The notes beneath the pieces were generated by a model, which was not told the origin of the DNA, made no database searches, and saw only the letters and a program-made list of their open reading frames with translations. A stretch of 64,000 nucleotides of DNA from an uncultured Opitutia bacterium (GTDB lineage Bacteria > Verrucomicrobiota > Verrucomicrobiia > Opitutales > Opitutaceae), in the NCBI GenBank assembly GCA_903840415.1, contig CAIMFY010000101.1, positions 1 to 64,000 of the forward strand, read 5' to 3'. Below, piece by piece: positions 1 through 64,000 of this stretch. Each line of letters begins with the position of its first letter. Positions within the stretch are counted from its first letter, which is position 1. The position numbers were made by a program, and so were the translations under genes.

Positions 1-2537
1 AACTCACCGCCGCCCACAAAGACATCGACGCCGCGCGGGCCGCTGCCACGCAGTCCGCCGCCGAGAAATCAAAACTCGAAGCCGCGCTCGCCGCCCGAAT
101 CACCGAGCTCGCCGCCGCGCAAAAACAGATCGAGTCCGCCCGCGCCCTCTCCGCCCAGTCTGAATCCGCCGCCACCACGTCAGTCGCGCAGGTCTCCGAT
201 CTGAAAAACCAAATCGCCGCCGCCCGCCGCGATCTCGAAGCGGCGGCCGCCGAGAAAACACGCCTCACCACCGAGCTCGCCGCGAAAGCCAAGACCATGC
301 AGGAATTGAGCGCCACCCGCGAAGCCGCCGCGAGTGCGATCAAATCCGCCTCCGAGTCGCAAGCCCGCGAACTCGCGACCCTTCGCGACCAGGTGGCGAG
401 CGCGCAGGCCGCAGCGAAAGCCGGCGAGACCACGCGGACGCAAGCCGCCGCCGCCAGCGAAAAACAGATCGCCGATCTTCAGGCGCAACTCACCGCGCTC
501 CAGAGCCGTTTGACGGCCGCCGACTCGGCGGCAAAGTCCGCCCGCGCCGAGGCCGCCGCAGCCGCGAAGATTTCCGCCGAACTCGATCGCGTGCGCACTC
601 AATTGCAGGCCGCAACGGACTCGGTCGCCCAAGCCAACCGCGACAAGGAAACGGTCGCCGCGCGTCTCGCCGCGGCCGAAGCCGCCAGCGCCGCCGGAAC
701 CGGCGCGGCGGAGTCTGCCCGACGCTCCGCCGCCGAAGCGACAGCCGTCGCGGAAAAAAATGCCGCCGAAAAGACCCGGCTGGAGACGGCATTGAGTGCG
801 CTCTCGGCGGAGAAAGATCGCCTCGCGGAAACGCAAGCTGCCGCAGTCGCCGCGGTGGAAAAATCCCGCGCCGCCCTGATTGCCAGCGAGCAGGCGCGCG
901 ACGAACTCGCCGCGCGCATGACATCGGCCGCGAAAAATTCTTCCGCCACCGTCCAACAAGTCGCCGCCCTCGAGACCAAGGCCATCGATCTTCAGCGCAC
1001 GCTTTCCGAGGTGCAATCGAGCCTCGCCGCGCGCGAACGAGAGCAAGCCACGCTGCGCACCGCCACCGCCGCCGCGGCCAAGTCGGCCGCCGCGGCGTTG
1101 TCCGAAACCACGGCGCGCCTCGGGGCGGCGGAGCGACGGGCGGACGACAGCGCGCGTTCCCTGGGTGCCGCCGAACAAGCGTTGAAAAAATCCTCCGAGG
1201 AGCTCGCCGCGTTGCGGGCGCAATTGCAGGCCGCGACGGCTGATCGCGCTGCATTCTCCGAGGAAAAATCCAAGTCGGCCGCCGCGCTCGCGACTCTCGC
1301 CCAAGAGAAGGATGCGCTCGCTGCGCGGCTCGCCACCGCAGAGTCAGCGGCCCAAGCCGCGCGCGAAACCCAGACGCGCACCGCTGCTTCCGCCGACGAA
1401 TCGACCCGCACCGCCCTCACCGCCGCCAACGCCAAGTCCGAATCCCTGAATCGCGAACTCGCCGACGCGAAACGCTCGCTCACCGAGGCGCAGGCTCAAC
1501 TCGCCACGACTGCCAAGGAGTTGCCCGCGCTCCGCAGTCAGGTGGCAACCGCGCACGATCTCGAGGCACGCGTCCAGCAACTCGAAATCGAAAAGGAAGC
1601 GCTTATGCGCCGCCTTTCGGTCAACGCCCCGACCAAGGAAGATCTCGATCAGGCCGTCGCCGCCAAAAAAGAGGCCGAGGAAAAACTCACGCTGTCGCTC
1701 CGCTCCTTTGCGGTCGTGGAGAAGGAACGCGACGAACTCGCCGTGAAGCTGGCGCACCCGCCCGCCCCGGTCGTGGCGCCGCCTGCCGCCAGCGCCGGTG
1801 AACTTGCCGCCCTGCGCGAGCGCTTTGCGGCCGCCGAGCGGCAGACGGCCGCTGCTCAAGCCGAACTCGCGCGCGTCACCCAAGCGCTTGCCGCCGCCAA
1901 CGCCAAGATCGAGTCTCCGAATCGCGAACTGGCTGAGGCGAAGCGCTCGCTCACTGAGGCGCAGGCCCAACTCGCCACGTCGACCAAGGAGTTGCCCGCG
2001 CTTCGCAGTCAGGCGGCGACCTCGCGCGATCTCGAGGCGCGCGTCCAGCAGCTCGAAATCGAGAAGGAAGCGCTCATGCGCCGCCTTTCGGTCAACGCCC
2101 CGACCAAAGAAGATCTTGATCAGGCCGTCGCCGCCAAAAAGGAAGCGGAGGAAAAACTCGCCCTATCGCTGCGCTCTTATGCGGTCGTAACGAAGGAGCG
2201 CGACGATCTCGCGGCGAAACTGGCCAATCCGCCTTCCGCGGTCGTGGCGACGGCCGTTTCGCCTGCGCCTGTGCTCACGGCGCCGGCCCGCCCCGCAGCT
2301 GTCACCGCCGGCCCACCGCCTCCGAATGTCCCCAAGGCCGCGACCGTGAAACCCGACGCTCCCGCTCCCGCCGTCGCCCCGCGTTTCCACACCATCGCGC
2401 TCGGTGACACGCTTTCGAAAATATCACTCCAATATTACGGCACCGCCAGCCGCTGGCCGGAAATCGTCGCCGCCAATCGCGACATCCTGCGCGACGAGCG
2501 CAGCCTCATCGCCGGCCGTGTGCTCCGGATCCCGTGA
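1..2537 (+). CDS. Coiled-coil protein with C-terminal LysM domain (5' end outside window)
   Basis: The reading frame is open from the first bases of the window, so the N-terminus lies upstream. The internal ATG at 297 is not the start. About 840 codons are visible. Most are low-complexity heptad sequence rich in Ala, Glu, Lys, Arg and Gln, typical of a long coiled coil. A Pro/Ala linker follows (about 2219-2380). The last 50 residues (about 2382-2534) form a LysM domain with GDTLSKISLQYYG and a final GRVLRIP. LysM domains bind peptidoglycan, so a long envelope-spanning or scaffolding protein is inferred. The coil holds a 471-bp-offset duplication (1422-1775 versus 1893-2246). Two shorter proteins of the same design follow directly. 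Substrate and partners are unknown. Confidence 0.85.
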   Translation, partial: LTAAHKDIDAARAAATQSAAEKSKLEAALAARITELAAAQKQIESARALSAQSESAATTSVAQVSDLKNQIAAARRDLEAAAAEKTRLTTELAAKAKTMQELSATREAAASAIKSASESQARELATLRDQVASAQAAAKAGETTRTQAAAASEKQIADLQAQLTALQSRLTAADSAAKSARAEAAAAAKISAELDRVRTQLQAATDSVAQANRDKETVAARLAAAEAASAAGTGAAESARRSAAEATAVAEKNAAEKTRLETALSALSAEKDRLAETQAAAVAAVEKSRAALIASEQARDELAARMTSAAKNSSATVQQVAALETKAIDLQRTLSEVQSSLAAREREQATLRTATAAAAKSAAAALSETTARLGAAERRADDSARSLGAAEQALKKSSEELAALRAQLQAATADRAAFSEEKSKSAAALATLAQEKDALAARLATAESAAQAARETQTRTAASADESTRTALTAANAKSESLNRELADAKRSLTEAQAQLATTAKELPALRSQVATAHDLEARVQQLEIEKEALMRRLSVNAPTKEDLDQAVAAKKEAEEKLTLSLRSFAVVEKERDELAVKLAHPPAPVVAPPAASAGELAALRERFAAAERQTAAAQAELARVTQALAAANAKIESPNRELAEAKRSLTEAQAQLATSTKELPALRSQAATSRDLEARVQQLEIEKEALMRRLSVNAPTKEDLDQAVAAKKEAEEKLALSLRSYAVVTKERDDLAAKLANPPSAVVATAVSPAPVLTAPARPAAVTAGPPPPNVPKAATVKPDAPAPAVAPRFHTIALGDTLSKISLQYYGTASRWPEIVAANRDILRDERSLIAGRVLRIP
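1422..2246 (+). repeat. Internal duplication in the coiled-coil gene, offset 471 bp
   Basis: Bases 1422-1775 and 1893-2246 encode near-identical stretches in the same frame. Both contain ELPALRSQ, LEARVQQLEIEKEALMRRL, SVNAPTKEDLDQAVAAKK and EAEEKL. The offset is exactly 471 bp (157 codons) at both anchors checked (gccaac at 1425 and 1896; cgcctttcgg at 1611 and 2082), so no indels have accumulated. This is a partial in-frame duplication that lengthens the coil just before the LysM linker. Confidence 0.85.
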
Positions 2538-2601
2538 GTGGGTGTTTTCCGCAAGTTTGAAAAGATTGCACCGCTTTCCTCTCACCACTTTCACTCTACG
2601 T

Positions 2602-4104
2602 ATGCGCCCCCGCCGCACCGAAACCATTTTTGCCGCCCTCGCGCTCCTCGCCCTGAGTGGTTGTGGCTACGTGCATATCGGCCGCGTGCCTGAGGCCCCG
2701 CCGGCCACGGTCATGGGCGACGAGCAGGTGCTCAAGGAAAACGCGAATCTCCGCACCGAGAAAAAGATTCTCCAGCAGGAACTCGCCCTCACCCGCGCTC
2801 AAGGTGATGCCTTGCGCTCCGCGATCGAAAACCGCACCGCCGATGGCGACACCTCGAAGCGCCTGACCGAAAAGCTCAACCAGACCACGCGCGAACTCGC
2901 CACGCTGCGCGCCGACTATTCCAAACTTCAGCTTGAGCGCGCCGCCGCGCCGACCAACCCCGCGGAAATCCTCGATCTCAAGTCCAAGCTCGGCGCCACC
3001 GAGGACAAACTCGCCGCCTCGCTCAAAAATTACACGCAGCTCCAGGAGGAAATCGGCCGCCTCCGCACCGATCTTGATCAGACCCGCACTGAGAACACCG
3101 CCCTCACCGCCCAGGTGAAAGTCGTCACCGCGAAGAACGAGGAGGCACAGGCCGCCCTCGCCCTGCTCAACTCCGACTTGCTGGTGCAGAAAAACTCCCG
3201 CGCCGCCGCCGAGCAGGACGCCACCACGCTCCGCACCCAGCTCGACACCGCCAACACCAAGATCACCACCCTCGCCCAACAGCGCACGGCGCCAGCCGCC
3301 GAGGCCCGCGCCCTCAACGCGCCGGATGCGGCCGGCGACACCACCGAACTTCGCACCCAACTCGACACCCTCCGTCAGCAAGTCTCGAGCCTCGAGCGCG
3401 AACGCAACAGCCTGCAACAAAAGCTCACCGCCGCCGAGACCGCCGGCAAGTCCCCCGGCCTCGCCGAAATCAAGGCCCGCGCCGAAACCGAAGCCAAGCT
3501 CACCGCCGCTCTCGAGAGCGCGAAAATGCTCCGCGACGAAAACGATCAACTGAAGACGAGCGCTGCCGATCTCGCGAAAACCAAGGCTGATCTCGAAGCC
3601 GAACTCGCCAAGGCCCGCGCCATCGTTCCAATCGCCGCTCAGGCGCAGACGCTCCGTGAGCAACTCCAGCAAGTGCAAAGTCAGGCCGCCTCGCTCGCCG
3701 ACGAAAACTCCAAGTTGAAAGCCCGCCTTGCGACCGTGGGCGGCACCGGCAGCAGCAGCAACTCTTCGCAAATTTCGCTCGGCAAAGCGAACCCGGCACC
3801 GGCCACCACCACCGCTCCCGGTGGCGGCGTAACGGCCACCTTCATCACCAACATTCCCAGTTCTTCCAGCCCCGCGAACTCCGCCGCCAATGCCGCCCTC
3901 GCCAGCGCCGCCGCCAACGCCAAGAATCGCGCGCCCGGCTCGGCCCTCCGCTTCCACACCGTCACGTCCGGCGATACGCTCTCGAAAATTTCCAACACCT
4001 ACTACGGCACGCCCGCCCGCTGGGCCGAGATCCTCGTCGCCAACCGCGACATCCTCGGCGAGGACAACAACCTCGTCATCGGCCGCACGCTCCGCATTCC
4101 GTAG
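2602..4104 (+). CDS. LysM-domain coiled-coil lipoprotein
   Basis: Predicted 500-aa outer-membrane or periplasmic lipoprotein. The start at 2602 is preferred because it gives a lipoprotein signal peptide with lipobox LSGC (lipidated Cys about residue 21). Longer in-frame extensions reach back into the previous gene. After GCGYVHIGR comes a long Ala/Glu/Lys coiled coil, a Ser/Pro/Thr/Asn linker, and a C-terminal LysM domain (FHTVTSGDTLSKISNTYYG, ending GRTLRIP). The LysM domain is nearly the same as in the preceding gene. The N-terminal half is paralogous to the following lipoprotein (shared KILQQEL, TTRELATLRA). It may tether the outer membrane to peptidoglycan. No Shine-Dalgarno motif precedes the start. 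Confidence 0.85.
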   Translation: MRPRRTETIFAALALLALSGCGYVHIGRVPEAPPATVMGDEQVLKENANLRTEKKILQQELALTRAQGDALRSAIENRTADGDTSKRLTEKLNQTTRELATLRADYSKLQLERAAAPTNPAEILDLKSKLGATEDKLAASLKNYTQLQEEIGRLRTDLDQTRTENTALTAQVKVVTAKNEEAQAALALLNSDLLVQKNSRAAAEQDATTLRTQLDTANTKITTLAQQRTAPAAEARALNAPDAAGDTTELRTQLDTLRQQVSSLERERNSLQQKLTAAETAGKSPGLAEIKARAETEAKLTAALESAKMLRDENDQLKTSAADLAKTKADLEAELAKARAIVPIAAQAQTLREQLQQVQSQAASLADENSKLKARLATVGGTGSSSNSSQISLGKANPAPATTTAPGGGVTATFITNIPSSSSPANSAANAALASAAANAKNRAPGSALRFHTVTSGDTLSKISNTYYGTPARWAEILVANRDILGEDNNLVIGRTLRIP

Positions 4105-4198
4105 CCGTCGTCTCAACGCTCCGGCACGTCTCCCACGGTGCCGCCGCAAATCTGCGCGGAAAGTTTGCGCACCGCGCCATTCGCACTTTCATCCGGCC

Positions 4199-5209
4199 AT
4201 GCGATTGATCCGCACCCCTGCCGCGCTGCTGTTGCTCCTCGCGCTGAGTGGCTGCGGCTACGTTCACTTTGGCCTGTTGCCCACCGCTGCCACGGCCGAC
4301 GGAACGCTCGATGTTGCTTATGCCCGCCTTTCCACCGAGCACAAGATTCTCCAGCAGGAACTCATCCTCGCCCGCAAGGAAGGCGACACTCTGCGCGCTG
4401 CGCTCGACAATCGCGCGGACGGCGCCGCCACCACCCAACTCACCGCCCGCCTCAACGAAACCACTCGCGAACTCGCCACTCTCCGCGCCAGCTACGCGAA
4501 GCTGGCCGCCGAGAAATCCGGCGAACTCCCCACCACGCCGTCCAATCCCGCGCTCGCTGGGAAACTCGCTGCCACCGAGGAAAAACTCGCCGCTACCCTG
4601 CGTGACTTCACCCAACTCCAGCAGGACAACGCCCGCCTCCGCACCGAGGTCGACCGAACTGCCGCGGAAAACACCACGCTCACGGCACAGGTGAAAACCA
4701 TCACCGCCGAAAACCTTGAGGCGCAGTCCGCGCTCGCCCAGCTCAACACCGAACTCCTCGCGCAAAAAGACGCCCGCGCCCGCGCCGAGCAGCAAACCGC
4801 CGCCGCCCACGCCCAACTCAGCGCCGTGCTTGCATCGCGGGATACGACCCCGACCACTCCCGCCACCCTCTCCAGCGCCCGCGATAGTTCAGCCGCCAGC
4901 ACCGCCACCCTGAAAATCGCCACTGCGCCGCCCACCGACAAACCCGCCATCGCCGAACTTCGCGTCAGCCCCGAACGCCTCCGTGCCGCCGCTGAAAAAG
5001 CCACGGTCACGAAGCCGGCCCCCGAACCCGCGCCGGTGCCGGACCCACGCATCCACGTCGTCCAAGTCGGCGACACCCTTGAACGCCTCGCCAAGAAATA
5101 CTACGGCGACCCCGGCAAGTGGAACCTGATCTATTTCGCCAACAACACCCAACTCAGCGGCGGCCGCCCCCTCAAACCCGGCATGGAGTTGGAGATTCCC
5201 GAAAACTGA
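4199..5209 (+). CDS. LysM-domain coiled-coil lipoprotein (paralogue of preceding gene)
   Basis: Predicted 336-aa lipoprotein. The start at 4199 gives MRLIRTPAALLLLLALSGC with lipidated Cys19 followed by GYVHFG, matching the previous gene's GYVHIG. A shorter coiled coil (about residues 35-230) carries the same EHKILQQEL, TTRELATLRA and LTAQVK blocks. A Thr/Ala/Pro linker then leads to a C-terminal LysM domain (VVQVGDTLERLAKKYYGD, PGKWNLIYFANNTQLSGG). This LysM domain is more diverged than the other two. Head-to-tail order and shared blocks indicate tandem gene duplication. Function beyond peptidoglycan binding is unknown. Confidence 0.85.
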   Translation: MRLIRTPAALLLLLALSGCGYVHFGLLPTAATADGTLDVAYARLSTEHKILQQELILARKEGDTLRAALDNRADGAATTQLTARLNETTRELATLRASYAKLAAEKSGELPTTPSNPALAGKLAATEEKLAATLRDFTQLQQDNARLRTEVDRTAAENTTLTAQVKTITAENLEAQSALAQLNTELLAQKDARARAEQQTAAAHAQLSAVLASRDTTPTTPATLSSARDSSAASTATLKIATAPPTDKPAIAELRVSPERLRAAAEKATVTKPAPEPAPVPDPRIHVVQVGDTLERLAKKYYGDPGKWNLIYFANNTQLSGGRPLKPGMELEIPEN

Positions 5210-5317
5210 CGCGAAAAACTCGCGTCCATGACCGTCGGTGCGCTTGTGGCGATCGAATGGTTTCGGCTCCGCTGTTGCACTCGTCGCGAGCCTCGGTTGG
5301 CTCAACCGTCTGGCCTC

Positions 5318-6553
5318 GTGAAAAATCACTTTTTCCTTTCCGCTGTCTGGCTCTTGCTGGCGCTCGCCGTCACCGCGCGCGCCACCGATCCGTCCTCCGT
5401 CGAAGATCGTTTGCGGGCGCTTGAAGCCAAGGTCGACGCGCTCCAGCAGGAAAACGCCGCGCTCCGCCGCCAGCTCGGCGAACCCGCGCCCGCACCCAAC
5501 CACGCTGACACCACCGCCGCCGCGGTTGTCCCGATCCCGTCGGGTCAGGAAACGCGACTTGTCCTCGGCGGCTACACGCAAATGGACGCGGAGTTCGGCG
5601 GCCTCGGCGATGCCCGCTTCGCCGGCGCCGGCGATCGCATCTACGCCCGGCGCGCCCGACTCTCGCTGTCGGGCGCCTTTGCGGAGCATTTCGATTTTCG
5701 CATCGAGGGCGAATTCGGCGCCGGCACCATCACCCCCACCAGCGGGATTCGCGCCCAGGCCAACGAAATCTACCTCGGCTGGAGCCGCTATTCCGGCGCC
5801 ACGTTTCACATCGGCCAGCTTAAGCCCGCCTTCAGCGCCGAAATGCTTGCCGTCGAATTCAAGGGCGCGCTCGTCGAGCGTTCGCTCGGCGCCGAGCGCG
5901 TCGGCGATTCCCGCCAAATCGGCGCCGCGCTCAACGGCGATTTCCTCGGCGCGCGCCTCGGCTACCTCGTGTTTGTCGGCAACGGCAACGGCGCCAACAC
6001 CAGCGCCAACGACAACCGCAAGTTCCTCGACACCGCGCACGTTTACGCCGTGCCCTTCGATTCGCCCGCCGCAGGCAAATTCACGCTCGGCGCCAGCGCG
6101 CTGCACTCCGTCGACACCGCCCTCGCGAAGCCCGGCCCCGGCTTCGACTCCGTGCCCGGCGGCGCGATCGACGGCCTCTTCACCGGCGCGCGCGACGGCT
6201 GGGGTCTCGACGCCGCGTGGCACTTCGGCCTCCTCGATCTGTCGAGCGAATTGCTCCGCGTCCGCTATCGGCCGGTGAATGCGATCCCCGATCCGTCGTT
6301 CAATTCCGAGAGCTGGCAACTCACCGCCACCTACTTTCTGCTCCCGCACCAACTCCAAGCCGCCGTCCGCCGCGAGCATTTCGATCCGAATTCCGTGCGG
6401 CACGGCGACTCAACCGAAAACTGGATCGCCGGCTTCAACTATTTCCTGAAAGGCGAGGATCTGCGCATCATGGTCGACTACCTTTTCGGTCATGCCGCCG
6501 GCACTACCGGTGACCAAGGTCGCCTGCTCACCCGCTTCCAGATCGTTTACTGA
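5318..6553 (+). CDS. OprP/OprO-like phosphate-selective porin family protein
   Basis: Predicted 411-aa outer-membrane beta-barrel porin. The GTG at 5318 is preferred because it directly gives a signal peptide (MKNHFFLSAVWLLLALAVTA); an upstream in-frame ATG at 5228 adds a poor leader. A short coiled coil follows (VEDRLRALEAKVDALQQEN), common in trimeric porins of this family. Then come amphipathic strands with GYTQMDAEFGG, RARLSLSGAFAEHFDFRIEGEFG and an N-proximal ARRARLSLSG arginine patch. The chain ends in RFQIVY, an aromatic terminal residue as expected for Bam-dependent insertion. Phosphate or polyphosphate selectivity is only the family default. No neighbouring phosphate-transport gene supports it. 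Confidence 0.8.
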   Translation: MKNHFFLSAVWLLLALAVTARATDPSSVEDRLRALEAKVDALQQENAALRRQLGEPAPAPNHADTTAAAVVPIPSGQETRLVLGGYTQMDAEFGGLGDARFAGAGDRIYARRARLSLSGAFAEHFDFRIEGEFGAGTITPTSGIRAQANEIYLGWSRYSGATFHIGQLKPAFSAEMLAVEFKGALVERSLGAERVGDSRQIGAALNGDFLGARLGYLVFVGNGNGANTSANDNRKFLDTAHVYAVPFDSPAAGKFTLGASALHSVDTALAKPGPGFDSVPGGAIDGLFTGARDGWGLDAAWHFGLLDLSSELLRVRYRPVNAIPDPSFNSESWQLTATYFLLPHQLQAAVRREHFDPNSVRHGDSTENWIAGFNYFLKGEDLRIMVDYLFGHAAGTTGDQGRLLTRFQIVY

Positions 6554-6566
6554 CGCGCCCCGCGGC

Positions 6567-7421
6567 TCAGGATTTCGCCCGCGGGTTTTTCCGCCGGTAG
6601 TCGCGCAGGATTTTCCACGTGTCGTCGAGCACGGCGTCAGGCCCGACATAGCGGCCCCAGCGGTTCGTGTCGGACAAAACCTTGCCGTTTTCGTCGACGA
6701 GCACGAGGCACGGAATGCCGTCGCCGCAGTAGTGCGTGATGTCGCGCGCCCCGGCCACCGCGCTCCACTGGAGCGCCGGCCACGTCATCTTGTCGTCGCG
6801 CATGTAGTCAAACATCGCCGCCGGCGATCGGTCGTGGTTCACCAGCACCAACTCAAACTCGGGATAGAGCGCGCGGATTTTTTCGTAGGCGTCGACCAGG
6901 CCCGGCGTGAACTCGCGACACGGCGCGCACCAGCTCGCCGAATAATACAGCGCGTAAAACTTCACCCCCGCGAGCCGCGCCCCGTCAAACGGCCGCAGCG
7001 CACCGCCCTCCATCCGGACGAGCTTGCCGGCGAGCGCACGCTCCAGCGTGTTCGCCGTCACATGCGGCGCCAACACCGGTGCCGGCTCAGCGGTTGCCAC
7101 CACCGTCCGCACTTCCGCCGGCGCCGCCATCGGGCTGGCCGTGCTCGGATTCGTTTGCACTGGCAAATCAGTGTGATCGATGAGCACGCGGCCGTTCACA
7201 TTGCGGTAGCGCACCAGCGCGTAGTCGCCCGCCGTGTCAATGAGGGCGAGTTTTTCACCCGCTGCGAGCGAGATGGCGCCGCTGACTTTGTCACCGCGCA
7301 TCAGCTCGAGCCGCGCCTTCGCCGTCAGCGTCACCTCCTCCGGCAAGCCCGCCCGCGCGAGACTCACCGCACTCAGCAGCGCGATCGCCCATCCAGCGCG
7401 AAGTCGCGGGAAAATTTTCAC
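6567..7421 (-). CDS. Secreted thioredoxin-like protein with N-terminal SH3-like region
   Basis: Predicted 284 aa, with a GTG start at 7421 that overlaps the stop of the upstream phosphatase gene (GTGA). A signal peptide (VKIFPRLRAGWAIALLSAV) leads to an SH3-like segment (about residues 25-90, VTLTAKARLELMRG ... GRVLIDH). The C-terminal half is a nucleoredoxin/thioredoxin fold with the redox motif SASWCAPCREFTP and a later GIPCLVLVDENGKV segment containing the cis-Pro. It is expected to be a periplasmic thiol oxidoreductase or reductant. Overlap with the acid phosphatase suggests translational coupling; a shared function is not evident. Confidence 0.8.
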   Translation of the reverse strand: MKIFPRLRAGWAIALLSAVSLARAGLPEEVTLTAKARLELMRGDKVSGAISLAAGEKLALIDTAGDYALVRYRNVNGRVLIDHTDLPVQTNPSTASPMAAPAEVRTVVATAEPAPVLAPHVTANTLERALAGKLVRMEGGALRPFDGARLAGVKFYALYYSASWCAPCREFTPGLVDAYEKIRALYPEFELVLVNHDRSPAAMFDYMRDDKMTWPALQWSAVAGARDITHYCGDGIPCLVLVDENGKVLSDTNRWGRYVGPDAVLDDTWKILRDYRRKNPRAKS

Positions 7422-8170
7422 GCCGCCTTTTTCATCGCCACCGCCGCGGCCTCGGCCCGGCATTTCTCGATCGCCGCGTGAAACGCCGCGCTCTTGTTCA
7501 ACTCCCCCACGCACGCCTCCGCCAGGATCCGCCCGGCCTCCAGATCGGTCGGATAGTGCACCCCGGCGAGCACGCGCCCCCACGCCGCTCGGTGGGCGCG
7601 CGCCAGAATCGCGTCGCTCTGCGCCGGAAACACCTGCGCCAAAATCGCCGCCCGCAGATAGATCGCGGTGCCATGGCCGCTCGGGTAGGCATCGTTCGCC
7701 GGCTTGTCGATGCACGGCACGATCGACGGATCGATGAGGTAGGGCCGCTTCCGCGCGAACAGTTTTTTCGACAGATCCACCGCCGGCCGCAGGTCGTCGT
7801 TCACGTCCTTGAACAGCGCCAGCAACAGCGGAAAGTTTTGTTTCGTGAACCCCGACCCGAGAAGATTGTCCGCGCCGAACACCGCAAACAGATCGTTCTC
7901 GGCGACGAGCTTTGCCCAAGCGACTTGCTCCGGCGTGCGCCAAGCCTGCGTCTGCCGCAACGCCTCAAAATCCGCCACTTCCTCAATCGACCCGCTCGCG
8001 GGAAACGGCGGCAACAGCTTCACCACATCGATCGCATCGGCCCGGGCAAAGTGCGTCACGATCGCCGGCGCCCCCGGCTTCATCGCGTCCTGCGCGCGGA
8101 CCACCGGCGCGACACCAAACCAGATTAATCCGAGGGCGAGCAGCACCCGCTGAGAGGGGAAATTTTTCAT
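7418..8170 (-). CDS. PAP2-family / class A acid phosphatase
   Basis: Predicted 250-aa secreted phosphatase. The start at 8170 yields a signal peptide MKNFPSQRVLLALGLIWFG ending at VRAQ. The three PAP2 signature blocks are present in order: KLFARKRPY, YPSGHG, and RVLAGVHYPTDLEAG. These hold the catalytic Arg, His nucleophile and His/Asp pair of the vanadium-haloperoxidase-like phosphatase fold. Overall organisation resembles bacterial nonspecific class A acid phosphatases (PhoN type), which hydrolyse phosphomonoesters in the periplasm. It is transcribed with the thioredoxin-like gene through a 4-bp overlap. Confidence 0.85.
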   Translation of the reverse strand: MKNFPSQRVLLALGLIWFGVAPVVRAQDAMKPGAPAIVTHFARADAIDVVKLLPPFPASGSIEEVADFEALRQTQAWRTPEQVAWAKLVAENDLFAVFGADNLLGSGFTKQNFPLLLALFKDVNDDLRPAVDLSKKLFARKRPYLIDPSIVPCIDKPANDAYPSGHGTAIYLRAAILAQVFPAQSDAILARAHRAAWGRVLAGVHYPTDLEAGRILAEACVGELNKSAAFHAAIEKCRAEAAAVAMKKAA

Positions 8171-8275
8171 CCGTCCGACCGTGCTCACTTTGTTCGGCGC
8201 GGCAAATATGTTTTTGTTTTCTCGCGTCGCACCGCGCGCTTGCCTCGGCGCGCGGCGTGGCTTCACGCTTCCGCC

Positions 8276-8611
8276 ATGTTCTCGATTCCCGCGCAGATTG
8301 CCGACGTCACCGTCGTGACCAAGGCCAATGTTTACTTCGACGGCAACGTCGTCAGCCACACCGTGCTCTTCGCCGACGGCGCGAAGAAAACCCTCGGTCT
8401 CATCCGGCCCGGCACCTACCATTTCAACACCGGCGGTGCAGAGCGCATGCAAATCGTCGGTGGCCTTTGTCACGTGAAACTCGACGGTGCCACGGTCAAT
8501 CACGACTACATTGCCGGCACGCACTTCGACGTCCCTGCCAACAGCGGCTTCACGATCGCGGTCGGTCCGGAAGCCGGACTTTGCGAATACCTTTGCTCGT
8601 TCCTGCCCTGA
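8276..8611 (+). CDS. ppnP: Pyrimidine/purine nucleoside phosphorylase PpnP
   Basis: Predicted 111-aa single-cupin protein of the former DUF1255/YaiE family, slightly longer than the E. coli protein (about 94 aa) because of an N-terminal extension. Family-typical segments are VYFDGNVVSHTV, KKTLGLIRPGTYHFNT, MQIVGGLCHVKL, GTHFDVPANSGFTI and CEYLCSFLP. PpnP catalyses phosphorolysis of several nucleosides to base plus ribose-1-phosphate, acting in cytoplasmic salvage. It is divergent from the acid phosphatase. No Shine-Dalgarno motif lies before the ATG; the leader is pyrimidine-rich. Confidence 0.9.
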   Translation: MFSIPAQIADVTVVTKANVYFDGNVVSHTVLFADGAKKTLGLIRPGTYHFNTGGAERMQIVGGLCHVKLDGATVNHDYIAGTHFDVPANSGFTIAVGPEAGLCEYLCSFLP

Positions 8612-8692
8612 GGTTGACCGGGGTGCCAATCTGATCCGGTGCGTCGTAGAGTTTCGTTGTCGCTTCGCCGGGTTTCACTCACGGTCGCGCGC

Positions 8693-9838
8693 ATGAGACG
8701 AATCGCCGCCGCCCTGTTCGCCTGCCTCGCCGCTGCTGCATCGCTCCTCGCCGCCGCCGATCCGGCGCCACTCCCCGACGGGCTCTACGCCGAGTTTGCC
8801 ACCCCGCGCGGCACCATCACCGTCGAGCTGTTTTACACGAAAGCTCCGCTGATGTGTGTGAATTTCACCGGCCTCGCCGAGGGCTCGCTCGCGCCGCGCG
8901 ACGGCCGGCCATTCTACACTGGCCTCACTTGGTATCGCGTCGTCCCCGGCTTCGTCATCCAAAGCGGCAACCCTGGCCTCAAGGACACCGACGACGAGGC
9001 GAAACCAATCCCGCATCGCTTCCCCGACGAGTTCGTCCCCGGCCTCCGCCACGATGCCGCTGGCATCCTCTCGATGGCCAACGCCGGCCCCGACACCAAC
9101 AGCTGCGAATTCTTCCTTACCCTCGCCTCCACCAACCGCCTCAACTACCTCCACTCCGTCTTCGGCCGCACCGTGCGCGGTCTCGATGTCCTCCCGCAGA
9201 TCAAGCAGGACGACCCCGTCGCGATCAAAATTCTCCGCCTCGGCGCCGCCGCCCGCGCCTTCAAAAACGATCCGGCGACGTTCGCCGCGCTCTCCGCCGC
9301 CGCGAAAAAATACTCCGCCGCCCGCGAACCCGGCCCGCTCGCCGCCTTCGACGATCCCGACAAACTCCTCCCCATCGATCCGCCGCGCGCGAAAAATTTT
9401 AACTTCAAACTCGCCAACTTCGAACGCACCACCGGCCTCCGGATCGCGGCCCGCGTTTTCGCCAAATCGCCCACCGCCGAGGATGACAGCGCCCCCGGCA
9501 AATTCATGAAAGCACTCGCCGCCAAACTCGGCGTGGAAAAACGCGGCGCCGTCGCCGCCTATTTCGCCGACGAGAAGGACTGGCGCGTCTGGCTCATCGG
9601 CGATTCCACCACGCCCTTCTTCGGCCGCCCCGCGACCGCCGAAGATCTGAAAGAAGACGGAGCCTTTCACCGCGTAAAGGACGCTTTCCTCACCGCCGCG
9701 CAAGCCGAAGGCGACGCCACCTTTGCCCAGCAGCAAAAATCCGCCCCGCCCGACAAGCCGCTGTCTCCCGGCCAAAACCTTAAACTCCAAACCGACGCCG
9801 TCCTCGATGGCCTCATTCTCAAGCTCGACCCAAAATGA
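8693..9838 (+). CDS. Secreted cyclophilin-type peptidyl-prolyl isomerase with C-terminal extra domain
   Basis: Predicted 381 aa. A signal peptide (MRRIAAALFACLAAAASLLA) is followed by a cyclophilin domain (about residues 30-180). Its motifs are GTITVELFYTKAP, FYTGLTWYRVVPGFVIQSG, GILSMANAGPDTNSCEFFLT and LNYLHSVFGRTVRG. The last roughly 200 residues are not cyclophilin. They contain FERTTGLRIAARVFAKSP and AVAAYFADEKDWRVWLIGD, which vaguely resemble TPM-type domains, but this is uncertain. The predicted role is periplasmic protein folding. The stop overlaps the start of the M20 hydrolase (ATGA), implying coupling. Confidence 0.85.
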   Translation: MRRIAAALFACLAAAASLLAAADPAPLPDGLYAEFATPRGTITVELFYTKAPLMCVNFTGLAEGSLAPRDGRPFYTGLTWYRVVPGFVIQSGNPGLKDTDDEAKPIPHRFPDEFVPGLRHDAAGILSMANAGPDTNSCEFFLTLASTNRLNYLHSVFGRTVRGLDVLPQIKQDDPVAIKILRLGAAARAFKNDPATFAALSAAAKKYSAAREPGPLAAFDDPDKLLPIDPPRAKNFNFKLANFERTTGLRIAARVFAKSPTAEDDSAPGKFMKALAAKLGVEKRGAVAAYFADEKDWRVWLIGDSTTPFFGRPATAEDLKEDGAFHRVKDAFLTAAQAEGDATFAQQQKSAPPDKPLSPGQNLKLQTDAVLDGLILKLDPK

Positions 9839-11175
9839 AACTCCGCCACCTCCTGCTGTCCTCTACGCTGCTCGCCACACCGCTCTTCGCTATCGATGCC
9901 GCCCTCCACGATCTCGTCGCGAAAAAAATTGCTGCCGATTATCCCGCCCTAGAGGCGTTCTACAAAGATCTCCACACGCACCCCGAACTTTCGCTCATGG
10001 AGGAAAAAACCTCCGCGAAAGTCGCCGCCGAACTCCGCACCGCGGGTTTCGAGGTCACGGAAAAATTCGGCGGTTACGGCGTCGTCGCCGTGTTGAAGAA
10101 CGGCCCCGGCCCGACGGTGCTCATCCGCAGCGATCTCGATGCGTTGCCCGTGCAGGAGGAAACCGGCCTGCCCTACGCGAGCACCGCCCGCGTGAAAGAT
10201 CTGACCGGCCGCGAAGTCGCGGTCATGCAGGCGTGCGGCCACGACATCCACATGTCGTGCCTCGTCGGCACCGCCCGCACCCTCGCGGCGTTGCGTGACC
10301 ACTGGAGCGGCACGCTCGTCCTCATCGGCCAGCCCGCCGAGGAGCGCGGCGTTGGTGCACGCGCCATGCTCACCGCGGGACTCTACCGGAAGTTTCCAAA
10401 ACCGGATTTCGCGCTCGCACTCCACGACAGCGCCACGCTCCCGGCTGGCACGGTTGGCACCGTCGAGGGCTTCATCATGGCGAACGTCGACACCGCCGAA
10501 ATCACCGTGCGCGGCCTCGGCGGCCACGGCGCCTACCCGCACACCACGAAAGATCCGATCGTGCTGGCGGCGCGCATCGTCGTCGCGCTCCAGACGATCG
10601 TCAGTCGCGAGACCCGGCCGATCGAGCCCGCCGTCGTCACCGTCGGCTCGATCCACGGCGGCACGAAATCGAACATCATTCCCGACGAGGTGAAACTCCA
10701 GCTCACGCTCCGCTCCTACTCGCCGAATGTCCGCGAGCACACCATCGAAGCGATCAAGCGCATCTGCCGCGGCGAGGCCATCGCCGCCGGCATCCCCGAC
10801 GACCGCATGCCGATCGTCACAATCGTCGAGGACGAGTTTACCCCGGCCACCTTCAACGATCCGGCGCTGACACGACGGGTGCGTGGCGCCTTCGTCGACT
10901 GGTTCGGCGCCGACCCCGTCAAGTCGATCGATGCCGAAATGGGCGGCGAAGATTTCAGCCAGTTCGGGCTCACGGTGGAAAAAGTCCCGATCTGCCTGTT
11001 CCGGCTCGGCGCCGTCGATCCGGCGAAGGCGGCCGAGAGCCAGCGCACTGGCGTGCCGCTGCCGTCGCTGCACTCCAGCAAATTTGCCCCAGTGCCCGAA
11101 CCAACGATCAGGACCGGCATTACAGCGATGACCGCAGCTGTGGTGGAATTGCTGCCTAAGAAGTCTTTGCAATGA
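9835..11175 (+). CDS. Secreted M20D-family amidohydrolase/peptidase
   Basis: Predicted 446 aa with signal peptide MKLRHLLLSSTLLATPLFA. M20D metal-site motifs are all visible: QACGHDIHMS (Cys/His ligands), QPAEERGVGARAM (Glu), ALHDS (His) and LHSSKFAP (His). The DLDALPVQEETG and GGHGAYPHTTKDPI segments are also family-typical. Such enzymes hydrolyse N-acyl amino acids, hippurate-like amides or small peptides; the substrate here is unknown. The start overlaps the cyclophilin stop by 4 bp, so the two secreted proteins are probably co-translated. Confidence 0.88.
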   Translation: MKLRHLLLSSTLLATPLFAIDAALHDLVAKKIAADYPALEAFYKDLHTHPELSLMEEKTSAKVAAELRTAGFEVTEKFGGYGVVAVLKNGPGPTVLIRSDLDALPVQEETGLPYASTARVKDLTGREVAVMQACGHDIHMSCLVGTARTLAALRDHWSGTLVLIGQPAEERGVGARAMLTAGLYRKFPKPDFALALHDSATLPAGTVGTVEGFIMANVDTAEITVRGLGGHGAYPHTTKDPIVLAARIVVALQTIVSRETRPIEPAVVTVGSIHGGTKSNIIPDEVKLQLTLRSYSPNVREHTIEAIKRICRGEAIAAGIPDDRMPIVTIVEDEFTPATFNDPALTRRVRGAFVDWFGADPVKSIDAEMGGEDFSQFGLTVEKVPICLFRLGAVDPAKAAESQRTGVPLPSLHSSKFAPVPEPTIRTGITAMTAAVVELLPKKSLQ

Positions 11176-11265
11176 CGGCGGCCGAATTGGCATTATTAAC
11201 TAAGAAATAACCGCATCCGCACACAATTGGCGGGCGTCTAGAGGGGAAACCTGTCTAATTGCCTC

Positions 11266-11285
11266 CGGCTGTTATTCCCCAGCCG
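11266..11285 (+). promoter_or_regulatory. Hairpin immediately before the pseudopilin start
   Basis: A perfect 6-bp stem (CGGCTG/CAGCCG) with an 8-nt loop spans 11266-11285 and ends 6 nt before the ATG at 11292. It occupies the position where a ribosome-binding site would be. No Shine-Dalgarno sequence is seen around it. It could modulate translation or stabilise the mRNA; this is inference only. Confidence 0.4.
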
Positions 11286-11291
11286 TTTATC

Positions 11292-11669
11292 ATGCTTACC
11301 TCATCCGTCCGTGGTTCTGGTCAGAATATTCGCGTCCTCCGGGGGTTTACTCTCGTTGAAATCATGATTGTCGTCGTCATTATCGGCATGCTGGCTGCGA
11401 TGGCGATTCCCGGGTTCCAAAAAGTCCGCACCGCCTCGCAAGACAAGGCCGTGCTCAACAATGCCCGCCAGCTCGCCGCCGCCGCCGACCAATATTTTCT
11501 GGAAAACGGCGTATCGTCGGTGACCCAGGGCGGTCTCGTTGGCTCCACGAATTATGTGAAGGCGCTCAACACGGTAGCCAACGAAACCTATCCAACTAGC
11601 TTCACGCAAGGTGTGGCGATCACCGTCTCCGGTATCGGCGGCGCTCGCACCATCACCTACGGCCTGTGA
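11292..11669 (+). CDS. Prepilin-type (type II secretion/type IV pilin-like) protein
   Basis: Predicted 125 aa. The class III signal is RGFTLVEIMIVVVIIGMLA, with cleavage expected after Gly, Phe at +1 and Glu at +5 of the mature form. A hydrophobic N-terminal helix is followed by a short globular part. The start at 11292 gives a leader of about 14 residues, more typical than the longer extension from 11259. It is a lone gene with an AT-rich upstream patch (about 11190-11210) that probably contains its promoter. Many Opitutus-type genomes carry large families of such stand-alone pseudopilins. The assembly system is not in this window. Confidence 0.85.
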   Translation: MLTSSVRGSGQNIRVLRGFTLVEIMIVVVIIGMLAAMAIPGFQKVRTASQDKAVLNNARQLAAAADQYFLENGVSSVTQGGLVGSTNYVKALNTVANETYPTSFTQGVAITVSGIGGARTITYGL

Positions 11670-11759
11670 TTTGAGCGTCCAGCGGTAGGTCGGTGGAAAC
11701 CGCATCTGTGGGTTTGCAAATCGCGACGCTCCGCCCGTGATCGCTGGCGAATAGCATCC

Positions 11760-12293
11760 ATGCGCAGTTTCTTTTACCTTCTCCTGCTCGGTGTCGCCCT
11801 GGCCACGCTCGCCCTAGTGGTGCGCTCGGGAATAATCGCGCGCAAGAATCCCGGTCGACCCATCAACAGCGCGATGCGCGAGGCGATGAATGCCGATAAT
11901 CCGCAACTCAGCGCAGACGATACCGACCTGATTGAGCGGACCTACGGGAACGCGCACAAACTCCCGTCAGGGCTGCGCTACATTGTGCGCGCACCCGGCG
12001 AAGGTCCGCTCACGCCGCACGTCGGCGACGAGGTCATCTGCAACTACGCCGGTCGGTTGCTCGACGGCACGGCTTTCGACAGCTCCTATGCGCGCGGCGT
12101 GCCGTTCACCTTCCGCACCGGCACCGGCGGCGTGATCAAGGGCTGGGATGAGGCGTTCCTGACGATGCACAAGGGCGAGAAACGCACCCTCATCGTCCCG
12201 CACTGGCTCGGCTATGGCGAAAAAGGCCGGCCGCCAAAAATTCCCGGCAAAGCCACGCTGGTTTTCGAGGTCGAACTGCTGGACTGGCGCTGA
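11760..12293 (+). CDS. Membrane-anchored FKBP-type peptidyl-prolyl isomerase
   Basis: Predicted 177 aa. An N-terminal transmembrane anchor (about residues 3-22) precedes a periplasmic stretch and a C-terminal FKBP domain (about residues 70-177). Domain features are GDEVICNYAGRLLDGTAFDS, FTFRTGTGGVIKGWDEA, MHKGEKRTLIVPHWLGYGE and LVFEVELLDW. Active-site aromatic and Asp positions (YAGRL, FDSS, VIKGWDE, LGYG, F-V-L) follow the family pattern. It would assist folding of exported proteins. Confidence 0.88.
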   Translation: MRSFFYLLLLGVALATLALVVRSGIIARKNPGRPINSAMREAMNADNPQLSADDTDLIERTYGNAHKLPSGLRYIVRAPGEGPLTPHVGDEVICNYAGRLLDGTAFDSSYARGVPFTFRTGTGGVIKGWDEAFLTMHKGEKRTLIVPHWLGYGEKGRPPKIPGKATLVFEVELLDWR

Positions 12294-12305
12294 GGCCGCC
12301 GGACG

Positions 12306-12536
12306 TCAGTCGCGATTGCGCGTGATCGGCGCGCGCAGTCGATCGAGTAAACCAACATCGAACAACCGCCTTTTCTCCAACGGCGCTTCCCCATCGATTC
12401 GGGCCGCCGCGAGTGTCACCGCCAACAGCGTGCCCTGGGCCATACGGCGCACCAAGGCACGCCCTTTCACCTTGGATTTTTTCGACGTCGAGGCGCGAAC
12501 GACGGCAGAGATGATTTTGATGGCGCGACGCGGCAT
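12306..12536 (-). CDS. Small basic hypothetical protein
   Basis: A 76-aa frame beginning MPRRAIKIISAVVRASTSKK, basic at the N-terminus, with no recognised domain. Codon third positions are mostly G/C, like neighbouring genes. It fills the otherwise gene-free stretch 12294-12628 between the FKBP gene and the hexosaminidase. No family was recognised, so it could be a chance frame in GC-rich DNA. Apart from this frame nothing else is seen in the gap. Confidence 0.4.
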   Translation of the reverse strand: MPRRAIKIISAVVRASTSKKSKVKGRALVRRMAQGTLLAVTLAAARIDGEAPLEKRRLFDVGLLDRLRAPITRNRD

Positions 12537-12628
12537 GACGAAACCACCCAGACACAACCCGCGGCCGATTGCTCCTCATTTATTGTGTCATCGCGGCGAC
12601 GCCGTCACCGCGATTTCACTCACGTCCG

Positions 12629-14269
12629 CTATTTCGCAGGCAAGGCCGCTGCTGGCGCATCGTCCGTCGCCCGCGGCCGGCGATAATTAATTCCGATGCA
12701 ATCGAAACGCGCCAGCAGCGCGGGCAGACGCGCCTTAAAATCGACGTAATCTCGCTTCTCGCGCGGCGACCACACGACCTCCGCCAGCGCGCTCAACCGC
12801 GGCCAAGCGCGAAACTCGACTTTCGGCCAGCCTTGCAGGTGCTCGCTCCACAATTGGCCCTGCGCGCCGAGCACGTGCGCCTGAAATTGCGGCTCGAGCT
12901 CCGCCGGCATCGGCTCGAACGAATAAACTTTTTTCAGCGGCAGCGGCCCCCGGCCGATCTTTTCTCCCTCTTCCTCGGTCGTGCCCTCGTTGTAGTCGAG
13001 GTAAGTGTGCGAGGTCGGCGTCATCACCACATCGTGCCCGGCGCGCGCCGCCGCGATCGCCCACTTCACGTCGCGCCATGCCATCATCGTCGCACCCGCG
13101 GCGAGGCCGCCCTCCTGAATCTCGTCCCAGCCCACCAGCCGCCGGCCATGCGCCGACAGATAACTCTCCGTGCGCCGGATGAACCAGCTCTGCAACTCGT
13201 GCGCGTCCTTGAGCCCGTTCGCCTTGATAAAGGCCTGCGCCGTCGGCGACACGTTCCACTGATCCTTCTTCGCCTCGTCGCCGCCGATGTGGACGAACTC
13301 GCCCGGAAACAACGCAAGCACTTCGCCGAACACGTCGTCGAGAAACTGAAACGTCTCCGGCTTGGGCGCGTAGAGATACGGAAACACGCCCCAGCGCACC
13401 TGCACCGTCGGCGCATAACCCGGCGAGTCGTCGTTGCCCAATTGCGGGTAGCTCGCGATCGCCGCCGCGCTGTGCCCCGGCAATTCGATCTCCGGCATCA
13501 CGCGGATGAAGCGCGCCGCGGCATACGCCACGACCTCCACAATTTCGTCCTGCGTGTAGAAGCCGCCGTGCGGCACACCGTCGTCCGCCTTGTTGCCGCC
13601 CGCGACCGGCGACGACGCGCGCCACGCGCCGATTTCCGTGAGCCGCGGATATTTTTTGATCTCGATTCGCCAGCCCTGATCCTCGGTGAGGTGCCAGTGA
13701 AAGACGTTGAGCTTGTGCAACGCCATCTCGTCGAGGAACCGCTTCACGTCCGCGACGGTCACGAAATGCCGGCCCACATCGAGCAACGCCCCGCGCCACC
13801 CGAATCGCGGCCGGTCGGTGATCTCGACGGCTGGGACCTCGGCGCGGCCGCCCGCGGCGCGCACTCCGCCGCGCTCCATGTCGGGTGGCAGCAGTTGGCG
13901 CAGCGTCTGCACACCATAAAAAACTCCCGCCGCGGTCGCACCGCGAATCGTCACACCGTCCGCGTGGCTCGAAAGCGTGTAACCCTCGTCGCCGAGTTCG
14001 GTGCGCAACGCCGGCTCGATTGCGAGCGTGATGCCGCCCGCCGCCGCGCCCGAGGTCACGATCTGCAATCCACTCCAGCGCGCCAGCCAGTTCGCAACTG
14101 GAGTCGCGGCGGCAGCAGCGTGGATGTTGGTTTTCGCGGTGACGACGAACGGCGCGCCGTCGGTCACCCGTAGCGACGCCGGCGCCGGAATTATCGCGGG
14201 CGCGGCGAAAAGTTTAGCGACGAGGACAGTGGCCACGCTCAGCGCGAGGCCGAATCGAAAGGGGTTCAT
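12629..14269 (-). CDS. Beta-N-acetylhexosaminidase, GH20
   Basis: Predicted 546-aa secreted glycoside hydrolase. The start at 14269 gives signal peptide MNPFRFGLALSVATVLVAKL. An N-terminal GH20b-like domain (about residues 25-150) is followed by the (beta/alpha)8 catalytic domain with DVGRHF, HWHLTEDQGWR, EIELPGHS and HIGGDEAKK. The adjacent Asp-Glu (about residue 330) is the substrate-assisted catalytic pair. Later aromatics (MAWRD, TSHTYLDYN, GAQGQLWSEHL) line the GlcNAc pocket. It releases terminal GlcNAc/GalNAc from chitin-like or peptidoglycan fragments in the periplasm or outside. It lies 34 bp downstream of the YgjP-like gene on the same strand. Confidence 0.92.
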   Translation of the reverse strand: MNPFRFGLALSVATVLVAKLFAAPAIIPAPASLRVTDGAPFVVTAKTNIHAAAAATPVANWLARWSGLQIVTSGAAAGGITLAIEPALRTELGDEGYTLSSHADGVTIRGATAAGVFYGVQTLRQLLPPDMERGGVRAAGGRAEVPAVEITDRPRFGWRGALLDVGRHFVTVADVKRFLDEMALHKLNVFHWHLTEDQGWRIEIKKYPRLTEIGAWRASSPVAGGNKADDGVPHGGFYTQDEIVEVVAYAAARFIRVMPEIELPGHSAAAIASYPQLGNDDSPGYAPTVQVRWGVFPYLYAPKPETFQFLDDVFGEVLALFPGEFVHIGGDEAKKDQWNVSPTAQAFIKANGLKDAHELQSWFIRRTESYLSAHGRRLVGWDEIQEGGLAAGATMMAWRDVKWAIAAARAGHDVVMTPTSHTYLDYNEGTTEEEGEKIGRGPLPLKKVYSFEPMPAELEPQFQAHVLGAQGQLWSEHLQGWPKVEFRAWPRLSALAEVVWSPREKRDYVDFKARLPALLARFDCIGINYRRPRATDDAPAAALPAK

Positions 14270-14303
14270 TCCGGCAGTGTGGCGATTCTGAAAAATTTCC
14301 AAG

Positions 14304-15059
14304 CTACAATCCCACGAGCGCCCCGTTGCGCTTGATCCAGAGTTCCGCCTCGCGCCAGCCGGGGCAGACCTCCTCGACGCGCGCCCAAAACCGCGTCGAG
14401 TGATTCATTTCCCTGAGATGCATCAGTTCGTGATAAATGATGTAGTCGCGCACGAAGTCGGGCGTCTGCACGAGCCGCCAGTTCAGCGAGATCGTCCCGC
14501 CGGCCGAGCACGAGCCCCAGCGCGAGCGCTGGTTGCGCACAGACACTTGCTTCACATCCATGCCCGTGATTGCCGCCAGTTCCCACGTGCGCGCCGGCAA
14601 CTCGATCCGCGCGCGCCGCGCAAACTGCGCCTCGAGCGTCGGCCGCAGATCGCCATCGAGCCGCGCGGCGCGAAACACATCCGCCGCCACGCATACTTGC
14701 GGTTTCGGGCCGTCGACCGCCACGCGAATCTCCACCAACTCGCCGCGCCACAGGACCCGCGTGCCGATTGTCCAGATTTCCGCGGCGCGCGGACGCCGCT
14801 TGTGCCGCTCGCGCGCCCGCTCAAGCCAGTCGGCGTTTTGCGCCACGAACCGCTCCGCCTCGCGCACGGAACCGCGCACAGGAATCGTCGCGACCGCCAC
14901 GCCATCGCGCCGCAGCGTCAGTCGATAGCGATGCGCCCGCGGGCTGCGTTCAAACACGATGTCGTCTTGCGTGCGCAGCGGCTCCGTCGGCGGCGAGCGA
15001 TGCACGCCCGGTGCCGGCGAAAAAAGCCCGAACAGATCCTGTTGTTGCTCCGCGCCCAT
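14304..15059 (-). CDS. YgjP-type metal-dependent hydrolase (DUF45)
   Basis: Predicted 251-aa cytoplasmic zinc metallopeptidase-like protein. The family hallmark NQRSRWGSCS precedes the zinc motif YHELMHLREMNHS (HExxH, about residues 208-212) and a downstream W-R-E region. An N-terminal Arg-rich beta section (SPRAHRYRLTLRRDGVAVATIPV) is typical. Physiological substrates of YgjP proteins are not well defined. It sits 10 bp downstream of the phosphodiesterase gene in a minus-strand run. Confidence 0.85.
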   Translation of the reverse strand: MGAEQQQDLFGLFSPAPGVHRSPPTEPLRTQDDIVFERSPRAHRYRLTLRRDGVAVATIPVRGSVREAERFVAQNADWLERARERHKRRPRAAEIWTIGTRVLWRGELVEIRVAVDGPKPQVCVAADVFRAARLDGDLRPTLEAQFARRARIELPARTWELAAITGMDVKQVSVRNQRSRWGSCSAGGTISLNWRLVQTPDFVRDYIIYHELMHLREMNHSTRFWARVEEVCPGWREAELWIKRNGALVGL

Positions 15060-15069
15060 GAAGTCGCCG

Positions 15070-15504
15070 CTAGATTCGCACCGTCTCCCAGCGCGTCAAC
15101 TTTCCGCGCTCGACCGTCAGCCATGCAAAACTCGCTTCGCCCTCCCGCGGCTTCGAGATCGCACCCGGGTTGAGCCAGCGCACGCCGTCGCGCATTTCAT
15201 CACGCGCGACATGGGTGTGCCCGTGCAGCACCGCGGCCACTCCTGCCGGCACATGCGTGGGTGGGCGGTGCGTGAGGAAAAATTTCACGCCCTCGCGCCC
15301 CAACTCCAGTTCGAGCGGCCAAGCATCGTTCGCATCGCAGTTTCCGCGCACCACCACCAGCGGCAGCCCGATCTGCGCAAACTCAGCGAAAATTTCCGGA
15401 GCACACACGTCGCCGAGGTGCCAGATTTCGTCCGCTTCGCGCAGCCGCACCGGCAACGCCCGCGGGACGCGGTCGTGCGTGTCGGAAATCACCGCGATGC
15501 GCAT
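15070..15504 (-). CDS. YfcE/MJ0936-family metallophosphoesterase
   Basis: Predicted 144 aa, one compact calcineurin-like domain. The start at 15504 places MRIAVISDTHDR at the N-terminus, where the first metal-binding Asp and His belong. The other metal ligands are visible in EIWHLGDVC, VVRGNCD, FLTHRPPTH and VLHGHTHVAR, then LNPGAIS. These small phosphodiesterases act on bis-p-nitrophenyl phosphate-like diesters in vitro; the cellular substrate is unknown. It is divergent from the polymerase gene with 67 bp between starts. Confidence 0.88.
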   Translation of the reverse strand: MRIAVISDTHDRVPRALPVRLREADEIWHLGDVCAPEIFAEFAQIGLPLVVVRGNCDANDAWPLELELGREGVKFFLTHRPPTHVPAGVAAVLHGHTHVARDEMRDGVRWLNPGAISKPREGEASFAWLTVERGKLTRWETVRI

Positions 15505-15571
15505 CGATAGAAGTTGGTGAAGCCGCGCGGAATTTGACAGCGGTTTTTCACGGGCGAGAGTTCCCCGCGCC

Positions 15572-16849
15572 GTGCTCCGCAACCTCGCCATCGACTTCGA
15601 TTCGTTCTTCGCCTCCGTTGAGCAACAGGAGCGGCCGGAACTGCGCGGACGGCCCGTCGGCGTCGTGCCGGTGATGGCCGAGACCACCGGCTGCATCGCG
15701 ATCAGCATCGAGGCGAAGAAACTCGGGCTGAAGCGCAATGTCCGCGTCGCCGAGGCGCGCCAGCTTTGCCCCGGCATCGCCATCGTCGAATCACGCCCGG
15801 AGGTTTACATCGACTACCACCGCCGACTGAAAACGATCATCGAGTCGTGCGTGCCAGTGAAAAAAGTCCAGTCGATCGATGAGTTGGAGTGCGAGTTGAC
15901 CAAAGATTTCGCCGCCGCGCCCGAGCGCGCTCTCGCCCTCGCCCGCCAGATCAAGGCGAAGCTCGCCCGCGAGGCTGGCGAGTTCGTGCGCTGCTCGATC
16001 GGCATCGGGCCGAACTGGTTTCTCGCCAAGGTCGCCTCCGACATGGAAAAGCCCAACGGCCTCGTGCTGCTCGACGCCGCCGACATCCCGGGAAAATTGC
16101 TGCACCTGAAACTCTCCGACTTCTGCGGTATCGGAGACGCTATGGAAAAGCGCCTGCACGCCGCCGGGATCGACACCGTCGCCAAACTTTACGCGACGAG
16201 CAGCGCGCAACTCCGTGCGATTTGGGGCAGCGTCGAAGGTGCGCGCTTTCACTCGTGGATGAACGGCGGTTTACAGGAGCGTGAGGTGTCGCAGCACAAC
16301 ACCATCGGCCATGCCCATGTGCTCCCGCCGCAGGGTCGCAACGACGAGACCGCGCTCGCCGTGCTCCACCGCCTGCTGCAAAAAGCCGCGATGCGCCTGC
16401 GCCACACCGGCCACTACGCCGGCAGCCTGAGCCTTTCCGTGCGCTACCGCGACGACACGAACTGGAGCGACGATCGCCGCTTCAACGAAACTCAGGACAC
16501 GCTCCACTTCACCCACGTCCTCAACGAGCTCTGGACCCGCCGTCCCTGCGACCTGCGTGGCCGCCCGCCGCTGCAAATCGGCATCGCGCTCAGCCACCTG
16601 CTCGAAAGCGGCGGCCACACCGGCGACCTCTTCGATCAAAAAACTGAACCGACGCGCACGCGACTCCTCACCGCCGTCGACGAGCTCAACAAGACCTTCG
16701 GCAAGAACTCCGTCTATTTCGGCGGCGCCCACGGTGCCACTGACTACGCCCCGATGCGCATCGCCTTCACCCGCATCCCCGAGCCCGAACTTGAGGAGAT
16801 CGATGCTTCGCGTCAACGGCGACTGAAGCCAAAGAAGGAAACGCCCTAA
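15572..16849 (+). CDS. Y-family DNA polymerase (DinB/ImpB-like)
   Basis: Predicted 425 aa with a GTG start at 15572. The catalytic Asp and the following acidic region are in LAIDFDSFFASVEQ, and the second acidic motif is VQSIDELECEL. Family motifs RGRPVGVVPVM, CSIGIGPNWFLAKVASD, KPNGLVLL and the helix-hairpin-helix LSDFCGIGDAMEKRL are present. The C-terminal little finger runs from about residue 235. It performs error-prone translesion synthesis. The usual SIDEAYLD motif is SIDELECEL here, so it belongs to a diverged branch rather than textbook DinB. No LexA box was recognised upstream. Confidence 0.85.
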   Translation: MLRNLAIDFDSFFASVEQQERPELRGRPVGVVPVMAETTGCIAISIEAKKLGLKRNVRVAEARQLCPGIAIVESRPEVYIDYHRRLKTIIESCVPVKKVQSIDELECELTKDFAAAPERALALARQIKAKLAREAGEFVRCSIGIGPNWFLAKVASDMEKPNGLVLLDAADIPGKLLHLKLSDFCGIGDAMEKRLHAAGIDTVAKLYATSSAQLRAIWGSVEGARFHSWMNGGLQEREVSQHNTIGHAHVLPPQGRNDETALAVLHRLLQKAAMRLRHTGHYAGSLSLSVRYRDDTNWSDDRRFNETQDTLHFTHVLNELWTRRPCDLRGRPPLQIGIALSHLLESGGHTGDLFDQKTEPTRTRLLTAVDELNKTFGKNSVYFGGAHGATDYAPMRIAFTRIPEPELEEIDASRQRRLKPKKETP

Positions 16850-16867
16850 CTCACACCGCGAGCCGCC

Positions 16868-17348
16868 TCACCACCCGCGTTTCGCCGCAATCGCCTTCAA
16901 CTCTTTCACCGCGAGCAAATCCTTTTCTCGTCCGACCGCCTCCTTCGCTGCAATCAAGTCTTCGAGCGAAATGACGTGATATGTGCGGCCGCCGATCTCG
17001 AAATTCTCCGCCGAGTTTCTCAATCGGTGAAAATCGCCGACACCCAACACGGAGGAGAGAATGTCGACGACTCCGAAATCGGTTTCGAGGTAGAGATCCT
17101 GCACCGGGCCGGTCTTCAGAAATTCAAGAAACGAGAGTTTTTGTGGCGTCATTCGGTGCTTCGGGTGCCAGTCCGCCAAGATCGTGCGAAGTTTTTCCAC
17201 AGTGCTCGTCCGTGAGCACGACGCAAATGTCGAGGTCTCGTGTCATCAAGGCCGAGCCGTGCGTCACGGCTGCAAAACCGCCGATGATGACAAACTCCAA
17301 GCCCGAATCAGCGAGCCGGTGAAGGAGTCGATCGAAGTTTTGAATCAC
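16868..17348 (-). pseudogene. Nucleotidyltransferase-fold gene broken by a frameshift
   Basis: The first part, from a GTG at 17348, reads FDRLLHRLADSGLEFVIIGG, then an AAVTHGSALMTRDLDICV segment, the GG...TxDLDI signature of a minimal nucleotidyltransferase. At about 17201-17212 the frame must shift to continue as VEKLRTILADWHPKHRMTP and on through LETDFGVVDILSSVLG and GRTYHVISLEDLIAAKEA, the usual C-terminal half of this family. One extra base (or two missing) explains it. The C-terminal half alone could begin at a GTG at 17200 but would lack the catalytic Asp pair. It could be an assembly error rather than a true pseudogene. Confidence 0.75.
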
Positions 17349-17508
17349 GGACAGGACGGGCTTGCTGGAGTTCGAGCGCCATCTCCAGCGCAAGATTGTG
17401 TTGCCACCAACGCTTCTCCGGCGACAGCGCGAGATTCGAATCCAAAAAATCCAGATCGAACCCCGCACGGCGGGCGGCCTCGATGGCGGGATCGGTCGGC
17501 GGATTCAT
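17308..17508 (-). CDS. Small hypothetical protein preceding the nucleotidyltransferase
   Basis: Predicted 66 aa starting MNPPTDPAIEAARRAGFDLD. It contains DLDFLDSNLALSPEKRWWQHN and ALEMALELQQAR. Small proteins of this shape are often seen just before minimal nucleotidyltransferase genes, and here the 3' end overlaps the nucleotidyltransferase start by about 40 bp. The pair may be a toxin-antitoxin-like or otherwise coupled unit; that is inference. Upstream, minus-strand TATTAT at about 17545-17550 could be a -10 element. Confidence 0.6.
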   Translation of the reverse strand: MNPPTDPAIEAARRAGFDLDFLDSNLALSPEKRWWQHNLALEMALELQQARPVRDSKLRSTPSPAR

Positions 17509-17654
17509 CGCCACCACCTTGGCCGGCTTAGTGCCAACGGCAAAACATAATACTCGCATCAGGCCTTCCCCGCCGAGGAACCACCCCGGCAAACCGCGCC
17601 CTTGACACTCCCCGCCCCGCCGGGCACCACTGACCCTCTTTTTCTTCCAAAGTC

Positions 17655-17792
17655 ATGCAACCCACATTCCGCCCGCACCGCAAAAAGCGCGCCCATAAGA
17701 TTGGTTATCGCGCCCGTATGGCCACCAAAGGCGGTCGCAAAGTCATCCGCGCCCGTCGTCTCAAAGGCCGCAAGCGCCTGACGGTCGTCTGA
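17655..17792 (+). CDS. rpmH: 50S ribosomal protein L34
   Basis: 45-aa protein beginning [20 protein letters not shown] and ending KGRKRLTVV, with the conserved [15 protein letters not shown] core. It binds 23S rRNA in the large subunit. It is the first gene of the classic rpmH-rnpA-yidD-yidC order. The leader is CT-rich (ccctctttttcttccaaagtc) with no Shine-Dalgarno motif. A TTGACA at 17602 could be a -35, but no convincing -10 was found. Confidence 0.97.
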
Positions 17793-17842
17793 GTCCGTCT
17801 GCTGCCACGCGCGGCCGCGACGTTTCGCCCAGCCACGGTCCC

Positions 17843-18268
17843 ATGCGTTTCCGCCCTGAGCAGCACCTGCGCCGCCAGAGCGACATCCGCGCGGTGCGCG
17901 AGCAAGGTCGCCGGCTGGATTGTCGGGCGTTCACCCTGTGGTGGACACTCCGCAAAACGCCCGCCGGCGTCGAAGCCGCGAGTCCCGAGCCCGTCGCCAC
18001 TTCACTCCGTGCGCTTGGTGCCGCCGCCCCGCGCGTTTGCGTGATCGCCTCGACCGCCGCAGTCGGTAACGCGGTCCGCCGCAATCGCGCCAAACGTCGG
18101 CTCCGCGAAATCTTCCGCCACCAGCAACACCTCGTGCCCGCCGGTTGCGATCTGTTGCTGATCGCCCGCGCTGCGGCCACCGACCGGCCACTGCCCGAGC
18201 TCGCCCAGAAATTTTCTGAAGCCTGCCGCCAAATCGGCTCCGCGGCCAAGCCAGCCTCCTCCCTGTGA
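17843..18268 (+). CDS. rnpA: Ribonuclease P protein component
   Basis: Predicted 141 aa. Assists RNase P RNA in 5' maturation of tRNA. The RNR signature is recognisable as [20 protein letters not shown], preceded by the N-terminal [19 protein letters not shown] segment. Between the first beta strand (FTLWWTL) and the next (RVCVIAST) lies an unusual Ala/Pro-rich stretch of about 25 residues ([20 protein letters not shown] region), longer than in typical RnpA of about 115-120 aa. The stop overlaps the yidD start (GTGA). Confidence 0.93.
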
Positions 18269-18576
18269 ACGCGTCCGCTTCAAAAATTTTCGCCTTCCCG
18301 TCCGCGCTGCCCGCCCGCGCGCTGCTGGCGCTCATCCACGTTTACCAGCGCACACTTTCGCCAGCGTTGCCGGCGTTGTTCGGGCCGACGTGCGGTTGCC
18401 GCTTCACGCCGACCTGCTCGCACTACGCCGCGGCGGCCGTCCGCGAACATGGCGCGCTCGCCGGCGTCTGGCTCGCCGCCCGCCGCCTCGTGAAATGCAC
18501 GCCGTTCCACGCTGGCGGCTTCGATCCAGTGCCGCTGCGCAGCGCCACTCCGCGCTGCGTCCGCGCGACCGCCTGA
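18265..18576 (+). CDS. yidD: Membrane protein insertion efficiency factor YidD
   Basis: Predicted 103 aa with a GTG start overlapping rnpA by 4 bp. The family core is present: [49 protein letters not shown]. YidD is a small amphipathic inner-membrane-associated protein that helps Sec/YidC insertion. The position between rnpA and yidC is standard. Confidence 0.93.
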
Positions 18577-18619
18577 TTTTCCACGTTCGTTTCCCACTCG
18601 CTCCTCTCCTTTCCGTTTC

Positions 18620-20458
18620 ATGGACAAAAAGAACACCGTCATCGGCGTGCTCCTCATCGCAGGGGCGTTTGCCGCGCTCATTCTTTCACCGAAGCCGCCG
18701 CCACCCGCTCCGAAGCCCATCGTCGCACCCGCCGCCGCACCTGCCGGCGCTAATCCCGCGACCGCTACGTCCGCCGCGACTCCAGACGCCGGCGCGCCAG
18801 CCACGGCACCCGTTGCACCGAGCGCCGCGGGCAACAACCCCGCCTTCGCCGCCGTCGCGGCCGATTCGACCGCGGCCACGATCACCACGCTTTCGAATGA
18901 TTTCGTCGCGGTGAGATTCACCGACTTCGGCGGCGCTGTCCGCGACGTCGCCCTCGAAAAACGCGACGTCCGCGGTAATCTCGTTTATCCCGCCGAGTTT
19001 GGTGACAAGTCCCCTTACGTCTTCAACGCCTTGCATGCCGATCCGATGCTCGCGTTTGTCGACTTCCCCGGCCTCGACCGTCACGTGCGCTACACGCTCG
19101 TCTCAAAAAGCGCCACCGAAGTCGTTTATCGCGCCGTGCTCGACGGCCACCTCGAAGTCACCCGCCGCTATACGTTGGCGCCGAACCAAGGTGAAACCAC
19201 CGATCCCTACCAACTCCGCCACGAGACGACGTTCCGCAATCTGACCGCTCAAGTCGCGCCGATCCCGCGCATCGCCTTGAGCATCGGCACCGCCGCCCCC
19301 ACCAGCATCCACGACCTCGGCGACCAGCTCACCAGCGGCTACTCCACCGGCAAAGACCAAGCGTTCACCGCCCGCGCCAAACTCGAGCAGAGCAACGGAC
19401 TCTTCGGCCTCGGCGCCAATGAGCAAAAATCGGCGATCCTCAGCCCCGGTCCGCTCGCGTGGGCCACCCTCGGCAACCAGTTTTTCACTACCGTCCTCAC
19501 GCCTGACGAACCCGCCTCCGGCCTCATCACGCGCCGCGTGAAACTTATCCCGGCCATGCCCGACGAAGACCGCAACGCCTACGGCCTCACGGCTGCGGCG
19601 CAATTCGACGTCAAGCCGCTCGCCGCCAATGGCGAGACCAAGATCACGGCAAATTTCTACGTCGGCCCGAAGGAATACCGCCGGCTCGCCAACAGCGCCG
19701 TCTTCAAGGCCGACCAAGACAAAGTCATGCAGTATGGCTTCTTCAAGTTCTTCAGCGCGCTGCTCGTCACCCTGATGACGTGGATGCACGGCCTGATCCC
19801 GAACTGGGGCGTCGCGATCGTCCTCAGCACACTGCTCCTGAAGGTCGTTTTCCTCCCGCTCACGATCAAGGCGACGCGCTCGATGAAACGCATGGCCAAG
19901 CTTCAGCCGCTGATGCAGGCCATCCGCGAGAAGTTCAAGGACAACCCCGCCAAGCAACAGTCGGCGATGATGGAGCTCTACAAGGAGCACAAGGTGAACC
20001 CCATGGGCGGCTGCCTCCCGATGCTGATTCCGCTGCCGTTTTTCATCGGCTTCTTCTCGATGCTGCGGAGCACCGCCGAACTGCGCTACGCGCCGTTCCT
20101 CTGGGCCGGCGATCTTTCCGCGACCGATACTGTCGGCCACATCCCCGGGCTCGGCATCGCGATCAACATCCTGCCACTGCTTTTCACCGCGATGACGTTT
20201 ATTCAGATGCGGCTCACGCCCACGCCCAACGCCGATCCGGCGCAGGCGAAGATGATGCAGTTCATGCCGCTCATCTTTCTCTTCATCTACTACAGCATGC
20301 CCGCCGCGCTGTCGCTCTACTCGACCGCCAACGCCGTCTTCACGATCGTGCAGCAACTCATCATTAACAAAATGAAGGATGACGGCGATCCGTCCAACCA
20401 CCCGGTCACCGCCGGCCCCGGCGGCAAACCCATCAAGAACGTCACGCCCAAAAAATAA
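18620..20458 (+). CDS. yidC: Membrane protein insertase YidC
   Basis: Predicted 612 aa. TM1 is at the N-terminus (KNTVIGVLLIAGAFAALIL), followed by an Ala/Pro-rich linker and the large periplasmic domain (about residues 85-365). The conserved insertase core begins at about residue 375 (FFKFFSALLVTLMTWMHGLI, NWGVAIVLSTLLLKVVFLPL). It continues through KATRSMKRMAKLQPLMQAIR, the cytoplasmic KYKDNPAKQQ-like coiled coil and NPMGGCLPMLIPLPFFIGFF. The last helices carry YYSMPAALSLYSTANAVFTI. It inserts and folds inner-membrane proteins with or without SecYEG. Confidence 0.96.
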   Translation: MDKKNTVIGVLLIAGAFAALILSPKPPPPAPKPIVAPAAAPAGANPATATSAATPDAGAPATAPVAPSAAGNNPAFAAVAADSTAATITTLSNDFVAVRFTDFGGAVRDVALEKRDVRGNLVYPAEFGDKSPYVFNALHADPMLAFVDFPGLDRHVRYTLVSKSATEVVYRAVLDGHLEVTRRYTLAPNQGETTDPYQLRHETTFRNLTAQVAPIPRIALSIGTAAPTSIHDLGDQLTSGYSTGKDQAFTARAKLEQSNGLFGLGANEQKSAILSPGPLAWATLGNQFFTTVLTPDEPASGLITRRVKLIPAMPDEDRNAYGLTAAAQFDVKPLAANGETKITANFYVGPKEYRRLANSAVFKADQDKVMQYGFFKFFSALLVTLMTWMHGLIPNWGVAIVLSTLLLKVVFLPLTIKATRSMKRMAKLQPLMQAIREKFKDNPAKQQSAMMELYKEHKVNPMGGCLPMLIPLPFFIGFFSMLRSTAELRYAPFLWAGDLSATDTVGHIPGLGIAINILPLLFTAMTFIQMRLTPTPNADPAQAKMMQFMPLIFLFIYYSMPAALSLYSTANAVFTIVQQLIINKMKDDGDPSNHPVTAGPGGKPIKNVTPKK

Positions 20459-20496
20459 CTGGGCGCGCTGTCAACTCGCTCCGTCTTCTTCCAGCG

Positions 20497-21222
20497 ATGG
20501 CCGGCCATAACAAGTGGTCCAAAGTCAAACGGCTCAAAGCCGTCACCGACTCGCGCCGCGGCAAGGTTTTCTCCCGGTTGTCCCGCGACATCACGCTCGC
20601 CGCGAAAGGCGGCGGCGGCGATCCCGAGGCCAACGCCCGGCTCCGCACGCTCGTCTTGAAAGCGCGCGAAGCCAACATGCCGGCCGACAATGTCGATCGC
20701 GCGATCAAGAAAGGCACCGGCGAACTCCCCGGTGTCGTTTACGAGGAAATCGCCTACGAAGCCTACGGCCCGGGCGGCGTGGCGTTTGTCGTGCAGGCGA
20801 CGACCGACAACAAGACGCGCGCCGCGAAAGACGTGCGCGCCGCTTTCGCCCGCTTCGGCGGAAACCTCGCGAGCACCGGCGCCGTCGCGTTTCAGTTTCT
20901 GCACGCCGGCCAGTTCCTCATCGCGAGAGAAAAAACCACCGAGGATGCCCTGATGGAACTCGCGCTCGCCGCCGGCGCCGACGACGTCATCACGACCGAC
21001 GAAGGCTTCGAACTGCGCTGCAACGTCCACGCCTTCGACCAGGTCGCACAAGCACTGGAGCAAAAAGGCATCAAGCCCGATAGCGCCGAAATCGCCTACA
21101 TCCCGATCAACACCGTGCCCGTCGCCGATGCGGCGCACGCCGCGGCGCTCGAGAAACTTCACGACGCGCTCGATGAATTCGACGACGTGCAGCAGGTCTT
21201 CTCGAATGAGGAGAGCGCCTGA
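20497..21222 (+). CDS. yebC: YebC/PmpR-family protein
   Basis: Predicted 241 aa beginning MAGHNKWSKVKRLKAVTDSR, the invariant start of the family. GGDPEANARLRTLV, ANMPADNVDRAIKKGTGE, YEAYGPGGVAFVVQATTDN and TKAAKDVR-like segments all match. YebC-type proteins act as transcription regulators or as factors that relieve ribosome stalling on difficult peptides. It is 38 bp downstream of yidC and probably co-transcribed. Confidence 0.95.
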   Translation: MAGHNKWSKVKRLKAVTDSRRGKVFSRLSRDITLAAKGGGGDPEANARLRTLVLKAREANMPADNVDRAIKKGTGELPGVVYEEIAYEAYGPGGVAFVVQATTDNKTRAAKDVRAAFARFGGNLASTGAVAFQFLHAGQFLIAREKTTEDALMELALAAGADDVITTDEGFELRCNVHAFDQVAQALEQKGIKPDSAEIAYIPINTVPVADAAHAAALEKLHDALDEFDDVQQVFSNEESA

Positions 21223-21300
21223 AACGCCATCCGACCGGCGCGTCATAACTCCGGCCCGCCCTTGCCTCGCCCGCCGCCCACTGGTTGGCTCGCCCACCCG

Positions 21301-22497
21301 ATGACGGACGATCTCCAAGTCGCAGCAGGCCCCGACTCCACGCCGCGCCACCTCGCGCCCGGCGACGTCGGTCTCGTGGCGCCGCGCGACTTCGTGTGGT
21401 CGCAACCGTTCACCTTCAAAAGCGGCCAGAAGATTTCCGGCTTCACGCTCCGCTACGAAACCTACGGCCGGCTCAATGCCACGCGCGACAACGCCATCCT
21501 CATTTGCCACGCGCTCAGCGGCGACCATCACTGCGCCGGCTGGCATTCGCCCGACGACAAGAAACCCGGCTGGTGGAACAACCTCATCGGCCCCGGCAAG
21601 GCCGTCGACACGAACCGCTTCTTCATCGTCTGCGCCAACGTCCTCGGCGGCTGCCAGGGCTCGACCGGCCCGTCGTCACTCAACCCCGCGACCGGCACGC
21701 CCTACGGCATTCTGTTTCCATTCGTCACCATCCGCGACATGGTGCGCTCGCAAAAACTCCTGCTCGATCACCTCGGCGTGGCGGAGTTGCACGGCGTCAT
21801 CGGCGGCTCGATGGGCGGCATGACGGCGCTGCTCTTCGCGATCGAGTTTCCGCATTTCACTCACCGCGTGCTCGCGATGGCCACCACCGGCCGCGAAAGC
21901 ACCCAGGCGATCGCGTTCAACGAAGTCGGCCGTCAGGCGATCATGCAGGATCCGGCGTGGAACCGCGGCGATTATTCCCGCGACGGCGGCCCGCGCGTCG
22001 GCCTCGCGATCGCCCGCATGATGGCGCACATCACCTATGTCTCCGATGCGAGCATGGACCGGAAATTCGGTCGCAAGAAAAAGGACAACGCCGCCGGCGA
22101 CGCCTACACCCTCGACATGCAGTTCGAGGTCGAGAGCTATCTGCGCCACCAAGGCCAGAGCTTCATCAACCGCTTCGACGCCAACTCCTACCTCTACATT
22201 ACCCGCGCCCTCGATCAGTTCGATCTCGCGCAGGCTTACGGTTCGCTGGAGGCGGCGTTTGCACCGGTCGAGGCCGACACGCTCGTCGTCGGCTTCACGA
22301 GCGACTGGCTTTTTCCGCCCGAGCAAAATCGCGCCCTCGCGCTCGCGCTCCTCCGCGCCGGCAAACGCGCCAGCTACGCCGAGCTCTCCACCGACCTCGG
22401 CCACGACTCGTTTCTCCTCGAGAGCGAGCAACTCTACACTCTCGTCCGCGGTTTTCTCGAGCGCGACCAGCTCTACACCTTCGACTACGCGATCTGA
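21301..22497 (+). CDS. metX: Homoserine O-acetyltransferase
   Basis: Predicted 398-aa alpha/beta hydrolase-fold acyltransferase. The ATG at 21301 is preferred over a TTG at 21262. Motifs are LRYETYGRLNATRDNAILIC, HALSGDHHCAG, ANVLGGCQGSTGPSS and GVIGGSMGGM with the nucleophilic Ser. The late Asp and His lie near GFTSDWLFPPEQ and LGHDSFLLE. It acylates homoserine for methionine synthesis; acetyl or succinyl use cannot be fixed by eye. Three bases separate it from metW, the usual metX-metW pair. Confidence 0.93.
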   Translation: MTDDLQVAAGPDSTPRHLAPGDVGLVAPRDFVWSQPFTFKSGQKISGFTLRYETYGRLNATRDNAILICHALSGDHHCAGWHSPDDKKPGWWNNLIGPGKAVDTNRFFIVCANVLGGCQGSTGPSSLNPATGTPYGILFPFVTIRDMVRSQKLLLDHLGVAELHGVIGGSMGGMTALLFAIEFPHFTHRVLAMATTGRESTQAIAFNEVGRQAIMQDPAWNRGDYSRDGGPRVGLAIARMMAHITYVSDASMDRKFGRKKKDNAAGDAYTLDMQFEVESYLRHQGQSFINRFDANSYLYITRALDQFDLAQAYGSLEAAFAPVEADTLVVGFTSDWLFPPEQNRALALALLRAGKRASYAELSTDLGHDSFLLESEQLYTLVRGFLERDQLYTFDYAI

Positions 22498-22500
22498 GCC

Positions 22501-23106
22501 ATGAACCCACTCGTCGCCAAACGCACCGTCGATATGGAGATCATTGGGGATTGGGTGGAGCCCAACACCCGCGTGCTCGATCTCGGCTGTGGCGAGGGCG
22601 CGCTGCTCGACTATCTCGTGCAGCAGAAAAAAATCTCCGCTGTCGGCGTCGATCTCGATTTCAACAAGATCACCACCTGTGTCCGCCGCGGCCTTGCCGC
22701 CTATCAGGGCGACCTCACGCAATTCCTGCGCGCGTTTCCCGACCGCCATTTCGATCGCGTCATCTGCTCGCGCACGGTGCATGAGCTGAGCCACCCGACC
22801 GAGGTGATCTTCGAGGCGCTGCGCGTCGGTCGCACGCTCACCGTCGGGTTCGTCAACCACGGTTTCTGGAAAAACCGGCTCAACGCGCTCCTGCAAGGCC
22901 GGAAGATTCGCAACGAAGTCTACACCACCGAATGGTTCGACAGCCGCCCGGCCAATCCCGTCTCGGTCGCCGACTTCGAGAATTTTTGTGCGACGAAAGG
23001 TATCCGCATCGCCCGCCGCGCCCACCTCGCCGGCGACTGGCACACCCCGCGCCGCACGCTGCCGAACTTGCTCGCCGGTTTCTCGCTCTACGATCTGGCG
23101 CGGTGA
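22501..23106 (+). CDS. metW: Methionine biosynthesis protein MetW
   Basis: Predicted 201-aa methyltransferase-fold protein: MEIIGDWVEPNTRVLDLGCG, DLDFNKITTCVRRGL, YQGDLTQFLRAFPDRHFDRV, ICSRTVHEL and VGFVNHGFWKNRL. MetW partners with MetX in many bacteria and is thought to be needed for or to modulate the acyltransferase. The adjacent metX with a 3-bp gap supports the assignment. Confidence 0.92.
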   Translation: MNPLVAKRTVDMEIIGDWVEPNTRVLDLGCGEGALLDYLVQQKKISAVGVDLDFNKITTCVRRGLAAYQGDLTQFLRAFPDRHFDRVICSRTVHELSHPTEVIFEALRVGRTLTVGFVNHGFWKNRLNALLQGRKIRNEVYTTEWFDSRPANPVSVADFENFCATKGIRIARRAHLAGDWHTPRRTLPNLLAGFSLYDLAR

Positions 23107-23205
23107 GGTGCCGTCCGGCGCCGCGCGAAACCGACTGCCCTCATCCGCGTTCTTGCCAGCTGCCCCGTGCTCGCGAAACATGATGGGGCGTTCACCCTGC
23201 GACCC

Positions 23206-24735
23206 ATGAATCTCGAATCTCATTTTGCCCCATTTCGCGCGAACATCATCGGGATCGATCAAGACTTCGAATCTCCCTTTGGCCGGCAGCGCATCATCTA
23301 CGCCGACTGGACCGCCAGCGGCCGCATGTTCGGCCCGATCGAAAAGATGCTGAGTGAGGAGATCGCGCCGTTCGTCGGCAACACCCACACTGAAACCTCC
23401 GTCACGGGCACGACGATGACGCACGCCTACCACGAGGCGATGCACCGCATCAAAACCCACCTTCACGCCTCCACGAATGACGCCATCATCTGCTACGGCG
23501 CCGGGATGACGGGTGTGGTGAACAAGTTTCAACGCATCCTCGGCTTGCGCGTCCACGAGAAGTTCCTCGATCGAGTAAAACTACCCGAAGCGGAGCGGCC
23601 CATCGTGTTTGTCACGCACATGGAGCATCACTCCAACCAGACTTCGTGGATCGAGAGCGTCGCCGAGGTCCGCGTCATCCAGGCGGACGCCGAGGGACTC
23701 GTCGATCTTTCACACCTTGCGGCCCTGCTGCACGAGTATCGCGCCCGGCCCGTCAAGATCGCCGCCGTCACGAGTTGCTCCAACGTCACCGGCATCCTCA
23801 CGCCCTACCATGCGATCGCGGGGCTCATGCACCGCGCCGGCGGCGTGTGCTTCGTGGATTTTGCGGCCAGCGCGCCCTACATCGCGATCGACATGCACCC
23901 GGCGGCGCGGCCCGACGAGTTTCTCGACGCGATTTATTTCTCGCCGCATAAATTCCTTGGCGGCCCCGGCACGAGCGGCGTCCTCGTCTTCAACAAGAAA
24001 CTTTACACCAACCGCGTGCCCGACAATCCCGGCGGCGGCACCGTTGACTGGACCAACCCCTGGGGCGGGCACAAGTATTTCGACGACATCGAGGCGCGCG
24101 AAGACGGCGGCACGCCCGGCTTCACCCAGGCGATCCGCACCGCGCTCTGCGTCCGGCTGAAGGAGGCGATGGGCGTGGAAAACATGCTCCGCCGCGAGCA
24201 CGAGCTCATCGATCTCGTGTGGGATCGGTTGAAAGCGATTCCGGGTTTGCACCTGCTCGCCGGCCAGCACCGTGAGCGGCTCGCAGTGATTTCGTTCTAC
24301 ATCGACGAACTCCATTACAACCTCGCGGTCCGCCTGCTCAACGATCGCTACGGCATCCAAACCCGCGGCGGTTGCTCCTGCGCCGGCACCTACGGTCACT
24401 ACCTCCTCCACGTCTCGCGCCAGCATTCAAAGTCGATCACCGATCGGATCGATACCGGCGACAAAACCGAAAAACCCGGCTGGATCCGGCTCTCGCTGCA
24501 TCCGACGACCACCAATGATGAAGCGGAGCGAATCGTCGCCGCGATTGTTGAACTTGCCGTTCACCACCGCGAATGGGCGAGCGACTATCACTACGATTCA
24601 GCAACCAACGAATTCACCCACCACGCCGAGACCGGAGCCATCGGGCGGCGCGTGCAGGAGTGGTTCGATGCGTTCGGTCAAAACGCCGTCGTCGCCACGG
24701 CGTGGGAGCCGATGGGTCTCGGCTACGAAATCTGA
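23206..24735 (+). CDS. Class V aminotransferase (cysteine desulfurase-like)
   Basis: Predicted 509-aa PLP enzyme. The start at 23206 gives MNLESHFAPFRANIIGIDQD. Visible motifs are GTTMTHAYHEAMHRIKTH, a GAGMTGVVNKF phosphate site, THMEHHSNQTSW, the FVDFAASAPYIAIDMH Asp region, and YFSPHKFLGGPGTSGVL with the Schiff-base Lys. RGGCSCAGTYGHYLL near the C-terminus carries two Cys, suggestive of a persulfide-type chemistry as in desulfurases. It follows metX-metW on the same strand after 99 bp, so a sulfur-metabolic role is plausible, but the true substrate is unknown. Confidence 0.8.
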   Translation: MNLESHFAPFRANIIGIDQDFESPFGRQRIIYADWTASGRMFGPIEKMLSEEIAPFVGNTHTETSVTGTTMTHAYHEAMHRIKTHLHASTNDAIICYGAGMTGVVNKFQRILGLRVHEKFLDRVKLPEAERPIVFVTHMEHHSNQTSWIESVAEVRVIQADAEGLVDLSHLAALLHEYRARPVKIAAVTSCSNVTGILTPYHAIAGLMHRAGGVCFVDFAASAPYIAIDMHPAARPDEFLDAIYFSPHKFLGGPGTSGVLVFNKKLYTNRVPDNPGGGTVDWTNPWGGHKYFDDIEAREDGGTPGFTQAIRTALCVRLKEAMGVENMLRREHELIDLVWDRLKAIPGLHLLAGQHRERLAVISFYIDELHYNLAVRLLNDRYGIQTRGGCSCAGTYGHYLLHVSRQHSKSITDRIDTGDKTEKPGWIRLSLHPTTTNDEAERIVAAIVELAVHHREWASDYHYDSATNEFTHHAETGAIGRRVQEWFDAFGQNAVVATAWEPMGLGYEI

Positions 24736-24747
24736 AGGCCCGCCGAC

Positions 24748-25080
24748 TCAGCGGCCAAACGCCCCGGCCCGTTTCGCGAGCGTCTTCTCGAGGCTGCCAC
24801 AAACCAGTTCGCACAACCGCAGAATGCTCGGATCGGCGACGGCGTAGAACACCTGCAACCCTTCCTTGCGCCGGGACAGAATGTGGGCGCGCTCCAAAGT
24901 CTGCAGGTGCCGCGACACGTTTGCCTGCGTGCCACCCACGCTCTCGGTGAGGGCGTTCACGTTCATTTCTCCGCGGAACAGCGTCTGAATCAACCGCAGC
25001 CGCATCGGCTCACCGAGCACCGCGAACCGGTGCGCGACAATTGCAAGGGCTTCGTCATTGAGCGGAAGATGCTGCGCCAT
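24748..25080 (-). CDS. ArsR-family winged-helix transcriptional regulator
   Basis: Predicted 110 aa. Winged helix-turn-helix: FAVLGEPMRLRLIQTLFRGE, NALTESVGGTQANVSRHLQT, LERAHILSRRKEGLQVFYAV. The C-terminal helix bears Cys90 and Cys94 (LRLCELVCGSL). They could sense metal, persulfide or oxidants. The N-proximal Cys of the BigR/SqrR sulfide sensors is missing. It is divergent from the DUF2892-RND-rhodanese run, which it probably represses through sites in the 69-bp gap. Confidence 0.88.
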   Translation of the reverse strand: MAQHLPLNDEALAIVAHRFAVLGEPMRLRLIQTLFRGEMNVNALTESVGGTQANVSRHLQTLERAHILSRRKEGLQVFYAVADPSILRLCELVCGSLEKTLAKRAGAFGR

Positions 25081-25100
25081 CCCGCCAGCGCACTACCCGC

Positions 25101-25138
25101 TTGACATCTTTGCAAGCACATACGCATATGCTCATACA
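25101..25138 (+). promoter_or_regulatory. Divergent promoter/operator region for the ArsR gene and the RND-rhodanese run
   Basis: A perfect -35-like TTGACA lies at 25101-25106. Downstream is the AT-rich palindrome GCATATGC (25124-25131), flanked on both sides by CATAC (starting at about 25119 and 25133). This arrangement just before the ATG at 25150 is typical of an ArsR-type operator overlapping the -10 region. No good TATAAT was found at 17-bp spacing, consistent with a regulated promoter. Inferred from sequence only. Confidence 0.5.
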
Positions 25139-25149
25139 TTCTATTTAAG

Positions 25150-25380
25150 ATGAAAATCAATGATCTCGTCCGCCTTATGGCCGGCTCCATGGTTCTCCTG
25201 AGTGTGGCGCTGGTATACTTCGTCAGCCCTTGGTGGCTCCTGTTGACCTGTTTTGTGGGAGTAAATCTCATTCAGTCGGCCTTCACCGGTTTTTGCCCGC
25301 CGAGCCTCGTGCTGAACAAGCTCGGCTGGCTCGACGCCGACGGCGTCATCCACTGGGGCGGTCAGAAAAAGCAAAGCTGA
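25150..25380 (+). CDS. DUF2892 (YgaP-like TM) membrane protein
   Basis: Predicted 76 aa, two transmembrane helices (about residues 8-26 and 28-46): VRLMAGSMVLLSVALVYFVS and PWWLLLTCFVGVNLIQSAFT, followed by GFCPPSLVLNKLGW. This family occurs as the membrane part of YgaP-type rhodaneses and as stand-alone proteins near sulfur genes. It is the first gene of the run controlled by the divergent ArsR gene and ends 8 bp before the adaptor gene. Confidence 0.85.
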   Translation: MKINDLVRLMAGSMVLLSVALVYFVSPWWLLLTCFVGVNLIQSAFTGFCPPSLVLNKLGWLDADGVIHWGGQKKQS

Positions 25381-25387
25381 AGCCGTC

Positions 25388-26407
25388 GTGCGTTCCACAC
25401 TCTTATCCTTTCTTGCACTGGTATCGCTTGCCGGCTGCTCCCGGGAGCATTCCGGCCCGCCCGCCGAGTCCGCGCTCGCTTCCGTTCGGGTGCAGGTCGC
25501 GACCGTTCAGCGTGAAATCGCGCCAGCGATCGTCGAAACCACTGGCACGGTGCGCCCGGCCGAGCACGCCGTCCTGGCCGCCAAAATTTCCGGCATCATC
25601 GAGTCGCTGCCGCTCACGCTCGGCCAGTCCGTGAAACACGGCGAACTCCTCGCCCATCTCGCGGCGCCCGAAGTTGCCGCCCGCCTCGCGCAAGCCCGTG
25701 CCCAGTTCGAAACCGCGCAACGAGAGGAAAGACGGAATCGCGAGCTTGCCGCCACCGGCGCCGAAACTGACGACGCCGCGCGCGCCGCCGCTGAACGCCT
25801 CCACGCCGCCCGCGCGGCCGTCGAAGAAGCCGAGGCCATGCTGGCCTACATGGATATTCGTGCGCCTTACGACGGCCGTGTTGCACAGAAATTCGCCTAT
25901 GCCGGCGATCTCGCGACACCCGGCCAGCCGTTGCTCGTGCTCGAAAGTTCCGCTGCGCTCAGGGTCGAAGCCCCGGTGCCTGCTTCGCTCGCTGCGACGC
26001 TTGCGCTCGGAGCCGAGTTGCCGGTGCAAATTGCCGACGTCCCCGCGCCCACGATCGGTCGCGTCGCGGAAATCGCCGCCGCGGCCGACTCCGCCACACA
26101 CACGGTGCTCGTGAAACTAGATCTTCCCTCGCCCGACGCCGTGTGGTCCGGTCGCGCCGCGCGCCTCGCGTTGCGCGGCTCCCCAGTCGAAACGCTGCTC
26201 TTGCCTGCATCGTGCGTTTCACGATTCGGCCAGATGGAGCGCGTCTTCGTCGTCATCGCGGGTCACGCGCAACTCCGCCTCGTGAAAACTGGCGCGATCC
26301 GCGGTGAACGCATCGAACTCCTTTCCGGTGTTGCCGCCGGCGAGAACGTCATCGTCGCACCGATTGGCACATTGCACGACGGTCAGCCCGTCACCTCCGC
26401 GCCATGA
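25388..26407 (+). CDS. RND efflux periplasmic adaptor (membrane fusion) lipoprotein
   Basis: Predicted 339 aa with a GTG start. The lipoprotein signal is [19 protein letters not shown] (LAGC box). It has an HlyD/AcrA-like layout: a lipoyl half ([20 protein letters not shown]), a coiled-coil hairpin (about residues 95-150), the second lipoyl half ([20 protein letters not shown]) and beta-barrel segments. It bridges the RND pump to an outer-membrane channel. The stop overlaps the RND start (ATGA). No channel gene is adjacent; the only TolC-like gene in the window is at 59-60 kb. Confidence 0.88.
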
Positions 26408-29400
26408 GCGCAGCACCCACGCCGGCGCCGCGCGGCCTCGCCGGCCGGCTCGCGGCCGCGGTTACCAATTCGCGCCTCACGCCACTCGCCGTCGTGGCGT
26501 CGCTGCTACTCGGCGCGTTCGCGGTGCTGCTGCTCCCACGCGAAGAAGAGCCGCAAATCAAGGTGCCGATGATCGATGTCACCGTCGCGATGCCGGGCGC
26601 AACCGCGCACGAAGTCGAGAATCGCGTGACGCGCCCAATGGAAAAACTCCTCTGGGAAGTCCCCGGCGTCGAATACCTCTACTCCAGCTCCAGCCCCGGC
26701 AGTGGTCAGACGATCGTGCGGTTCAAAGTCGGTTCCGATCTCGAGCAAAGCCTCGTGCGGCTAAACCAAAAACTTCAGCAGCACTTCGACCTCATCCCGC
26801 CCGGCGCGAGCCAGCCCATCGTGAAACCCCGCGGCATCGACGACGTGCCGATCCTTGCGCTCACGCTGCACAGCCGCACCGCCGATCACTTCACGCTCCG
26901 CCGGCTCGCCGCGCAACTCGACGACGCGATCAAGTCGCTGCCGGAAGTCGCCGAAACCAACCTGATCGGCGGCACTCGTCGCGTCGTGCGAATCGAACCT
27001 CAACCCGTCGCCCTTGCCGCCCATGGTCTCACCTTCGAATCGCTGGCCGCCGCGCTCGCCGGTGCCAACGCCCGCACCCAGGCCGGCGCCATCGCCACCG
27101 CCGACCGTTCGGTGCTTGTGGAGACCGGGCCGTTTCTCCGCGATGCGCGTGAAGTCGGTGCCGTCGTGGTCGCGGCACCCGAACAGAAGCCCGTTTACCT
27201 CCGCGATGTGGCCGCGGTGGTTGACGGACCCGAGGAGCCAGCCGACTACGTCCTCTTCGGGAATGGCGGCGTCAGCGCGACCGACGAGGAAGCCGCGGTC
27301 ACGCTCAGCGTCGCGAAACGACCGGGCGCCAACGCCATCACCGTGGTCGAGCGCGTGCTGCACAACGTCGCCGCGTTGCGCGGCGTGCTGCTGCCCGCAG
27401 ATGTCACGGTGACGATCACCCGTAACTACGGGGCGACCGCGAGCGAGAAGTCCAACGAACTCCTCCTGCACATGGGCATCGCCGTCTTCGGCGTGACGCT
27501 GCTCATCCTCGTGTTTCTCGGCTGGCGCGAGTCGCTCGTCGTGCTGCTCGCGATCCCAGTCACGCTTGGGCTCACGCTGCTCGTTTTCTACCTCTACGGC
27601 TACACGCTTAACCGCATCACGCTCTTCGCGCTGATCTTCTCGGTCGGCATTCTGGTGGACGATGCGATCGTCGTCGTCGAAAACATCGTGCGCCACTCGC
27701 GCCTGCCGTCATCGCGCGGCCGACCGTTGCGCGACATCGCCATCGAGGCCGTCGAAGAAGTGGGCAACCCCACCATCGTCGCGACCTGGGCCGTGATTGC
27801 GGCGGTGCTGCCGATGGCGTTCGTTGGCGGGCTGATGGGGCCCTACATGCGGCCGATTCCGATCGGCGCGAGCGCAGCGATGATGTTCTCTCTCGCCGTC
27901 GCGTTTGTCGTTACGCCGTGGGCCGCGCTGCGGGTGCTCGGTCGGCAAACGCCGCATCTCACCGCCGGCCGCGCGGCCGAATTCGACGAGCGCGAGCCCG
28001 ATACGTTTTTCACGCGGCTTTACCATCGCATCATGGAGCCACTCATCGCGCAGCCACGCTGGCGCTGGACATTTCTCGGTGTGGTGGCGCTGCTCACACT
28101 GGCGGCGTTTGCCCTTGTGCCCCTCGGCCGCGTGCAGGTGAAGATGCTGCCGTTCGACAACAAGTCGGAGTTCCAGCTCATCCTCAATATGCCCGAGGGC
28201 AGCACGCTCGAGCACACCGCTGCCGTCGCGCGCGAACTCGCCGCTGCCGTTCGCACCGAACCCGAAGTGAGCAACTACCAAATCTACGCGGGCACCGCGG
28301 CACCGTTCAATTTTAACGGACTCGTCCGCCACTACTTTCAGCGCCGCGGCGCCAATATCGCCGATGTGCAAGTCAACCTGCTCCCGAAAGACGAGCGCCG
28401 AGCACAAAGCCACGACATCGCCGTGCGCGTCCGACCGCGGCTCGCGGCCATCGTCGCAAAATATGGCGCCCGCATCGCGGTCGCCGAGGTGCCGCCCGGC
28501 CCGCCGGTGCTCCAGACGCTCGTCGCCGAAATCTACGGGCCGACCGAGGAGACTCGGCTCGCCCTTGCCATTCGCGTCCGCGAGATGTTCAAAGCCACTT
28601 CCGGCGTCGTCGACATCGATTGGTATGTCGAAGAGGAGCAGACCACCACGCAGCTCGTCGTCGATAAGGATCGCGCCGCGCTGCATGGCATCTCCGCCGA
28701 GACGATCGCGCGCACCGTGCAAACCGCCTTGAGCGGTGCGCCCGTCGGCCTGTTGCACGCGCCCGCCGAGCGCGAGGATGTGCCGCTCGTCATCCAGTTG
28801 CCCCGCACAGCCCGCGCCCGACCGGAGGATTTGCTCGCGCTGAACGTGCGTGCCGACCGCGATCCGAACGCCCCGCTCGTGCCGCTGCGCGAGCTTGTTT
28901 CCGTCCTGCACACGAAAGGCGAGCGCAACCTCTACCGCAAAAACCTGCACTCCGTCATCTACGTGACCGGCGACGTCGCAGGCGCGTTTGAGAGCCCGGT
29001 GCCGGCGATTCTCGCCATGAACCAAACCATTGCGAAAATCGATGCGCGTGAGTTTGGCGGAGCTGAGGCGAATCTCGCGGTGTTCAACATGAATCTCCCT
29101 GCCACCGACCTTGCGCCCGCGATGAAGTGGGACGGCGAGTGGCACGTCACTCTGGAGGTGTTTCGCGATATGGGCCTCGCATTTGCCGCCGTGCTCATCC
29201 TGATCTACATGCTCATGGTCGGCTGGTTCAAAAGCTACATGACTCCGTTTGTCATCATGGCAGTGATTCCGCTTTCGCTCATTGGCATTCTGCCAGCGCA
29301 CTGGATGCTCGGCGCGTTTTTCACCGCGACTTCGATGATCGGCTTCATGGCAGGCGCCGGCATCATCGTGCGCAACGCCATCATCCTCGTCGATTTTATC

Positions 29401-29658
29401 GAGCTGCGCCGCCGCGAAGGCCGGCCGCTCGCCGAAGCGGTCGTCGAGGCGGGCGCGGTGCGTTTCCGCCCGATGCTGCTCACCGCCCTCGCGGTCATCG
29501 TCGGGGCGAGCGCCATTCTTGGTGATCCGATTTTTCAGGGTCTGGCGCTTTCCCTGATGGCCGGCGAAGTCGCCTCGCTGCTCATCAGCCGCTTCGCGGT
29601 GCCCGTGCTTTACTTCATGGCCAACCGTCGCGCGGCCGAACCCGTCATCCACCCATGA
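26404..29658 (+). CDS. RND-family efflux transporter permease (AcrB/HAE-like)
   Basis: Predicted 1084 aa, the usual length. Twelve TM helices are expected. Porter-domain sequence begins [20 protein letters not shown] with [15 protein letters not shown]4 holds the proton-relay pair in [20 protein letters not shown], and the second half has [20 protein letters not shown]. The subgroup with PREEEPQI at the periplasmic entry is often found near rhodanese/ArsR genes. Substrate is unknown. It overlaps the adaptor and rhodanese genes by 4 bp each, indicating a tightly coupled operon. Confidence 0.92.
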
Positions 29659-30041
29659 ATTTCCTCCAACTATTGAAATCGATGTTCCGCACCGCTCCCC
29701 ATTGTTCCCCGGCCGATTGCGCCGCCCGCGTCCGCAACGGCGAGGCGCTCCTTGTCGATGTCCGTGAACCCAGTGAGTGGACTGACGGTGTCGCGCAGGC
29801 AGCAAACCTGCTCCCGCTGAGCGATCTCACAGGCGGCCGCGCCCAGTGGAAACTATTTCTCGCGGACGCCAACGGCCGTGAAATTTTCCTCTACTGCGCC
29901 TCGGGCGGCCGCTCCGGCATGGCGGCGAAACTGCTCGTCGCCGAAGGCATCCGCGCCGCCAACACCGGCGGCCTCGGCGACTGGCTCGACGCGGGCTGGC
30001 CGATGGCCAAGCCTGCCGCCGTTCGCGAGGCGCCACGCTGA
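29655..30041 (+). CDS. Rhodanese-like sulfurtransferase (cytoplasmic)
   Basis: Predicted 128 aa, a single rhodanese domain: [20 protein letters not shown], the LPLSDL segment, and the catalytic-loop Cys in [17 protein letters not shown], then [14 protein letters not shown]. No signal peptide is evident. Carries sulfane sulfur as a Cys persulfide. The ATGA overlap with the RND gene links sulfur transfer and efflux in one operon. Confidence 0.9.
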
Positions 30042-30080
30042 TCCGATTTTTCCCCGCAACCACCACCCCATCACGTCCCC

Positions 30081-30293
30081 ATGAAAACCAACATTGGTTC
30101 CCTCGACCGCATCGTCCGCATCCTCGCCGGCCTCGCCATTTTTGGCGCCGGTTATTATTTCAAAAGCTGGTGGGGTCTCGTCGGCTTCGGCCCGATCTTG
30201 ACGGCCGTGATTCGGTTCTGTCCGGCGTATGTTCCGTTCGGCCTGAGCACGTGCAAGACCGAGGCCCAACCACCCGTGGAACCGCGGTCTTAA
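30081..30293 (+). CDS. DUF2892 membrane protein
   Basis: Predicted 70 aa with MKTNIGSLDRIVRILAGLAI, GAGYYFKSWWGLVGFGPILT and CPAYVPFGLSTCKT. The NxGxxDRxxRI start, two short TM helices and CPxY...STC are hallmarks of the DUF2892 family. It is the second family member in this cluster, but a different subtype from the one at 25150. Likely part of the sulfur-handling operon. Confidence 0.88.
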   Translation: MKTNIGSLDRIVRILAGLAIFGAGYYFKSWWGLVGFGPILTAVIRFCPAYVPFGLSTCKTEAQPPVEPRS

Positions 30294-30307
30294 TCCCCCT
30301 GCCTGCC

Positions 30308-30706
30308 ATGACCACGGATCTGCTCCTCACCCGCTCCTCGGCGCTGCCGCTCGAAATCGTTTGTCAGCGCCTGATCGAGGTGGCGACGAGCCACAAGTTT
30401 GGCGTGCTCGCCAACCACAACCTCCGCGAAAAAATGGAGAGCAAAGGCGTGTCCTTCGCCCGCGAGTGCCGCGTGATCGAAGTCTGCAATCCGCAGCAGG
30501 CGCAGGTCGTCCTGAATCAGGCCATTGAAATTTCCACCGCGCTGCCGTGCCGGATTTCCGTTTACGAGGAAGCCGACCGCACGATCCTCGCAACGATCAA
30601 GCCCACGATGCTGCTCACGATGTTTCACGCTCCGGGTGCCGCCGCGACCGCCCAGGACGTCGAGGACACGCTGATTCGCATCATGGAAGAAACCTGCCGC
30701 GATTGA
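30308..30706 (+). CDS. DUF302-family protein
   Basis: Predicted 132 aa, cytoplasmic by sequence. Family features are LEIVCQRLIEVATSHKFGVL, HNLREKMESKGVSF, ECRVIEVCNPQQAQVVL, ALPCRISVYEEADRTILATI and the final EDTLIRIMEE. DUF302 proteins have no established activity but recur in sulfur- and redox-related operons. It is 14 bp after the DUF2892 gene and is probably the last gene of the coupled run. Confidence 0.88.
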   Translation: MTTDLLLTRSSALPLEIVCQRLIEVATSHKFGVLANHNLREKMESKGVSFARECRVIEVCNPQQAQVVLNQAIEISTALPCRISVYEEADRTILATIKPTMLLTMFHAPGAAATAQDVEDTLIRIMEETCRD

Positions 30707-30889
30707 GTCCCGAACCAGCGGCCCAGACTCAATCCCCGCGGGGACGCACCACCGATCGGGCTTCGTGACAACAGGTCTGTCTGGGCCTAGCACACCTGCT
30801 TCTGTCATCTTGGCGCGTGCATTGTGATTTCGCCGTTTGCCGGGGGCGGTGCTAAGTTTCACGACGTTCAGCAACCCCAATTACCCGCC

Positions 30890-31600
30890 ATGAATTCGCG
30901 CCGCCTGCTGGTCTCATCACTGGCCGCCCTTGCAATCGCATCCGTCAGTTTGAGCGCTCATTCGGACGCTCCCGTCGCCCCGATTACCGCCGTGTTTGTC
31001 GATCCCAACGCTCCCGATATCGCCGACGTGCGCAAGAAGGGCGAAGATGCGATCAATCGGCTCGGTTACGCCATGGTCACCGAAGTTACGCGCGCGGTCG
31101 CCAAGGACGGCGTTGAAAACGCGGTCGATATTTCTCATCTCAAGAAGATCTCGATGACCGGCGGCCGGCTCACCGACTTGCCCAATATCACGGCGTTCAA
31201 GCGCACCAGCCTTCGCCTGCGCGATCGCGCCAATGCGCCTGATGCGGGCGATGCCCTCGCCCTGCAGCGCTTTCAGCAGGAACTCACCACCGGCACCGAG
31301 GTGCCCACCGTCTTGGTGCAGCGGATCGATCAGCCCAACGCCGCGCCGGAATGGCGCGTGTATCGCCCGTTCGGTGCGCTGCCCGTCTGCCTGAAGTGCC
31401 ACGGCGATCGCGACGAGCAATCCCCGGAACTGCGCGCCAAGCTCGACCAACTCTATCCCCTCGATCAATCTGTCGGCTATGCCGCCTCTGAGTGGCGCGG
31501 CGTCCTGCGCGTGACAGTCGACCTTATGCCTCCGCCGGCACCGCCCAAGCCGACGGCCCAACCTGCTACGGACAAAGCCACGCCCAAGAAAAAATCCTGA
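30890..31600 (+). CDS. Secreted DUF3365/Tll0287-like protein with one CxxCH haem motif
   Basis: Predicted 236 aa. The start at 30890 gives a signal peptide (RRLLVSSLAALAIASVSLS). The C-terminal half holds PVCLKCHGDRDEQS, a single CxxCH c-type haem attachment site, in the context RPFGALPVCLKCHG typical of DUF3365. The end is a Pro/Lys-rich tail. Likely a periplasmic haem-binding redox or sensor protein. A 183-bp gap (30707-30889) without a recognised gene precedes it and probably holds its own promoter. Confidence 0.82.
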   Translation: MNSRRLLVSSLAALAIASVSLSAHSDAPVAPITAVFVDPNAPDIADVRKKGEDAINRLGYAMVTEVTRAVAKDGVENAVDISHLKKISMTGGRLTDLPNITAFKRTSLRLRDRANAPDAGDALALQRFQQELTTGTEVPTVLVQRIDQPNAAPEWRVYRPFGALPVCLKCHGDRDEQSPELRAKLDQLYPLDQSVGYAASEWRGVLRVTVDLMPPPAPPKPTAQPATDKATPKKKS

Positions 31601-31623
31601 AACCCTCCTCCCACTGACCGCCC

Positions 31624-32034
31624 ATGAAAATTAGCACCACGCTCTTATCCCTGATCGCCAGCGCGACGATCGCCTTAGCCGCCGACGTCCAGAAGATCTC
31701 CCCCGCCGACGCCGCCAAACTCGTCGCTGACGGCAAGGCGGTTCTGGTCGATGTCCGCGAGCCCATGGAGTGGGCCGAGACTGGCGTCGCGGCACCCGCC
31801 GTGCTCCTCGCCAAGAGCGATTTCGACGGCGCGCAAAAACTCTGGAAGCCGTTCATCGAGAAAAACGCCGGCAAGGAAATCATCCTCTATTGTCGCTCGG
31901 GCAAACGCGCTAGCGTCGTCGCCGCCGCGCTCGCCGAAAAAGGCCTGAACGTCGCCACCGCCGGCGGCCTGCAAGACTGGATCGCCGCCAGCCTGCCCGT
32001 GCGAAAAGTCGAACCGCCAGTGCCTGGGAAATAG
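31624..32034 (+). CDS. Secreted rhodanese-like sulfurtransferase
   Basis: Predicted 136 aa with signal peptide MKISTTLLSLIASATIALAA, so periplasmic. One rhodanese domain: VLVDVREPMEWAETGVAAPA, catalytic-loop LYCRSGKRASVVAAAL, TAGGLQDWIAA. It resembles the cytoplasmic rhodanese at 29655 and follows the haem protein by 23 bp. The mobile element's target duplication begins at the last base of its TAG stop, so the transposon landed exactly at the gene end without disrupting it. Confidence 0.9.
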   Translation: MKISTTLLSLIASATIALAADVQKISPADAAKLVADGKAVLVDVREPMEWAETGVAAPAVLLAKSDFDGAQKLWKPFIEKNAGKEIILYCRSGKRASVVAAALAEKGLNVATAGGLQDWIAASLPVRKVEPPVPGK

Positions 32035-32041
32035 TCGCCTC
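32034..32041. repeat. Left target-site duplication of the IS5/TnpB element
   Basis: GTCGCCTC at 32034-32041 is repeated exactly at 34534-34541, directly outside the right inverted repeat. A ninth base (G at 32042 and 34542) also matches, so the duplication is 8 or 9 bp depending on where the element is taken to begin. Confidence 0.9.
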
Positions 32042-32056
32042 GGCCCTGTTGCATAA
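32042..32056. repeat. Left terminal inverted repeat of the transposon
   Basis: GGCCCTGTTGCATAA; matches the reverse complement of 34519-34533 at 13 of 15 positions. Confidence 0.9.
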
Positions 32057-32085
32057 ATAGCATCCCGTCCCGGAAGCCATACATG

Positions 32086-33000
32086 TCACGCGAGCGGGGT
32101 GGTGGCCGGCGTGGTCCACTGGTTGAGAATGTGGGCACGCAGCAGCGCCTCGTGTTCCTGATTGGATTCCAAGCGAGAGCGGAGCCGCTGCCCGAAAGCG
32201 GCCTTGAGGCGGTGCATGGCGGACTCGGCGAGAGAACGGCGGTGGTAGCCAACGCCCACTTTCCAATCCGGCCGCCCGAGGAAGCGCGCCTCCTCGATAG
32301 AGCGATTCCGCTCGTGCCAGTCGTCGCCGGGATGAAGCACAGCGCGTTTGCCTGGAGGCGAGATCAACTTGGCGCAATGTCGCTTGGCCGCCGCATAGCA
32401 CATCCGCCGGTCGTAAGCACCATCGCCGATGACAACGGTGCCAGGCTGCGGGCGCGCGACATCCAGCACATTGCCGAGCACCTGACAGTCATGTTTCCGG
32501 CAGGACGTGACAACGCCAGCGACCACGAGCGAAGTTGACGGGTCCACGCCGAGATGGATTTTGCGATACGTGCGTCGCTGCAGTCCATGGACGGTTGTCA
32601 GCCAAGTGCCTGGACCGCGGATTTGAAGTCCGGTGGAATCGACCACGACACACCCGCCGGCCTTCGGCCACGCGGGCAACGCGACGCCGGCTCGCCGGCG
32701 GCAGAGCGTGGACGGGTCCGGCACGGGCAGCGCCCGCAACCCGGCCAGGTCGAGCACCGAGCGCAGCAGCCCGACGGTCTGACGCAGCGGCAACCGATAC
32801 ACCTGCTGCAAGACCAGACCGAGCGCGATCACCGCCTCCGGATACACGAGTGGGCGTCCTCGCTCGCCGGAGGCGCGCGGCTGGCCCCACTTCCGATCGA
32901 GATCGTCGCCGAGGTAAACCGTGAGACTGCCGCGTTGGCGGAGCGCGAGATTATATGCTTTCCAGTGCGGAACATGCTTGCCGGAGCCGAGTCTTGTCAT
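32086..33000 (-). CDS. IS5-family DDE transposase
   Basis: Predicted 304 aa from the ATG at 33000; upstream in-frame codons run into the TnpB gene and are unlikely. The N-terminus (WKAYNLALRQRGSLTVYLGD) is typical of the IS903/IS5 group. The catalytic triad is seen as VVVDSTGLQI (Asp121), VVIGDGAYDRR (Asp193) and RRSLAESAMHRLKAAFG (Glu259). Length is full and no frameshift is seen, so it should be active. It cuts and joins the IR ends. It is divergent from TnpB with only 17 bp between start codons, the space being an 18-bp palindrome. Confidence 0.93.
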   Translation of the reverse strand: MTRLGSGKHVPHWKAYNLALRQRGSLTVYLGDDLDRKWGQPRASGERGRPLVYPEAVIALGLVLQQVYRLPLRQTVGLLRSVLDLAGLRALPVPDPSTLCRRRAGVALPAWPKAGGCVVVDSTGLQIRGPGTWLTTVHGLQRRTYRKIHLGVDPSTSLVVAGVVTSCRKHDCQVLGNVLDVARPQPGTVVIGDGAYDRRMCYAAAKRHCAKLISPPGKRAVLHPGDDWHERNRSIEEARFLGRPDWKVGVGYHRRSLAESAMHRLKAAFGQRLRSRLESNQEHEALLRAHILNQWTTPATTPLA

Positions 33001-33018
33001 AGTGTTCAAATGAACACT
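33001..33018. promoter_or_regulatory. Perfect palindrome between divergent transposase and TnpB starts
   Basis: AGTGTTCA-AA-TGAACACT: two perfect 8-bp arms with a 2-bp centre, filling the gap between the transposase ATG (33000) and the TnpB TTG (33018). It could be an operator through which one product represses both genes, or a small hairpin. Inference from symmetry and position only. Confidence 0.5.
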
Positions 33019-34496
33019 TGCGGCGCGCTGAACTAAAAGTTGAGGACGAAGCCAAAGCGGCGGCGCTGCCGCCGCAAACACTCCGTCGTCGAGTGAAGGC
33101 GTCTGGCTGCGTGCTGGTGATGCAGGAATCCGCGGCGCAGGTGCGCAACGATGCCAACGCGCCACTGCTGGCGGCGCACCACGCCCGAACGAAGCTCCCG
33201 TCGAAGATCGACCTCAAGAAAGCCCTGAAGCACACGCCTTGCGCCATCGCCATGGGGCGAGCGAAACAGGTGCAGTATGCCGTGGACGATGCCTACGCGA
33301 TGGTCGCGTCCTTCCGGAGCAACTTATTTGACTGGATCAAGGACCATTCCTCGCGTTCCGGCAAGCCGAAGCCGCCGCGGTTCTACCGCCGCGGACAGCG
33401 GGCAAGACTGCGCTTCGACTATCAGGATTTTACGGTTCTCCACGATCGCCTTTATTTCCCGGAGTCGCTCGGGCTGGGCGTGATTGCGCTCGTGGATCGG
33501 CAAGGCGAATCGCTACTCAAGCCCGGTGACAGACTGGTCGAGGTTCGCATCGAGCCCTGCCGCTCCCGGCAGTGGGTCGACGTTGACCTTGTGATCCGGC
33601 GCAAGCCCGCGCGACTGATGCCGCGCCTGCTGCTGCGCGGCAATCTCTTCGTCGACCTCGGCGTGGCTCGCCTCGTCACCTGTCTCGACGACGAAAACCT
33701 CCTCGCGTTCTTCGTCTGCGGCGGACTGGCGAAGGCGATCCTGCAACGCGGCGCCAAGTGGCACGCGCAGTTCCGCAGTGAATCCAAACTTGGCATCCGG
33801 CACGGCAAACGCCGGGCCGGGCAACTGGCGGCGCGGAGCGCCCGCCAAATGGACGACTTGATGAAGAAAGTGGCGCTGCTGGTCGTGACCTACGCGCAAG
33901 TTCATCACCTCGCCCGGGTGGTCGTCGGCCGCAACGTGGACTGGAAGCAAAACGTGGACATGGGCGCGAAGCAGAACCAACTGTTCACGTTCATCCCGCA
34001 TGCGAAGTTAATCGCCGCGCTGCGCACGAAGTGCGCCCGGGCCGGTTTAGAATTTATCGAGACGGAGGAGTCGTATACGTCCAAGACGGACCATCTCGCC
34101 CAAGAGGCGATGGGTCCGAAACCGGAGGGTTACCGCTGGCTGGGATCACGCTGCACTCGTGGCAGCTTTCGTTCCAGCGTGGGGTGTGTCCTGCAGGCGG
34201 ACGTAAATGGCTGCATCGGCCTCGGTCGAAAAGTAGGAGGCGAGGAGTGGCTGGCGGTTTTCCGCCAAAAACTCGGAACCTCTCCAGGCACAAGGCTCGT
34301 GCCTCGGAAAGTTCAGGTAAATGGAGTCGGTCCGGAATCAAATAGCCCGGCCGCCGGGACCAGGCATCCCCGCCTGCTGTCCCCCAGAACCTGGATGAAT
34401 ACGCAAGTTGCACTGGTTAAGGCCCGGCTCATCCCCGACCTCCGGTGTGTTACACCCGTAACCCGTAACCCACAGGCGTTCCCCATCGCGGCCTAA
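33018..34496 (+). CDS. tnpB: TnpB (IS605 OrfB/IS1341-like) RuvC-type nuclease
   Basis: Open for 492 codons from a TTG at 33018; the exact start is uncertain. Residues about 80-400 match the TnpB subfamily with a degenerate zinc ribbon: AKQVQYAVDDAYAMVASF, the RuvC-I strand NLFVDLGVARLVT (Asp213), and VVVGRNVDWKQNVDMGAKQ followed by NQLFTFIPHAKL. EESYTSKTDHL (Glu350-351) and the RuvC-III strand VLQADVNGCIGLGRKV (Asp395) complete the match. The usual RuvC-II Glu position is Gly304, so the EES glutamates may substitute. TnpB proteins are RNA-guided DNA nucleases. The frame beyond about residue 410 overlaps a hairpin-rich region and may not be protein-relevant. Confidence 0.82.
   Translation: MRRAELKVEDEAKAAALPPQTLRRRVKASGCVLVMQESAAQVRNDANAPLLAAHHARTKLPSKIDLKKALKHTPCAIAMGRAKQVQYAVDDAYAMVASFRSNLFDWIKDHSSRSGKPKPPRFYRRGQRARLRFDYQDFTVLHDRLYFPESLGLGVIALVDRQGESLLKPGDRLVEVRIEPCRSRQWVDVDLVIRRKPARLMPRLLLRGNLFVDLGVARLVTCLDDENLLAFFVCGGLAKAILQRGAKWHAQFRSESKLGIRHGKRRAGQLAARSARQMDDLMKKVALLVVTYAQVHHLARVVVGRNVDWKQNVDMGAKQNQLFTFIPHAKLIAALRTKCARAGLEFIETEESYTSKTDHLAQEAMGPKPEGYRWLGSRCTRGSFRSSVGCVLQADVNGCIGLGRKVGGEEWLAVFRQKLGTSPGTRLVPRKVQVNGVGPESNSPAAGTRHPRLLSPRTWMNTQVALVKARLIPDLRCVTPVTRNPQAFPIAA
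34252..34400 (+). ncRNA. Candidate omega RNA (TnpB guide RNA scaffold)
   Basis: Four perfect hairpins occur in order downstream of the RuvC-III codons: 34252-34267 (TGGCGG/CCGCCA, TTTT loop), 34286-34304 (AGGCAC/GTGCCT), 34346-34358 (CCCGG/CCGGG) and 34361-34376 (CAGGC/GCCTG). CCAGG/CCTGG (34360-34364 with 34390-34394) can close around the last one. TnpB guide RNAs are made from exactly this position, overlapping the 3' end of tnpB, with the guide being the sequence beyond the element end. The true 3' boundary, perhaps near 34395-34400, is not provable by eye. Confidence 0.5.
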
Positions 34497-34518
34497 CCGC
34501 GGCGGGTATCATCCTGGG

Positions 34519-34533
34519 TTATGCAACAAAGCC
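34519..34533. repeat. Right terminal inverted repeat of the transposon
   Basis: TTATGCAACAAAGCC; its reverse complement GGCTTTGTTGCATAA is the IS903-group end and pairs with 32042-32056. It lies about 1.5 kb farther from the transposase start than in a simple IS5-type element. Confidence 0.9.
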
Positions 34534-34541
34534 GTCGCCTC
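34534..34541. repeat. Right target-site duplication of the IS5/TnpB element
   Basis: GTCGCCTC, identical to 32034-32041. It lies just 3' of the prmB-like gene's stop codon (minus strand, ends at 34545). Confidence 0.9.
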
Positions 34542-34544
34542 GCT

Positions 34545-35462
34545 TCACCTGCGCTGCAATCGCGCCGCCTGAAATAGCACGACGCAATCCGCGCCATCCT
34601 CGGTGTGCAGCCACAGCGGTTCGAGCGCGGCGAATTCGCGATCGATCGCCGCGCGGAGGCCGCCTACTTCGATCACCACGATGCCGTGCGGTTGGAGTCG
34701 CGTGCACGCCTGACGCAAAAGTTTTCGGATAATCGCGAGGCCGTCGACCCCGCCGTCGTGCGCCATCCGCGGTTCGGCGGAAAATTCCGGCGCCTGCGCA
34801 TCGACCAGCGCACTCGGCTCGTAGGGCGGATTGCTGAGGATCACGTCATACTTCGCCGCCGGCACTGCGTCGAAGACATCGCTGGCGAAGAGTTTCACGC
34901 GGGCACCGAGCGCATGTTCGCGCACATTAATCGCCGCGACTTCCAGTGCTGCGGCGGAGAGATCACAGGCATCGACGCGGGCAGCCGCGAAGTGATGCGC
35001 GAGCAGGATCGCGAGGCAGCCGGAGCCGGTGCAGACATCGGCGACGCGCCGCACTTTTTTTTCGGCGGGAAGCCATGCGTCGAGTTGCTGCGGGATGACT
35101 TCCAGAAAATAGCTGCGGGGAATGATGACGCGCTCATCGACGTAGAAGAGGTGTTTGCCGAGCCATGCTTCCCGAGTGAGGTAGGCCGCCGGCACGCGTT
35201 CCAGCACCCGGCGGCGAAACACCGCCTCCACCTTCTCGCGATCGGCAACCGAAAGTTTTTTCTGCAACACGCGGGCGTCGCTCTCGAGCGACAGGTCCAG
35301 CGTCCGGAGCAGCAGATAGAGCGCTTCATCGTGCGCGTTGGTCGCCACCTGTCCAAGCGCCAGGTCGGCTGACGCGTAAAGTTTCTCCGCGAAACGCAGC
35401 CAAGCCCCAAGCGTCGAGCAGCGCGCCGCCCCGGCAAACCGATCAGGTTTTGGCCGGCTCAT
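34545..35462 (-). CDS. prmB: Protein-(glutamine-N5) methyltransferase, PrmB-like
   Basis: Predicted 305 aa from the ATG at 35462, which overlaps the rhomboid-like gene's end by 20 bp. The N-terminal helical domain has LYLLLRTLDL and RRRVLERVPAAYLTREAWLG, then FYVDERVIIPRSYFLEVIPQ. The SAM-binding core is VADVCTGSGCLAILLAHHF, and the target-Gln motif is ILSNPPYEP. The EAW...FYVDERV-PRS context is that of PrmB, which methylates ribosomal protein uL3, rather than PrmC for release factors. PrmC remains an alternative. Confidence 0.82.
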   Translation of the reverse strand: MSRPKPDRFAGAARCSTLGAWLRFAEKLYASADLALGQVATNAHDEALYLLLRTLDLSLESDARVLQKKLSVADREKVEAVFRRRVLERVPAAYLTREAWLGKHLFYVDERVIIPRSYFLEVIPQQLDAWLPAEKKVRRVADVCTGSGCLAILLAHHFAAARVDACDLSAAALEVAAINVREHALGARVKLFASDVFDAVPAAKYDVILSNPPYEPSALVDAQAPEFSAEPRMAHDGGVDGLAIIRKLLRQACTRLQPHGIVVIEVGGLRAAIDREFAALEPLWLHTEDGADCVVLFQAARLQRR

Positions 35463-36261
35463 CGGGGGCGACGACGTGCACGTGATTCTGAATGTGCTCG
35501 GGGCAATAACATTGGTCGCCGGCACACTTGGAGCAGTAGCGGAAATCGAGTTCGGGATTGGTGAGATCCGTCTTGCCGCACACATGGCAGCGGTGGCGCG
35601 GCTCGCCCGCCTCGGCCAAATCGCGCGCCTTGCGCACCACGGCACGTTGCCCGCGGCGCACACCCCAGAAAATATCCCCGGCGAAGAAGAGCAAAAAGTT
35701 GCCGACCGACGCCAGGATTTGTAGCCGCACCGGCCAAGAACCAAGGAAGAACGACACGCCGTATCCCACCCACGCCAGCAGCGCCAACCACTTCACCTTC
35801 ACCGGCAGAATGAAGAAGACGATGAACTCGAAATCGGGGTTGAGGTAGGCGAACGCGAGAAAGACCGAGGCGCCGAGAAACAGGTTAGTCACGGCGTTGC
35901 CCGGCGTGACAAACGCCGCGCCGACCGTCAGCGCGTAGCCAAGCAACAGAAACAGGTTGTAGCGTAACGCGCCCCAATAACCCTCAAGCGCGCCGCCCAT
36001 CAGATAAAACATGTAGAGCGCAAACGCCGTGAAGATGGGCCCGAAAGTGCCGGTGGGCAGCGCGAGATAAAACGGAAACGTGAGCAGTCGCCACCACTGG
36101 CCATGCGTCACCAACACCGGCCAAAGGATAAACAGGTTGGGATCGATCAGGTTGAACATCGTGCCGAGCAGCACAAACACCTGCCCTATCACGATGTAGA
36201 TCGAGAGGTTGGTGATCGCGTAGCGGCCGAAGGCGCGTTCGAATTTATCAGGCAGGGACAT
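35443..36261 (-). CDS. Rhomboid-like membrane protein with C-terminal zinc ribbon
   Basis: Predicted 272 aa with about six TM helices (from NLSIYIVIGQVFVLLGTMFN to about residue 200). The layout and WWRLLTFPFYLALP and LFLGASVFLAFAYLNP segments resemble rhomboid/derlin folds. The catalytic GxSG is GASV and no active-site His is seen in the sixth helix, so protease activity is doubtful. The soluble tail has four paired Cys (CHVCGKTD and YCSKCAGDQCYCPEH), a probable zinc ribbon. It may bind membrane or misfolded proteins. It precedes and overlaps prmB. Confidence 0.7.
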   Translation of the reverse strand: MSLPDKFERAFGRYAITNLSIYIVIGQVFVLLGTMFNLIDPNLFILWPVLVTHGQWWRLLTFPFYLALPTGTFGPIFTAFALYMFYLMGGALEGYWGALRYNLFLLLGYALTVGAAFVTPGNAVTNLFLGASVFLAFAYLNPDFEFIVFFILPVKVKWLALLAWVGYGVSFFLGSWPVRLQILASVGNFLLFFAGDIFWGVRRGQRAVVRKARDLAEAGEPRHRCHVCGKTDLTNPELDFRYCSKCAGDQCYCPEHIQNHVHVVAPDEPAKT

Positions 36262-36282
36262 CGTGGAAGCGGAAAACTACGG

Positions 36283-37131
36283 TCACTTCTTCGCGGTTTC
36301 CGCGAGTTGGGCAACGAGCTTTTGCTTCTGCGCCTGCAGGGACGGTTCGTCCACGGTGTCGAGCAGCGCCCGCGCATGATCGGGGCGGCCGGACTTGATG
36401 AGAATATTGGCCGCGTGGAGCCGCATTGTTTGCCGTTCGACCGGGGTCGGAGCTTTCTCTTCGAGCGCGGCCCACGCCTTGAGCGCGCCCTCCCAGTCCG
36501 GTTGCTCGAGATCGTAGAATGATTCCGCGTAACGGTAGGCAAACTCGAACCGATCGGGCGCGAGCTCCGCCGCCCGTTGAAACGCGTAGTGCATCGCCTT
36601 GTCGAGTGCCGCGCGCGACCACTCGCCGCTTTTAAGAAAATCGTCGCGCGCCACGGTCAGCAGCGTGCCGAGTTGGTAGTGGTAGAGCGGTTCGGTCGGC
36701 TCGAGCTTGATCGCCGCGAGGTAATACGGCGCGGCCTCGAGCGGCTTGCCCTCCTCGGCGAGGTAGTTGCCGATTTGGTTTTTCACGAGGGGGATATCGG
36801 GATCGCACTGGTTGGCTTTGAGCAGCATCGCGACAGATTCCTTCCGCATGCCGACTTTGCCGAGCAGGTAGCCGTAAGCCGCGTAGGCCGCGGCAAATTT
36901 CGGGTTATCCTGCAACAACCGCTCGTAGTCGTGCGACACCGCCTGCAACTGCGCACGCAGACCCTCCTCGTCGAACTTGTCACCCTGCTTGGCCGCGTCA
37001 GCCAGCAGCGTGCGTTGGCGCTCGACGATTTGCCGCAACGTGCGCTCGGCCAGCGTCTCGCCCTCCGCCGCTCTCACGGATGCGGCGGCGAGCGCGAGGA
37101 AGGCGGCGAGAAAAATTGAAAGGCGTTTCAT
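36283..37131 (-). CDS. Secreted TPR-repeat protein
   Basis: Predicted 282 aa. The start at 37131 yields signal peptide MKRLSIFLAAFLALAAASVRA. It is alpha-helical with TPR-like repeats: YERLLQDNPKFAAAYAAYGY, LGKVGMRKESVAMLLKANQC, AAPYYLAAIKLEPTEPLYHY and AFQRAAELAPDRFEFAYRYA. Likely a periplasmic protein-interaction scaffold. It ends 21 bp before the rhomboid-like gene, forming a three-gene minus-strand run with prmB. Confidence 0.8.
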   Translation of the reverse strand: MKRLSIFLAAFLALAAASVRAAEGETLAERTLRQIVERQRTLLADAAKQGDKFDEEGLRAQLQAVSHDYERLLQDNPKFAAAYAAYGYLLGKVGMRKESVAMLLKANQCDPDIPLVKNQIGNYLAEEGKPLEAAPYYLAAIKLEPTEPLYHYQLGTLLTVARDDFLKSGEWSRAALDKAMHYAFQRAAELAPDRFEFAYRYAESFYDLEQPDWEGALKAWAALEEKAPTPVERQTMRLHAANILIKSGRPDHARALLDTVDEPSLQAQKQKLVAQLAETAKK

Positions 37132-37264
37132 GCGAGCAGAGTCCGACACTCTCGCGGCGGCGAGGTGCCCGGGCAAACCCGAATCGCGCCGGCCGGCCGG
37201 TATACCGCACGCCTCGCGCCGTTCCCAGCTTGCTGACCGAGGAAAAACCGCCATTCCCGTTCGC

Positions 37265-37903
37265 ATGTCTAGACAGCCCGCTGCCGCCCGCCTGCCCGTT
37301 GTGCTCGCCATAGGGTTGCTCCTGTTCACACCGCTCACGCACGCGACCACAAAGGGACTAAACCAAATCGTCACACCCGACATCCAGCCCGAGGGCGTGC
37401 TGTCGCTCAGCGCGCAGGCGCAGCACTCGCTCATCGGCAACAGCCAGGAGGTGCAGTTCGAGCTTGGACTCACGAAAAATCTCGAACTGTCGCTGTTTCA
37501 TGGCTTCAACCCGCGGGAGGAAATCGCTGGCGCGGAGTTCAATGTTTTCCAACAGGGCCCGCACTTGCTCACACTCGGCGCCGTCAACTGGTCGTCGCAT
37601 GGCGGCGGCGCGCAACCCGTGTTTGAATATGGCTACTACGGCACGGACGACCACTTCATCGGCGGCGCTATCTACTCCGGCAAACGCGCGGAGGGGCTCG
37701 TGGGTTACTCGCACCAGCTCACGGAAAAACTCATGTTTTCGGCCGACTGGCAGTCCGGCTTCGGCAATTCCTTCACGCTTGGTCTAACCTACAATTTCAC
37801 GCCCGACCTTCAAACCAACCCCGCCGTCTATTTCACCAACTCTCATCCGCACCACGCCATCGGCTACATCGTTGTGACCTGGAACATTTCCGTCTGGAAA
37901 TAG
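37265..37903 (+). CDS. Predicted outer-membrane beta-barrel protein
   Basis: Predicted 212 aa. The start at 37265 gives a signal peptide (MSRQPAAARLPVVLAIGLLL to THA). Alternating hydrophobic strands follow: GVLSLSAQAQHSLIG, EVQFELGLTKNLELSLFHGF, VFEYGYYGTDDHFIGGAIY and GFGNSFTLGLTYNF, ending VVTWNISVWK. This looks like a small barrel of unknown function. No family was recognised. It is divergent from the TPR gene with 133 bp between. Confidence 0.65.
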   Translation: MSRQPAAARLPVVLAIGLLLFTPLTHATTKGLNQIVTPDIQPEGVLSLSAQAQHSLIGNSQEVQFELGLTKNLELSLFHGFNPREEIAGAEFNVFQQGPHLLTLGAVNWSSHGGGAQPVFEYGYYGTDDHFIGGAIYSGKRAEGLVGYSHQLTEKLMFSADWQSGFGNSFTLGLTYNFTPDLQTNPAVYFTNSHPHHAIGYIVVTWNISVWK

Positions 37904-38065
37904 ACGCCCCCGATCGATCGCGACCGAGATTCGCTGCGATCCTATTCAACGCTTCCGAACAAGGCACACACCGGCGCAGCGAGAGCATTTGAGCCGGGCC
38001 ATTCCACCGCCCGGCGGCAGGCTGTTGACGCTGCTGCGGTGGAGGCATTTCGTCGTCGGGCCACC

Positions 38066-38785
38066 ATGTGCACCCGCTACGTGCTGTTGAAGGAAGATCT
38101 CTGCGAACTCCTCGCCCGGCTCGGGCTGGGGCCGGATTCAAAATTCGTTTCGCGCTACAACATCGCCCCCAGCTCGTTCGTGCCTGCGGTCCGCAATCCG
38201 CCCACTGAATCGCATCACGAGGTGGTCACGTTGCGCTGGGGTCTCGTGCCCTCGTGGGCCCAGACCGACGGGTCGGGATCGCAACTCGTCAACGCCCGCG
38301 CCGAGACCGTCGCGAGCAAGCCGTCATTCCGCGACGCCTTTCGGAAGCGGCGCTGCCTCATCCCCGCGACCGGTTTCTACGAATGGGAACACCGCGGTCG
38401 CGTGAAGCGCCCATGGCTTTTTCGCCCGCGCCACGAACAGCCGTTCGCGTTCGCCGGCGTGTGGGAAACCTGGCGCGCTCCGGACGGCACCGCGCTGGAG
38501 ACCTGTGCCCTCATCACCACCGAGCCCAACGATCTCATGCGCCCGATTCACGATCGGTTCCCGGTGATGCTCCAGCCCGAACAGTTCGCCACCTGGCTCG
38601 ATCCGCGCGTGACCGAGCCGGACGAACTCGCACCGTTGCTGCGGGCGCCACCATCGGAAAGCCTGATCGCCGTCGCGGTCCGCCGGTATGTAAGCAACGT
38701 GCGCCACGAGGGCCCGGAATGCCTCGTGCCCGCAGACGCCGGGGAGGACGGTGACGGCAATCAATTCTCGCTCGGTCTGTCGTGA
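38066..38785 (+). CDS. SRAP/HMCES-family abasic-site processing protein (YedK-like)
   Basis: Predicted 239 aa. The start at 38066 puts Cys at position 2 (MCTRYVLL), required because Cys2 forms the covalent thiazolidine link to abasic sites. Other family elements are NIAPSSFVPAVR, LRWGLVPSW, LVNARAETVASKPSFRDAFR, RRCLIPATGFYEW, FAFAGVWETW and TTEPNDLMRPIHDRFPVML. It protects single-stranded DNA abasic sites during replication. Confidence 0.92.
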   Translation: MCTRYVLLKEDLCELLARLGLGPDSKFVSRYNIAPSSFVPAVRNPPTESHHEVVTLRWGLVPSWAQTDGSGSQLVNARAETVASKPSFRDAFRKRRCLIPATGFYEWEHRGRVKRPWLFRPRHEQPFAFAGVWETWRAPDGTALETCALITTEPNDLMRPIHDRFPVMLQPEQFATWLDPRVTEPDELAPLLRAPPSESLIAVAVRRYVSNVRHEGPECLVPADAGEDGDGNQFSLGLS

Positions 38786-38864
38786 ACCGAATGCGTTGCG
38801 GATTGTCAGTCGGTAGTGCGCCTGAAATGAGTTTTCCCCGCTCCTCTTCCTGCCTCCTACCTGC

Positions 38865-40013
38865 GTGAACCTCCTCGATCGTTACATTTTCAAGAGCGTG
38901 TTCGGCACATGCCTCGGGGCGGTCGCGCTGTTCACGTTCGTGCTCACACTTGGCAACGTCATCCGCGATCTGCTGGCGCACGTGCTGGCGGGGCAGTTGC
39001 CGGTGATGACGCTGGTGCGACTCGTCTGGCTGTGGGTGCCCGCGATGGCGATCTATGCGCTGCCGATGGGGCTGCTCACCGGCGTGTTGCTCACGCTCGG
39101 ACGGCTCTCGGCCGACAGCGAAATCACGGCGATGCGCGCCGCGGGCATCAGCCTCGGTCGCATCGCGCGACCGGTGCTGGCGATCGGCCTCCTCTCCGGC
39201 GCCGCGGCACTTTACATCAACTTCGAGTCGATGCCGCACGCGCGGGTGAGCTACGAACGCGAGTTTGCCGAGGCACTGCGCGCGAACCCGATGAGTTTCA
39301 TTGTGCCGAAGACCTTCATTCGCTCGTTCAAAGGCACCGTGATTTACGTCGGCGAAAAAGAAGGTTCGGTGCTCCGCGATATCTGGCTGTGGGAGCTCGA
39401 CGATCGGCAGCGGGTGGTCCGGCTCATTCGTGCCGAGTCTGGCCGCCTTGACTACGACGAAGCCACCAACAGCCTCGTGCCCACGCTCTCCCGCGCGAAG
39501 ACCGAGGAGCGCAACGCCGTGAACCCGGAGGATTTCAGCAAGTCGCCCCGGGCACCCTCGGCCGAGAAGGTCGAGGAAGTGCGACTTTCGCTCGACAGCT
39601 ATTTCGGTCACGAAGGCATCCGCGTGAAACGCGAATGGCTGACCTACGACGAACTCCAAACCGAGCGCGACAAGCTCGCCACTGACACGCCGCCGCCGGA
39701 AAAGACCAAGGCGGTCCGGGAGGAGCAGATGAAACTCGCCATCGTCTATCACGACAAACTGAACCTCGCGCTCGCGGTGTTTTCTTTCGCGCTCATCGGC
39801 GTGCCGCTCGGCATCCGCGTCTCGCGCCGCGAGACCAGCGCCAATCTCGGCCTCGCGCTCGGCCTCGTGCTCAGCTATTATGTGCTCACCGTGATGGTGA
39901 AGTGGCTCGACCGGCATCCCGAATACCGGCCCGATTTGCTGCTGTGGGTGCCGAACCTGCTCTTCCTCGCGCTCGGCGTCTGGCTGTTCACGCGCATCGA
40001 ACAGCGCAAGTGA
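38865..40013 (+). CDS. LptF/LptG-family lipopolysaccharide export permease
   Basis: Predicted 382 aa with a GTG start. Six TM helices in the YjgP/YjgQ arrangement: NLLDRYIFKSVFGTCLGAVA, then MAIYALPMGLLTGVLLTLGR with the LSADSEITAMRAAGIS coupling helix. A periplasmic beta-jellyroll follows (about residues 120-270), then the last helices ALIGVPLGIRVSRRETSANL. It extracts LPS together with LptB and a partner permease; those are not in this window. Its stop is one base from the arnD stop on the other strand. Confidence 0.88.
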   Translation: MNLLDRYIFKSVFGTCLGAVALFTFVLTLGNVIRDLLAHVLAGQLPVMTLVRLVWLWVPAMAIYALPMGLLTGVLLTLGRLSADSEITAMRAAGISLGRIARPVLAIGLLSGAAALYINFESMPHARVSYEREFAEALRANPMSFIVPKTFIRSFKGTVIYVGEKEGSVLRDIWLWELDDRQRVVRLIRAESGRLDYDEATNSLVPTLSRAKTEERNAVNPEDFSKSPRAPSAEKVEEVRLSLDSYFGHEGIRVKREWLTYDELQTERDKLATDTPPPEKTKAVREEQMKLAIVYHDKLNLALAVFSFALIGVPLGIRVSRRETSANLGLALGLVLSYYVLTVMVKWLDRHPEYRPDLLLWVPNLLFLALGVWLFTRIEQRK

Positions 40014-40937
40014 TCACGCGGCGGACGCCGCGACGAATCCGCTCCGGCCATCAATCTCCGCCATGATCTGATCGCGGGCGGGAATCGCCGTCCGGTTCGC
40101 CAGCAGTTCTTTGGCATAGTCGTCGAGCCGGATGAACTCCACGCCGCGTTTCTGGCAGGCCGCCAGCAATTCGCGAAACAGCGCCCGCCGCCCCATGCCC
40201 TCAATCTCCGCGTGCAGCGTAAACACATTCACGCGATCTGCGCGCAGCAGCGAGAGGTAGTGCGGCACGATTTTCTCGTCGGGATATTCCGGCCGACCCA
40301 TCAGCTCGTCGAACGTTGGCAGCGTGCTCGGGATCTCGAGCGTGTGAAAAACCCGGCCCTCGATCCGCGGGAAAAATGGCCCGCCGCCGCGGGTGTCACT
40401 CGCGTAAAGCAGGTTGGCCTCGTCGTAAATCTCGCGACTGCGTGCGTTGCTCTGCCAGCCCGGTGCACCCGCCGTCTGCGCCTCGCCCCCGAAAATTCGG
40501 AGAAACTCAGCCCGCGCTGCGGTGAACTCCTCCCGCACTTCGGCGAGCGACATCGTCTGCACGTAGTCCTGCCAGCGGTAGTGGTTGTAGCAGTGGATGC
40601 CGACCTCGTAGCCGGCGTCGCGCACGGCGCGCATCGTGGCGGTGTTGCGCCGGCCGATGTGCGGCGCGGGCAGCACCGTGCCGTTGAGTAGCGTGCGCAC
40701 GCCGTAAATCTGCACGACGCTCGTCCGCGACACCTTCTTGAAAAATCCCGGCCGTAACACGCGCGTGATCGCTCGTCCCGTTTGATCGGGCCCGAGTGAA
40801 AATAGAAAACACGCCGGCGCACCGGCTTCCTGGCAGTCCGCCACGAGATTCGGCACGCCCTCGCGGGTGCCGCGGTCGGTATCGACATCAACCTTGAGCG
40901 CGAGGCGAATCGGCATGGCGCGCGGCGCCTCGCTCAC
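40014..40937 (-). CDS. arnD: ArnD-like polysaccharide deacetylase (deformylase)
   Basis: Predicted 307 aa. NodB-type deacetylase with ALKVDVDTDRGTREGVPNLV, FSLGPDQTGRAITRVLRPGF, EVGIHCYNHYRWQDYV (metal His pair), AGAPGWQSN and VFTLHAEIEGM, all as in ArnD. It deformylates undecaprenyl-phosphate-L-Ara4FN to give the L-Ara4N donor. It is the last gene of the arn operon, overlapping the decarboxylase gene by 4 bp. Confidence 0.9.
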   Translation of the reverse strand: MSEAPRAMPIRLALKVDVDTDRGTREGVPNLVADCQEAGAPACFLFSLGPDQTGRAITRVLRPGFFKKVSRTSVVQIYGVRTLLNGTVLPAPHIGRRNTATMRAVRDAGYEVGIHCYNHYRWQDYVQTMSLAEVREEFTAARAEFLRIFGGEAQTAGAPGWQSNARSREIYDEANLLYASDTRGGGPFFPRIEGRVFHTLEIPSTLPTFDELMGRPEYPDEKIVPHYLSLLRADRVNVFTLHAEIEGMGRRALFRELLAACQKRGVEFIRLDDYAKELLANRTAIPARDQIMAEIDGRSGFVAASAA

Positions 40938-41971
40938 TCGAGCTGATAATCCTTGTGCGCGAGATGGTAATCGAGCGTGAGCTTGATCGCCTTTTTCAGA
41001 TTCACCTTCGGCGTCCAGCCGAGCTGTTTCTTCGCGTTAGCGATCGAGGGCACGCGTTTCTGAATGTCCTGATAGTATTTGCCGAAATACTTTCCGGACG
41101 GGACGACGACGGTCTTCGCCGCCTTCACGTGCTCGGCGTAGTCAGGATAATCCTTGAACGCCGTGATGATCAGCTTCGCCAGCTCGGCCACGCTCACGTC
41201 GTTCCGCGGGTTGCCGAGATTGAAAATCTGCCGCGAGGCGCAGCCGTCCTTGTTCTCGATAATCCGCAGGAGCGCATCGACGCCGTCGTCGATGAAGGTG
41301 AACGACCGGCTCTGCTTGCCGCCATCGACGAGTTGGAGCGGCTTCTTGAAAATCACGTTCGAGATGAACTGCGTGAAGAGGCGCGAGCTGCCTTCCTTCG
41401 GTTCCATCACGTCGTCGAGCTTCGGCCCGATCCAGTTGAAGGGACGGAAGAGCGTATAGTCGACATTGTCGCGCACGCCGTAGGCGTAGATCACGCGGTC
41501 GAGGAGCTGCTTCGAGCACGCGTAAATCCAGCGCTGCCGCTCGATCGGGCCGTAGACCAGCGCGGTCGTCGCCTCGTCGAGCTTCGCGTCGGCGCTCATG
41601 CCGTAAACCTCCGAAGTCGAGGGAAAGATGATCCGCTTTTTGTATTTCGCGCACTGGCGGACGACGGCGAGGTTGGCCTCGAAATCGAGCTCAAAGACCC
41701 GCAGCGGATCCTTCACGTATTGGATCGGGTTGGCGATCGCGACGAGCGGGATGACGGCGTCGCACTTCTTCACGTGGTATTCGATATACTCCTTGTTGAT
41801 CGTGATGTCGCCCTCGACGAACTTGAAGCGCGGGTTGCCCAGGCTGTCCTCCAGTTTGTGCGAGCCGATGTCCATGCCATAGACTTCCCAATCTTTCTGC
41901 TTGAGGATGGCGCGCGTGAGCGAACTGCCGATGAAACCGTTGGCGCCGAGGATGAGAATTTTCAGAGGCAT
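40934..41971 (-). CDS. arnA: UDP-glucuronic acid decarboxylase (ArnA C-terminal domain homologue)
   Basis: Predicted 345-aa short-chain dehydrogenase/epimerase: ILGANGFIGSSLTRAIL (NAD site), YGMDIGSHKL, FVEGDITINKEYIEYHVKKC, VIPLVAIANP, FPSTSEVYGM and YACSKQLLDRVIYAYG (Tyr/Lys). It oxidatively decarboxylates UDP-GlcA to UDP-Ara4O. In E. coli this is fused behind the formyltransferase; here it is a separate gene 42 bp downstream of it, in the same order. It overlaps arnD by 4 bp. Confidence 0.92.
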   Translation of the reverse strand: MPLKILILGANGFIGSSLTRAILKQKDWEVYGMDIGSHKLEDSLGNPRFKFVEGDITINKEYIEYHVKKCDAVIPLVAIANPIQYVKDPLRVFELDFEANLAVVRQCAKYKKRIIFPSTSEVYGMSADAKLDEATTALVYGPIERQRWIYACSKQLLDRVIYAYGVRDNVDYTLFRPFNWIGPKLDDVMEPKEGSSRLFTQFISNVIFKKPLQLVDGGKQSRSFTFIDDGVDALLRIIENKDGCASRQIFNLGNPRNDVSVAELAKLIITAFKDYPDYAEHVKAAKTVVVPSGKYFGKYYQDIQKRVPSIANAKKQLGWTPKVNLKKAIKLTLDYHLAHKDYQLE

Positions 41972-42013
41972 GAAGGAGGAGTTGGAGGCGGTAGAATTGG
42001 TGAAACGCGCCGG

Positions 42014-42931
42014 TTAGGCGAGCCTTTGTCCGACCGACAATTCCGGCGCCGGTTCGCCGCGCCACTCGATCTTCGTCAATTCGATCGCGCCATCGCCTGC
42101 TGCGACCACGAGCGGACTGATGGAAAGAATCTCGCCGGGCGGGTTGCTCTCGGCGTAGAGCGCGCGCGTCGCCGGCGAATCCGGCTCGGCCCACCACACC
42201 ATGAGCCGTGCGCCGCCCACATCGACGAAGGCGCCGGGATACGGATCGGTCACGGCCCGGATCAGATTGAAAATCTGCTGCGAGGTCTGCGTCCAGACGA
42301 TGCGGCCGTCGTCGGGTTTACGTCCGCTGAAGCAGGTCGCCTGCGCCTCGTCCTGCGGCGTCTCCCGCACGGTGCCGGCGAGGAGCGCGTCGATTTGCCG
42401 GGCGAGCACGTGGCGCGCACACGGCAGCACTTTGCGAAACGCCTGCTCGGCGGTGTCGCGCGGCCCGATCTCCACGCCCTCCTGATCGACGACGGCGCCG
42501 GCGTCGGCGGACTTGACCATGCGGTGGAGCGTCATGCCGATGCGCGATTCGCCGTGGAGCACCGCCCAGTTTATCGGCGCGCGGCCGCGGTATTTCGGGA
42601 GGAGCGAGCCGTGCATGTTCCACGCGCCGAGCGGCGGCAGCGCCAGGATCTTCGTGCCGATCATGTGGCGGTAGTAAACCGACAGGATGAGGTGGGGTTG
42701 GAGCGCGGCGATTTTTTCGCGCCACTCGGGATTGTTCACGGAGTCGGGCGTGAAGATCGGAATGTTCTTTTCACGCGCGGCGACGGCGGGTGTCTTGAAC
42801 CAGATTTTTTCGTGCGGGTTGTCCTCGTGCGTGATGAGCGCGACCACATTGTCGCCGCGCTGGAGGAGCAGCGAAAGGCACTCGTAGCCGACTTCGCTGT
42901 AGCCGAAAAAAAGAATGCGCGGACGCGACAT
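42014..42931 (-). CDS. arnA: UDP-L-Ara4N formyltransferase (ArnA N-terminal domain homologue)
   Basis: Predicted 305 aa. Formyltransferase fold with ILFFGYSEVGYECLSLLLQR, THEDNPHEKIWF, SVYYRHMIGTKIL, the active-site loop NMHGSLLPKYRGRAPINWAV and VVDQEGVEI, and a C-terminal OB-like subdomain. It formylates UDP-L-Ara4N. The stand-alone length equals the E. coli ArnA N-terminal half. It is preceded 32 bp upstream by the end of the second pilin-partner gene. Confidence 0.92.
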   Translation of the reverse strand: MSRPRILFFGYSEVGYECLSLLLQRGDNVVALITHEDNPHEKIWFKTPAVAAREKNIPIFTPDSVNNPEWREKIAALQPHLILSVYYRHMIGTKILALPPLGAWNMHGSLLPKYRGRAPINWAVLHGESRIGMTLHRMVKSADAGAVVDQEGVEIGPRDTAEQAFRKVLPCARHVLARQIDALLAGTVRETPQDEAQATCFSGRKPDDGRIVWTQTSQQIFNLIRAVTDPYPGAFVDVGGARLMVWWAEPDSPATRALYAESNPPGEILSISPLVVAAGDGAIELTKIEWRGEPAPELSVGQRLA

Positions 42932-42963
42932 GCCTCGTTAGTGGCCGAGGCACCGCCGCGGCG

Positions 42964-43731
42964 TCAAGGCGCCTTGCGGCGATACGTCTCGTTGTAGAAA
43001 ACGAGCGACGCGGCGTCCGCGACCTCGATGAGCGCACGCTCATCCGCCAGCAACGCGGGTTTGCCGTGAGATTGCACCGGCTGCGCCGCGACTTCAGTAT
43101 CTTCCGCGATCTTTCCGCCAGGACCAAAATGCAGCCAGCGGACGTGGCCATCCTTGGAAATTTTCAACGCACGGGCGCCTTCTTTTGCACCGGTCTGGTA
43201 GTCGCCAGCGATCTCGGCCACGAAGCGTGCGGCGGGTTCTTTCGTCATTAGCGTGTAGTCCGGAAGCAGCGGTGGTGGCGGTGGTGGTCGCGTCAGCATC
43301 CAAGCGGTGAGTGCGTTGGTGCCGAGAATCACGACGGCGAGCAGCGCCATCAAACCGCCACGCGAACGCTTGGGCGAACCGTCGCTGGCTTCCGCGCCCA
43401 CCGCGTCGGCCACGGCCTCGGCGCCGGTGATCAGCGCGAAAATCTGATCCGGCGAAAGATCGGCGCCGCCGACCTTGATCGTCCAGCTGTTGATGCGCAG
43501 CCGGCCCGCCGCCACTTGCACGACAAACTGGCCGTGCGGCGCGACGACGCGCAACTCCGGCGCTGCCGACCCGAGATTGGTCGGAGCCAGCGCGGCGAGC
43601 GCACGGATGAGTTCACGCAGTTTCTTGTTCGTGACGTCGGCGAGTGGGGTGTCGGGCCACGTCGCGCCCGCCGCCGTCACACCGGGCGCGAGATGATGGA
43701 GGGTAACCGTGAAGGTGGGTTCGCCGCTCAT
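42964..43731 (-). CDS. 255-aa single-span membrane protein, pilin partner (copy 2)
   Basis: No known family was recognised. It has an N-terminal soluble domain of about 125 residues with PELRVVAPHGQFVVQVAAGR and DQIFALITGAEA, one TM helix (LMALLAVVILGTNALTAWML) and a C-terminal domain with DYTLMTKEPAARFVAEIAGD and YQTG. GKPALLADERALIEV closes it. It is a paralogue of the protein at 44300-45067, of equal length and layout. Its start overlaps the stop of the pseudopilin at 43728 (ATGA). It is probably an inner-membrane partner for that pilin. Confidence 0.75.
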   Translation of the reverse strand: MSGEPTFTVTLHHLAPGVTAAGATWPDTPLADVTNKKLRELIRALAALAPTNLGSAAPELRVVAPHGQFVVQVAAGRLRINSWTIKVGGADLSPDQIFALITGAEAVADAVGAEASDGSPKRSRGGLMALLAVVILGTNALTAWMLTRPPPPPPLLPDYTLMTKEPAARFVAEIAGDYQTGAKEGARALKISKDGHVRWLHFGPGGKIAEDTEVAAQPVQSHGKPALLADERALIEVADAASLVFYNETYRRKAP

Positions 43732-44303
43732 TGCTGGATGACGAACAGCGGCACGAGGGCGGCGCCCAGTTGGAAGCTGCCGGTGTTCCAGCCCAACGCC
43801 GACGGCGAATCGATCGTGTGCTCAAGATCATAGAGCATGTTGGCATCGAACGGCAGCGGCGCGCTCACGGTCGCACTGATCGCGATGGCCGCAGGGTGCG
43901 TCCCGAAAAGATTAAACTGGTTGTTCTCCCAGTTATATTGTCCGCCCATGGGCGTCTTGCGCAGCCACTGGGTCGCGTTAATGCGCTGGTCCATGCCGGG
44001 CGGAAAAACACCGGCGGCCACCTCGGCGGGCCACGTGCCCATCTCCTGCGCATAGGTGTCGAACGCCGCGGCAAACACGCGGAAGTCATTCGCGATGCTC
44101 ACGGTCTTCGTCTTGCGCTGGACGCGCTGGAGGGCCGGAACGGAAATCGTCGCAAGCACGCTGATGATGGCTACCACCACCATGATTTCGACCAGCGTGA
44201 ATCCGCCCCGGCGACCCGCGGCGCGACCACATCGACTGGGAAGAAAGCGATCCATCCGTTGCGATTCTGCGGGCGGGTGATTTTTGCGGTGTCGGAAAGT
44301 CAC
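43728..44303 (-). CDS. Prepilin-type protein in the arn operon (copy 2)
   Basis: Predicted 191 aa (175 aa if the in-frame ATG at 44255 is used; 44303 is chosen because it makes a 4-bp stop/start overlap). The class III signal is RRGGFTLVEIMVVVAIISVL with cleavage after Gly. After a long helix (ALQRVQRKTKTVSIANDFRV) come FDTYAQEMGTWPAEVAAGVF, MDQRINATQWLRKTPMGGQY and NWENNQ. It is paralogous to the protein at 45064-45630. The leader is longer than in most prepilins. Confidence 0.85.
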   Translation of the reverse strand: MTFRHRKNHPPAESQRMDRFLPSRCGRAAGRRGGFTLVEIMVVVAIISVLATISVPALQRVQRKTKTVSIANDFRVFAAAFDTYAQEMGTWPAEVAAGVFPPGMDQRINATQWLRKTPMGGQYNWENNQFNLFGTHPAAIAISATVSAPLPFDANMLYDLEHTIDSPSALGWNTGSFQLGAALVPLFVIQQ

Positions 44304-45067
44304 CGCATTACCCGCTGATATTTGTCGCCGTAGAGGACGACGGTGAGCGGGTCGTTGATCGTGATCAGCGCCTTGCGGCTCGTCAGGAGCGCGGGTTTTC
44401 CCTGAGCCTCGGCCGCCTGCACGGTGAACGTCATTTTGACCGTCGGCTTTTGCTGGGGGCCAAATTTATACCGCAGCACCGTGCCGCTCTTGTCGATTTC
44501 GATGTGCCGGTCGCCCGGCGTGGCGCCGGTTTCATAGACGCCCGCCACATCCGCGAGGAGGCGCGCCGCCGGCTCCGGAGCCAGCAGCGTGTATTTCGGC
44601 AGCAACGTCTTCTTCGGCCGGGTGACGAACCAAAAAGTGAAACAGTTGATCGCGATAATTGCGATCACGAGCAACACCATCGCGGCCTTGCTTTGCAGCC
44701 AACCCTCCTCGGATTCGGTCGTCCGGGTCCGCGCCATTTCACTGACTTCCTCGCCCGTGATGATCGCGAAGATCCGGGCGGCGGAATATTCTCCACCCTT
44801 GTGTCGCGACGACCAACTCACGAGGTGCAACTTGCCCTCCTTCACCTTGACGACGAAGTTGCCGTCGGCCGTCGTGACCCGCAGTTCCGGCTCGACCGGC
44901 GGAACGACGCTCGGCGCCACCGCCGCGATCGCGTCGAGCACGGCGCGAAACTGCTTCGCCGAAACGTGGCTCAACTCCACCGGCGGCAGCTCCGCCGCCG
45001 CCTGCCGGCCGTCGCGCGCGAGCTGCTTGAGCGACAGATTATAGAGTGTTTCTTTGGTGTGGCTCAT
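44300..45067 (-). CDS. 255-aa single-span membrane protein, pilin partner (copy 1)
   Basis: No known family recognised. It is the paralogue of 42964-43731: PELRVTTADGNFVVKVKEGK, LHLVSWSSRHKGGEYSAARI, FAIITGEEV, one TM helix (AMVLLVIAIIAINCFTFWFV), then KYTLLAPEPAARLLADVAGV, YETGA and GKPALLTSRKALITI. Overlaps both the upstream and downstream pseudopilin genes by 4 bp. N-in/C-out topology is expected, since the basic TRPKK follows the helix on the C side only weakly. Confidence 0.75.
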   Translation of the reverse strand: MSHTKETLYNLSLKQLARDGRQAAAELPPVELSHVSAKQFRAVLDAIAAVAPSVVPPVEPELRVTTADGNFVVKVKEGKLHLVSWSSRHKGGEYSAARIFAIITGEEVSEMARTRTTESEEGWLQSKAAMVLLVIAIIAINCFTFWFVTRPKKTLLPKYTLLAPEPAARLLADVAGVYETGATPGDRHIEIDKSGTVLRYKFGPQQKPTVKMTFTVQAAEAQGKPALLTSRKALITINDPLTVVLYGDKYQRVMR

Positions 45068-45630
45068 GGCGAGACGATGAAAACCGGTTCGCCATCGGCG
45101 CCCATCAGAAAGTTGCCCGTCGCCAGATTGCCGTCGTCGAGCAAGCGATCGATCGCCTCCAGCAAATCGACGTCCTGCATGACAGCTGAGGTGGCGGTCG
45201 TGCTGATGGCGATGGCGGCGCGGACGCGCGCGCCGTTGTGCATCTGATTATTGTCCCAATTGTATTGCCCGCCAAACGGCGTCGGCCGCTGCCACGCGGT
45301 GGCGTTGATCCGGTTCGCCATCTCGGGCGGAAACACTCCGGCGTCGGTCTCTGCCGGCCAGCCGCCCATCTCGTGAGCATAGACGTCAAAAGCCCCCGCA
45401 AACGTGCGCAGATCGTTCGCGACCGTCGTGGCGATCGTCCGGCGCTTCACGCTTTGCAGCGCCGGCACCGACACCGCGGCCAGCAGGCTGATAATCGTGA
45501 CTGTCACCATAATCTCGACCAGCGTGAAGGCGGCCCACCGCCGCGCGCGGGCCGGCACGGACGGGGAACGGAAGCGTTGATCGGTTGAGATAATACCGAA
45601 TGACCTAAGCTCCTTTTGCGGATTTGTCAC
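45064..45630 (-). CDS. Prepilin-type protein in the arn operon (copy 1)
   Basis: Predicted 188 aa. The signal is RRWAAFTLVEIMVTVTIISL. The residue before Phe is Ala, not the usual Gly, which may slow processing by prepilin peptidase. The downstream sequence RRTIATTVANDLRTFAGAFD, VYAHEMGGWPAETDAGVFPP, NRINATAWQRPTPFGGQYNW closely parallels copy 2. It begins 3 bp after arnC ends, so it belongs to the same transcript. Confidence 0.85.
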   Translation of the reverse strand: MTNPQKELRSFGIISTDQRFRSPSVPARARRWAAFTLVEIMVTVTIISLLAAVSVPALQSVKRRTIATTVANDLRTFAGAFDVYAHEMGGWPAETDAGVFPPEMANRINATAWQRPTPFGGQYNWDNNQMHNGARVRAAIAISTTATSAVMQDVDLLEAIDRLLDDGNLATGNFLMGADGEPVFIVSP

Positions 45631-45633
45631 TCT

Positions 45634-46581
45634 TCAGCTGCCGAGTATTTCCCGCACGTGGTAACGCTGCCGCGCCCGCACCACCTGATAAGTGCGACCG
45701 ACGTATTCCCCGATCAGCCCAATGCCGATCATCGCGACGCTGAGCAGAAAGAGCACGATGGCCAACAGCGTGAACACGCCGAACGTCTCCCGGTCGAGGT
45801 TGAACACGAAGCGGCGGACCAGCAGCAACACCACCAGCGCGAAACTTCCCAGCGAACTCAGCCCCGCGAACATCGTGAAGTATTGCAGCGGCGCGATGGA
45901 AAAGCCGGTGATTAAATCGAAATTCAACCGGATTAGACCATAGAATGAATAATTCGACACACCCGCGTGCCGCTCTTCGTGCTTCACACCCACTTCGGCC
46001 GGGTTACCCGAAAAACTGTAGGCCAGCGCCGGGATGAAAGTGTTGATCGCGCCGCTGCGCACGATGGCATCGATGATGGCTCGCGAGTAGGCGCGGAGCA
46101 TACAGCCCTGATCGGTCATCTCGATGCTCGTCGTTTTTTCGCGCACGAGATTGATGATGCGCGAGGCGTAGGTGCGGAAGAGCGAGTCCTGCCGATTGAG
46201 CCGAAAACCGCCGACGTAGTCGTGGCCGGCATCCATCTTCGCGAGAAGTTTTGGGATTTCCTCCGGAGGATTCTGGAGGTCGGCATCGAGTGTGACGATC
46301 ACCTCGCCGCGGACGCGCTCAAATGCCGCCATGATCGCCATGTGTTGACCGTAATTCGTGTTGAAATCGATCACGCGAGTGACATCAGGCCGCGCCGCGT
46401 GCTGGGCGCGCAACAAATCCATCGATCGATCGGCGCTGCCGTCGTTCGTGAAGATGACTTCGTAGGTGCGGCCGATGCCGTCGAGCACCGGGTAGAGCCG
46501 CGCGAAGAGCACCGGCAGATTCGCCTCCTCGTTGTAAACAGGAATGACGATCGAAAGTTGGACGGACGACGGGGCGCTCAT
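45634..46581 (-). CDS. arnC: Undecaprenyl-phosphate L-Ara4FN transferase ArnC-like
   Basis: Predicted 315-aa GT2 polyprenyl-phosphate glycosyltransferase: LSIVIPVYNEEANLPVLFAR, EVIFTNDGSADRSMDLLRAQ, NYGQHMAIMAAFERVRGEVI, TLDADLQNPPEEIPKLL (DxD), MTDQGCMLRAYSR. Two C-terminal TM helices follow (about residues 235-255 and 268-290). It transfers L-Ara4FN to undecaprenyl phosphate at the cytoplasmic face. Overlaps arnB by 4 bp. Confidence 0.9.
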   Translation of the reverse strand: MSAPSSVQLSIVIPVYNEEANLPVLFARLYPVLDGIGRTYEVIFTNDGSADRSMDLLRAQHAARPDVTRVIDFNTNYGQHMAIMAAFERVRGEVIVTLDADLQNPPEEIPKLLAKMDAGHDYVGGFRLNRQDSLFRTYASRIINLVREKTTSIEMTDQGCMLRAYSRAIIDAIVRSGAINTFIPALAYSFSGNPAEVGVKHEERHAGVSNYSFYGLIRLNFDLITGFSIAPLQYFTMFAGLSSLGSFALVVLLLVRRFVFNLDRETFGVFTLLAIVLFLLSVAMIGIGLIGEYVGRTYQVVRARQRYHVREILGS

Positions 46582-47756
46582 GACTTCAAGTGACGTTGAA
46601 GGATTCCGGTGAGCGCGTCCACCACGCGAGCGATGTCACCCAGCGTCATCGCCGGAAAGAGCGGCAGCGTGAGAATGCTCCGACAGACGCGCTCCGCGAT
46701 CGGGAGGTCGCCGTCTTTCCAACCCAGCCGCCGGTAAACGGCGAAACGATGAATCGCCGGGTAATGCACGCCGGTGCCGATGCCCGCGGTGTGCAACTGC
46801 GCCATCACCTCGGCGCGCGTGAGGGCGAGTCGATCTTCGGGTAGCACGACTTGAAACATGTGCCAGTTCGTCGAGTTGAAATCGCGGGGCGGGAGTTGCA
46901 GGCTGAGGGCGCGGGCCGCGGGCGCCTCGAACGCCGCGAAGTAAGCGCGAGCGAGTTCGCGGCGCTTCGCATTGAACTCGTCAATTCGCGGCAACTGCCC
47001 GAGTCCGACGCGGGCCGCGACATCGGTGAGATTGAATTTTCCGCCGACGACCTCGACCTCCATGCCGTCGAAGCCGGTGCGCACGACGCCTTGCAGGCGG
47101 TATTGCTCGGCGAGTTTCACCTCGGCCTCGTTGTTCAGCACGAGCGCGCCACCCTCGATGGTCGTGATGTTTTTATTCGGGTGAAAGCTGAACGACACAA
47201 AGTCGCCGAACGCGCCGATCTTTTTTCCGTTCCACGCCGAGCCGAACGACTGCGCCGCATCCTCGACGACGCGCAGATTGTGTTTCTTTGCGATCGCGTA
47301 AAGCCGATCGCGATCGACCGGCAATCCGGCAAGATCGACAGGGATGATGGCGCGCGTCGCCGGCGTGATGGCGGCCTCGACCCGCGCGAGATCAATATTC
47401 CGCGTGACTGGATCGATGTCGACGAACACGGGGCGTGCGCCGACTTCGAGAATGACGTTGCTCGTGGCCACCCACGAAAGCGGGGTCGTGATCACCTCGT
47501 GGCCGGAGCCAACGCCGGCGAGGCGCAGCGCGATTTCCATCGTGCAGGTGCCGGAATTGAAGACGCGCACCGGGCGGCCGCCGCAGTAGTCGGAGAGTTT
47601 CGCCTCGAGTTCCTTGACCTTCGGCCCCGAGGTGAGCCAGCCGGAGCGCAAGACTTCGGCGACGCCCGAGATCGTCTCGTCGTCGATCGTCGGGCGCGTC
47701 ATCGGCAAATAAGGCGCGGCGGGTTTCGCCGTCGGGGCGGAAGCGGGAGCGGACAT
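46578..47756 (-). CDS. arnB: UDP-4-amino-4-deoxy-L-arabinose aminotransferase ArnB
   Basis: Predicted 392 aa from the ATG at 47756, one base after the arnT stop. DegT/DnrJ-type PLP enzyme: RPTIDDETISGVAEVLRSGW, VFNSGTCTMEIALRL, TPLSWVATSNVILEVGARP, FVDIDP, VVEDAAQSFGSAWNGK and SFHPNKNITTIEGGALV with Schiff-base Lys195. It converts UDP-Ara4O to UDP-L-Ara4N using glutamate. Confidence 0.93.
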   Translation of the reverse strand: MSAPASAPTAKPAAPYLPMTRPTIDDETISGVAEVLRSGWLTSGPKVKELEAKLSDYCGGRPVRVFNSGTCTMEIALRLAGVGSGHEVITTPLSWVATSNVILEVGARPVFVDIDPVTRNIDLARVEAAITPATRAIIPVDLAGLPVDRDRLYAIAKKHNLRVVEDAAQSFGSAWNGKKIGAFGDFVSFSFHPNKNITTIEGGALVLNNEAEVKLAEQYRLQGVVRTGFDGMEVEVVGGKFNLTDVAARVGLGQLPRIDEFNAKRRELARAYFAAFEAPAARALSLQLPPRDFNSTNWHMFQVVLPEDRLALTRAEVMAQLHTAGIGTGVHYPAIHRFAVYRRLGWKDGDLPIAERVCRSILTLPLFPAMTLGDIARVVDALTGILQRHLKS

Positions 47757-47757
47757 G

Positions 47758-49497
47758 TCAGGGCTGGTTGCTGAAGAGATAATGATCCTCGGTCTGGCCG
47801 AGCAAACGATAACGATCACGGAAACCGGGATCGGCGAAGAGTTCCTTCACGTCCCATTTTCGCGCCACGGCGAAGACCCGGCCAGGCTGCGACCAGAGCG
47901 CACGGAATTTCGCCTCGTCCATGAACCGGCCGCTGGCGCGCGCGGCGGCGTCTTCCTCAAGTTCGAGTTCGCCCTTGAACGCGACGACATCGACGGTGCG
48001 CTCGGCGTAAAAGGTGAAATTGTGGAAAAATTCGTGGTAGTGCACCACGCGATCGCCGGGCTGCGCCTGCGCCCTCACGAGCAGTGCGAGCGCTTTTGAG
48101 CTCGGCTTGTTGATGTCCGGCGAGGCGAATTGCAGCGCAACGAGAAACGCCGCCATCGTCGCAACGATGCCGGCCACAGCGGCCCGCACGCCACGCGTCT
48201 TCGCGAGCCACGGTGCAAAGATACCGCCAAGCACGAGCACCGCCGCCATTGCGAACGCCGGCGGTTGCAGCGCGAGCGCGTGTTCGGGGGCGAGTTTCAC
48301 GCGGGTCGGTTGCATCACGATCATACCGAGGGCGACGGCGAGCAGGCCGTTCAAAAACGAAAACACCCTGAGGCCCACTCGCATCCGCGCCGCGCCATCG
48401 GATTCGCGCGCCAGCCGGGCCAGCCACGCGCCGATGAGCACCGCAAGCGCCGGAAAGATGGGCAGGATGTAGGGCGGAAGCTTCGATTTAGAAACCGAGA
48501 AAAAGAAAAACACGAAGGCCACCCAGGTAACCAGAAACCACGCGACCGCGTTCTCGTTACGCTTCGCCCAGCCTCCGCGCACGGCTTCGCGCACCGCCGG
48601 CCAGAGAAAGCCCGTCCACGGAATCGATCCGGCGAGCACGATCCAGACGAAGTAGTGAATCGGACCGGGACGCGAAGCCGCCGCGGTAAGGAATCGCTCG
48701 AAGTGCTCGAAGACGAAATAGCGGTGTACCCACGTCGGGTTGTGCAGCGCCGCGAGCACGTGCCACGGAGCCGCGATGATCAAAAACAGGAGCGCGCCAC
48801 TCGGCAGGTAGAGCGGGCGGAGGCGTTTCCATTGGTTGAAAATCAGCAGCCACAGAAACATCACAGCGCCCGTCACCAGAAAGCCGATCAGCCCTTTCGC
48901 GAGCGTCGCGAGCGCCATGCTCACGTAGAGTTTGTAGAAGCAAAGCCGGCGCGCGCAGATCGCCGAAGCCCCCGTCGTTGCCTCCGGCTCGTGTACGCCG
49001 ATGATGAACGCAAACAGCGCCCGCGCCATCAGCACCGACACCGCCATGTCGAGAATCGGAATGTGCCCGATCGCGAACCACAGCAGCGACGTGCCGAGCA
49101 CCACCGCCGCCATCAACCCGGCGTCGCGCCCGAAGAGCCGCCGACCCGCCGTGTAGGTGATCAACACGCCCCAGAGCGCAAACAGCGCCGGCACCGCGCG
49201 GACCGCCCACTCGTTGAGCCCGAGAATCTTTTCCGACAGTGCGGTCACCCAATAGACGAGCGGCGGTTTCTCGAAATAGTTCACACCGTTCAGCCGCGGC
49301 GTGACCCAGTCGCCGCTCGCGAGCATCTCGCGCGCAATCTCGGCGTTGCGGCCCTCGTCCGGATCGCTGAGCGGGTAGCTGCCGAGCCGGAAGAAATACA
49401 GCAGCCCAAACGCGAACGCGAGCAGCAGCACATCGCGCCGCCACGAGGGAAACGCAGGCGCAGCCGAGGTGGAATTCTCTGGATCGGGCATCGTCAA
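47758..49497 (-). CDS. arnT: Lipid A L-Ara4N transferase ArnT-like
   Basis: Predicted 579 aa, close to the 550-aa E. coli enzyme. GT-C glycosyltransferase with about 12 TM helices. The first periplasmic loop SYPLSDPDEGRNAEIAREML has the catalytic Asp-Glu motif, followed by NYFEKPPLVYWVTALS. It moves L-Ara4N from undecaprenyl phosphate to lipid A on the periplasmic side, lowering negative charge and giving resistance to cationic peptides. It is the first gene of the arn run and divergent from holA (83-bp gap likely holding both promoters). ArnE/ArnF flippase genes are not present. Confidence 0.88.
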   Translation of the reverse strand: MTMPDPENSTSAAPAFPSWRRDVLLLAFAFGLLYFFRLGSYPLSDPDEGRNAEIAREMLASGDWVTPRLNGVNYFEKPPLVYWVTALSEKILGLNEWAVRAVPALFALWGVLITYTAGRRLFGRDAGLMAAVVLGTSLLWFAIGHIPILDMAVSVLMARALFAFIIGVHEPEATTGASAICARRLCFYKLYVSMALATLAKGLIGFLVTGAVMFLWLLIFNQWKRLRPLYLPSGALLFLIIAAPWHVLAALHNPTWVHRYFVFEHFERFLTAAASRPGPIHYFVWIVLAGSIPWTGFLWPAVREAVRGGWAKRNENAVAWFLVTWVAFVFFFFSVSKSKLPPYILPIFPALAVLIGAWLARLARESDGAARMRVGLRVFSFLNGLLAVALGMIVMQPTRVKLAPEHALALQPPAFAMAAVLVLGGIFAPWLAKTRGVRAAVAGIVATMAAFLVALQFASPDINKPSSKALALLVRAQAQPGDRVVHYHEFFHNFTFYAERTVDVVAFKGELELEEDAAARASGRFMDEAKFRALWSQPGRVFAVARKWDVKELFADPGFRDRYRLLGQTEDHYLFSNQP

Positions 49498-49580
49498 ACC
49501 GACCCGCAGCCTCGCGAGCAGTGCCGGGCGAGGCGATTTTTTTCGTGCGCTGGCGGCGGGTTCCCGGCCAAATCGCCACG

Positions 49581-50681
49581 ATGCCGCCGGCTACCAAGAC
49601 TTTCACCTTCATCTGTGGCGCCGACGATTTTATCGTCGGCCGGCTCGGCACGAAGCGCTACGCCGCGCTCGCCGCGGAGGTGCCGGACGAATTTGCCCGT
49701 GAAACTATCAACGGGTTTGCCGCCAACGTCAGCGAGGTCGAGAGCGCTGTGAACCGCTTTCGCGAGGCCGTGCAAACCGTCTCGATGTTCGGCGGCCGAC
49801 GCGTCGTGTGGTTCAAGGACGTGAATTTCCTCGCCGACTCCGTCACCGGCCGCGCCGAAAGCACGATGAAACTCGTCGAGGACTTGCAGCAGATTCTGGA
49901 GTCGCTGAATCCTGACGAGACTGCCGTGCTCATCACCGCCGCACCCGTCGATCGGCGGCGATCGTTTCCGAAATGGTGCGAGAAAAACGCCGATTTCACC
50001 CTCGCCGGCGGCGAGGGCGACAACATCACCGAGGCGCTCGCCAGCCTTGTCCTGACGGAGGCCAAAGTGATCGGCGCTTCGTTCGCGCCCGGCGCCGTGG
50101 AACTCCTGACCGCCAAAATCGGCCCCAACACCCGCCTCCTTATGGAGGAAACCGGCAAGCTCGCCACCTATGTCGGCGACGGCGTTGCGATCACCGAGGA
50201 GCATGTTGCGGAGCTCACGCCTAACGTCGCCGAGGGCGATTTTTTCGAGACGGCGGAGGCGTTTTTCGCCGGCGATCTCAAGTGGACGCTTGGCGCGCTG
50301 CACCGGCATTTTTTCACCGGCGGCGACGCGCGGCCCGTCATCAGCGCGCTGCAAAACCGCAACCGCATCCTCCTCCAGATTCGCGCGCTCGTCGATGCCG
50401 GCGACGTGCGGATCGGCCCGCGCGGACTCGATGGTTTTCCGAAGGCGCTGGCGACGCACGCCGCGAAGTTCACCGGGGCCACGGAGAAAAGTTCGTTCAA
50501 TCTCTTCACGCAAAACCCGTGGTATCTCGGTAAACTCGCCGGCAACGCGAAGCTCCCTACCCTGCGTCGGCTGATCGACAACCAGCAGGAACTGATCGCG
50601 ACGTTCGAGGAAATCATCCGCCGCCCGCACGAGCAGGAGGAAGTGTTGCGCGAGATGGCGGTGCGGTGCCTCGCGGCGTAA
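49581..50681 (+). CDS. holA: DNA polymerase III subunit delta
   Basis: Predicted 366 aa. The start at 49581 gives MPPATKTFTFICGADDFIVG. The clamp-loader delta pattern is ETINGFAANVSEVESAVNRF, VQTVSMFGGRRVVWFKDVNF, a domain II of AAA+ fold without P-loop, LLMEETGKLATYVGDGVAIT, EEHVAELTP and a C-terminal collar domain (HRHFFTGGDARPVISALQNR). It opens the beta clamp in the clamp loader. Sequence is diverged but the domain order is right. Confidence 0.82.
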   Translation: MPPATKTFTFICGADDFIVGRLGTKRYAALAAEVPDEFARETINGFAANVSEVESAVNRFREAVQTVSMFGGRRVVWFKDVNFLADSVTGRAESTMKLVEDLQQILESLNPDETAVLITAAPVDRRRSFPKWCEKNADFTLAGGEGDNITEALASLVLTEAKVIGASFAPGAVELLTAKIGPNTRLLMEETGKLATYVGDGVAITEEHVAELTPNVAEGDFFETAEAFFAGDLKWTLGALHRHFFTGGDARPVISALQNRNRILLQIRALVDAGDVRIGPRGLDGFPKALATHAAKFTGATEKSSFNLFTQNPWYLGKLAGNAKLPTLRRLIDNQQELIATFEEIIRRPHEQEEVLREMAVRCLAA

Positions 50682-50684
50682 CGA

Positions 50685-51374
50685 CTACTTCATCGCCCCG
50701 AACACCACCGCCGCCGCCTCGCGCCAGAAACACTCGGGTTCGGCGAAGCCGGCCTCGGCGAGCATCCGCAGTTCGGTGATCAGCGGCGGATAATAATCTT
50801 CGTGCGCCCAGCTCGCGAAATGCGCGTGGGCCTGCGCCTCGTTGATGCCGTGCGGTCGCATCGAGTCGGCCCAGAGCTTGAAGGCGTGGTCACGCAACGC
50901 CAGTGTCGCGCAGACGGCGGTGTCGGCATTCACAAACATTCCGCCGGGTTTCAGCGCGGCGAAAATGTTTTTATAGATTCCCGCCTTCACCTTCAGGTCT
51001 TTCACGTGGTGCAGCGCGATGCAGGCCGCGACGGCGTCGCACCGCGGGAGCGGATCGGTGAACGAGCGCTCGACGTAGCGGACACGGTCGCCGAACCGGG
51101 TGCAGCGCTCGCGCGCCGTCGCCAGCATGTCGGGATCGGTGTCCCAGATTTCCACGGTCGCGGCCGGAAAGCGTTCCGCGATCGCCGCGGCTAGCGCGCC
51201 GGTGCCACCGCCGAGATCGAGCACAAGCGCACCCGCGCCGGCCGGCGGCAGCCCAAGCGCGACCAGGTCGAGTTGCACGGGGCGCATCACAGGATACGCC
51301 GGCACAAGCTGGCGAATGAGGTCGTCGTATTCAGCAACGCGAAGTTTGAGGTGACCGGAAACGGAATGGGCCAT
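50685..51374 (-). CDS. Class I SAM-dependent methyltransferase
   Basis: Predicted 229 aa. SAM-binding motif ALVLDLGGGTGALAAAIAER, acidic loop WDTDPDMLATARERC, VAACIALHHVKDLKVKAGIY and LKPGGMFVNADT. The late LAEAGFAEPECFWREAAAVV segment is typical of small-molecule methyltransferases (CmoA/UbiE-like group). The substrate is unknown. It is convergent with holA, with 3 bp between stops. Confidence 0.82.
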   Translation of the reverse strand: MAHSVSGHLKLRVAEYDDLIRQLVPAYPVMRPVQLDLVALGLPPAGAGALVLDLGGGTGALAAAIAERFPAATVEIWDTDPDMLATARERCTRFGDRVRYVERSFTDPLPRCDAVAACIALHHVKDLKVKAGIYKNIFAALKPGGMFVNADTAVCATLALRDHAFKLWADSMRPHGINEAQAHAHFASWAHEDYYPPLITELRMLAEAGFAEPECFWREAAAVVFGAMK

Positions 51375-51467
51375 GCTGGCACCGTGGATGTGGCGCGCGT
51401 CTGAGGCGAGCCACGGATTTTTCCGTTCGCCATCGCGGTCGCCGGGGGCTTACTCACGCGGCTTGCC

Positions 51468-52910
51468 GTGAACGAACCCTCCTCCAACGCCGCCCCGATC
51501 CCGAATGTGCTGGCCGAGCGCTACGCCTCGACCGCCATGAAGGGCATTTGGTCGCAGCACGGCCGCATCGCCCTTGAGCGCGACTTCTGGATCGCGGTGA
51601 TGAAGGCCCAGCGCGACCTCGGCGTGCCGATCCCCACCGAGGCGATCAAGGATTACGAAAAGGTGAAGGATTTGATCGACCTCGCTTCGATTGCGCGGCG
51701 CGAGCGCCTGACGCTCCACGACGTGAAAGCGCGCATCGAGGAATTCTCGGAGCTCGCGAAACGCCAGTTCATCCACCTCGGGCTCACCAGCCGCGACCTC
51801 ACGGAAAACGTCGAGCAACTCCAGATTCTCCGCGCGCTCCAGCTCGTGCGCTTCAAGGCCGCCGCCGCGCTCCTCGCGCTGGCACGCCAGGCCGAGCAGC
51901 ACCGCGACCTGATGATCACCGGGCGCACCCACAACGTGCCCGCGCAGCCGACGACGCTCGGCAAGCGGCTCGCGATGTTCGGCGAGGAACTGCTCGCCGC
52001 GTTCGCGCGCCTCGAGGAATTGCTCGTGCGCTACCCGGTGCGCGGCCTCAAGGGCGCCGTCGGCACGCAGCTCGATCAACTCACGCTCCTCGGCGGCGAC
52101 AGCGGCAAGGTCGATCAACTCGAGGCCCGCGTGCTGAAACATCTCGGGTTTCACGCGTCGCTCCGCGCGGTCGGACAGGTTTATCCGCGCTCACTCGATT
52201 TTGAGGTCGTCACCGCGCTGCACCAGCTCGCGGCGCCGGCCGCCAGTTGCGCGGTGACGCTCCGTCTGATGGCCGGCGCGGGCCTGCTCACCGAGGGATT
52301 TCAAGCGGGCCAGGTCGGCTCGTCCGCGATGCCGCACAAAGTCAACGCGCGGAACTGCGAACGCGTCTGCGGCTTCGCGACGATCATTTCCGGCTACGTG
52401 ACCATGACCGGCGCACTCGCAGGACACCAGTGGAACGAGGGCGATGTCTCGTGCTCAGTCGTGCGCCGCGTCGCGCTGCCGGATGCGTTTTTCGCGATCG
52501 ACGGGCTGTTCGAGACGTGGCTCACGGTGCTCGAGCAGATGGAAGTTTTTCCCGCCGCCGTCGCCGCCGAAAACGAGCGCAACCTCCCCTTCCTCGCCAC
52601 GACGACGATTCTCATGGAAGCCGTGAAGCACGGCGCCGGCCGCGAGACCGCCCACGAAGCGATCAAGGAGCACGCGCTCGCGGCGGCGAAAGCACTGCGC
52701 TCGGGCGGCGGCGATGTCGATCTGCTCGCCCGCCTCGCTGCTGATCGCCGGATCGGGCTTGGCAAGAAGGCGCTTCAGGCGATCCTCGCGGAAAACGCGC
52801 GGTTCGTCGGTGCCGCACCGCACCAGGTCGATGCTTTTCTCGCTGAAGTGAAACCACTCGCGAAAAAGCACAAAGGCGCGGCGGATTATCAGCCGGGACG
52901 GCTGCTTTGA
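51468..52910 (+). CDS. purB: Adenylosuccinate lyase
   Basis: Predicted 480 aa with a GTG start. Fumarase-superfamily protein: HDVKARIEEFSELAKRQFIH, LGLTSRDLTENVEQLQ, ITGRTHNVPAQPTTLGKRLA and the signature loop GSSAMPHKVNARNCERVCGF at about residues 282-301 with the catalytic Ser. It cleaves SAICAR and adenylosuccinate, releasing fumarate, in purine synthesis. Confidence 0.93.
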   Translation: MNEPSSNAAPIPNVLAERYASTAMKGIWSQHGRIALERDFWIAVMKAQRDLGVPIPTEAIKDYEKVKDLIDLASIARRERLTLHDVKARIEEFSELAKRQFIHLGLTSRDLTENVEQLQILRALQLVRFKAAAALLALARQAEQHRDLMITGRTHNVPAQPTTLGKRLAMFGEELLAAFARLEELLVRYPVRGLKGAVGTQLDQLTLLGGDSGKVDQLEARVLKHLGFHASLRAVGQVYPRSLDFEVVTALHQLAAPAASCAVTLRLMAGAGLLTEGFQAGQVGSSAMPHKVNARNCERVCGFATIISGYVTMTGALAGHQWNEGDVSCSVVRRVALPDAFFAIDGLFETWLTVLEQMEVFPAAVAAENERNLPFLATTTILMEAVKHGAGRETAHEAIKEHALAAAKALRSGGGDVDLLARLAADRRIGLGKKALQAILAENARFVGAAPHQVDAFLAEVKPLAKKHKGAADYQPGRLL

Positions 52911-53026
52911 GCGGCGCCACGGGAAATTTACCCCGCAAAGGGAAATTTGAGTTTGCCAGCGCCGGGAGCGGTGCGCTTGCTTGGCCGTTCGCGTTCGCTC
53001 CAATCACTTTTTAACCACACACCGTC

Positions 53027-54283
53027 ATGTCTGAACTCGTAGGAAACGTCTTGGTGGGCCAGTCCGGTGGCCCCACTTCCGTCATTAACGCCAGCGTCGC
53101 GGGCATTGTCGCGGAGGCGCTGAATCACGAATGCATCGAGGAGATTTACGGCACGCTCAACGGCGTCCTCGGCCTCCTGCAGGAGGATTTGATCGATCTC
53201 GCCTCGGAGTCGCAGCAGCAAATCCGCGCCCTCCGCCACACGCCCGGCGCCGCGCTCGGCACCTGCCGCTACAAGCTCAAGAAGCAGGCCGATTTCGACC
53301 GCGTGCTCGAGGTTTTCAAGGCGCACAACATCCGCTACTTTTTCTACATCGGCGGCAACGACTCTCAGGACACCGCGGATAAGATTTCCAAGCTCGCCCA
53401 GATGCAGGGCTACGAACTCCGCGTCATCGGTGTGCCGAAGACGATCGACAACGATCTACCGACCACCGACCACACGCCCGGCTACGCCAGCACCATCAAA
53501 TACCTCGCGACGACCGTCCGTGAAATCGCGTGCGACAACGAGGCGATGGGCCAGGGCGATCTCGTTTCCATTGTCGAGGTGATGGGCCGCAGCGCCGGCT
53601 GGCTCGCCGCCGGCACCGCCCTCGCCAAGCGTCGCGATCACCCGCACGATCCGCCGCACCTCATTCTCCTGCCCGAGATTCCGTTCAACCAGGAGAAAGT
53701 CCTCGAGGACGTCCGCCGCGTGCTGAAGCGCGAAAAATACTGCCTCATCGTCGTCGCCGAGGGCCTCGTTGATGCCGACGGCAATTACGTGGCCGCCGAC
53801 GGTGCGACCGATGCCTTTGGCCACGCCACGCTCGGTGGCGCCGGCGACGCGCTCGGAGAAATCATCGGCGCGAATATCCCCGGCGCGAAAGTGCGCGTGG
53901 CGAAGCCCGGCCTGATGCAGCGTTGCGCCGCGCACGCCGCGTCGAAGACCGATGCCGACGAAGCCTTCCTCGCCGGCCAGGCCGCCGTGAAAGCCGCCAT
54001 CGCCGGCGAATCCGACAAGATGGTCACACTCATCCGCGGCGAAGCCGACCACTACACCGTCGAGACCGGCCTCGCGCCGCTCAGCGAAATCGCGAACGGC
54101 GTGAAGAAACTCCCGCGCGAATGGATCAACGAGGACGGTGTCTCGATGAACTTCCAGTTCCTCCGCTACGCGCAGCCGCTCATTCAGGGCGAGGTCGTGA
54201 TTCCCTCTGACAACGGCGTGCCGATGTTTGCCCGCCTCGACAAAGTGCGCGTCGACAAGGCGCTCCCGGCCTACGAAGTCTGA
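53027..54283 (+). CDS. pfp: 6-phosphofructokinase, probably pyrophosphate-dependent
   Basis: Predicted 418 aa. PFKA-superfamily motifs are LVGQSGGPTSVINAS, FFYIGGNDSQDTADKIS (Asp at about residue 112) and VIGVPKTIDNDLPTTDHTPG (Lys at about residue 138). Asp plus Lys at these two places, instead of Gly plus Gly, are the residues that block ATP and favour pyrophosphate. VEVMGRSAGWLAAGTALAKR follows. It interconverts fructose-6-phosphate and fructose-1,6-bisphosphate, reversibly if PPi-linked. A strong terminator follows. Confidence 0.88.
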   Translation: MSELVGNVLVGQSGGPTSVINASVAGIVAEALNHECIEEIYGTLNGVLGLLQEDLIDLASESQQQIRALRHTPGAALGTCRYKLKKQADFDRVLEVFKAHNIRYFFYIGGNDSQDTADKISKLAQMQGYELRVIGVPKTIDNDLPTTDHTPGYASTIKYLATTVREIACDNEAMGQGDLVSIVEVMGRSAGWLAAGTALAKRRDHPHDPPHLILLPEIPFNQEKVLEDVRRVLKREKYCLIVVAEGLVDADGNYVAADGATDAFGHATLGGAGDALGEIIGANIPGAKVRVAKPGLMQRCAAHAASKTDADEAFLAGQAAVKAAIAGESDKMVTLIRGEADHYTVETGLAPLSEIANGVKKLPREWINEDGVSMNFQFLRYAQPLIQGEVVIPSDNGVPMFARLDKVRVDKALPAYEV

Positions 54284-54310
54284 GCCCGGGCGAAACGCTT
54301 CGTCTCTTTC

Positions 54311-54339
54311 AAAACCGGCCGCGCTGCGGCCGGTTTTTT
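54311..54339 (+). terminator. Rho-independent terminator after the phosphofructokinase gene
   Basis: A 9-bp GC-rich stem ACCGGCCGC/GCGGCCGGT (54314-54322 and 54326-54334) with a 3-nt loop, flanked by AAA and a run of T (54334-54339). It starts 28 bp after the stop codon. The A-tract on the other side means it could also act on the convergent cstA transcript. Confidence 0.92.
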
Positions 54340-54373
54340 GTTGGGCTCATTCCAAGGAAAACAACGCGCAGCC

Positions 54374-56446
54374 TTATGCCTTCGCGGCGCTCACGTAAGG
54401 ATCCTCGCGCAAATTCGCCGCGCGCCGGTCCACGAGGAGTTGCCACCAGACCCGCGCGTTGGCCGCGACCACGATTGCCACCAGCACCAGAAACGCGCCC
54501 GTCACGGCCGCATCGATCCGGTTATTGAAGATCTGCGCCCGCAGTCCCGCCGCCTCCGCCTGTGACACTCCGGACGTGAGCCGTTGCTCGAACCCACGCG
54601 CGATGGCGAGAAAGCCGAGTGGCGCCGGACTGAAAATTTTCATCCAGCCCGCCGTCATGGTCACGGCACAGAGCCAGCCGAGCGGCGCGAGCGTGACCCA
54701 AAGATGCCGCGCCCGCCCCATCTTGATCAACACCGTCGTGCCGAGCGAAAGCGCGATTACCGCGAGCAGTTGGTTCGCGATGCCGAAGATCGGCCACAGC
54801 GAGTTGATCCCACCGAGCGGATCGACCACGCCTTGATAAAGAAACCAACCCCAGCCCGCGACGAAGAGCGCCGTCGCCAACGCCGCCGCACCGTTCGACT
54901 TCAAGTTGCCGAGCGGCGCCCACACGGAGCCGAGCAAATCCTGCACGAGAAACCGCCCCACCCGCGTCCCCGCATCGATCGTCGTCAGAATGAACAGCGC
55001 CTCAAACATGATCGCGAAGTGATACCAGAGCGCGAGCGCAGCCTTGCTACCGATCACGCCGGCGAACATGTGCGCCATGCCGACCGCAAAGGTCGGCGCG
55101 CCACCGGTGCGGCCCACCATCGTTTTTTCGCCCATGCTCGCGGCGAGCGCGGTCATGTCGCCGGGCGTCACGGGATAACCGAGCGCGGTCACCTTCGCGG
55201 TCACTGCCTCGGCCGTGCCCGCCATGTTGATGGCGAAATATTGCCCGGGCTCCATCGCACACGCCGCGATGAGCGCCATGATGCCGACGCACATCTCCGT
55301 GACCATCGCACCGTAACCGACCACGCGGATGTGCGATTCGCGCGCAAGGAGCTTCGGCGTCGTGCCCGACGCAATCAGCGAGTGAAACCCCGAGATCGCC
55401 GCGCAGGCGATCGTGATGAAGCAGAACGGAAACACCGGCCCGGCAAACACCGGCCCGCTGCCGTCGATGAATTTGGTGACGGCCGGCATTTTCAGCACTG
55501 GCGCCAGCACGATCACTGCGACGCCCAGCGCCGCGACCGTGCCGATTTTCATGAACGTGCTGAGGTAGTCGCGCGGAGCGAGCAGCAGCCACACCGGCAG
55601 GATCGACGCGAGCAGACCGTAACCCATCAGCCACCACGCGAGCGTCGTGCCCTTGAGCGCGAGAATGTTTTCCACCATCGATCCGTGCGGAATTTCCCCT
55701 CCCAACCAAACCGCGGCGAGCAACGCCAGCACGCCCAACCCACTCACAACCGCGAGGCCGCGACCCCGGGACCCAACGGCCTTCATGCCAAATCCCATTG
55801 CGACCGCGATCGGCATCGTCGCCGCGATCGTGAAGAGGCCCCATGGACTTTCCGCGAGCGCCTTCACCACGACCAGCGCCAGCACGGCAATCAGGATGAT
55901 CATGATCGCTACGATGCTAACGAGCGCGACCGAGCCGGCGAACGGTCCGACCTCGTCGCGCACCATCTGACCGAGTGATTTTCCACGCCGCCGCACGGAG
56001 CAAAACATGATCACGCAGTCGTGCACCGCCCCGCCCATCACCGCGCCGACCAGCATCCACAGCATCCCGGGCAAGAAACCGAATTGCGCGGCAAGCACCG
56101 GACCCACCAGCGGCCCCGGTCCGGCAATCGCCGCGAAGTGGTGGCCGAAAACCACCCATTTGTTGGTCCGCACGAAATCCTTTCCGTCCTCGTGCACCTC
56201 GGCGGGCGTGGCTCGGAGTTCGTCGAGCGTGAGCACCTCGGCCATGAGCCACGTCGAGTGAAATCGGTAGCTGATCGCAAACGTGCACAAGGCCGCGACG
56301 ACCATCCAAAGTGCGTTCACGGGCTCGCCGCGCGACCACGCCAGCATCGCGACCGCCGCGCCCCCGAGACCCGCCACCGCGCTCCATCCGAGGATGCGCA
56401 GGGAAATCCTTGGAGCCTTCGAGGATGGAACAGTAGGGCGGCTCAT
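54374..56446 (-). CDS. cstA: Carbon starvation protein CstA-family peptide/pyruvate transporter
   Basis: Predicted 690 aa, about 16-18 TM helices; the ATG at 56446 is preferred over further-upstream starts. Characteristic blocks are FVRTNKWVVFGHHFAAIAGP, GPLVGPVLAAQFGFLPGMLW, GAVHDCVIMFCSVRRRGKSL, GFHSLIASGTTPKLLARESH and TTIDAGTRVGRFLVQDLLG. CstA/BtsT proteins take up peptides or pyruvate, typically induced on carbon starvation. No partner YbdD-like gene is adjacent. Confidence 0.93.
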   Translation of the reverse strand: MSRPTVPSSKAPRISLRILGWSAVAGLGGAAVAMLAWSRGEPVNALWMVVAALCTFAISYRFHSTWLMAEVLTLDELRATPAEVHEDGKDFVRTNKWVVFGHHFAAIAGPGPLVGPVLAAQFGFLPGMLWMLVGAVMGGAVHDCVIMFCSVRRRGKSLGQMVRDEVGPFAGSVALVSIVAIMIILIAVLALVVVKALAESPWGLFTIAATMPIAVAMGFGMKAVGSRGRGLAVVSGLGVLALLAAVWLGGEIPHGSMVENILALKGTTLAWWLMGYGLLASILPVWLLLAPRDYLSTFMKIGTVAALGVAVIVLAPVLKMPAVTKFIDGSGPVFAGPVFPFCFITIACAAISGFHSLIASGTTPKLLARESHIRVVGYGAMVTEMCVGIMALIAACAMEPGQYFAINMAGTAEAVTAKVTALGYPVTPGDMTALAASMGEKTMVGRTGGAPTFAVGMAHMFAGVIGSKAALALWYHFAIMFEALFILTTIDAGTRVGRFLVQDLLGSVWAPLGNLKSNGAAALATALFVAGWGWFLYQGVVDPLGGINSLWPIFGIANQLLAVIALSLGTTVLIKMGRARHLWVTLAPLGWLCAVTMTAGWMKIFSPAPLGFLAIARGFEQRLTSGVSQAEAAGLRAQIFNNRIDAAVTGAFLVLVAIVVAANARVWWQLLVDRRAANLREDPYVSAAKA

Positions 56447-56610
56447 TGAAACAGCAGGGGTGCGGGCAAAGTGGCGACAGCAAGCTACGAGCGCAAGTGC
56501 GCCGCACGGTCTGTGCACTCCAAAAAACCATGGGACAGCGAACTGCCCCCATTGGGAGTATCCAAACTAAAGCCAAACACCGCAATACCTTCAACTGCAG
56601 TCGTGAGCGA

Positions 56611-56745
56611 CAGATCGTTTTTCAAGTAGCTCCGCAGATAGGCCTCGTCACCAAAACGACGAGCTATCCGCTCGCGCGGGCGAACGACGCCCTGGCCGAT
56701 CTTCGAGCCGGCCGGTTCGAGGGTGCGGCCGTGCTCGTGCCCTGA
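56611..56745 (+). pseudogene. C-terminal remnant of a zinc-dependent alcohol dehydrogenase
   Basis: The last 44 codons of an open frame read VTKTTSYPLARANDALADLR and AGRFEGAAVLVP, the characteristic end of medium-chain alcohol dehydrogenases. Upstream of about 56611 no dehydrogenase sequence continues, so only the tail survives. It lies in the 434-bp stretch 56447-56880 between cstA and the DUF3300 gene, which otherwise holds no recognisable gene. Confidence 0.75.
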
Positions 56746-56880
56746 CGATCGTCCCGCTCGGCGCGCCGCGATCGGCGGCAGTCGATTCACCGCGGTAGGT
56801 CATGGCCCCATTTCGGCGCAATGTCCGCGAGAGTAGTGTCGCCCGTCACCGAAACGCGTCCGCGCGCCACTACTATTGCC

Positions 56881-58038
56881 ATGCCTTCCTCCATGAAAAT
56901 TCCTGCGTTGTTCACGCTCGCGCTCTGCCTTGCGCTGGCCGCTAGGGCGCAGAGTCCGGGCGCAGCTTACTCTGGCGAACAGCTGGATCAGTTGCTCGGG
57001 CCGATCGCGCTCTATCCCGATCCGCTGGTCGCGGTGATCCTTCCGGCTTCCACCGTCCCGTCGGACATCGCGCTGGCCGCAAATTATCTGACGGCCAACG
57101 GCGCTCCCGGCGGAATCGACGCGCAACCGTGGGACGCGAGTATCAAGGCGCTCGCGCACTATCCCGACGTCGTGAAGTGGATGAACTCGAACCTCGACTG
57201 GACCGAGGCCCTCGGTGCGGCGTTTGCGCAGCAGCCGGCCGATGTGATGAAGTCCATCCAACAACTCCGCGTCCAGGCGCGGGCCGCCGGAACCCTCGTC
57301 GATACGCCGCAGCAGCGGGTCGATCTGCAGGGAGACGATATCCGGATCGTGCCCGCGGAGGCGTCCACGATCTACGTGCCGCAATACGATCCCGCCATCG
57401 TCTATCAAACGCCCGTCGGATATTCCGGCCCATTTCTCTCGTTTGGGAGCGGGTTTCCCGTGGGCGTTTGGCTGGGCTATGAATGCGATTGGGACGATTT
57501 CGGGATTTGGGTTGGGCCATGGAGCCCCGGCTGGGGTTACCGGCGTGACTGGCGCCAGCCGGGTTCGGGAAGAAATTCGTGGCACGCGTGGCGGCCCGAT
57601 CCGCGCCGTTCGCGCGATGTCGTTCACAACTATTATCGCCCGGAGGCGCGGCTACCTCGACCCGGCTTCACTGCGGGATACCACGCACCTGCACGCTCAC
57701 CCGGCATTGCGCCCCGCTCCGCCATCCCCCGCGCGCCCATCGTCCAAGTCCCGGCTAATCGCCCGGACTTTCGCGGTCGCGGGATCGAAGCACCCCGACC
57801 GACCGGTCCGGCTCCGTCTAGTCCCCTTTTTGGCGGCTATGATCGCGGCACGGCGACGCGCGATTTCAGTAGCCGGGGTCAGGCGAGCCGAGGCGCTCCC
57901 GTCCGGACTCTGCCACCTCCGCGCACCACCGCACCGTCACGCGCGCTGGAACCGCCGCACGCCGCGGAACCGTCCCGCGGGCCCGGGCCAAATCGGGCAC
58001 CGCCGCAAGAGCCCGAGCGCAAAAAGGAACGGCCATGA
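56881..58038 (+). CDS. DUF3300 secreted protein
   Basis: Predicted 385 aa (start 56881, or 56893). Signal peptide in MKIPALFTLALCLALAARAQ. DUF3300 core: YSGEQLDQLLGPIALYPDPL, VAVILPASTVPSDIALAANY, WDASIKALAHYPDVVKWMN and PQYDPAIVYQTP. A long Pro/Arg/Ser-rich low-complexity tail follows (about residues 210-385) ending QEPERKKERP. Function is unknown. It is coupled by ATGA overlap to the DUF2950 gene, a recurrent pairing. Confidence 0.85.
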   Translation: MPSSMKIPALFTLALCLALAARAQSPGAAYSGEQLDQLLGPIALYPDPLVAVILPASTVPSDIALAANYLTANGAPGGIDAQPWDASIKALAHYPDVVKWMNSNLDWTEALGAAFAQQPADVMKSIQQLRVQARAAGTLVDTPQQRVDLQGDDIRIVPAEASTIYVPQYDPAIVYQTPVGYSGPFLSFGSGFPVGVWLGYECDWDDFGIWVGPWSPGWGYRRDWRQPGSGRNSWHAWRPDPRRSRDVVHNYYRPEARLPRPGFTAGYHAPARSPGIAPRSAIPRAPIVQVPANRPDFRGRGIEAPRPTGPAPSSPLFGGYDRGTATRDFSSRGQASRGAPVRTLPPPRTTAPSRALEPPHAAEPSRGPGPNRAPPQEPERKKERP

Positions 58039-59027
58039 TCTCTCACCTGACGCCAACCAGCACCATGAACTCTCTTCCGCGGATGATTCGCCCCCTTCAC
58101 GTTCTGGTCGCAACCGCGGCCCTGATGCTCGGCGCTAGCGCCCTCACGCTGCGCGCCGATCCGCCCGCTCCGATTGGATCGGCTCGGACGTTCGCCTCGC
58201 CCGGCGAGGCCGTGAAAGCGCTCGCGGCCGCCACCAAGGCCGGCGACCGCGCGACGCTCGACGCCATCTTCGGCGCCGAAGTAAAAGAACTGCTGTCGGG
58301 CGATCCGAAACAGGACGCCCTCGAGTTCGCTTCGTTCGCCACGTTGATCGGCCAGTTTTCGCAACTGGTCCAGAAGGCCGACGACCGTTTCGTCCTCAAC
58401 CTCGGCGATCAGAACTGGCCGTTTCCGATTCCGCTCGTAAAGAAAGCCGGGGCCTGGTCGTTCGACACCGCGGCGGGCAAGGAAGAGATTATCAACCGCC
58501 GCATCGGCGAAGACGAGTTGAACGCCATCGGCGTCTGCCGCACTTACCTTGCCGCCCAGCGCGAATATGCGAGTGTGGATCGCAACGGCGATGGCGTGTT
58601 CGAATTCGCCAAACGGCTACGCAGCACGCCGGAGCACAAGGACGGGCTTTACTGGCCGGCGACACCCACCGAAGAGCCGAGCCCGTTCGGGCCGTTCATT
58701 GCGGAAGTTCACGCCGAGGGCTACGGCGGCAAGACGGCCGAAGGCGAGCCCCAGCCGTTCAAGGGCTATCGTTTCAAAATTCTCACGTCACAGGGCGCGT
58801 CGGCTCCCGGCGGCGCCTACGACTATATCATCAACGGTCACCTGATCGCGGGATTCGCGCTGGTCGCCTATCCCGCCCATTGGGGCGAATCGGGAGTCAT
58901 GACCTTTATCGTCAACCAGTGGGGCAAGGTCTACCAGCGCAACCTCGGCGCCCAAAGTGCCGAGATCGCCGCGGCGCTGACTGATTTCGATCCCGATGTG
59001 GAGTGGGCCGTCCTGCCTGCGCCCTGA
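58035..59027 (+). CDS. DUF2950 secreted protein
   Basis: Predicted 330 aa; the start at 58035 overlaps the DUF3300 stop, and 58065 is an alternative. A signal peptide region RPLHVLVATAALMLGASALT precedes TFASPGEAVKALAAATKAGD. DUF2950 hallmarks are VKKAGAWSFDTAAGKEEIIN, RRIGEDELNAIGVCRTYLAA, QREYASVDRNGDGVFEFAKR, HKDGLYWPA and GKVYQRNLG. Function unknown. It is 23 bp before the TolC-like gene. Confidence 0.88.
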   Translation: MISHLTPTSTMNSLPRMIRPLHVLVATAALMLGASALTLRADPPAPIGSARTFASPGEAVKALAAATKAGDRATLDAIFGAEVKELLSGDPKQDALEFASFATLIGQFSQLVQKADDRFVLNLGDQNWPFPIPLVKKAGAWSFDTAAGKEEIINRRIGEDELNAIGVCRTYLAAQREYASVDRNGDGVFEFAKRLRSTPEHKDGLYWPATPTEEPSPFGPFIAEVHAEGYGGKTAEGEPQPFKGYRFKILTSQGASAPGGAYDYIINGHLIAGFALVAYPAHWGESGVMTFIVNQWGKVYQRNLGAQSAEIAAALTDFDPDVEWAVLPAP

Positions 59028-59050
59028 TCTCCGCGGGCCCAAAGCCGACC

Positions 59051-60481
59051 ATGGCCGACGCCGGCATCTGTTATCAGCGTGGCTGGCGATTCCTGATCGT
59101 CGCCGCGTCGCTGGCGCTGTGTTCCTGCGCGACGACGGGCTCGCGCGCGAAGTTTGAGCAGGCGGTCGCGGTTCCACCAGCCTGGCTGCACGATGGCACG
59201 GCGCCACACGGAACGCTCGACACCGTCGCGCTCACGAAATGGTGGGAGAGTTTCACCGATCCGATATTAAATGAACTGATCGCGGGGGCGTTGCGCTCCA
59301 GTCCGGACGTGCGCACGGCGCTCTCGAAGATCGCGGAATATCGCGCGCGGCGCGGCGTGGAGCAGGCTGCGCTCTTTCCCTCACTCAGCGCCGGTGCGTC
59401 CGGTGGCGGCACGCGCACGACGAATCGCGACACGAACCAGACCACCAAAAGCGAATCCTACCGCGCTTCACTCGATGCGAGCTGGCAGGTGGATTTGTTT
59501 GGTGTGCAGCAGCAGACGCTCGCTGCCGCCACCGCCGACCTCGCACAGACCGAGGAGAATTATTACGGCGCGCAAGTCTCGCTCGCGGCCGAGGTGGCGT
59601 CCGCTTACGTGGCGCTGCGGTCGGCGGAAGCGCAGTTGGCCGTCGTGCAGGACAGTCTCGGCACGCGTCGCGAAACCGTGCAACTCACCCAGTGGCGCGA
59701 GCAGGCCGGCACGGGCAACGCCCTCGATACGCAGCAATCCGTCACCACGCTAGAACAGGCGCGCGCTTCGATCCCGTCGCTGCAGCTCACCATCGCGCAA
59801 ACCCGGAATCAGATCGCACTGCTATCCGGCCGCACACCCGGTGCGCTGGATTCGCTGCTAGCCACACCGCGCAACGTGCCACCGGTATCGACCGAGATCG
59901 CCGTTGGCATTCCCGCGGAAACCTTGCGGCAGCGGCCCGATGTGCGCGCGGCGGAGCGCGGGGTGGAGGCGGCGTTTGCGCGGACGACCGCGGCGCGGCG
60001 GCAACGGCTGCCGTCGTTCTCCCTGACCGGTTCGCTCGGAGTGGAAGCGTTGAAGGCCGGACGCCTGTTCTCGCCCGCAGCCACCGTCGCGAGCCTGCTC
60101 GGCAGCCTCACCGCACCGATCTTCGACGCGGGCCGCATCGGGCAAAACATCACGATCCAAACTGAACGCGAGCAGCAGGCGCTCATCGCCTACGAATCCA
60201 CGGTGCTCACCGCACTCGCGGAAGTGGAGAACGCCCTCGTCGCCATCCAACGCCATGCCGAGCGGTTGATCATTCTCGCCCAAGCGACCGCCGCCGCCCG
60301 CGAAGCCACCACGTTGTCCGGCCTGCAATATCAGGCCGGGCAGGTCGACCTCCTCGCTTCGCTCGATGCCCAACGCACGCTGCTCAGTTTGCAGCAGCAG
60401 TCGGTCACAACGGCCGCCGACTGGACCAACGCCTACATCCAGCTCTACAAGGCTCTCGGCGGCGGCTGGGCGCATCTTTGA
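59051..60481 (+). CDS. RND/MacAB-type outer-membrane efflux lipoprotein (TolC/NodT family)
   Basis: Predicted 476 aa. The start at 59051 gives a lipoprotein signal (FLIVAASLALCSCATTG, Cys after CS). Two OEP repeats: WWESFTDPILNELIAGALRS through to the paired repeat FDAGRIGQNITIQTEREQQA. LRQRPDVRAAERGVEAAFAR is diagnostic of the NodT/OprM group. It forms the trimeric outer-membrane channel for the MacA-MacB pump encoded directly downstream. Confidence 0.92.
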   Translation: MADAGICYQRGWRFLIVAASLALCSCATTGSRAKFEQAVAVPPAWLHDGTAPHGTLDTVALTKWWESFTDPILNELIAGALRSSPDVRTALSKIAEYRARRGVEQAALFPSLSAGASGGGTRTTNRDTNQTTKSESYRASLDASWQVDLFGVQQQTLAAATADLAQTEENYYGAQVSLAAEVASAYVALRSAEAQLAVVQDSLGTRRETVQLTQWREQAGTGNALDTQQSVTTLEQARASIPSLQLTIAQTRNQIALLSGRTPGALDSLLATPRNVPPVSTEIAVGIPAETLRQRPDVRAAERGVEAAFARTTAARRQRLPSFSLTGSLGVEALKAGRLFSPAATVASLLGSLTAPIFDAGRIGQNITIQTEREQQALIAYESTVLTALAEVENALVAIQRHAERLIILAQATAAAREATTLSGLQYQAGQVDLLASLDAQRTLLSLQQQSVTTAADWTNAYIQLYKALGGGWAHL

Positions 60482-60503
60482 AACCCTAAGCCGTTTATCG
60501 ACC

Positions 60504-61814
60504 ATGAAAGAATCCGCACCACTGGCCCCCGTCGATCTCGCCGCCTCGATTCAATCGAGCGGAAAGCCCAAGCATTTCATGTGGCGACTCATCGCCATCC
60601 TCGTCGTTATCGCTCTCGCGGTCGGCGGATGGTTCTGGTGGCGAAAAATCGAGGCGGCGAAAAATCAGGTGCCGCCGTATGCTACCGAGGCGCTCAAACG
60701 CGGCGAGGTCAGCCTCACGATCACGGCGACCGGCAATCTCTTTCCGACCAATGAAGTCACCGTCGGCAGCGAACTCTCCGGCACCGCCCTCGAAGTCTAT
60801 GTGGAGATCAACGACCGCGTCACCAAGGGCCAGCAACTCGTCAAACTCGACACGACCAAACTCGCGCAGCAAACGGCGAGCAGCCGCGCCACTCTCAATT
60901 CCGCACAAGCCAAGGTAACTCAGGCCGAGGCGACCGTGAAGGAAAGCGCCGCCGCACTCGCCCGCCAACAGGAACTCGCGCGGCTCAGCGGCGGAAAGAT
61001 TCCGTCGAAGGCCGATCTTGATGCTGCGGCCGCCACTGCCGACCGCGCACGCGCCGACTTGCTGAGCGCGCAGGCCGCCGTCGGCGAAGCCGAGGCGCAG
61101 GTGCGGATCAACGAAAACGATTTATCCAAGGCTATCATCAAGTCGCCGATCGACGGCATCGTGCTCACGCGGACCATCGAGCCCGGCCAGACGGTCGCGG
61201 CCAGCTTCACCGCGCCGGAATTGTTCGTCATCGCGGAGAAACTCGAGCGCATGAAACTGAAGGTCGCCATCGCCGAGGCCGACATCGGCCGCGTCGCAAA
61301 GGGCCAGAAATCCACGTTCACAGTCGATGCGTGGCCGGACCGATCCTACACCGCCAGCGTCTCGATCGTTTCCTACGGCTCGGCGGTCACGCAGAACGTG
61401 GTCACCTACGAAGCCGATCTCGAGGTCAGCAACGACGATCTCAGCCTGCGGCCCGGCATGACCGCCACCGCGGACATCCTCGTCGCGGAAAGCAAGAACG
61501 TGTTTCTCGTGCCGACGGTCGCGCTGCGGTTTGTGCCTGCGGCGGCGGACGCCACCGCGCCGGGTGTTGCGAAAAAATCGTTCGTGCAGAGCCTCATCCC
61601 GATGCCGGCTCGCAATCGGAGCCGTCCCGCCGCCACCGATGCCGATCAAAAACCGGCGGAAGCTGGCGCTCACATTTGGGTGCTGCGCGACGGCCAACCC
61701 GCGTCCATCGCGGTAAAGCTCGGCTTGAGCGATGGCCGCGTCACCGAGATCTCCGGCGAGGGCCTCGCGGACGGCCTCCTCGTGATCCTTCGCGCCAACA
61801 CTCCCTCGGCGTGA
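60504..61814 (+). CDS. macA: MacA-like periplasmic adaptor
   Basis: Predicted 436 aa. An N-terminal TM anchor (WRLIAILVVIALAVGGWFWW) precedes HlyD-type domains: a lipoyl half with SLTITATGNLFPTNEVTVGS, an alpha-hairpin (about residues 130-210), IIKSPIDGIVLTRTIEPGQT as the other half, a beta-barrel, and the membrane-proximal domain ending LVILRANTPSA. It connects MacB to the outer channel. It starts 22 bp after the channel gene and overlaps the ATPase gene by 4 bp. Confidence 0.9.
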   Translation: MKESAPLAPVDLAASIQSSGKPKHFMWRLIAILVVIALAVGGWFWWRKIEAAKNQVPPYATEALKRGEVSLTITATGNLFPTNEVTVGSELSGTALEVYVEINDRVTKGQQLVKLDTTKLAQQTASSRATLNSAQAKVTQAEATVKESAAALARQQELARLSGGKIPSKADLDAAAATADRARADLLSAQAAVGEAEAQVRINENDLSKAIIKSPIDGIVLTRTIEPGQTVAASFTAPELFVIAEKLERMKLKVAIAEADIGRVAKGQKSTFTVDAWPDRSYTASVSIVSYGSAVTQNVVTYEADLEVSNDDLSLRPGMTATADILVAESKNVFLVPTVALRFVPAAADATAPGVAKKSFVQSLIPMPARNRSRPAATDADQKPAEAGAHIWVLRDGQPASIAVKLGLSDGRVTEISGEGLADGLLVILRANTPSA

Positions 61815-62515
61815 ATGCGCCCGACGCAGCACCGCTCATCGAGTTGCATGGTCTCACCAAGACCTATGGCCTCGGCGACGCCGCGTTTCAAGCGCTCAAG
61901 GGCATCGACCTCACGATCCGGCGCGGCGAGTTCGTCGCGATCATGGGCCCGAGCGGCTCCGGGAAATCCACCCTCATGAACGTGCTCGGCTGCCTCGATG
62001 TCGCAACAACGGGCAGTTACCACTATCAAGGCATCGCCGTGGAAACGCTCAGCGCGGACCAGCGCTCGCTGCTGCGTCGCTACGCACTCGGTTTTATTTT
62101 TCAAGGCTTCAACCTGCTCGCCCGCACCAGCGCGCTGGAGAACGTCGAGCTGCCTCTGCTCTACCGCGGCCTCTCGCGCAAGGATCGCCACGAGAAAGCG
62201 CTCGCCGCCCTCACTTCCGTCGGCCTGCCCACGAAACTCCGCAGCACGCCGGGCGAACTCTCCGGCGGCCAGCAGCAGCGCGTCGCCATCGCACGCGCCA
62301 TCGTGACTGAGCCCAGCACGCTCTTCGCCGATGAACCCACGGGGAATCTCGACTCCGTCACCACCCGCGACGTCCTCGAACTCCTGACCCGCCTCAACGT
62401 CGATCGCGGGATCACCGTGCTTGTCGTTACGCATGCCGACGAAGTGGCGGCCTGTGCGCGGCGCACCGTCATCATCAAGGACGGCGTCATCGAATCGGAC
62501 GTCACGCGGAAATAA
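61811..62515 (+). CDS. macB: MacB-like ABC transporter ATPase subunit
   Basis: Predicted 234 aa with a GTG start in a GTGA overlap. Full ABC ATPase: Walker A GPSGSGKSTLMNVLGCLD, Q-loop FIFQGFNLLARTSALENVEL, signature ELSGGQQQRVAIARAIV, Walker B TLFADEPTGNLDS and H-loop VVTHADEVAA. This is the LolD/MacB type. In E. coli MacB the ATPase is fused to the permease; here it is a separate gene 7 bp before it. Confidence 0.93.
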   Translation: MNAPDAAPLIELHGLTKTYGLGDAAFQALKGIDLTIRRGEFVAIMGPSGSGKSTLMNVLGCLDVATTGSYHYQGIAVETLSADQRSLLRRYALGFIFQGFNLLARTSALENVELPLLYRGLSRKDRHEKALAALTSVGLPTKLRSTPGELSGGQQQRVAIARAIVTEPSTLFADEPTGNLDSVTTRDVLELLTRLNVDRGITVLVVTHADEVAACARRTVIIKDGVIESDVTRK

Positions 62516-62522
62516 TTTTCCC

Positions 62523-63737
62523 ATGATCTGGAATGCCTTCGCCATCGCCGTGCGGGAAATCGGGCGCAATCTCACGCGGGCGTTTCTCACCGTGCTCGGC
62601 GTTTTCATCGGCGTCGCCGCGATTATCACGATGGTCACCCTCGGTCAGGGCGCGACTCTGGCCGTGAAGGCGCAAATTTCTAGCCTCGGCAGCAACCTGC
62701 TCACCCTGCGCCCCGGCGCCGGCTTCGGCGCCCGAACCTCGTCTGCGGGCGTGCCCCATTTTACCGAAAAAGACGCCGAGAGCTTGAGTGATCAGATTGC
62801 GGGAATCGCCGCGCTTGCGCCGGTCCGCGCGGCGGGGCTCAGCACCATCTACCTGCACAATTCCCGCGTCTCGTCCGTTACGGGCACTACGCCTGTCTAT
62901 TTTCAAATCAACAAGTGGAACCTCGCGGACGGCCGCTTCTTCACCGACGCCGACCTCCGCGCCGGCGCCGCCGTGTGCGTGATCGGCAACACGGTGCGCA
63001 AGGAGCTTTTCGGCAGCGAAAATCCCCTCGGTGCGAAAATCCGCATCGGTCGCGCCTCGTGCGAAGTCATCGGTCTCTTGAAAACGAAGGGTCAGGCCGG
63101 CATGGGCGATCAGGACGACACGATCATCGTGCCGTTGTCGGCGATGCAGCGCCGCCTGCTCGGCAAAACTTCGTCCCACGATATCGATCAGATCGCCATT
63201 GCCGCGCAGGACGGCACTGACAGCAACGCCCTCATCGCCGAGATCACGCTGCTGCTGCGCGAACGCCGCAATCTCCGCAGCAACCAGGACAATAACTTCA
63301 ATATCTTCGATACGCGCCAGATTGCCGAGACCCTCGGCGCGACCACGCAGTTGATGACGATGCTCCTCGCCGCCGTCGCCGCCGTGTCGCTGCTGGTCGG
63401 CGGCATTGGCATCATGAACATCATGCTCGTGTCCGTCACCGAGCGCACGCGGGAGATTGGTATCCGGCTCGCGATCGGCGCGATGGCCGGCGAGGTGCTG
63501 CTGCAATTCCTCGTTGAGGCCGTCACGCTCTCCTGCATCGGCGGGCTCCTCGGCATCCTGCTCGCGCTCGGACTGTGTGTGGGCCTCGCGCAGGTCATCC
63601 AAGTGCCGTTCAACTTCAACATCCAGATTAACGTGATCGCGTTCCTGTTCTCCGCGGCCGTCGGCATTTTATTTGGCTACACTCCGGCCCGTCGCGCCGC
63701 CCGCCTAAATCCCATCGATGCCCTCCGTCACGAATAG
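62523..63737 (+). CDS. macB: MacB-like ABC transporter permease subunit
   Basis: Predicted 404 aa. Four TM helices: TM1 in NLTRAFLTVLGVFIGVAAII, then a large periplasmic MacB_PCD domain (about residues 45-265). The FtsX-like domain (about residues 280-400) has LLVGGIGIMNIMLVSVTERT, REIGIRLAIGAMAGEVLLQF and FGYTPARRAARLNPIDALRHE. It uses mechanotransmission to push substrates through MacA and the outer-membrane channel. Confidence 0.93.
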   Translation: MIWNAFAIAVREIGRNLTRAFLTVLGVFIGVAAIITMVTLGQGATLAVKAQISSLGSNLLTLRPGAGFGARTSSAGVPHFTEKDAESLSDQIAGIAALAPVRAAGLSTIYLHNSRVSSVTGTTPVYFQINKWNLADGRFFTDADLRAGAAVCVIGNTVRKELFGSENPLGAKIRIGRASCEVIGLLKTKGQAGMGDQDDTIIVPLSAMQRRLLGKTSSHDIDQIAIAAQDGTDSNALIAEITLLLRERRNLRSNQDNNFNIFDTRQIAETLGATTQLMTMLLAAVAAVSLLVGGIGIMNIMLVSVTERTREIGIRLAIGAMAGEVLLQFLVEAVTLSCIGGLLGILLALGLCVGLAQVIQVPFNFNIQINVIAFLFSAAVGILFGYTPARRAARLNPIDALRHE

Positions 63738-63744
63738 AGGCACC

Positions 63745-63939
63745 GTGAAGAAACCGCTCATCGCCCGAAGCCGAGAACTCGTGCGCCAGCCGTCGGTGCG
63801 TATCGCGCGCAAGGTCGTAGTCGCGGTCGTGGGCGGCACCGCAGTGTTGGTGGGGATTGCGATGGTCGGGTTAGAAGATCGTGGCTTTCCCAACAATAAG
63901 ATTGGAGTCTGTTACCGTGAGACGATCACGCTGAAATAG
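63745..63939 (+). pseudogene. Truncated PGPGW-family membrane protein
   Basis: From a GTG at 63745 the frame reads PSVRIARKVVVAVVGGTAVL and VGIAMVGLEDRG, matching the first TM helix of PGPGW proteins. The expected LPGPGW motif and second helix are absent; the frame runs into unrelated residues (FPNNKIGVCYRETITLK) and stops. It is either truncated by a rearrangement or a very diverged small membrane protein. Bases 63940-64000 hold nothing recognisable. Confidence 0.55.
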
Positions 63940-64000
63940 GATGTTTGCGGGCATGGTGCTAGGGGTTCCACCGTGAAAACGTCGGCTTGCGTAGCCCGAG

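Follow-up and report, generated by a model that had tools for sequence, protein, structure and literature searches.

An insertion sequence in the genome of an uncultured Opitutae bacterium is a DDE transposon of the IS5/IS903 type that has probably taken up a TnpB-omegaRNA module for its retention, recognizing ATA(G) as the TAM, and has kept this module as a working part. TnpB is a relative of the RNA-guided nuclease Cas12. This reading draws upon sequence comparisons; the omegaRNA, the TAM function, the cutting, and the retention are all predicted for the element, which is located in a window of 64,000 nucleotides (the whole stretch of DNA that was analyzed). In the literature searched, bacterial TnpB is described from Y1 and serine-recombinase elements, which occur without target duplication. 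A preceding sequence-only reading of this DNA had already regarded an IS5-family element with a DDE transposase as an unusual partner for TnpB, and we found no earlier report of a bacterial IS5 element encoding TnpB in the literature searched; the combination may have been noticed before.

A complete IS5/IS903-type element with a tnpB gene

The element occupies positions 32042-34533 of the window and is complete: its 2492 bp include terminal inverted repeats bordered by a target duplication, an intact DDE transposase gene, and a second gene encoding TnpB. The left inverted repeat (LE; GGCCCTGTTGCATAA, 32042..32056) matches the right inverted repeat (RE; 34519..34533, pairing as the complement of TTATGCAACAAAGCC) at 13/15 positions, and the target duplication GTCGCCTC is located at 32034..32041 on the left and at 34534..34541 on the right. 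With G as the ninth base of either copy, the duplication can be counted as 8 or 9 bp; that of IS903 is 9 bp. The same boundaries, the 13/15 repeats, the exact 8-bp duplication, and its matching ninth base had been proposed previously and all were recovered upon re-reading the sequence. Inverted repeats at both ends and a duplication of 8-9 bp characterize IS903-like IS5 elements, whereas the length of 2492 bp and the presence of tnpB deviate from the single-gene IS5 format of ~1.05 kb. Members of the IS200/IS605, IS607, and IS1341 groups encode either tnpB only or a transposase of the Y1 or serine type and lack inverted repeats as well as a duplication, and the window element falls outside these groups due to its DDE transposase, inverted repeats, and duplication. 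The unit is also more than a chance arrangement, because a second full-length copy with an identical end structure is encoded in the same genome.

The transposase gene lies on the minus strand (32086..33000). Its product scored 225.6 bits against NF033579 (transpos_IS5_2; cut-off 140) and exceeded the cut-offs of both Pfam DDE_Tnp_1_5 and DDE_Tnp_1, while residues D121, D193, and E259 (numbered from the ATG at 33000) were invariant in a 6-sequence alignment. Both the profile score and the invariant residues back the earlier assignment of an intact DDE transposase with this triad.

On the plus strand, tnpB (33018..34496) has a putative TTG start, which is ATG in C13, the second full copy. Its product exceeded the cut-offs of TIGR01766 (42.2 bits, cut-off 32) and the Pfam Cas12f1-like TNB domain (PF07282; 27.2, cut-off 26.3) and did not reach those of NF040570 guided_TnpB (61.5 bits, cut-off 100) and PF01385 (19, cut-off 30.5). 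When 48 sequences were aligned, 3 from this IS family and 45 from viral contigs, the RuvC D-E-D triad could be assigned to D213, E351, and D395. Both aspartates were kept in 48/48 sequences, and E351, which lies at the alternative place in an ESYTSK stretch, in 47/48; the position of the canonical RuvC-II glutamate corresponds to G304 in 48/48, and a CxxC pair was sought in all 48 sequences and found in 0/48. As judged by these aligned residues, the protein is a member of the zinc-finger-less, alternative-glutamate group of TnpB. In Yoon et al. 2023 (PMC10711439), alternative-glutamate proteins are split into a D-phi-G clade and a DPG (Fanzor) clade; the RuvC-I motif of the window TnpB is DLG, not DPG. 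The definition of pro-Fanzors and Fanzors given in PMC10711439 combines DPG in RuvC-I, a C4 zinc finger, and the alternative glutamate, of which the window protein has the alternative glutamate alone.

An AlphaFold model built from the 48-sequence alignment reached a mean pLDDT of 82.0, with values <50 at residues 438-454 and 476-492, and was used in place of an earlier, unusable model from five close sequences (pLDDT 37.8). The model aligned with ISDra2 TnpB (8h1j; Z 17.0, rmsd 6.0, 338 aligned; Foldseek E 9e-12), Cas12f (best Z 18.3), and mimivirus Fanzor2 (Z 15.6), and these structural alignments span approximately residues 13-413. A profile search of the PDB returned a single match, judged to be chance, from a shallow TnpB alignment and 15 sequences, mostly TnpB and Cas12f, from a deep one. 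According to the model, the window protein has the TnpB/Cas12f fold. The presence of a TnpB-type RuvC gene inside the IS5 unit, as originally claimed, is borne out by TIGR01766, the Cas12f1-like TNB domain, and the fold model.

Two scans of viral contigs with single proteins yielded no TnpB relative, whereas an alignment-based scan did. Among the best 80 of 221 such relatives, an IS607-type serine recombinase was encoded in the fetched flank of 18/80, and neither an IS5 transposase (phmmer, E 1e-4) nor a Y1 transposase (single query) was detected in the flanks of these 80. Of the relatives on plasmids, four were examined: an IS200/IS605 transposase adjoins one and an IS607 recombinase another, and the remaining two lack a neighbor of either kind.

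Copies of the composite unit in three genomes

Members of the element family were identified in the genome of the window (G000), in the other of the 2 genomes of its genus (G025), and in a genome of another genus (G128). Besides the window element, G000 encodes the second full copy C13 (88% identity, same ends, duplication matching at 7/8), a left-end fragment (C39), and an old, decayed copy (C38), which has its own 8-bp duplication, is 65-71% identical over most aligned pieces, has its tnp interrupted by a transposase gene of the ISAzo13 type, and is missing part of tnpB. G025 yielded 24 DNA matches to the element, many of them at contig ends, and G128 one full copy together with further element ends. 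The same IR-to-IR unit is present at several loci with differing 8-9-bp duplications in these three genomes, and judging from these loci the composite IS5-tnpB unit has transposed repeatedly. Copies of the whole 2.49-kb unit with different 8-9-bp duplications were precisely what the sequence-only reading had suggested looking for, and its option of TnpB as a genuine passenger of a mobile composite gains support from the repeated unit in G000, G025, and G128. Both proteins diverge by similar amounts in 6/6 pairs of the four full copies (identity 78-91% for TnpB and 79-87% for the transposase).

An intact TnpB-less copy close to the window IS was not seen in its own genome or in the family and phylum transposase searches. 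Transposase matches of >60% identity were full or partial family members, which include some truncated left ends without tnpB (G025 C66, C99, and C20). Opposite ends were sought for G025 C80, C55, C99, C27, and C66 as well as G000 C39, and because none was present in the stretches fetched, these copies are considered truncated. No clean empty site was seen in G025, where the right neighbor gene is present without an adjoining element and the left neighbor differs.

The element family is carried by few genomes. TnpB matches were obtained in 3/200 genomes of the host family (E 1e-10) and, at E 1e-30, only in the genome of the window when 384 genomes from the class and 387 from the phylum were searched. 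A transposase search of 200 genomes of the family gave a fourth matched genome at just 39% identity, and among 288 phylum genomes (E 1e-40) its own genome alone was matched. A contig scan with two short peptide patterns returned 129 candidate stretches, including 5 relatives in three Opitutae/Opitutaceae MAGs: Umea2p1_bin-1006 (with contigs matching G025), Jr-28jun17-119 (with a contig matching G128), and palsa_1380.

A one-sided mark at the insertion site

NTAG was found at 15/15 readable left ends of the family (ATAG at 14 and GTAG at one, G025:C44). It starts 11 bases before the inverted repeat at 12 ends and 12 bases before it at 3 ends, which means that ATA directly abuts a duplication beginning with G. 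In the window, this ATA is located at 32031..32033 on the plus strand and is the proposed TAM of the empty site. All right flanks started with G (14/14), and the mirror TAT behind the right duplication was present at 1/14 (C38). Three ends were left out of these counts, namely both ends of G025:C20, each with two flank bases, and the right end of G128:C45, with six; some left and right ends counted separately belong to a single insertion whose sides lie on different contigs (e.g. G025 C110 and C63).

For comparison, we examined the best plasmid matches to the transposase. These are ordinary IS, with transposases ~40% identical to that of the window element, and lengths are 1036-1070 bp in the 20 that show a clean duplication; the IS903-like comparison members include Nostoc, Pseudanabaena, and Vogesella plasmid copies. 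Loci L079-L130 were scanned, several of which are the same place, and the first 22 were also included in a separate scan. Eight control rows showed no duplication and were excluded (L086, L090, L102, L107, L110, L112, L117, and L127), nine loci had no usable end pair (L079, L084, L085, L091, L092, L094, L095, L097, and L098), and the orientation of L093 and L103 was taken from their annotation. The 20 distinct control sites are L080-L083, L093, L096, L099-L101, L103, L106, L109, L111, L114, L116, L118, L120, L121, L125, and L126. At the same place, these TnpB-less insertions have ATA in 3/20 and ATAG in 2/20, compared with ATA in 14/15 for the family (p 4e-6). Since 3/20 also exceeds the expectation of 1 in 64 (p 0.004), a weak ATA leaning of the transposase probably came first and probably accounts for part of the ATA mark. 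The comparison relatives are ~40% identical, and a sharpening of the ATA leaning without TnpB is compatible with them.

Selection on tnpB and an RNA-like right end

Among five sequences, tnpB codons 36-405 gave an omega of 0.14-0.17 in 10/10 pairs, with 56-66% of changes at third positions, and by this measure the TnpB core is under purifying selection. Codons 431-492 gave an omega of 0.38-0.92, with 36-54% of changes at third positions, and their dS was lower than that of the core in 10/10 pairs, a pattern expected where an RNA overlaps a reading frame that is fading. Rows for the G128 transposase, computed in a wrong frame, were left out of the dN/dS analysis. The candidate omegaRNA scaffold region extends from codon 431 to the right end (34308..34533, plus strand), with a paired consensus in 34426-34533. 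Alignment of the last 150 bases of 13 ends produced a 19-pair consensus with 98.2% of cells paired, and two neighboring pairs of one hairpin covary, a modest signal from a single lineage. Shuffled sequences fold as stably as the right end of the window element (z -0.89), and an Rfam search returned nothing above threshold, its one sub-threshold match being judged chance. Compared with the window element, the decayed C38 is 82% identical over the last 73 bases and 79% over the preceding piece, versus 65% over the long tnp/tnpB stretch and 71% near the left end; the outermost 20 left bases are 95% identical. The last ~60 codons of tnpB thus resemble RNA more closely in their evolution, as does the right end, which would be expected of an omegaRNA.

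The one-sided ATA(G), the RNA-like right end, and the alternative-glutamate active site had all escaped the sequence-only reading.

Discussion

If the captured module functions as proposed, several steps can be envisaged. Firstly, the transposase would excise the element at its inverted repeats and insert it with an 8-9-bp duplication. Secondly, an RNA from the right end would comprise a scaffold ending at the inverted repeat and a guide read from the flank, i.e. the right duplication and the bases behind it. A guide that starts behind the right end begins with the duplication, which places the TAM at the last bases before the left duplication, and as the empty site of a DDE element equals left flank, duplication, and right flank, the TAM position is predictable. 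Thirdly, after excision or in an element-free sister copy, the site would consist of ATA, duplication, and flank, thus presenting a TAM with a full guide match; TnpB would cut such a restored empty site and repair would copy the element back. The occupied site would escape cutting, since behind its TAM the guide would be matched by the left duplication alone, over 8-9 bases. The left flank of an occupied site still has the proposed TAM followed by 8-9 bases that would match the guide, and in the window the tenth base differs; TnpB would have to spare this flank, a point peculiar to duplicating elements. Presumably, a transposase with a weak ATA leaning was joined to a TnpB needing ATA, and copies without a left ATA would not have been restored after loss. 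Retention by TnpB was reportedly addressed in work by Meers et al. in 2023. In IS200/IS605 elements, Y1 transposases provide the TAM via their own target rule. IS607 provides it through its core dinucleotide (PMC10711439), and a role of TnpB as a drive of plasmid-borne IS200/IS605 elements has been reported (PMC11870625).

The main alternative, possible albeit rather unlikely, would be that the composite is real and mobile, while ATA(G) is a sharpened, oriented preference of the transposase and TnpB is a passenger with another role, such as RNA-guided binding or transposition control, or with little role. This could account for the weak same-side ATA leaning of the TnpB-less relatives (3/20; ATAG 2/20), and oriented site choice is known for other IS transposases (e.g. 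PMC10132070). However, the inverted repeats are near-symmetric (13/15), yet the mark is one-sided (14/15 left versus 1/14 right) and sits exactly at the position required of a TAM; moreover, the catalytic residues of TnpB are kept and the gene is under purifying selection.

We consider it very unlikely that TnpB and its RNA steer insertion in a guided or homing-like manner, with sites picked by the TAM and a short seed match. Such steering would agree with the one-sided mark and with two within-genome pairs of sites sharing at least five bases after ATAG, namely the window and C13 in G000 (TCGCC) and C45 and C98 in G128 (TTTGG). These are 2/98 pairs, as many as were obtained in 113/20000 column shuffles, but the test was performed after the pairs had been noticed, and the 14 G025 sites include no pair sharing five bases. 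In addition, TAGGTTTGGG also adjoins broken copies in G025:C20, so TTTGG may be a genomic repeat, which is as likely as a seed-guided insertion and renders the guided reading slightly less likely. Five to seven bases are also short for a TnpB seed. It similarly seems improbable to a high degree that the DDE transposon and TnpB form a single machine in which the TnpB-RNA complex, through the TAM ATA and a seed, sets both the insertion site and the orientation of the IS5 element, such that the one-sided ATA(G) would already be produced by the insertion step rather than by subsequent retention only.

The nesting of an IS1341-like TnpB element in a resident IS5, the other option offered by the sequence-only reading, is exceedingly unlikely, for although TnpB-only elements are common (PMC3627910) and a contig-end copy of G025:C20 is a tnpB-RE half without tnp, one unit recurs at several loci in three genomes, its tnpB part runs up to the inverted repeat of the IS with no inner second set of ends in the copies read, and the left half at the start of G025:C20, which has two stops in tnp, continues for ~50 bases into the tnpB region and then breaks off. 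The finding named in advance as fatal to a composite, with related IS5 copies all TnpB-less and TnpB bounded by its own IS1341-type ends, did not materialize. For the window copy, nesting was rejected on the recurring IR-to-IR unit and the absent inner ends; the family as a whole may have originated by an old single nesting event.

Should TnpB work within this DDE transposon, the retention system would be transferable to an unrelated transposition chemistry in bacteria, as with Fanzors in eukaryotes. The window family would also provide a test case for how a retention system copes with target duplication, as its occupied sites would present the TAM together with 8-9 matching bases. Its insertion sites predict the TAM directly, which makes the retention idea testable.

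When compared with known systems, the window element shares with the IS903-like IS5 members a DDE transposase (~40% identical), inverted repeats of the type GGCTTTGTTGCA / GGCGTTGTTGCA, and an 8-9-bp duplication, but those members are 1036-1070 bp, lack TnpB, and have ATA in the left flank in 3/20 cases. With the TnpB of IS200/IS605 and IS607 elements, it shares the RuvC triad, the fold, a tnpB gene toward the right end, an RNA-like right end, and a motif directly before the site. In contrast, those elements have a Y1 or serine recombinase without inverted repeats or duplication, whereas the window element has a DDE transposase, inverted repeats, a duplication, the alternative glutamate, and no zinc finger. 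IS607 elements with an alternative-glutamate TnpB, such as ISXfa1, have a fixed nucleotide after the right end, similar to the G of the window family, but encode a serine recombinase and have no inverted repeats and no duplication. ISXfa1 is the IS607 TnpB assayed in PMC10711439, and its fixed flanking nucleotide is part of the RNA scaffold, which the fixed G behind the right end of the window family recalls. Eukaryotic Fanzor1 and some Fanzor2 sit in DDE transposons, including elements of IS4-like type that are associated with viruses of algae (PMC3627910 and PMC10711439). As in the window element, the TnpB-like nuclease resides in a DDE transposon that has inverted repeats and duplications; unlike the window element, these systems have eukaryotic or viral hosts, a DPG motif, and a zinc finger. 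Fanzor duplications are also said to be built into the RNA scaffold, whereas those of the window family vary except for the first G. By analogy, the window family is best read as a bacterial parallel to the capture of Fanzors by eukaryotic DDE transposons.

Insertion sites of the element

In the window, the transposon follows at once upon the stop codon of a rhodanese-domain gene (31624-32034; PF00581), which is the second of two such genes, the first lying at 29655-30041 (PF00581), with a spacing of approximately 1.6 kb between them. When the left flanks of the element copies were compared, two pairs of sites, each pair within a single genome, were found to have in common both the one-sided ATAG mark and at least 5 bases following it. 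The window copy and the 88% full copy on G000:C13 have TCGCC after ATAG, and two copies in a genome of another genus, G128:C45 (L055) and G128:C98 (L058), have TTTGG. These common bases may reflect either guided insertion or a genomic repeat. In G025, another genome of the same genus, TAGGTTTGGG is present at the G025:C44 insertion site and is seen again adjoining the broken copies of G025:C20.

Broken and decayed copies

Contig G025:C20 carries a broken half of the element at each of its two ends: the left end with a decayed transposase gene at 3-1041 (L025), and tnpB with the right end, lacking the transposase gene, at 36007-37404 (L024), where tnpB is open from codon 36. At L039 (G025:C80), L042 (G025:C12) and L046 (G025:C59), the final ~55-110 bases of the right end are conserved and the sequence upstream is unrelated; these copies have been truncated or have recombined, retaining the candidate RNA end but no adjoining tnpB. 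The transposase of the decayed G000:C38 copy is interrupted by a transposase gene of the ISAzo13 type (1405-2637 of L008, G000:C38:47500-53000), which scores 470 bits against PF07592.

TnpB relatives in viral contigs

Viral contigs contain many TnpBs that lack the zinc finger and have the alternative glutamate; among the best 80 of 221 relatives (L138-L217), 18 have an IS607-type recombinase within the flank examined.
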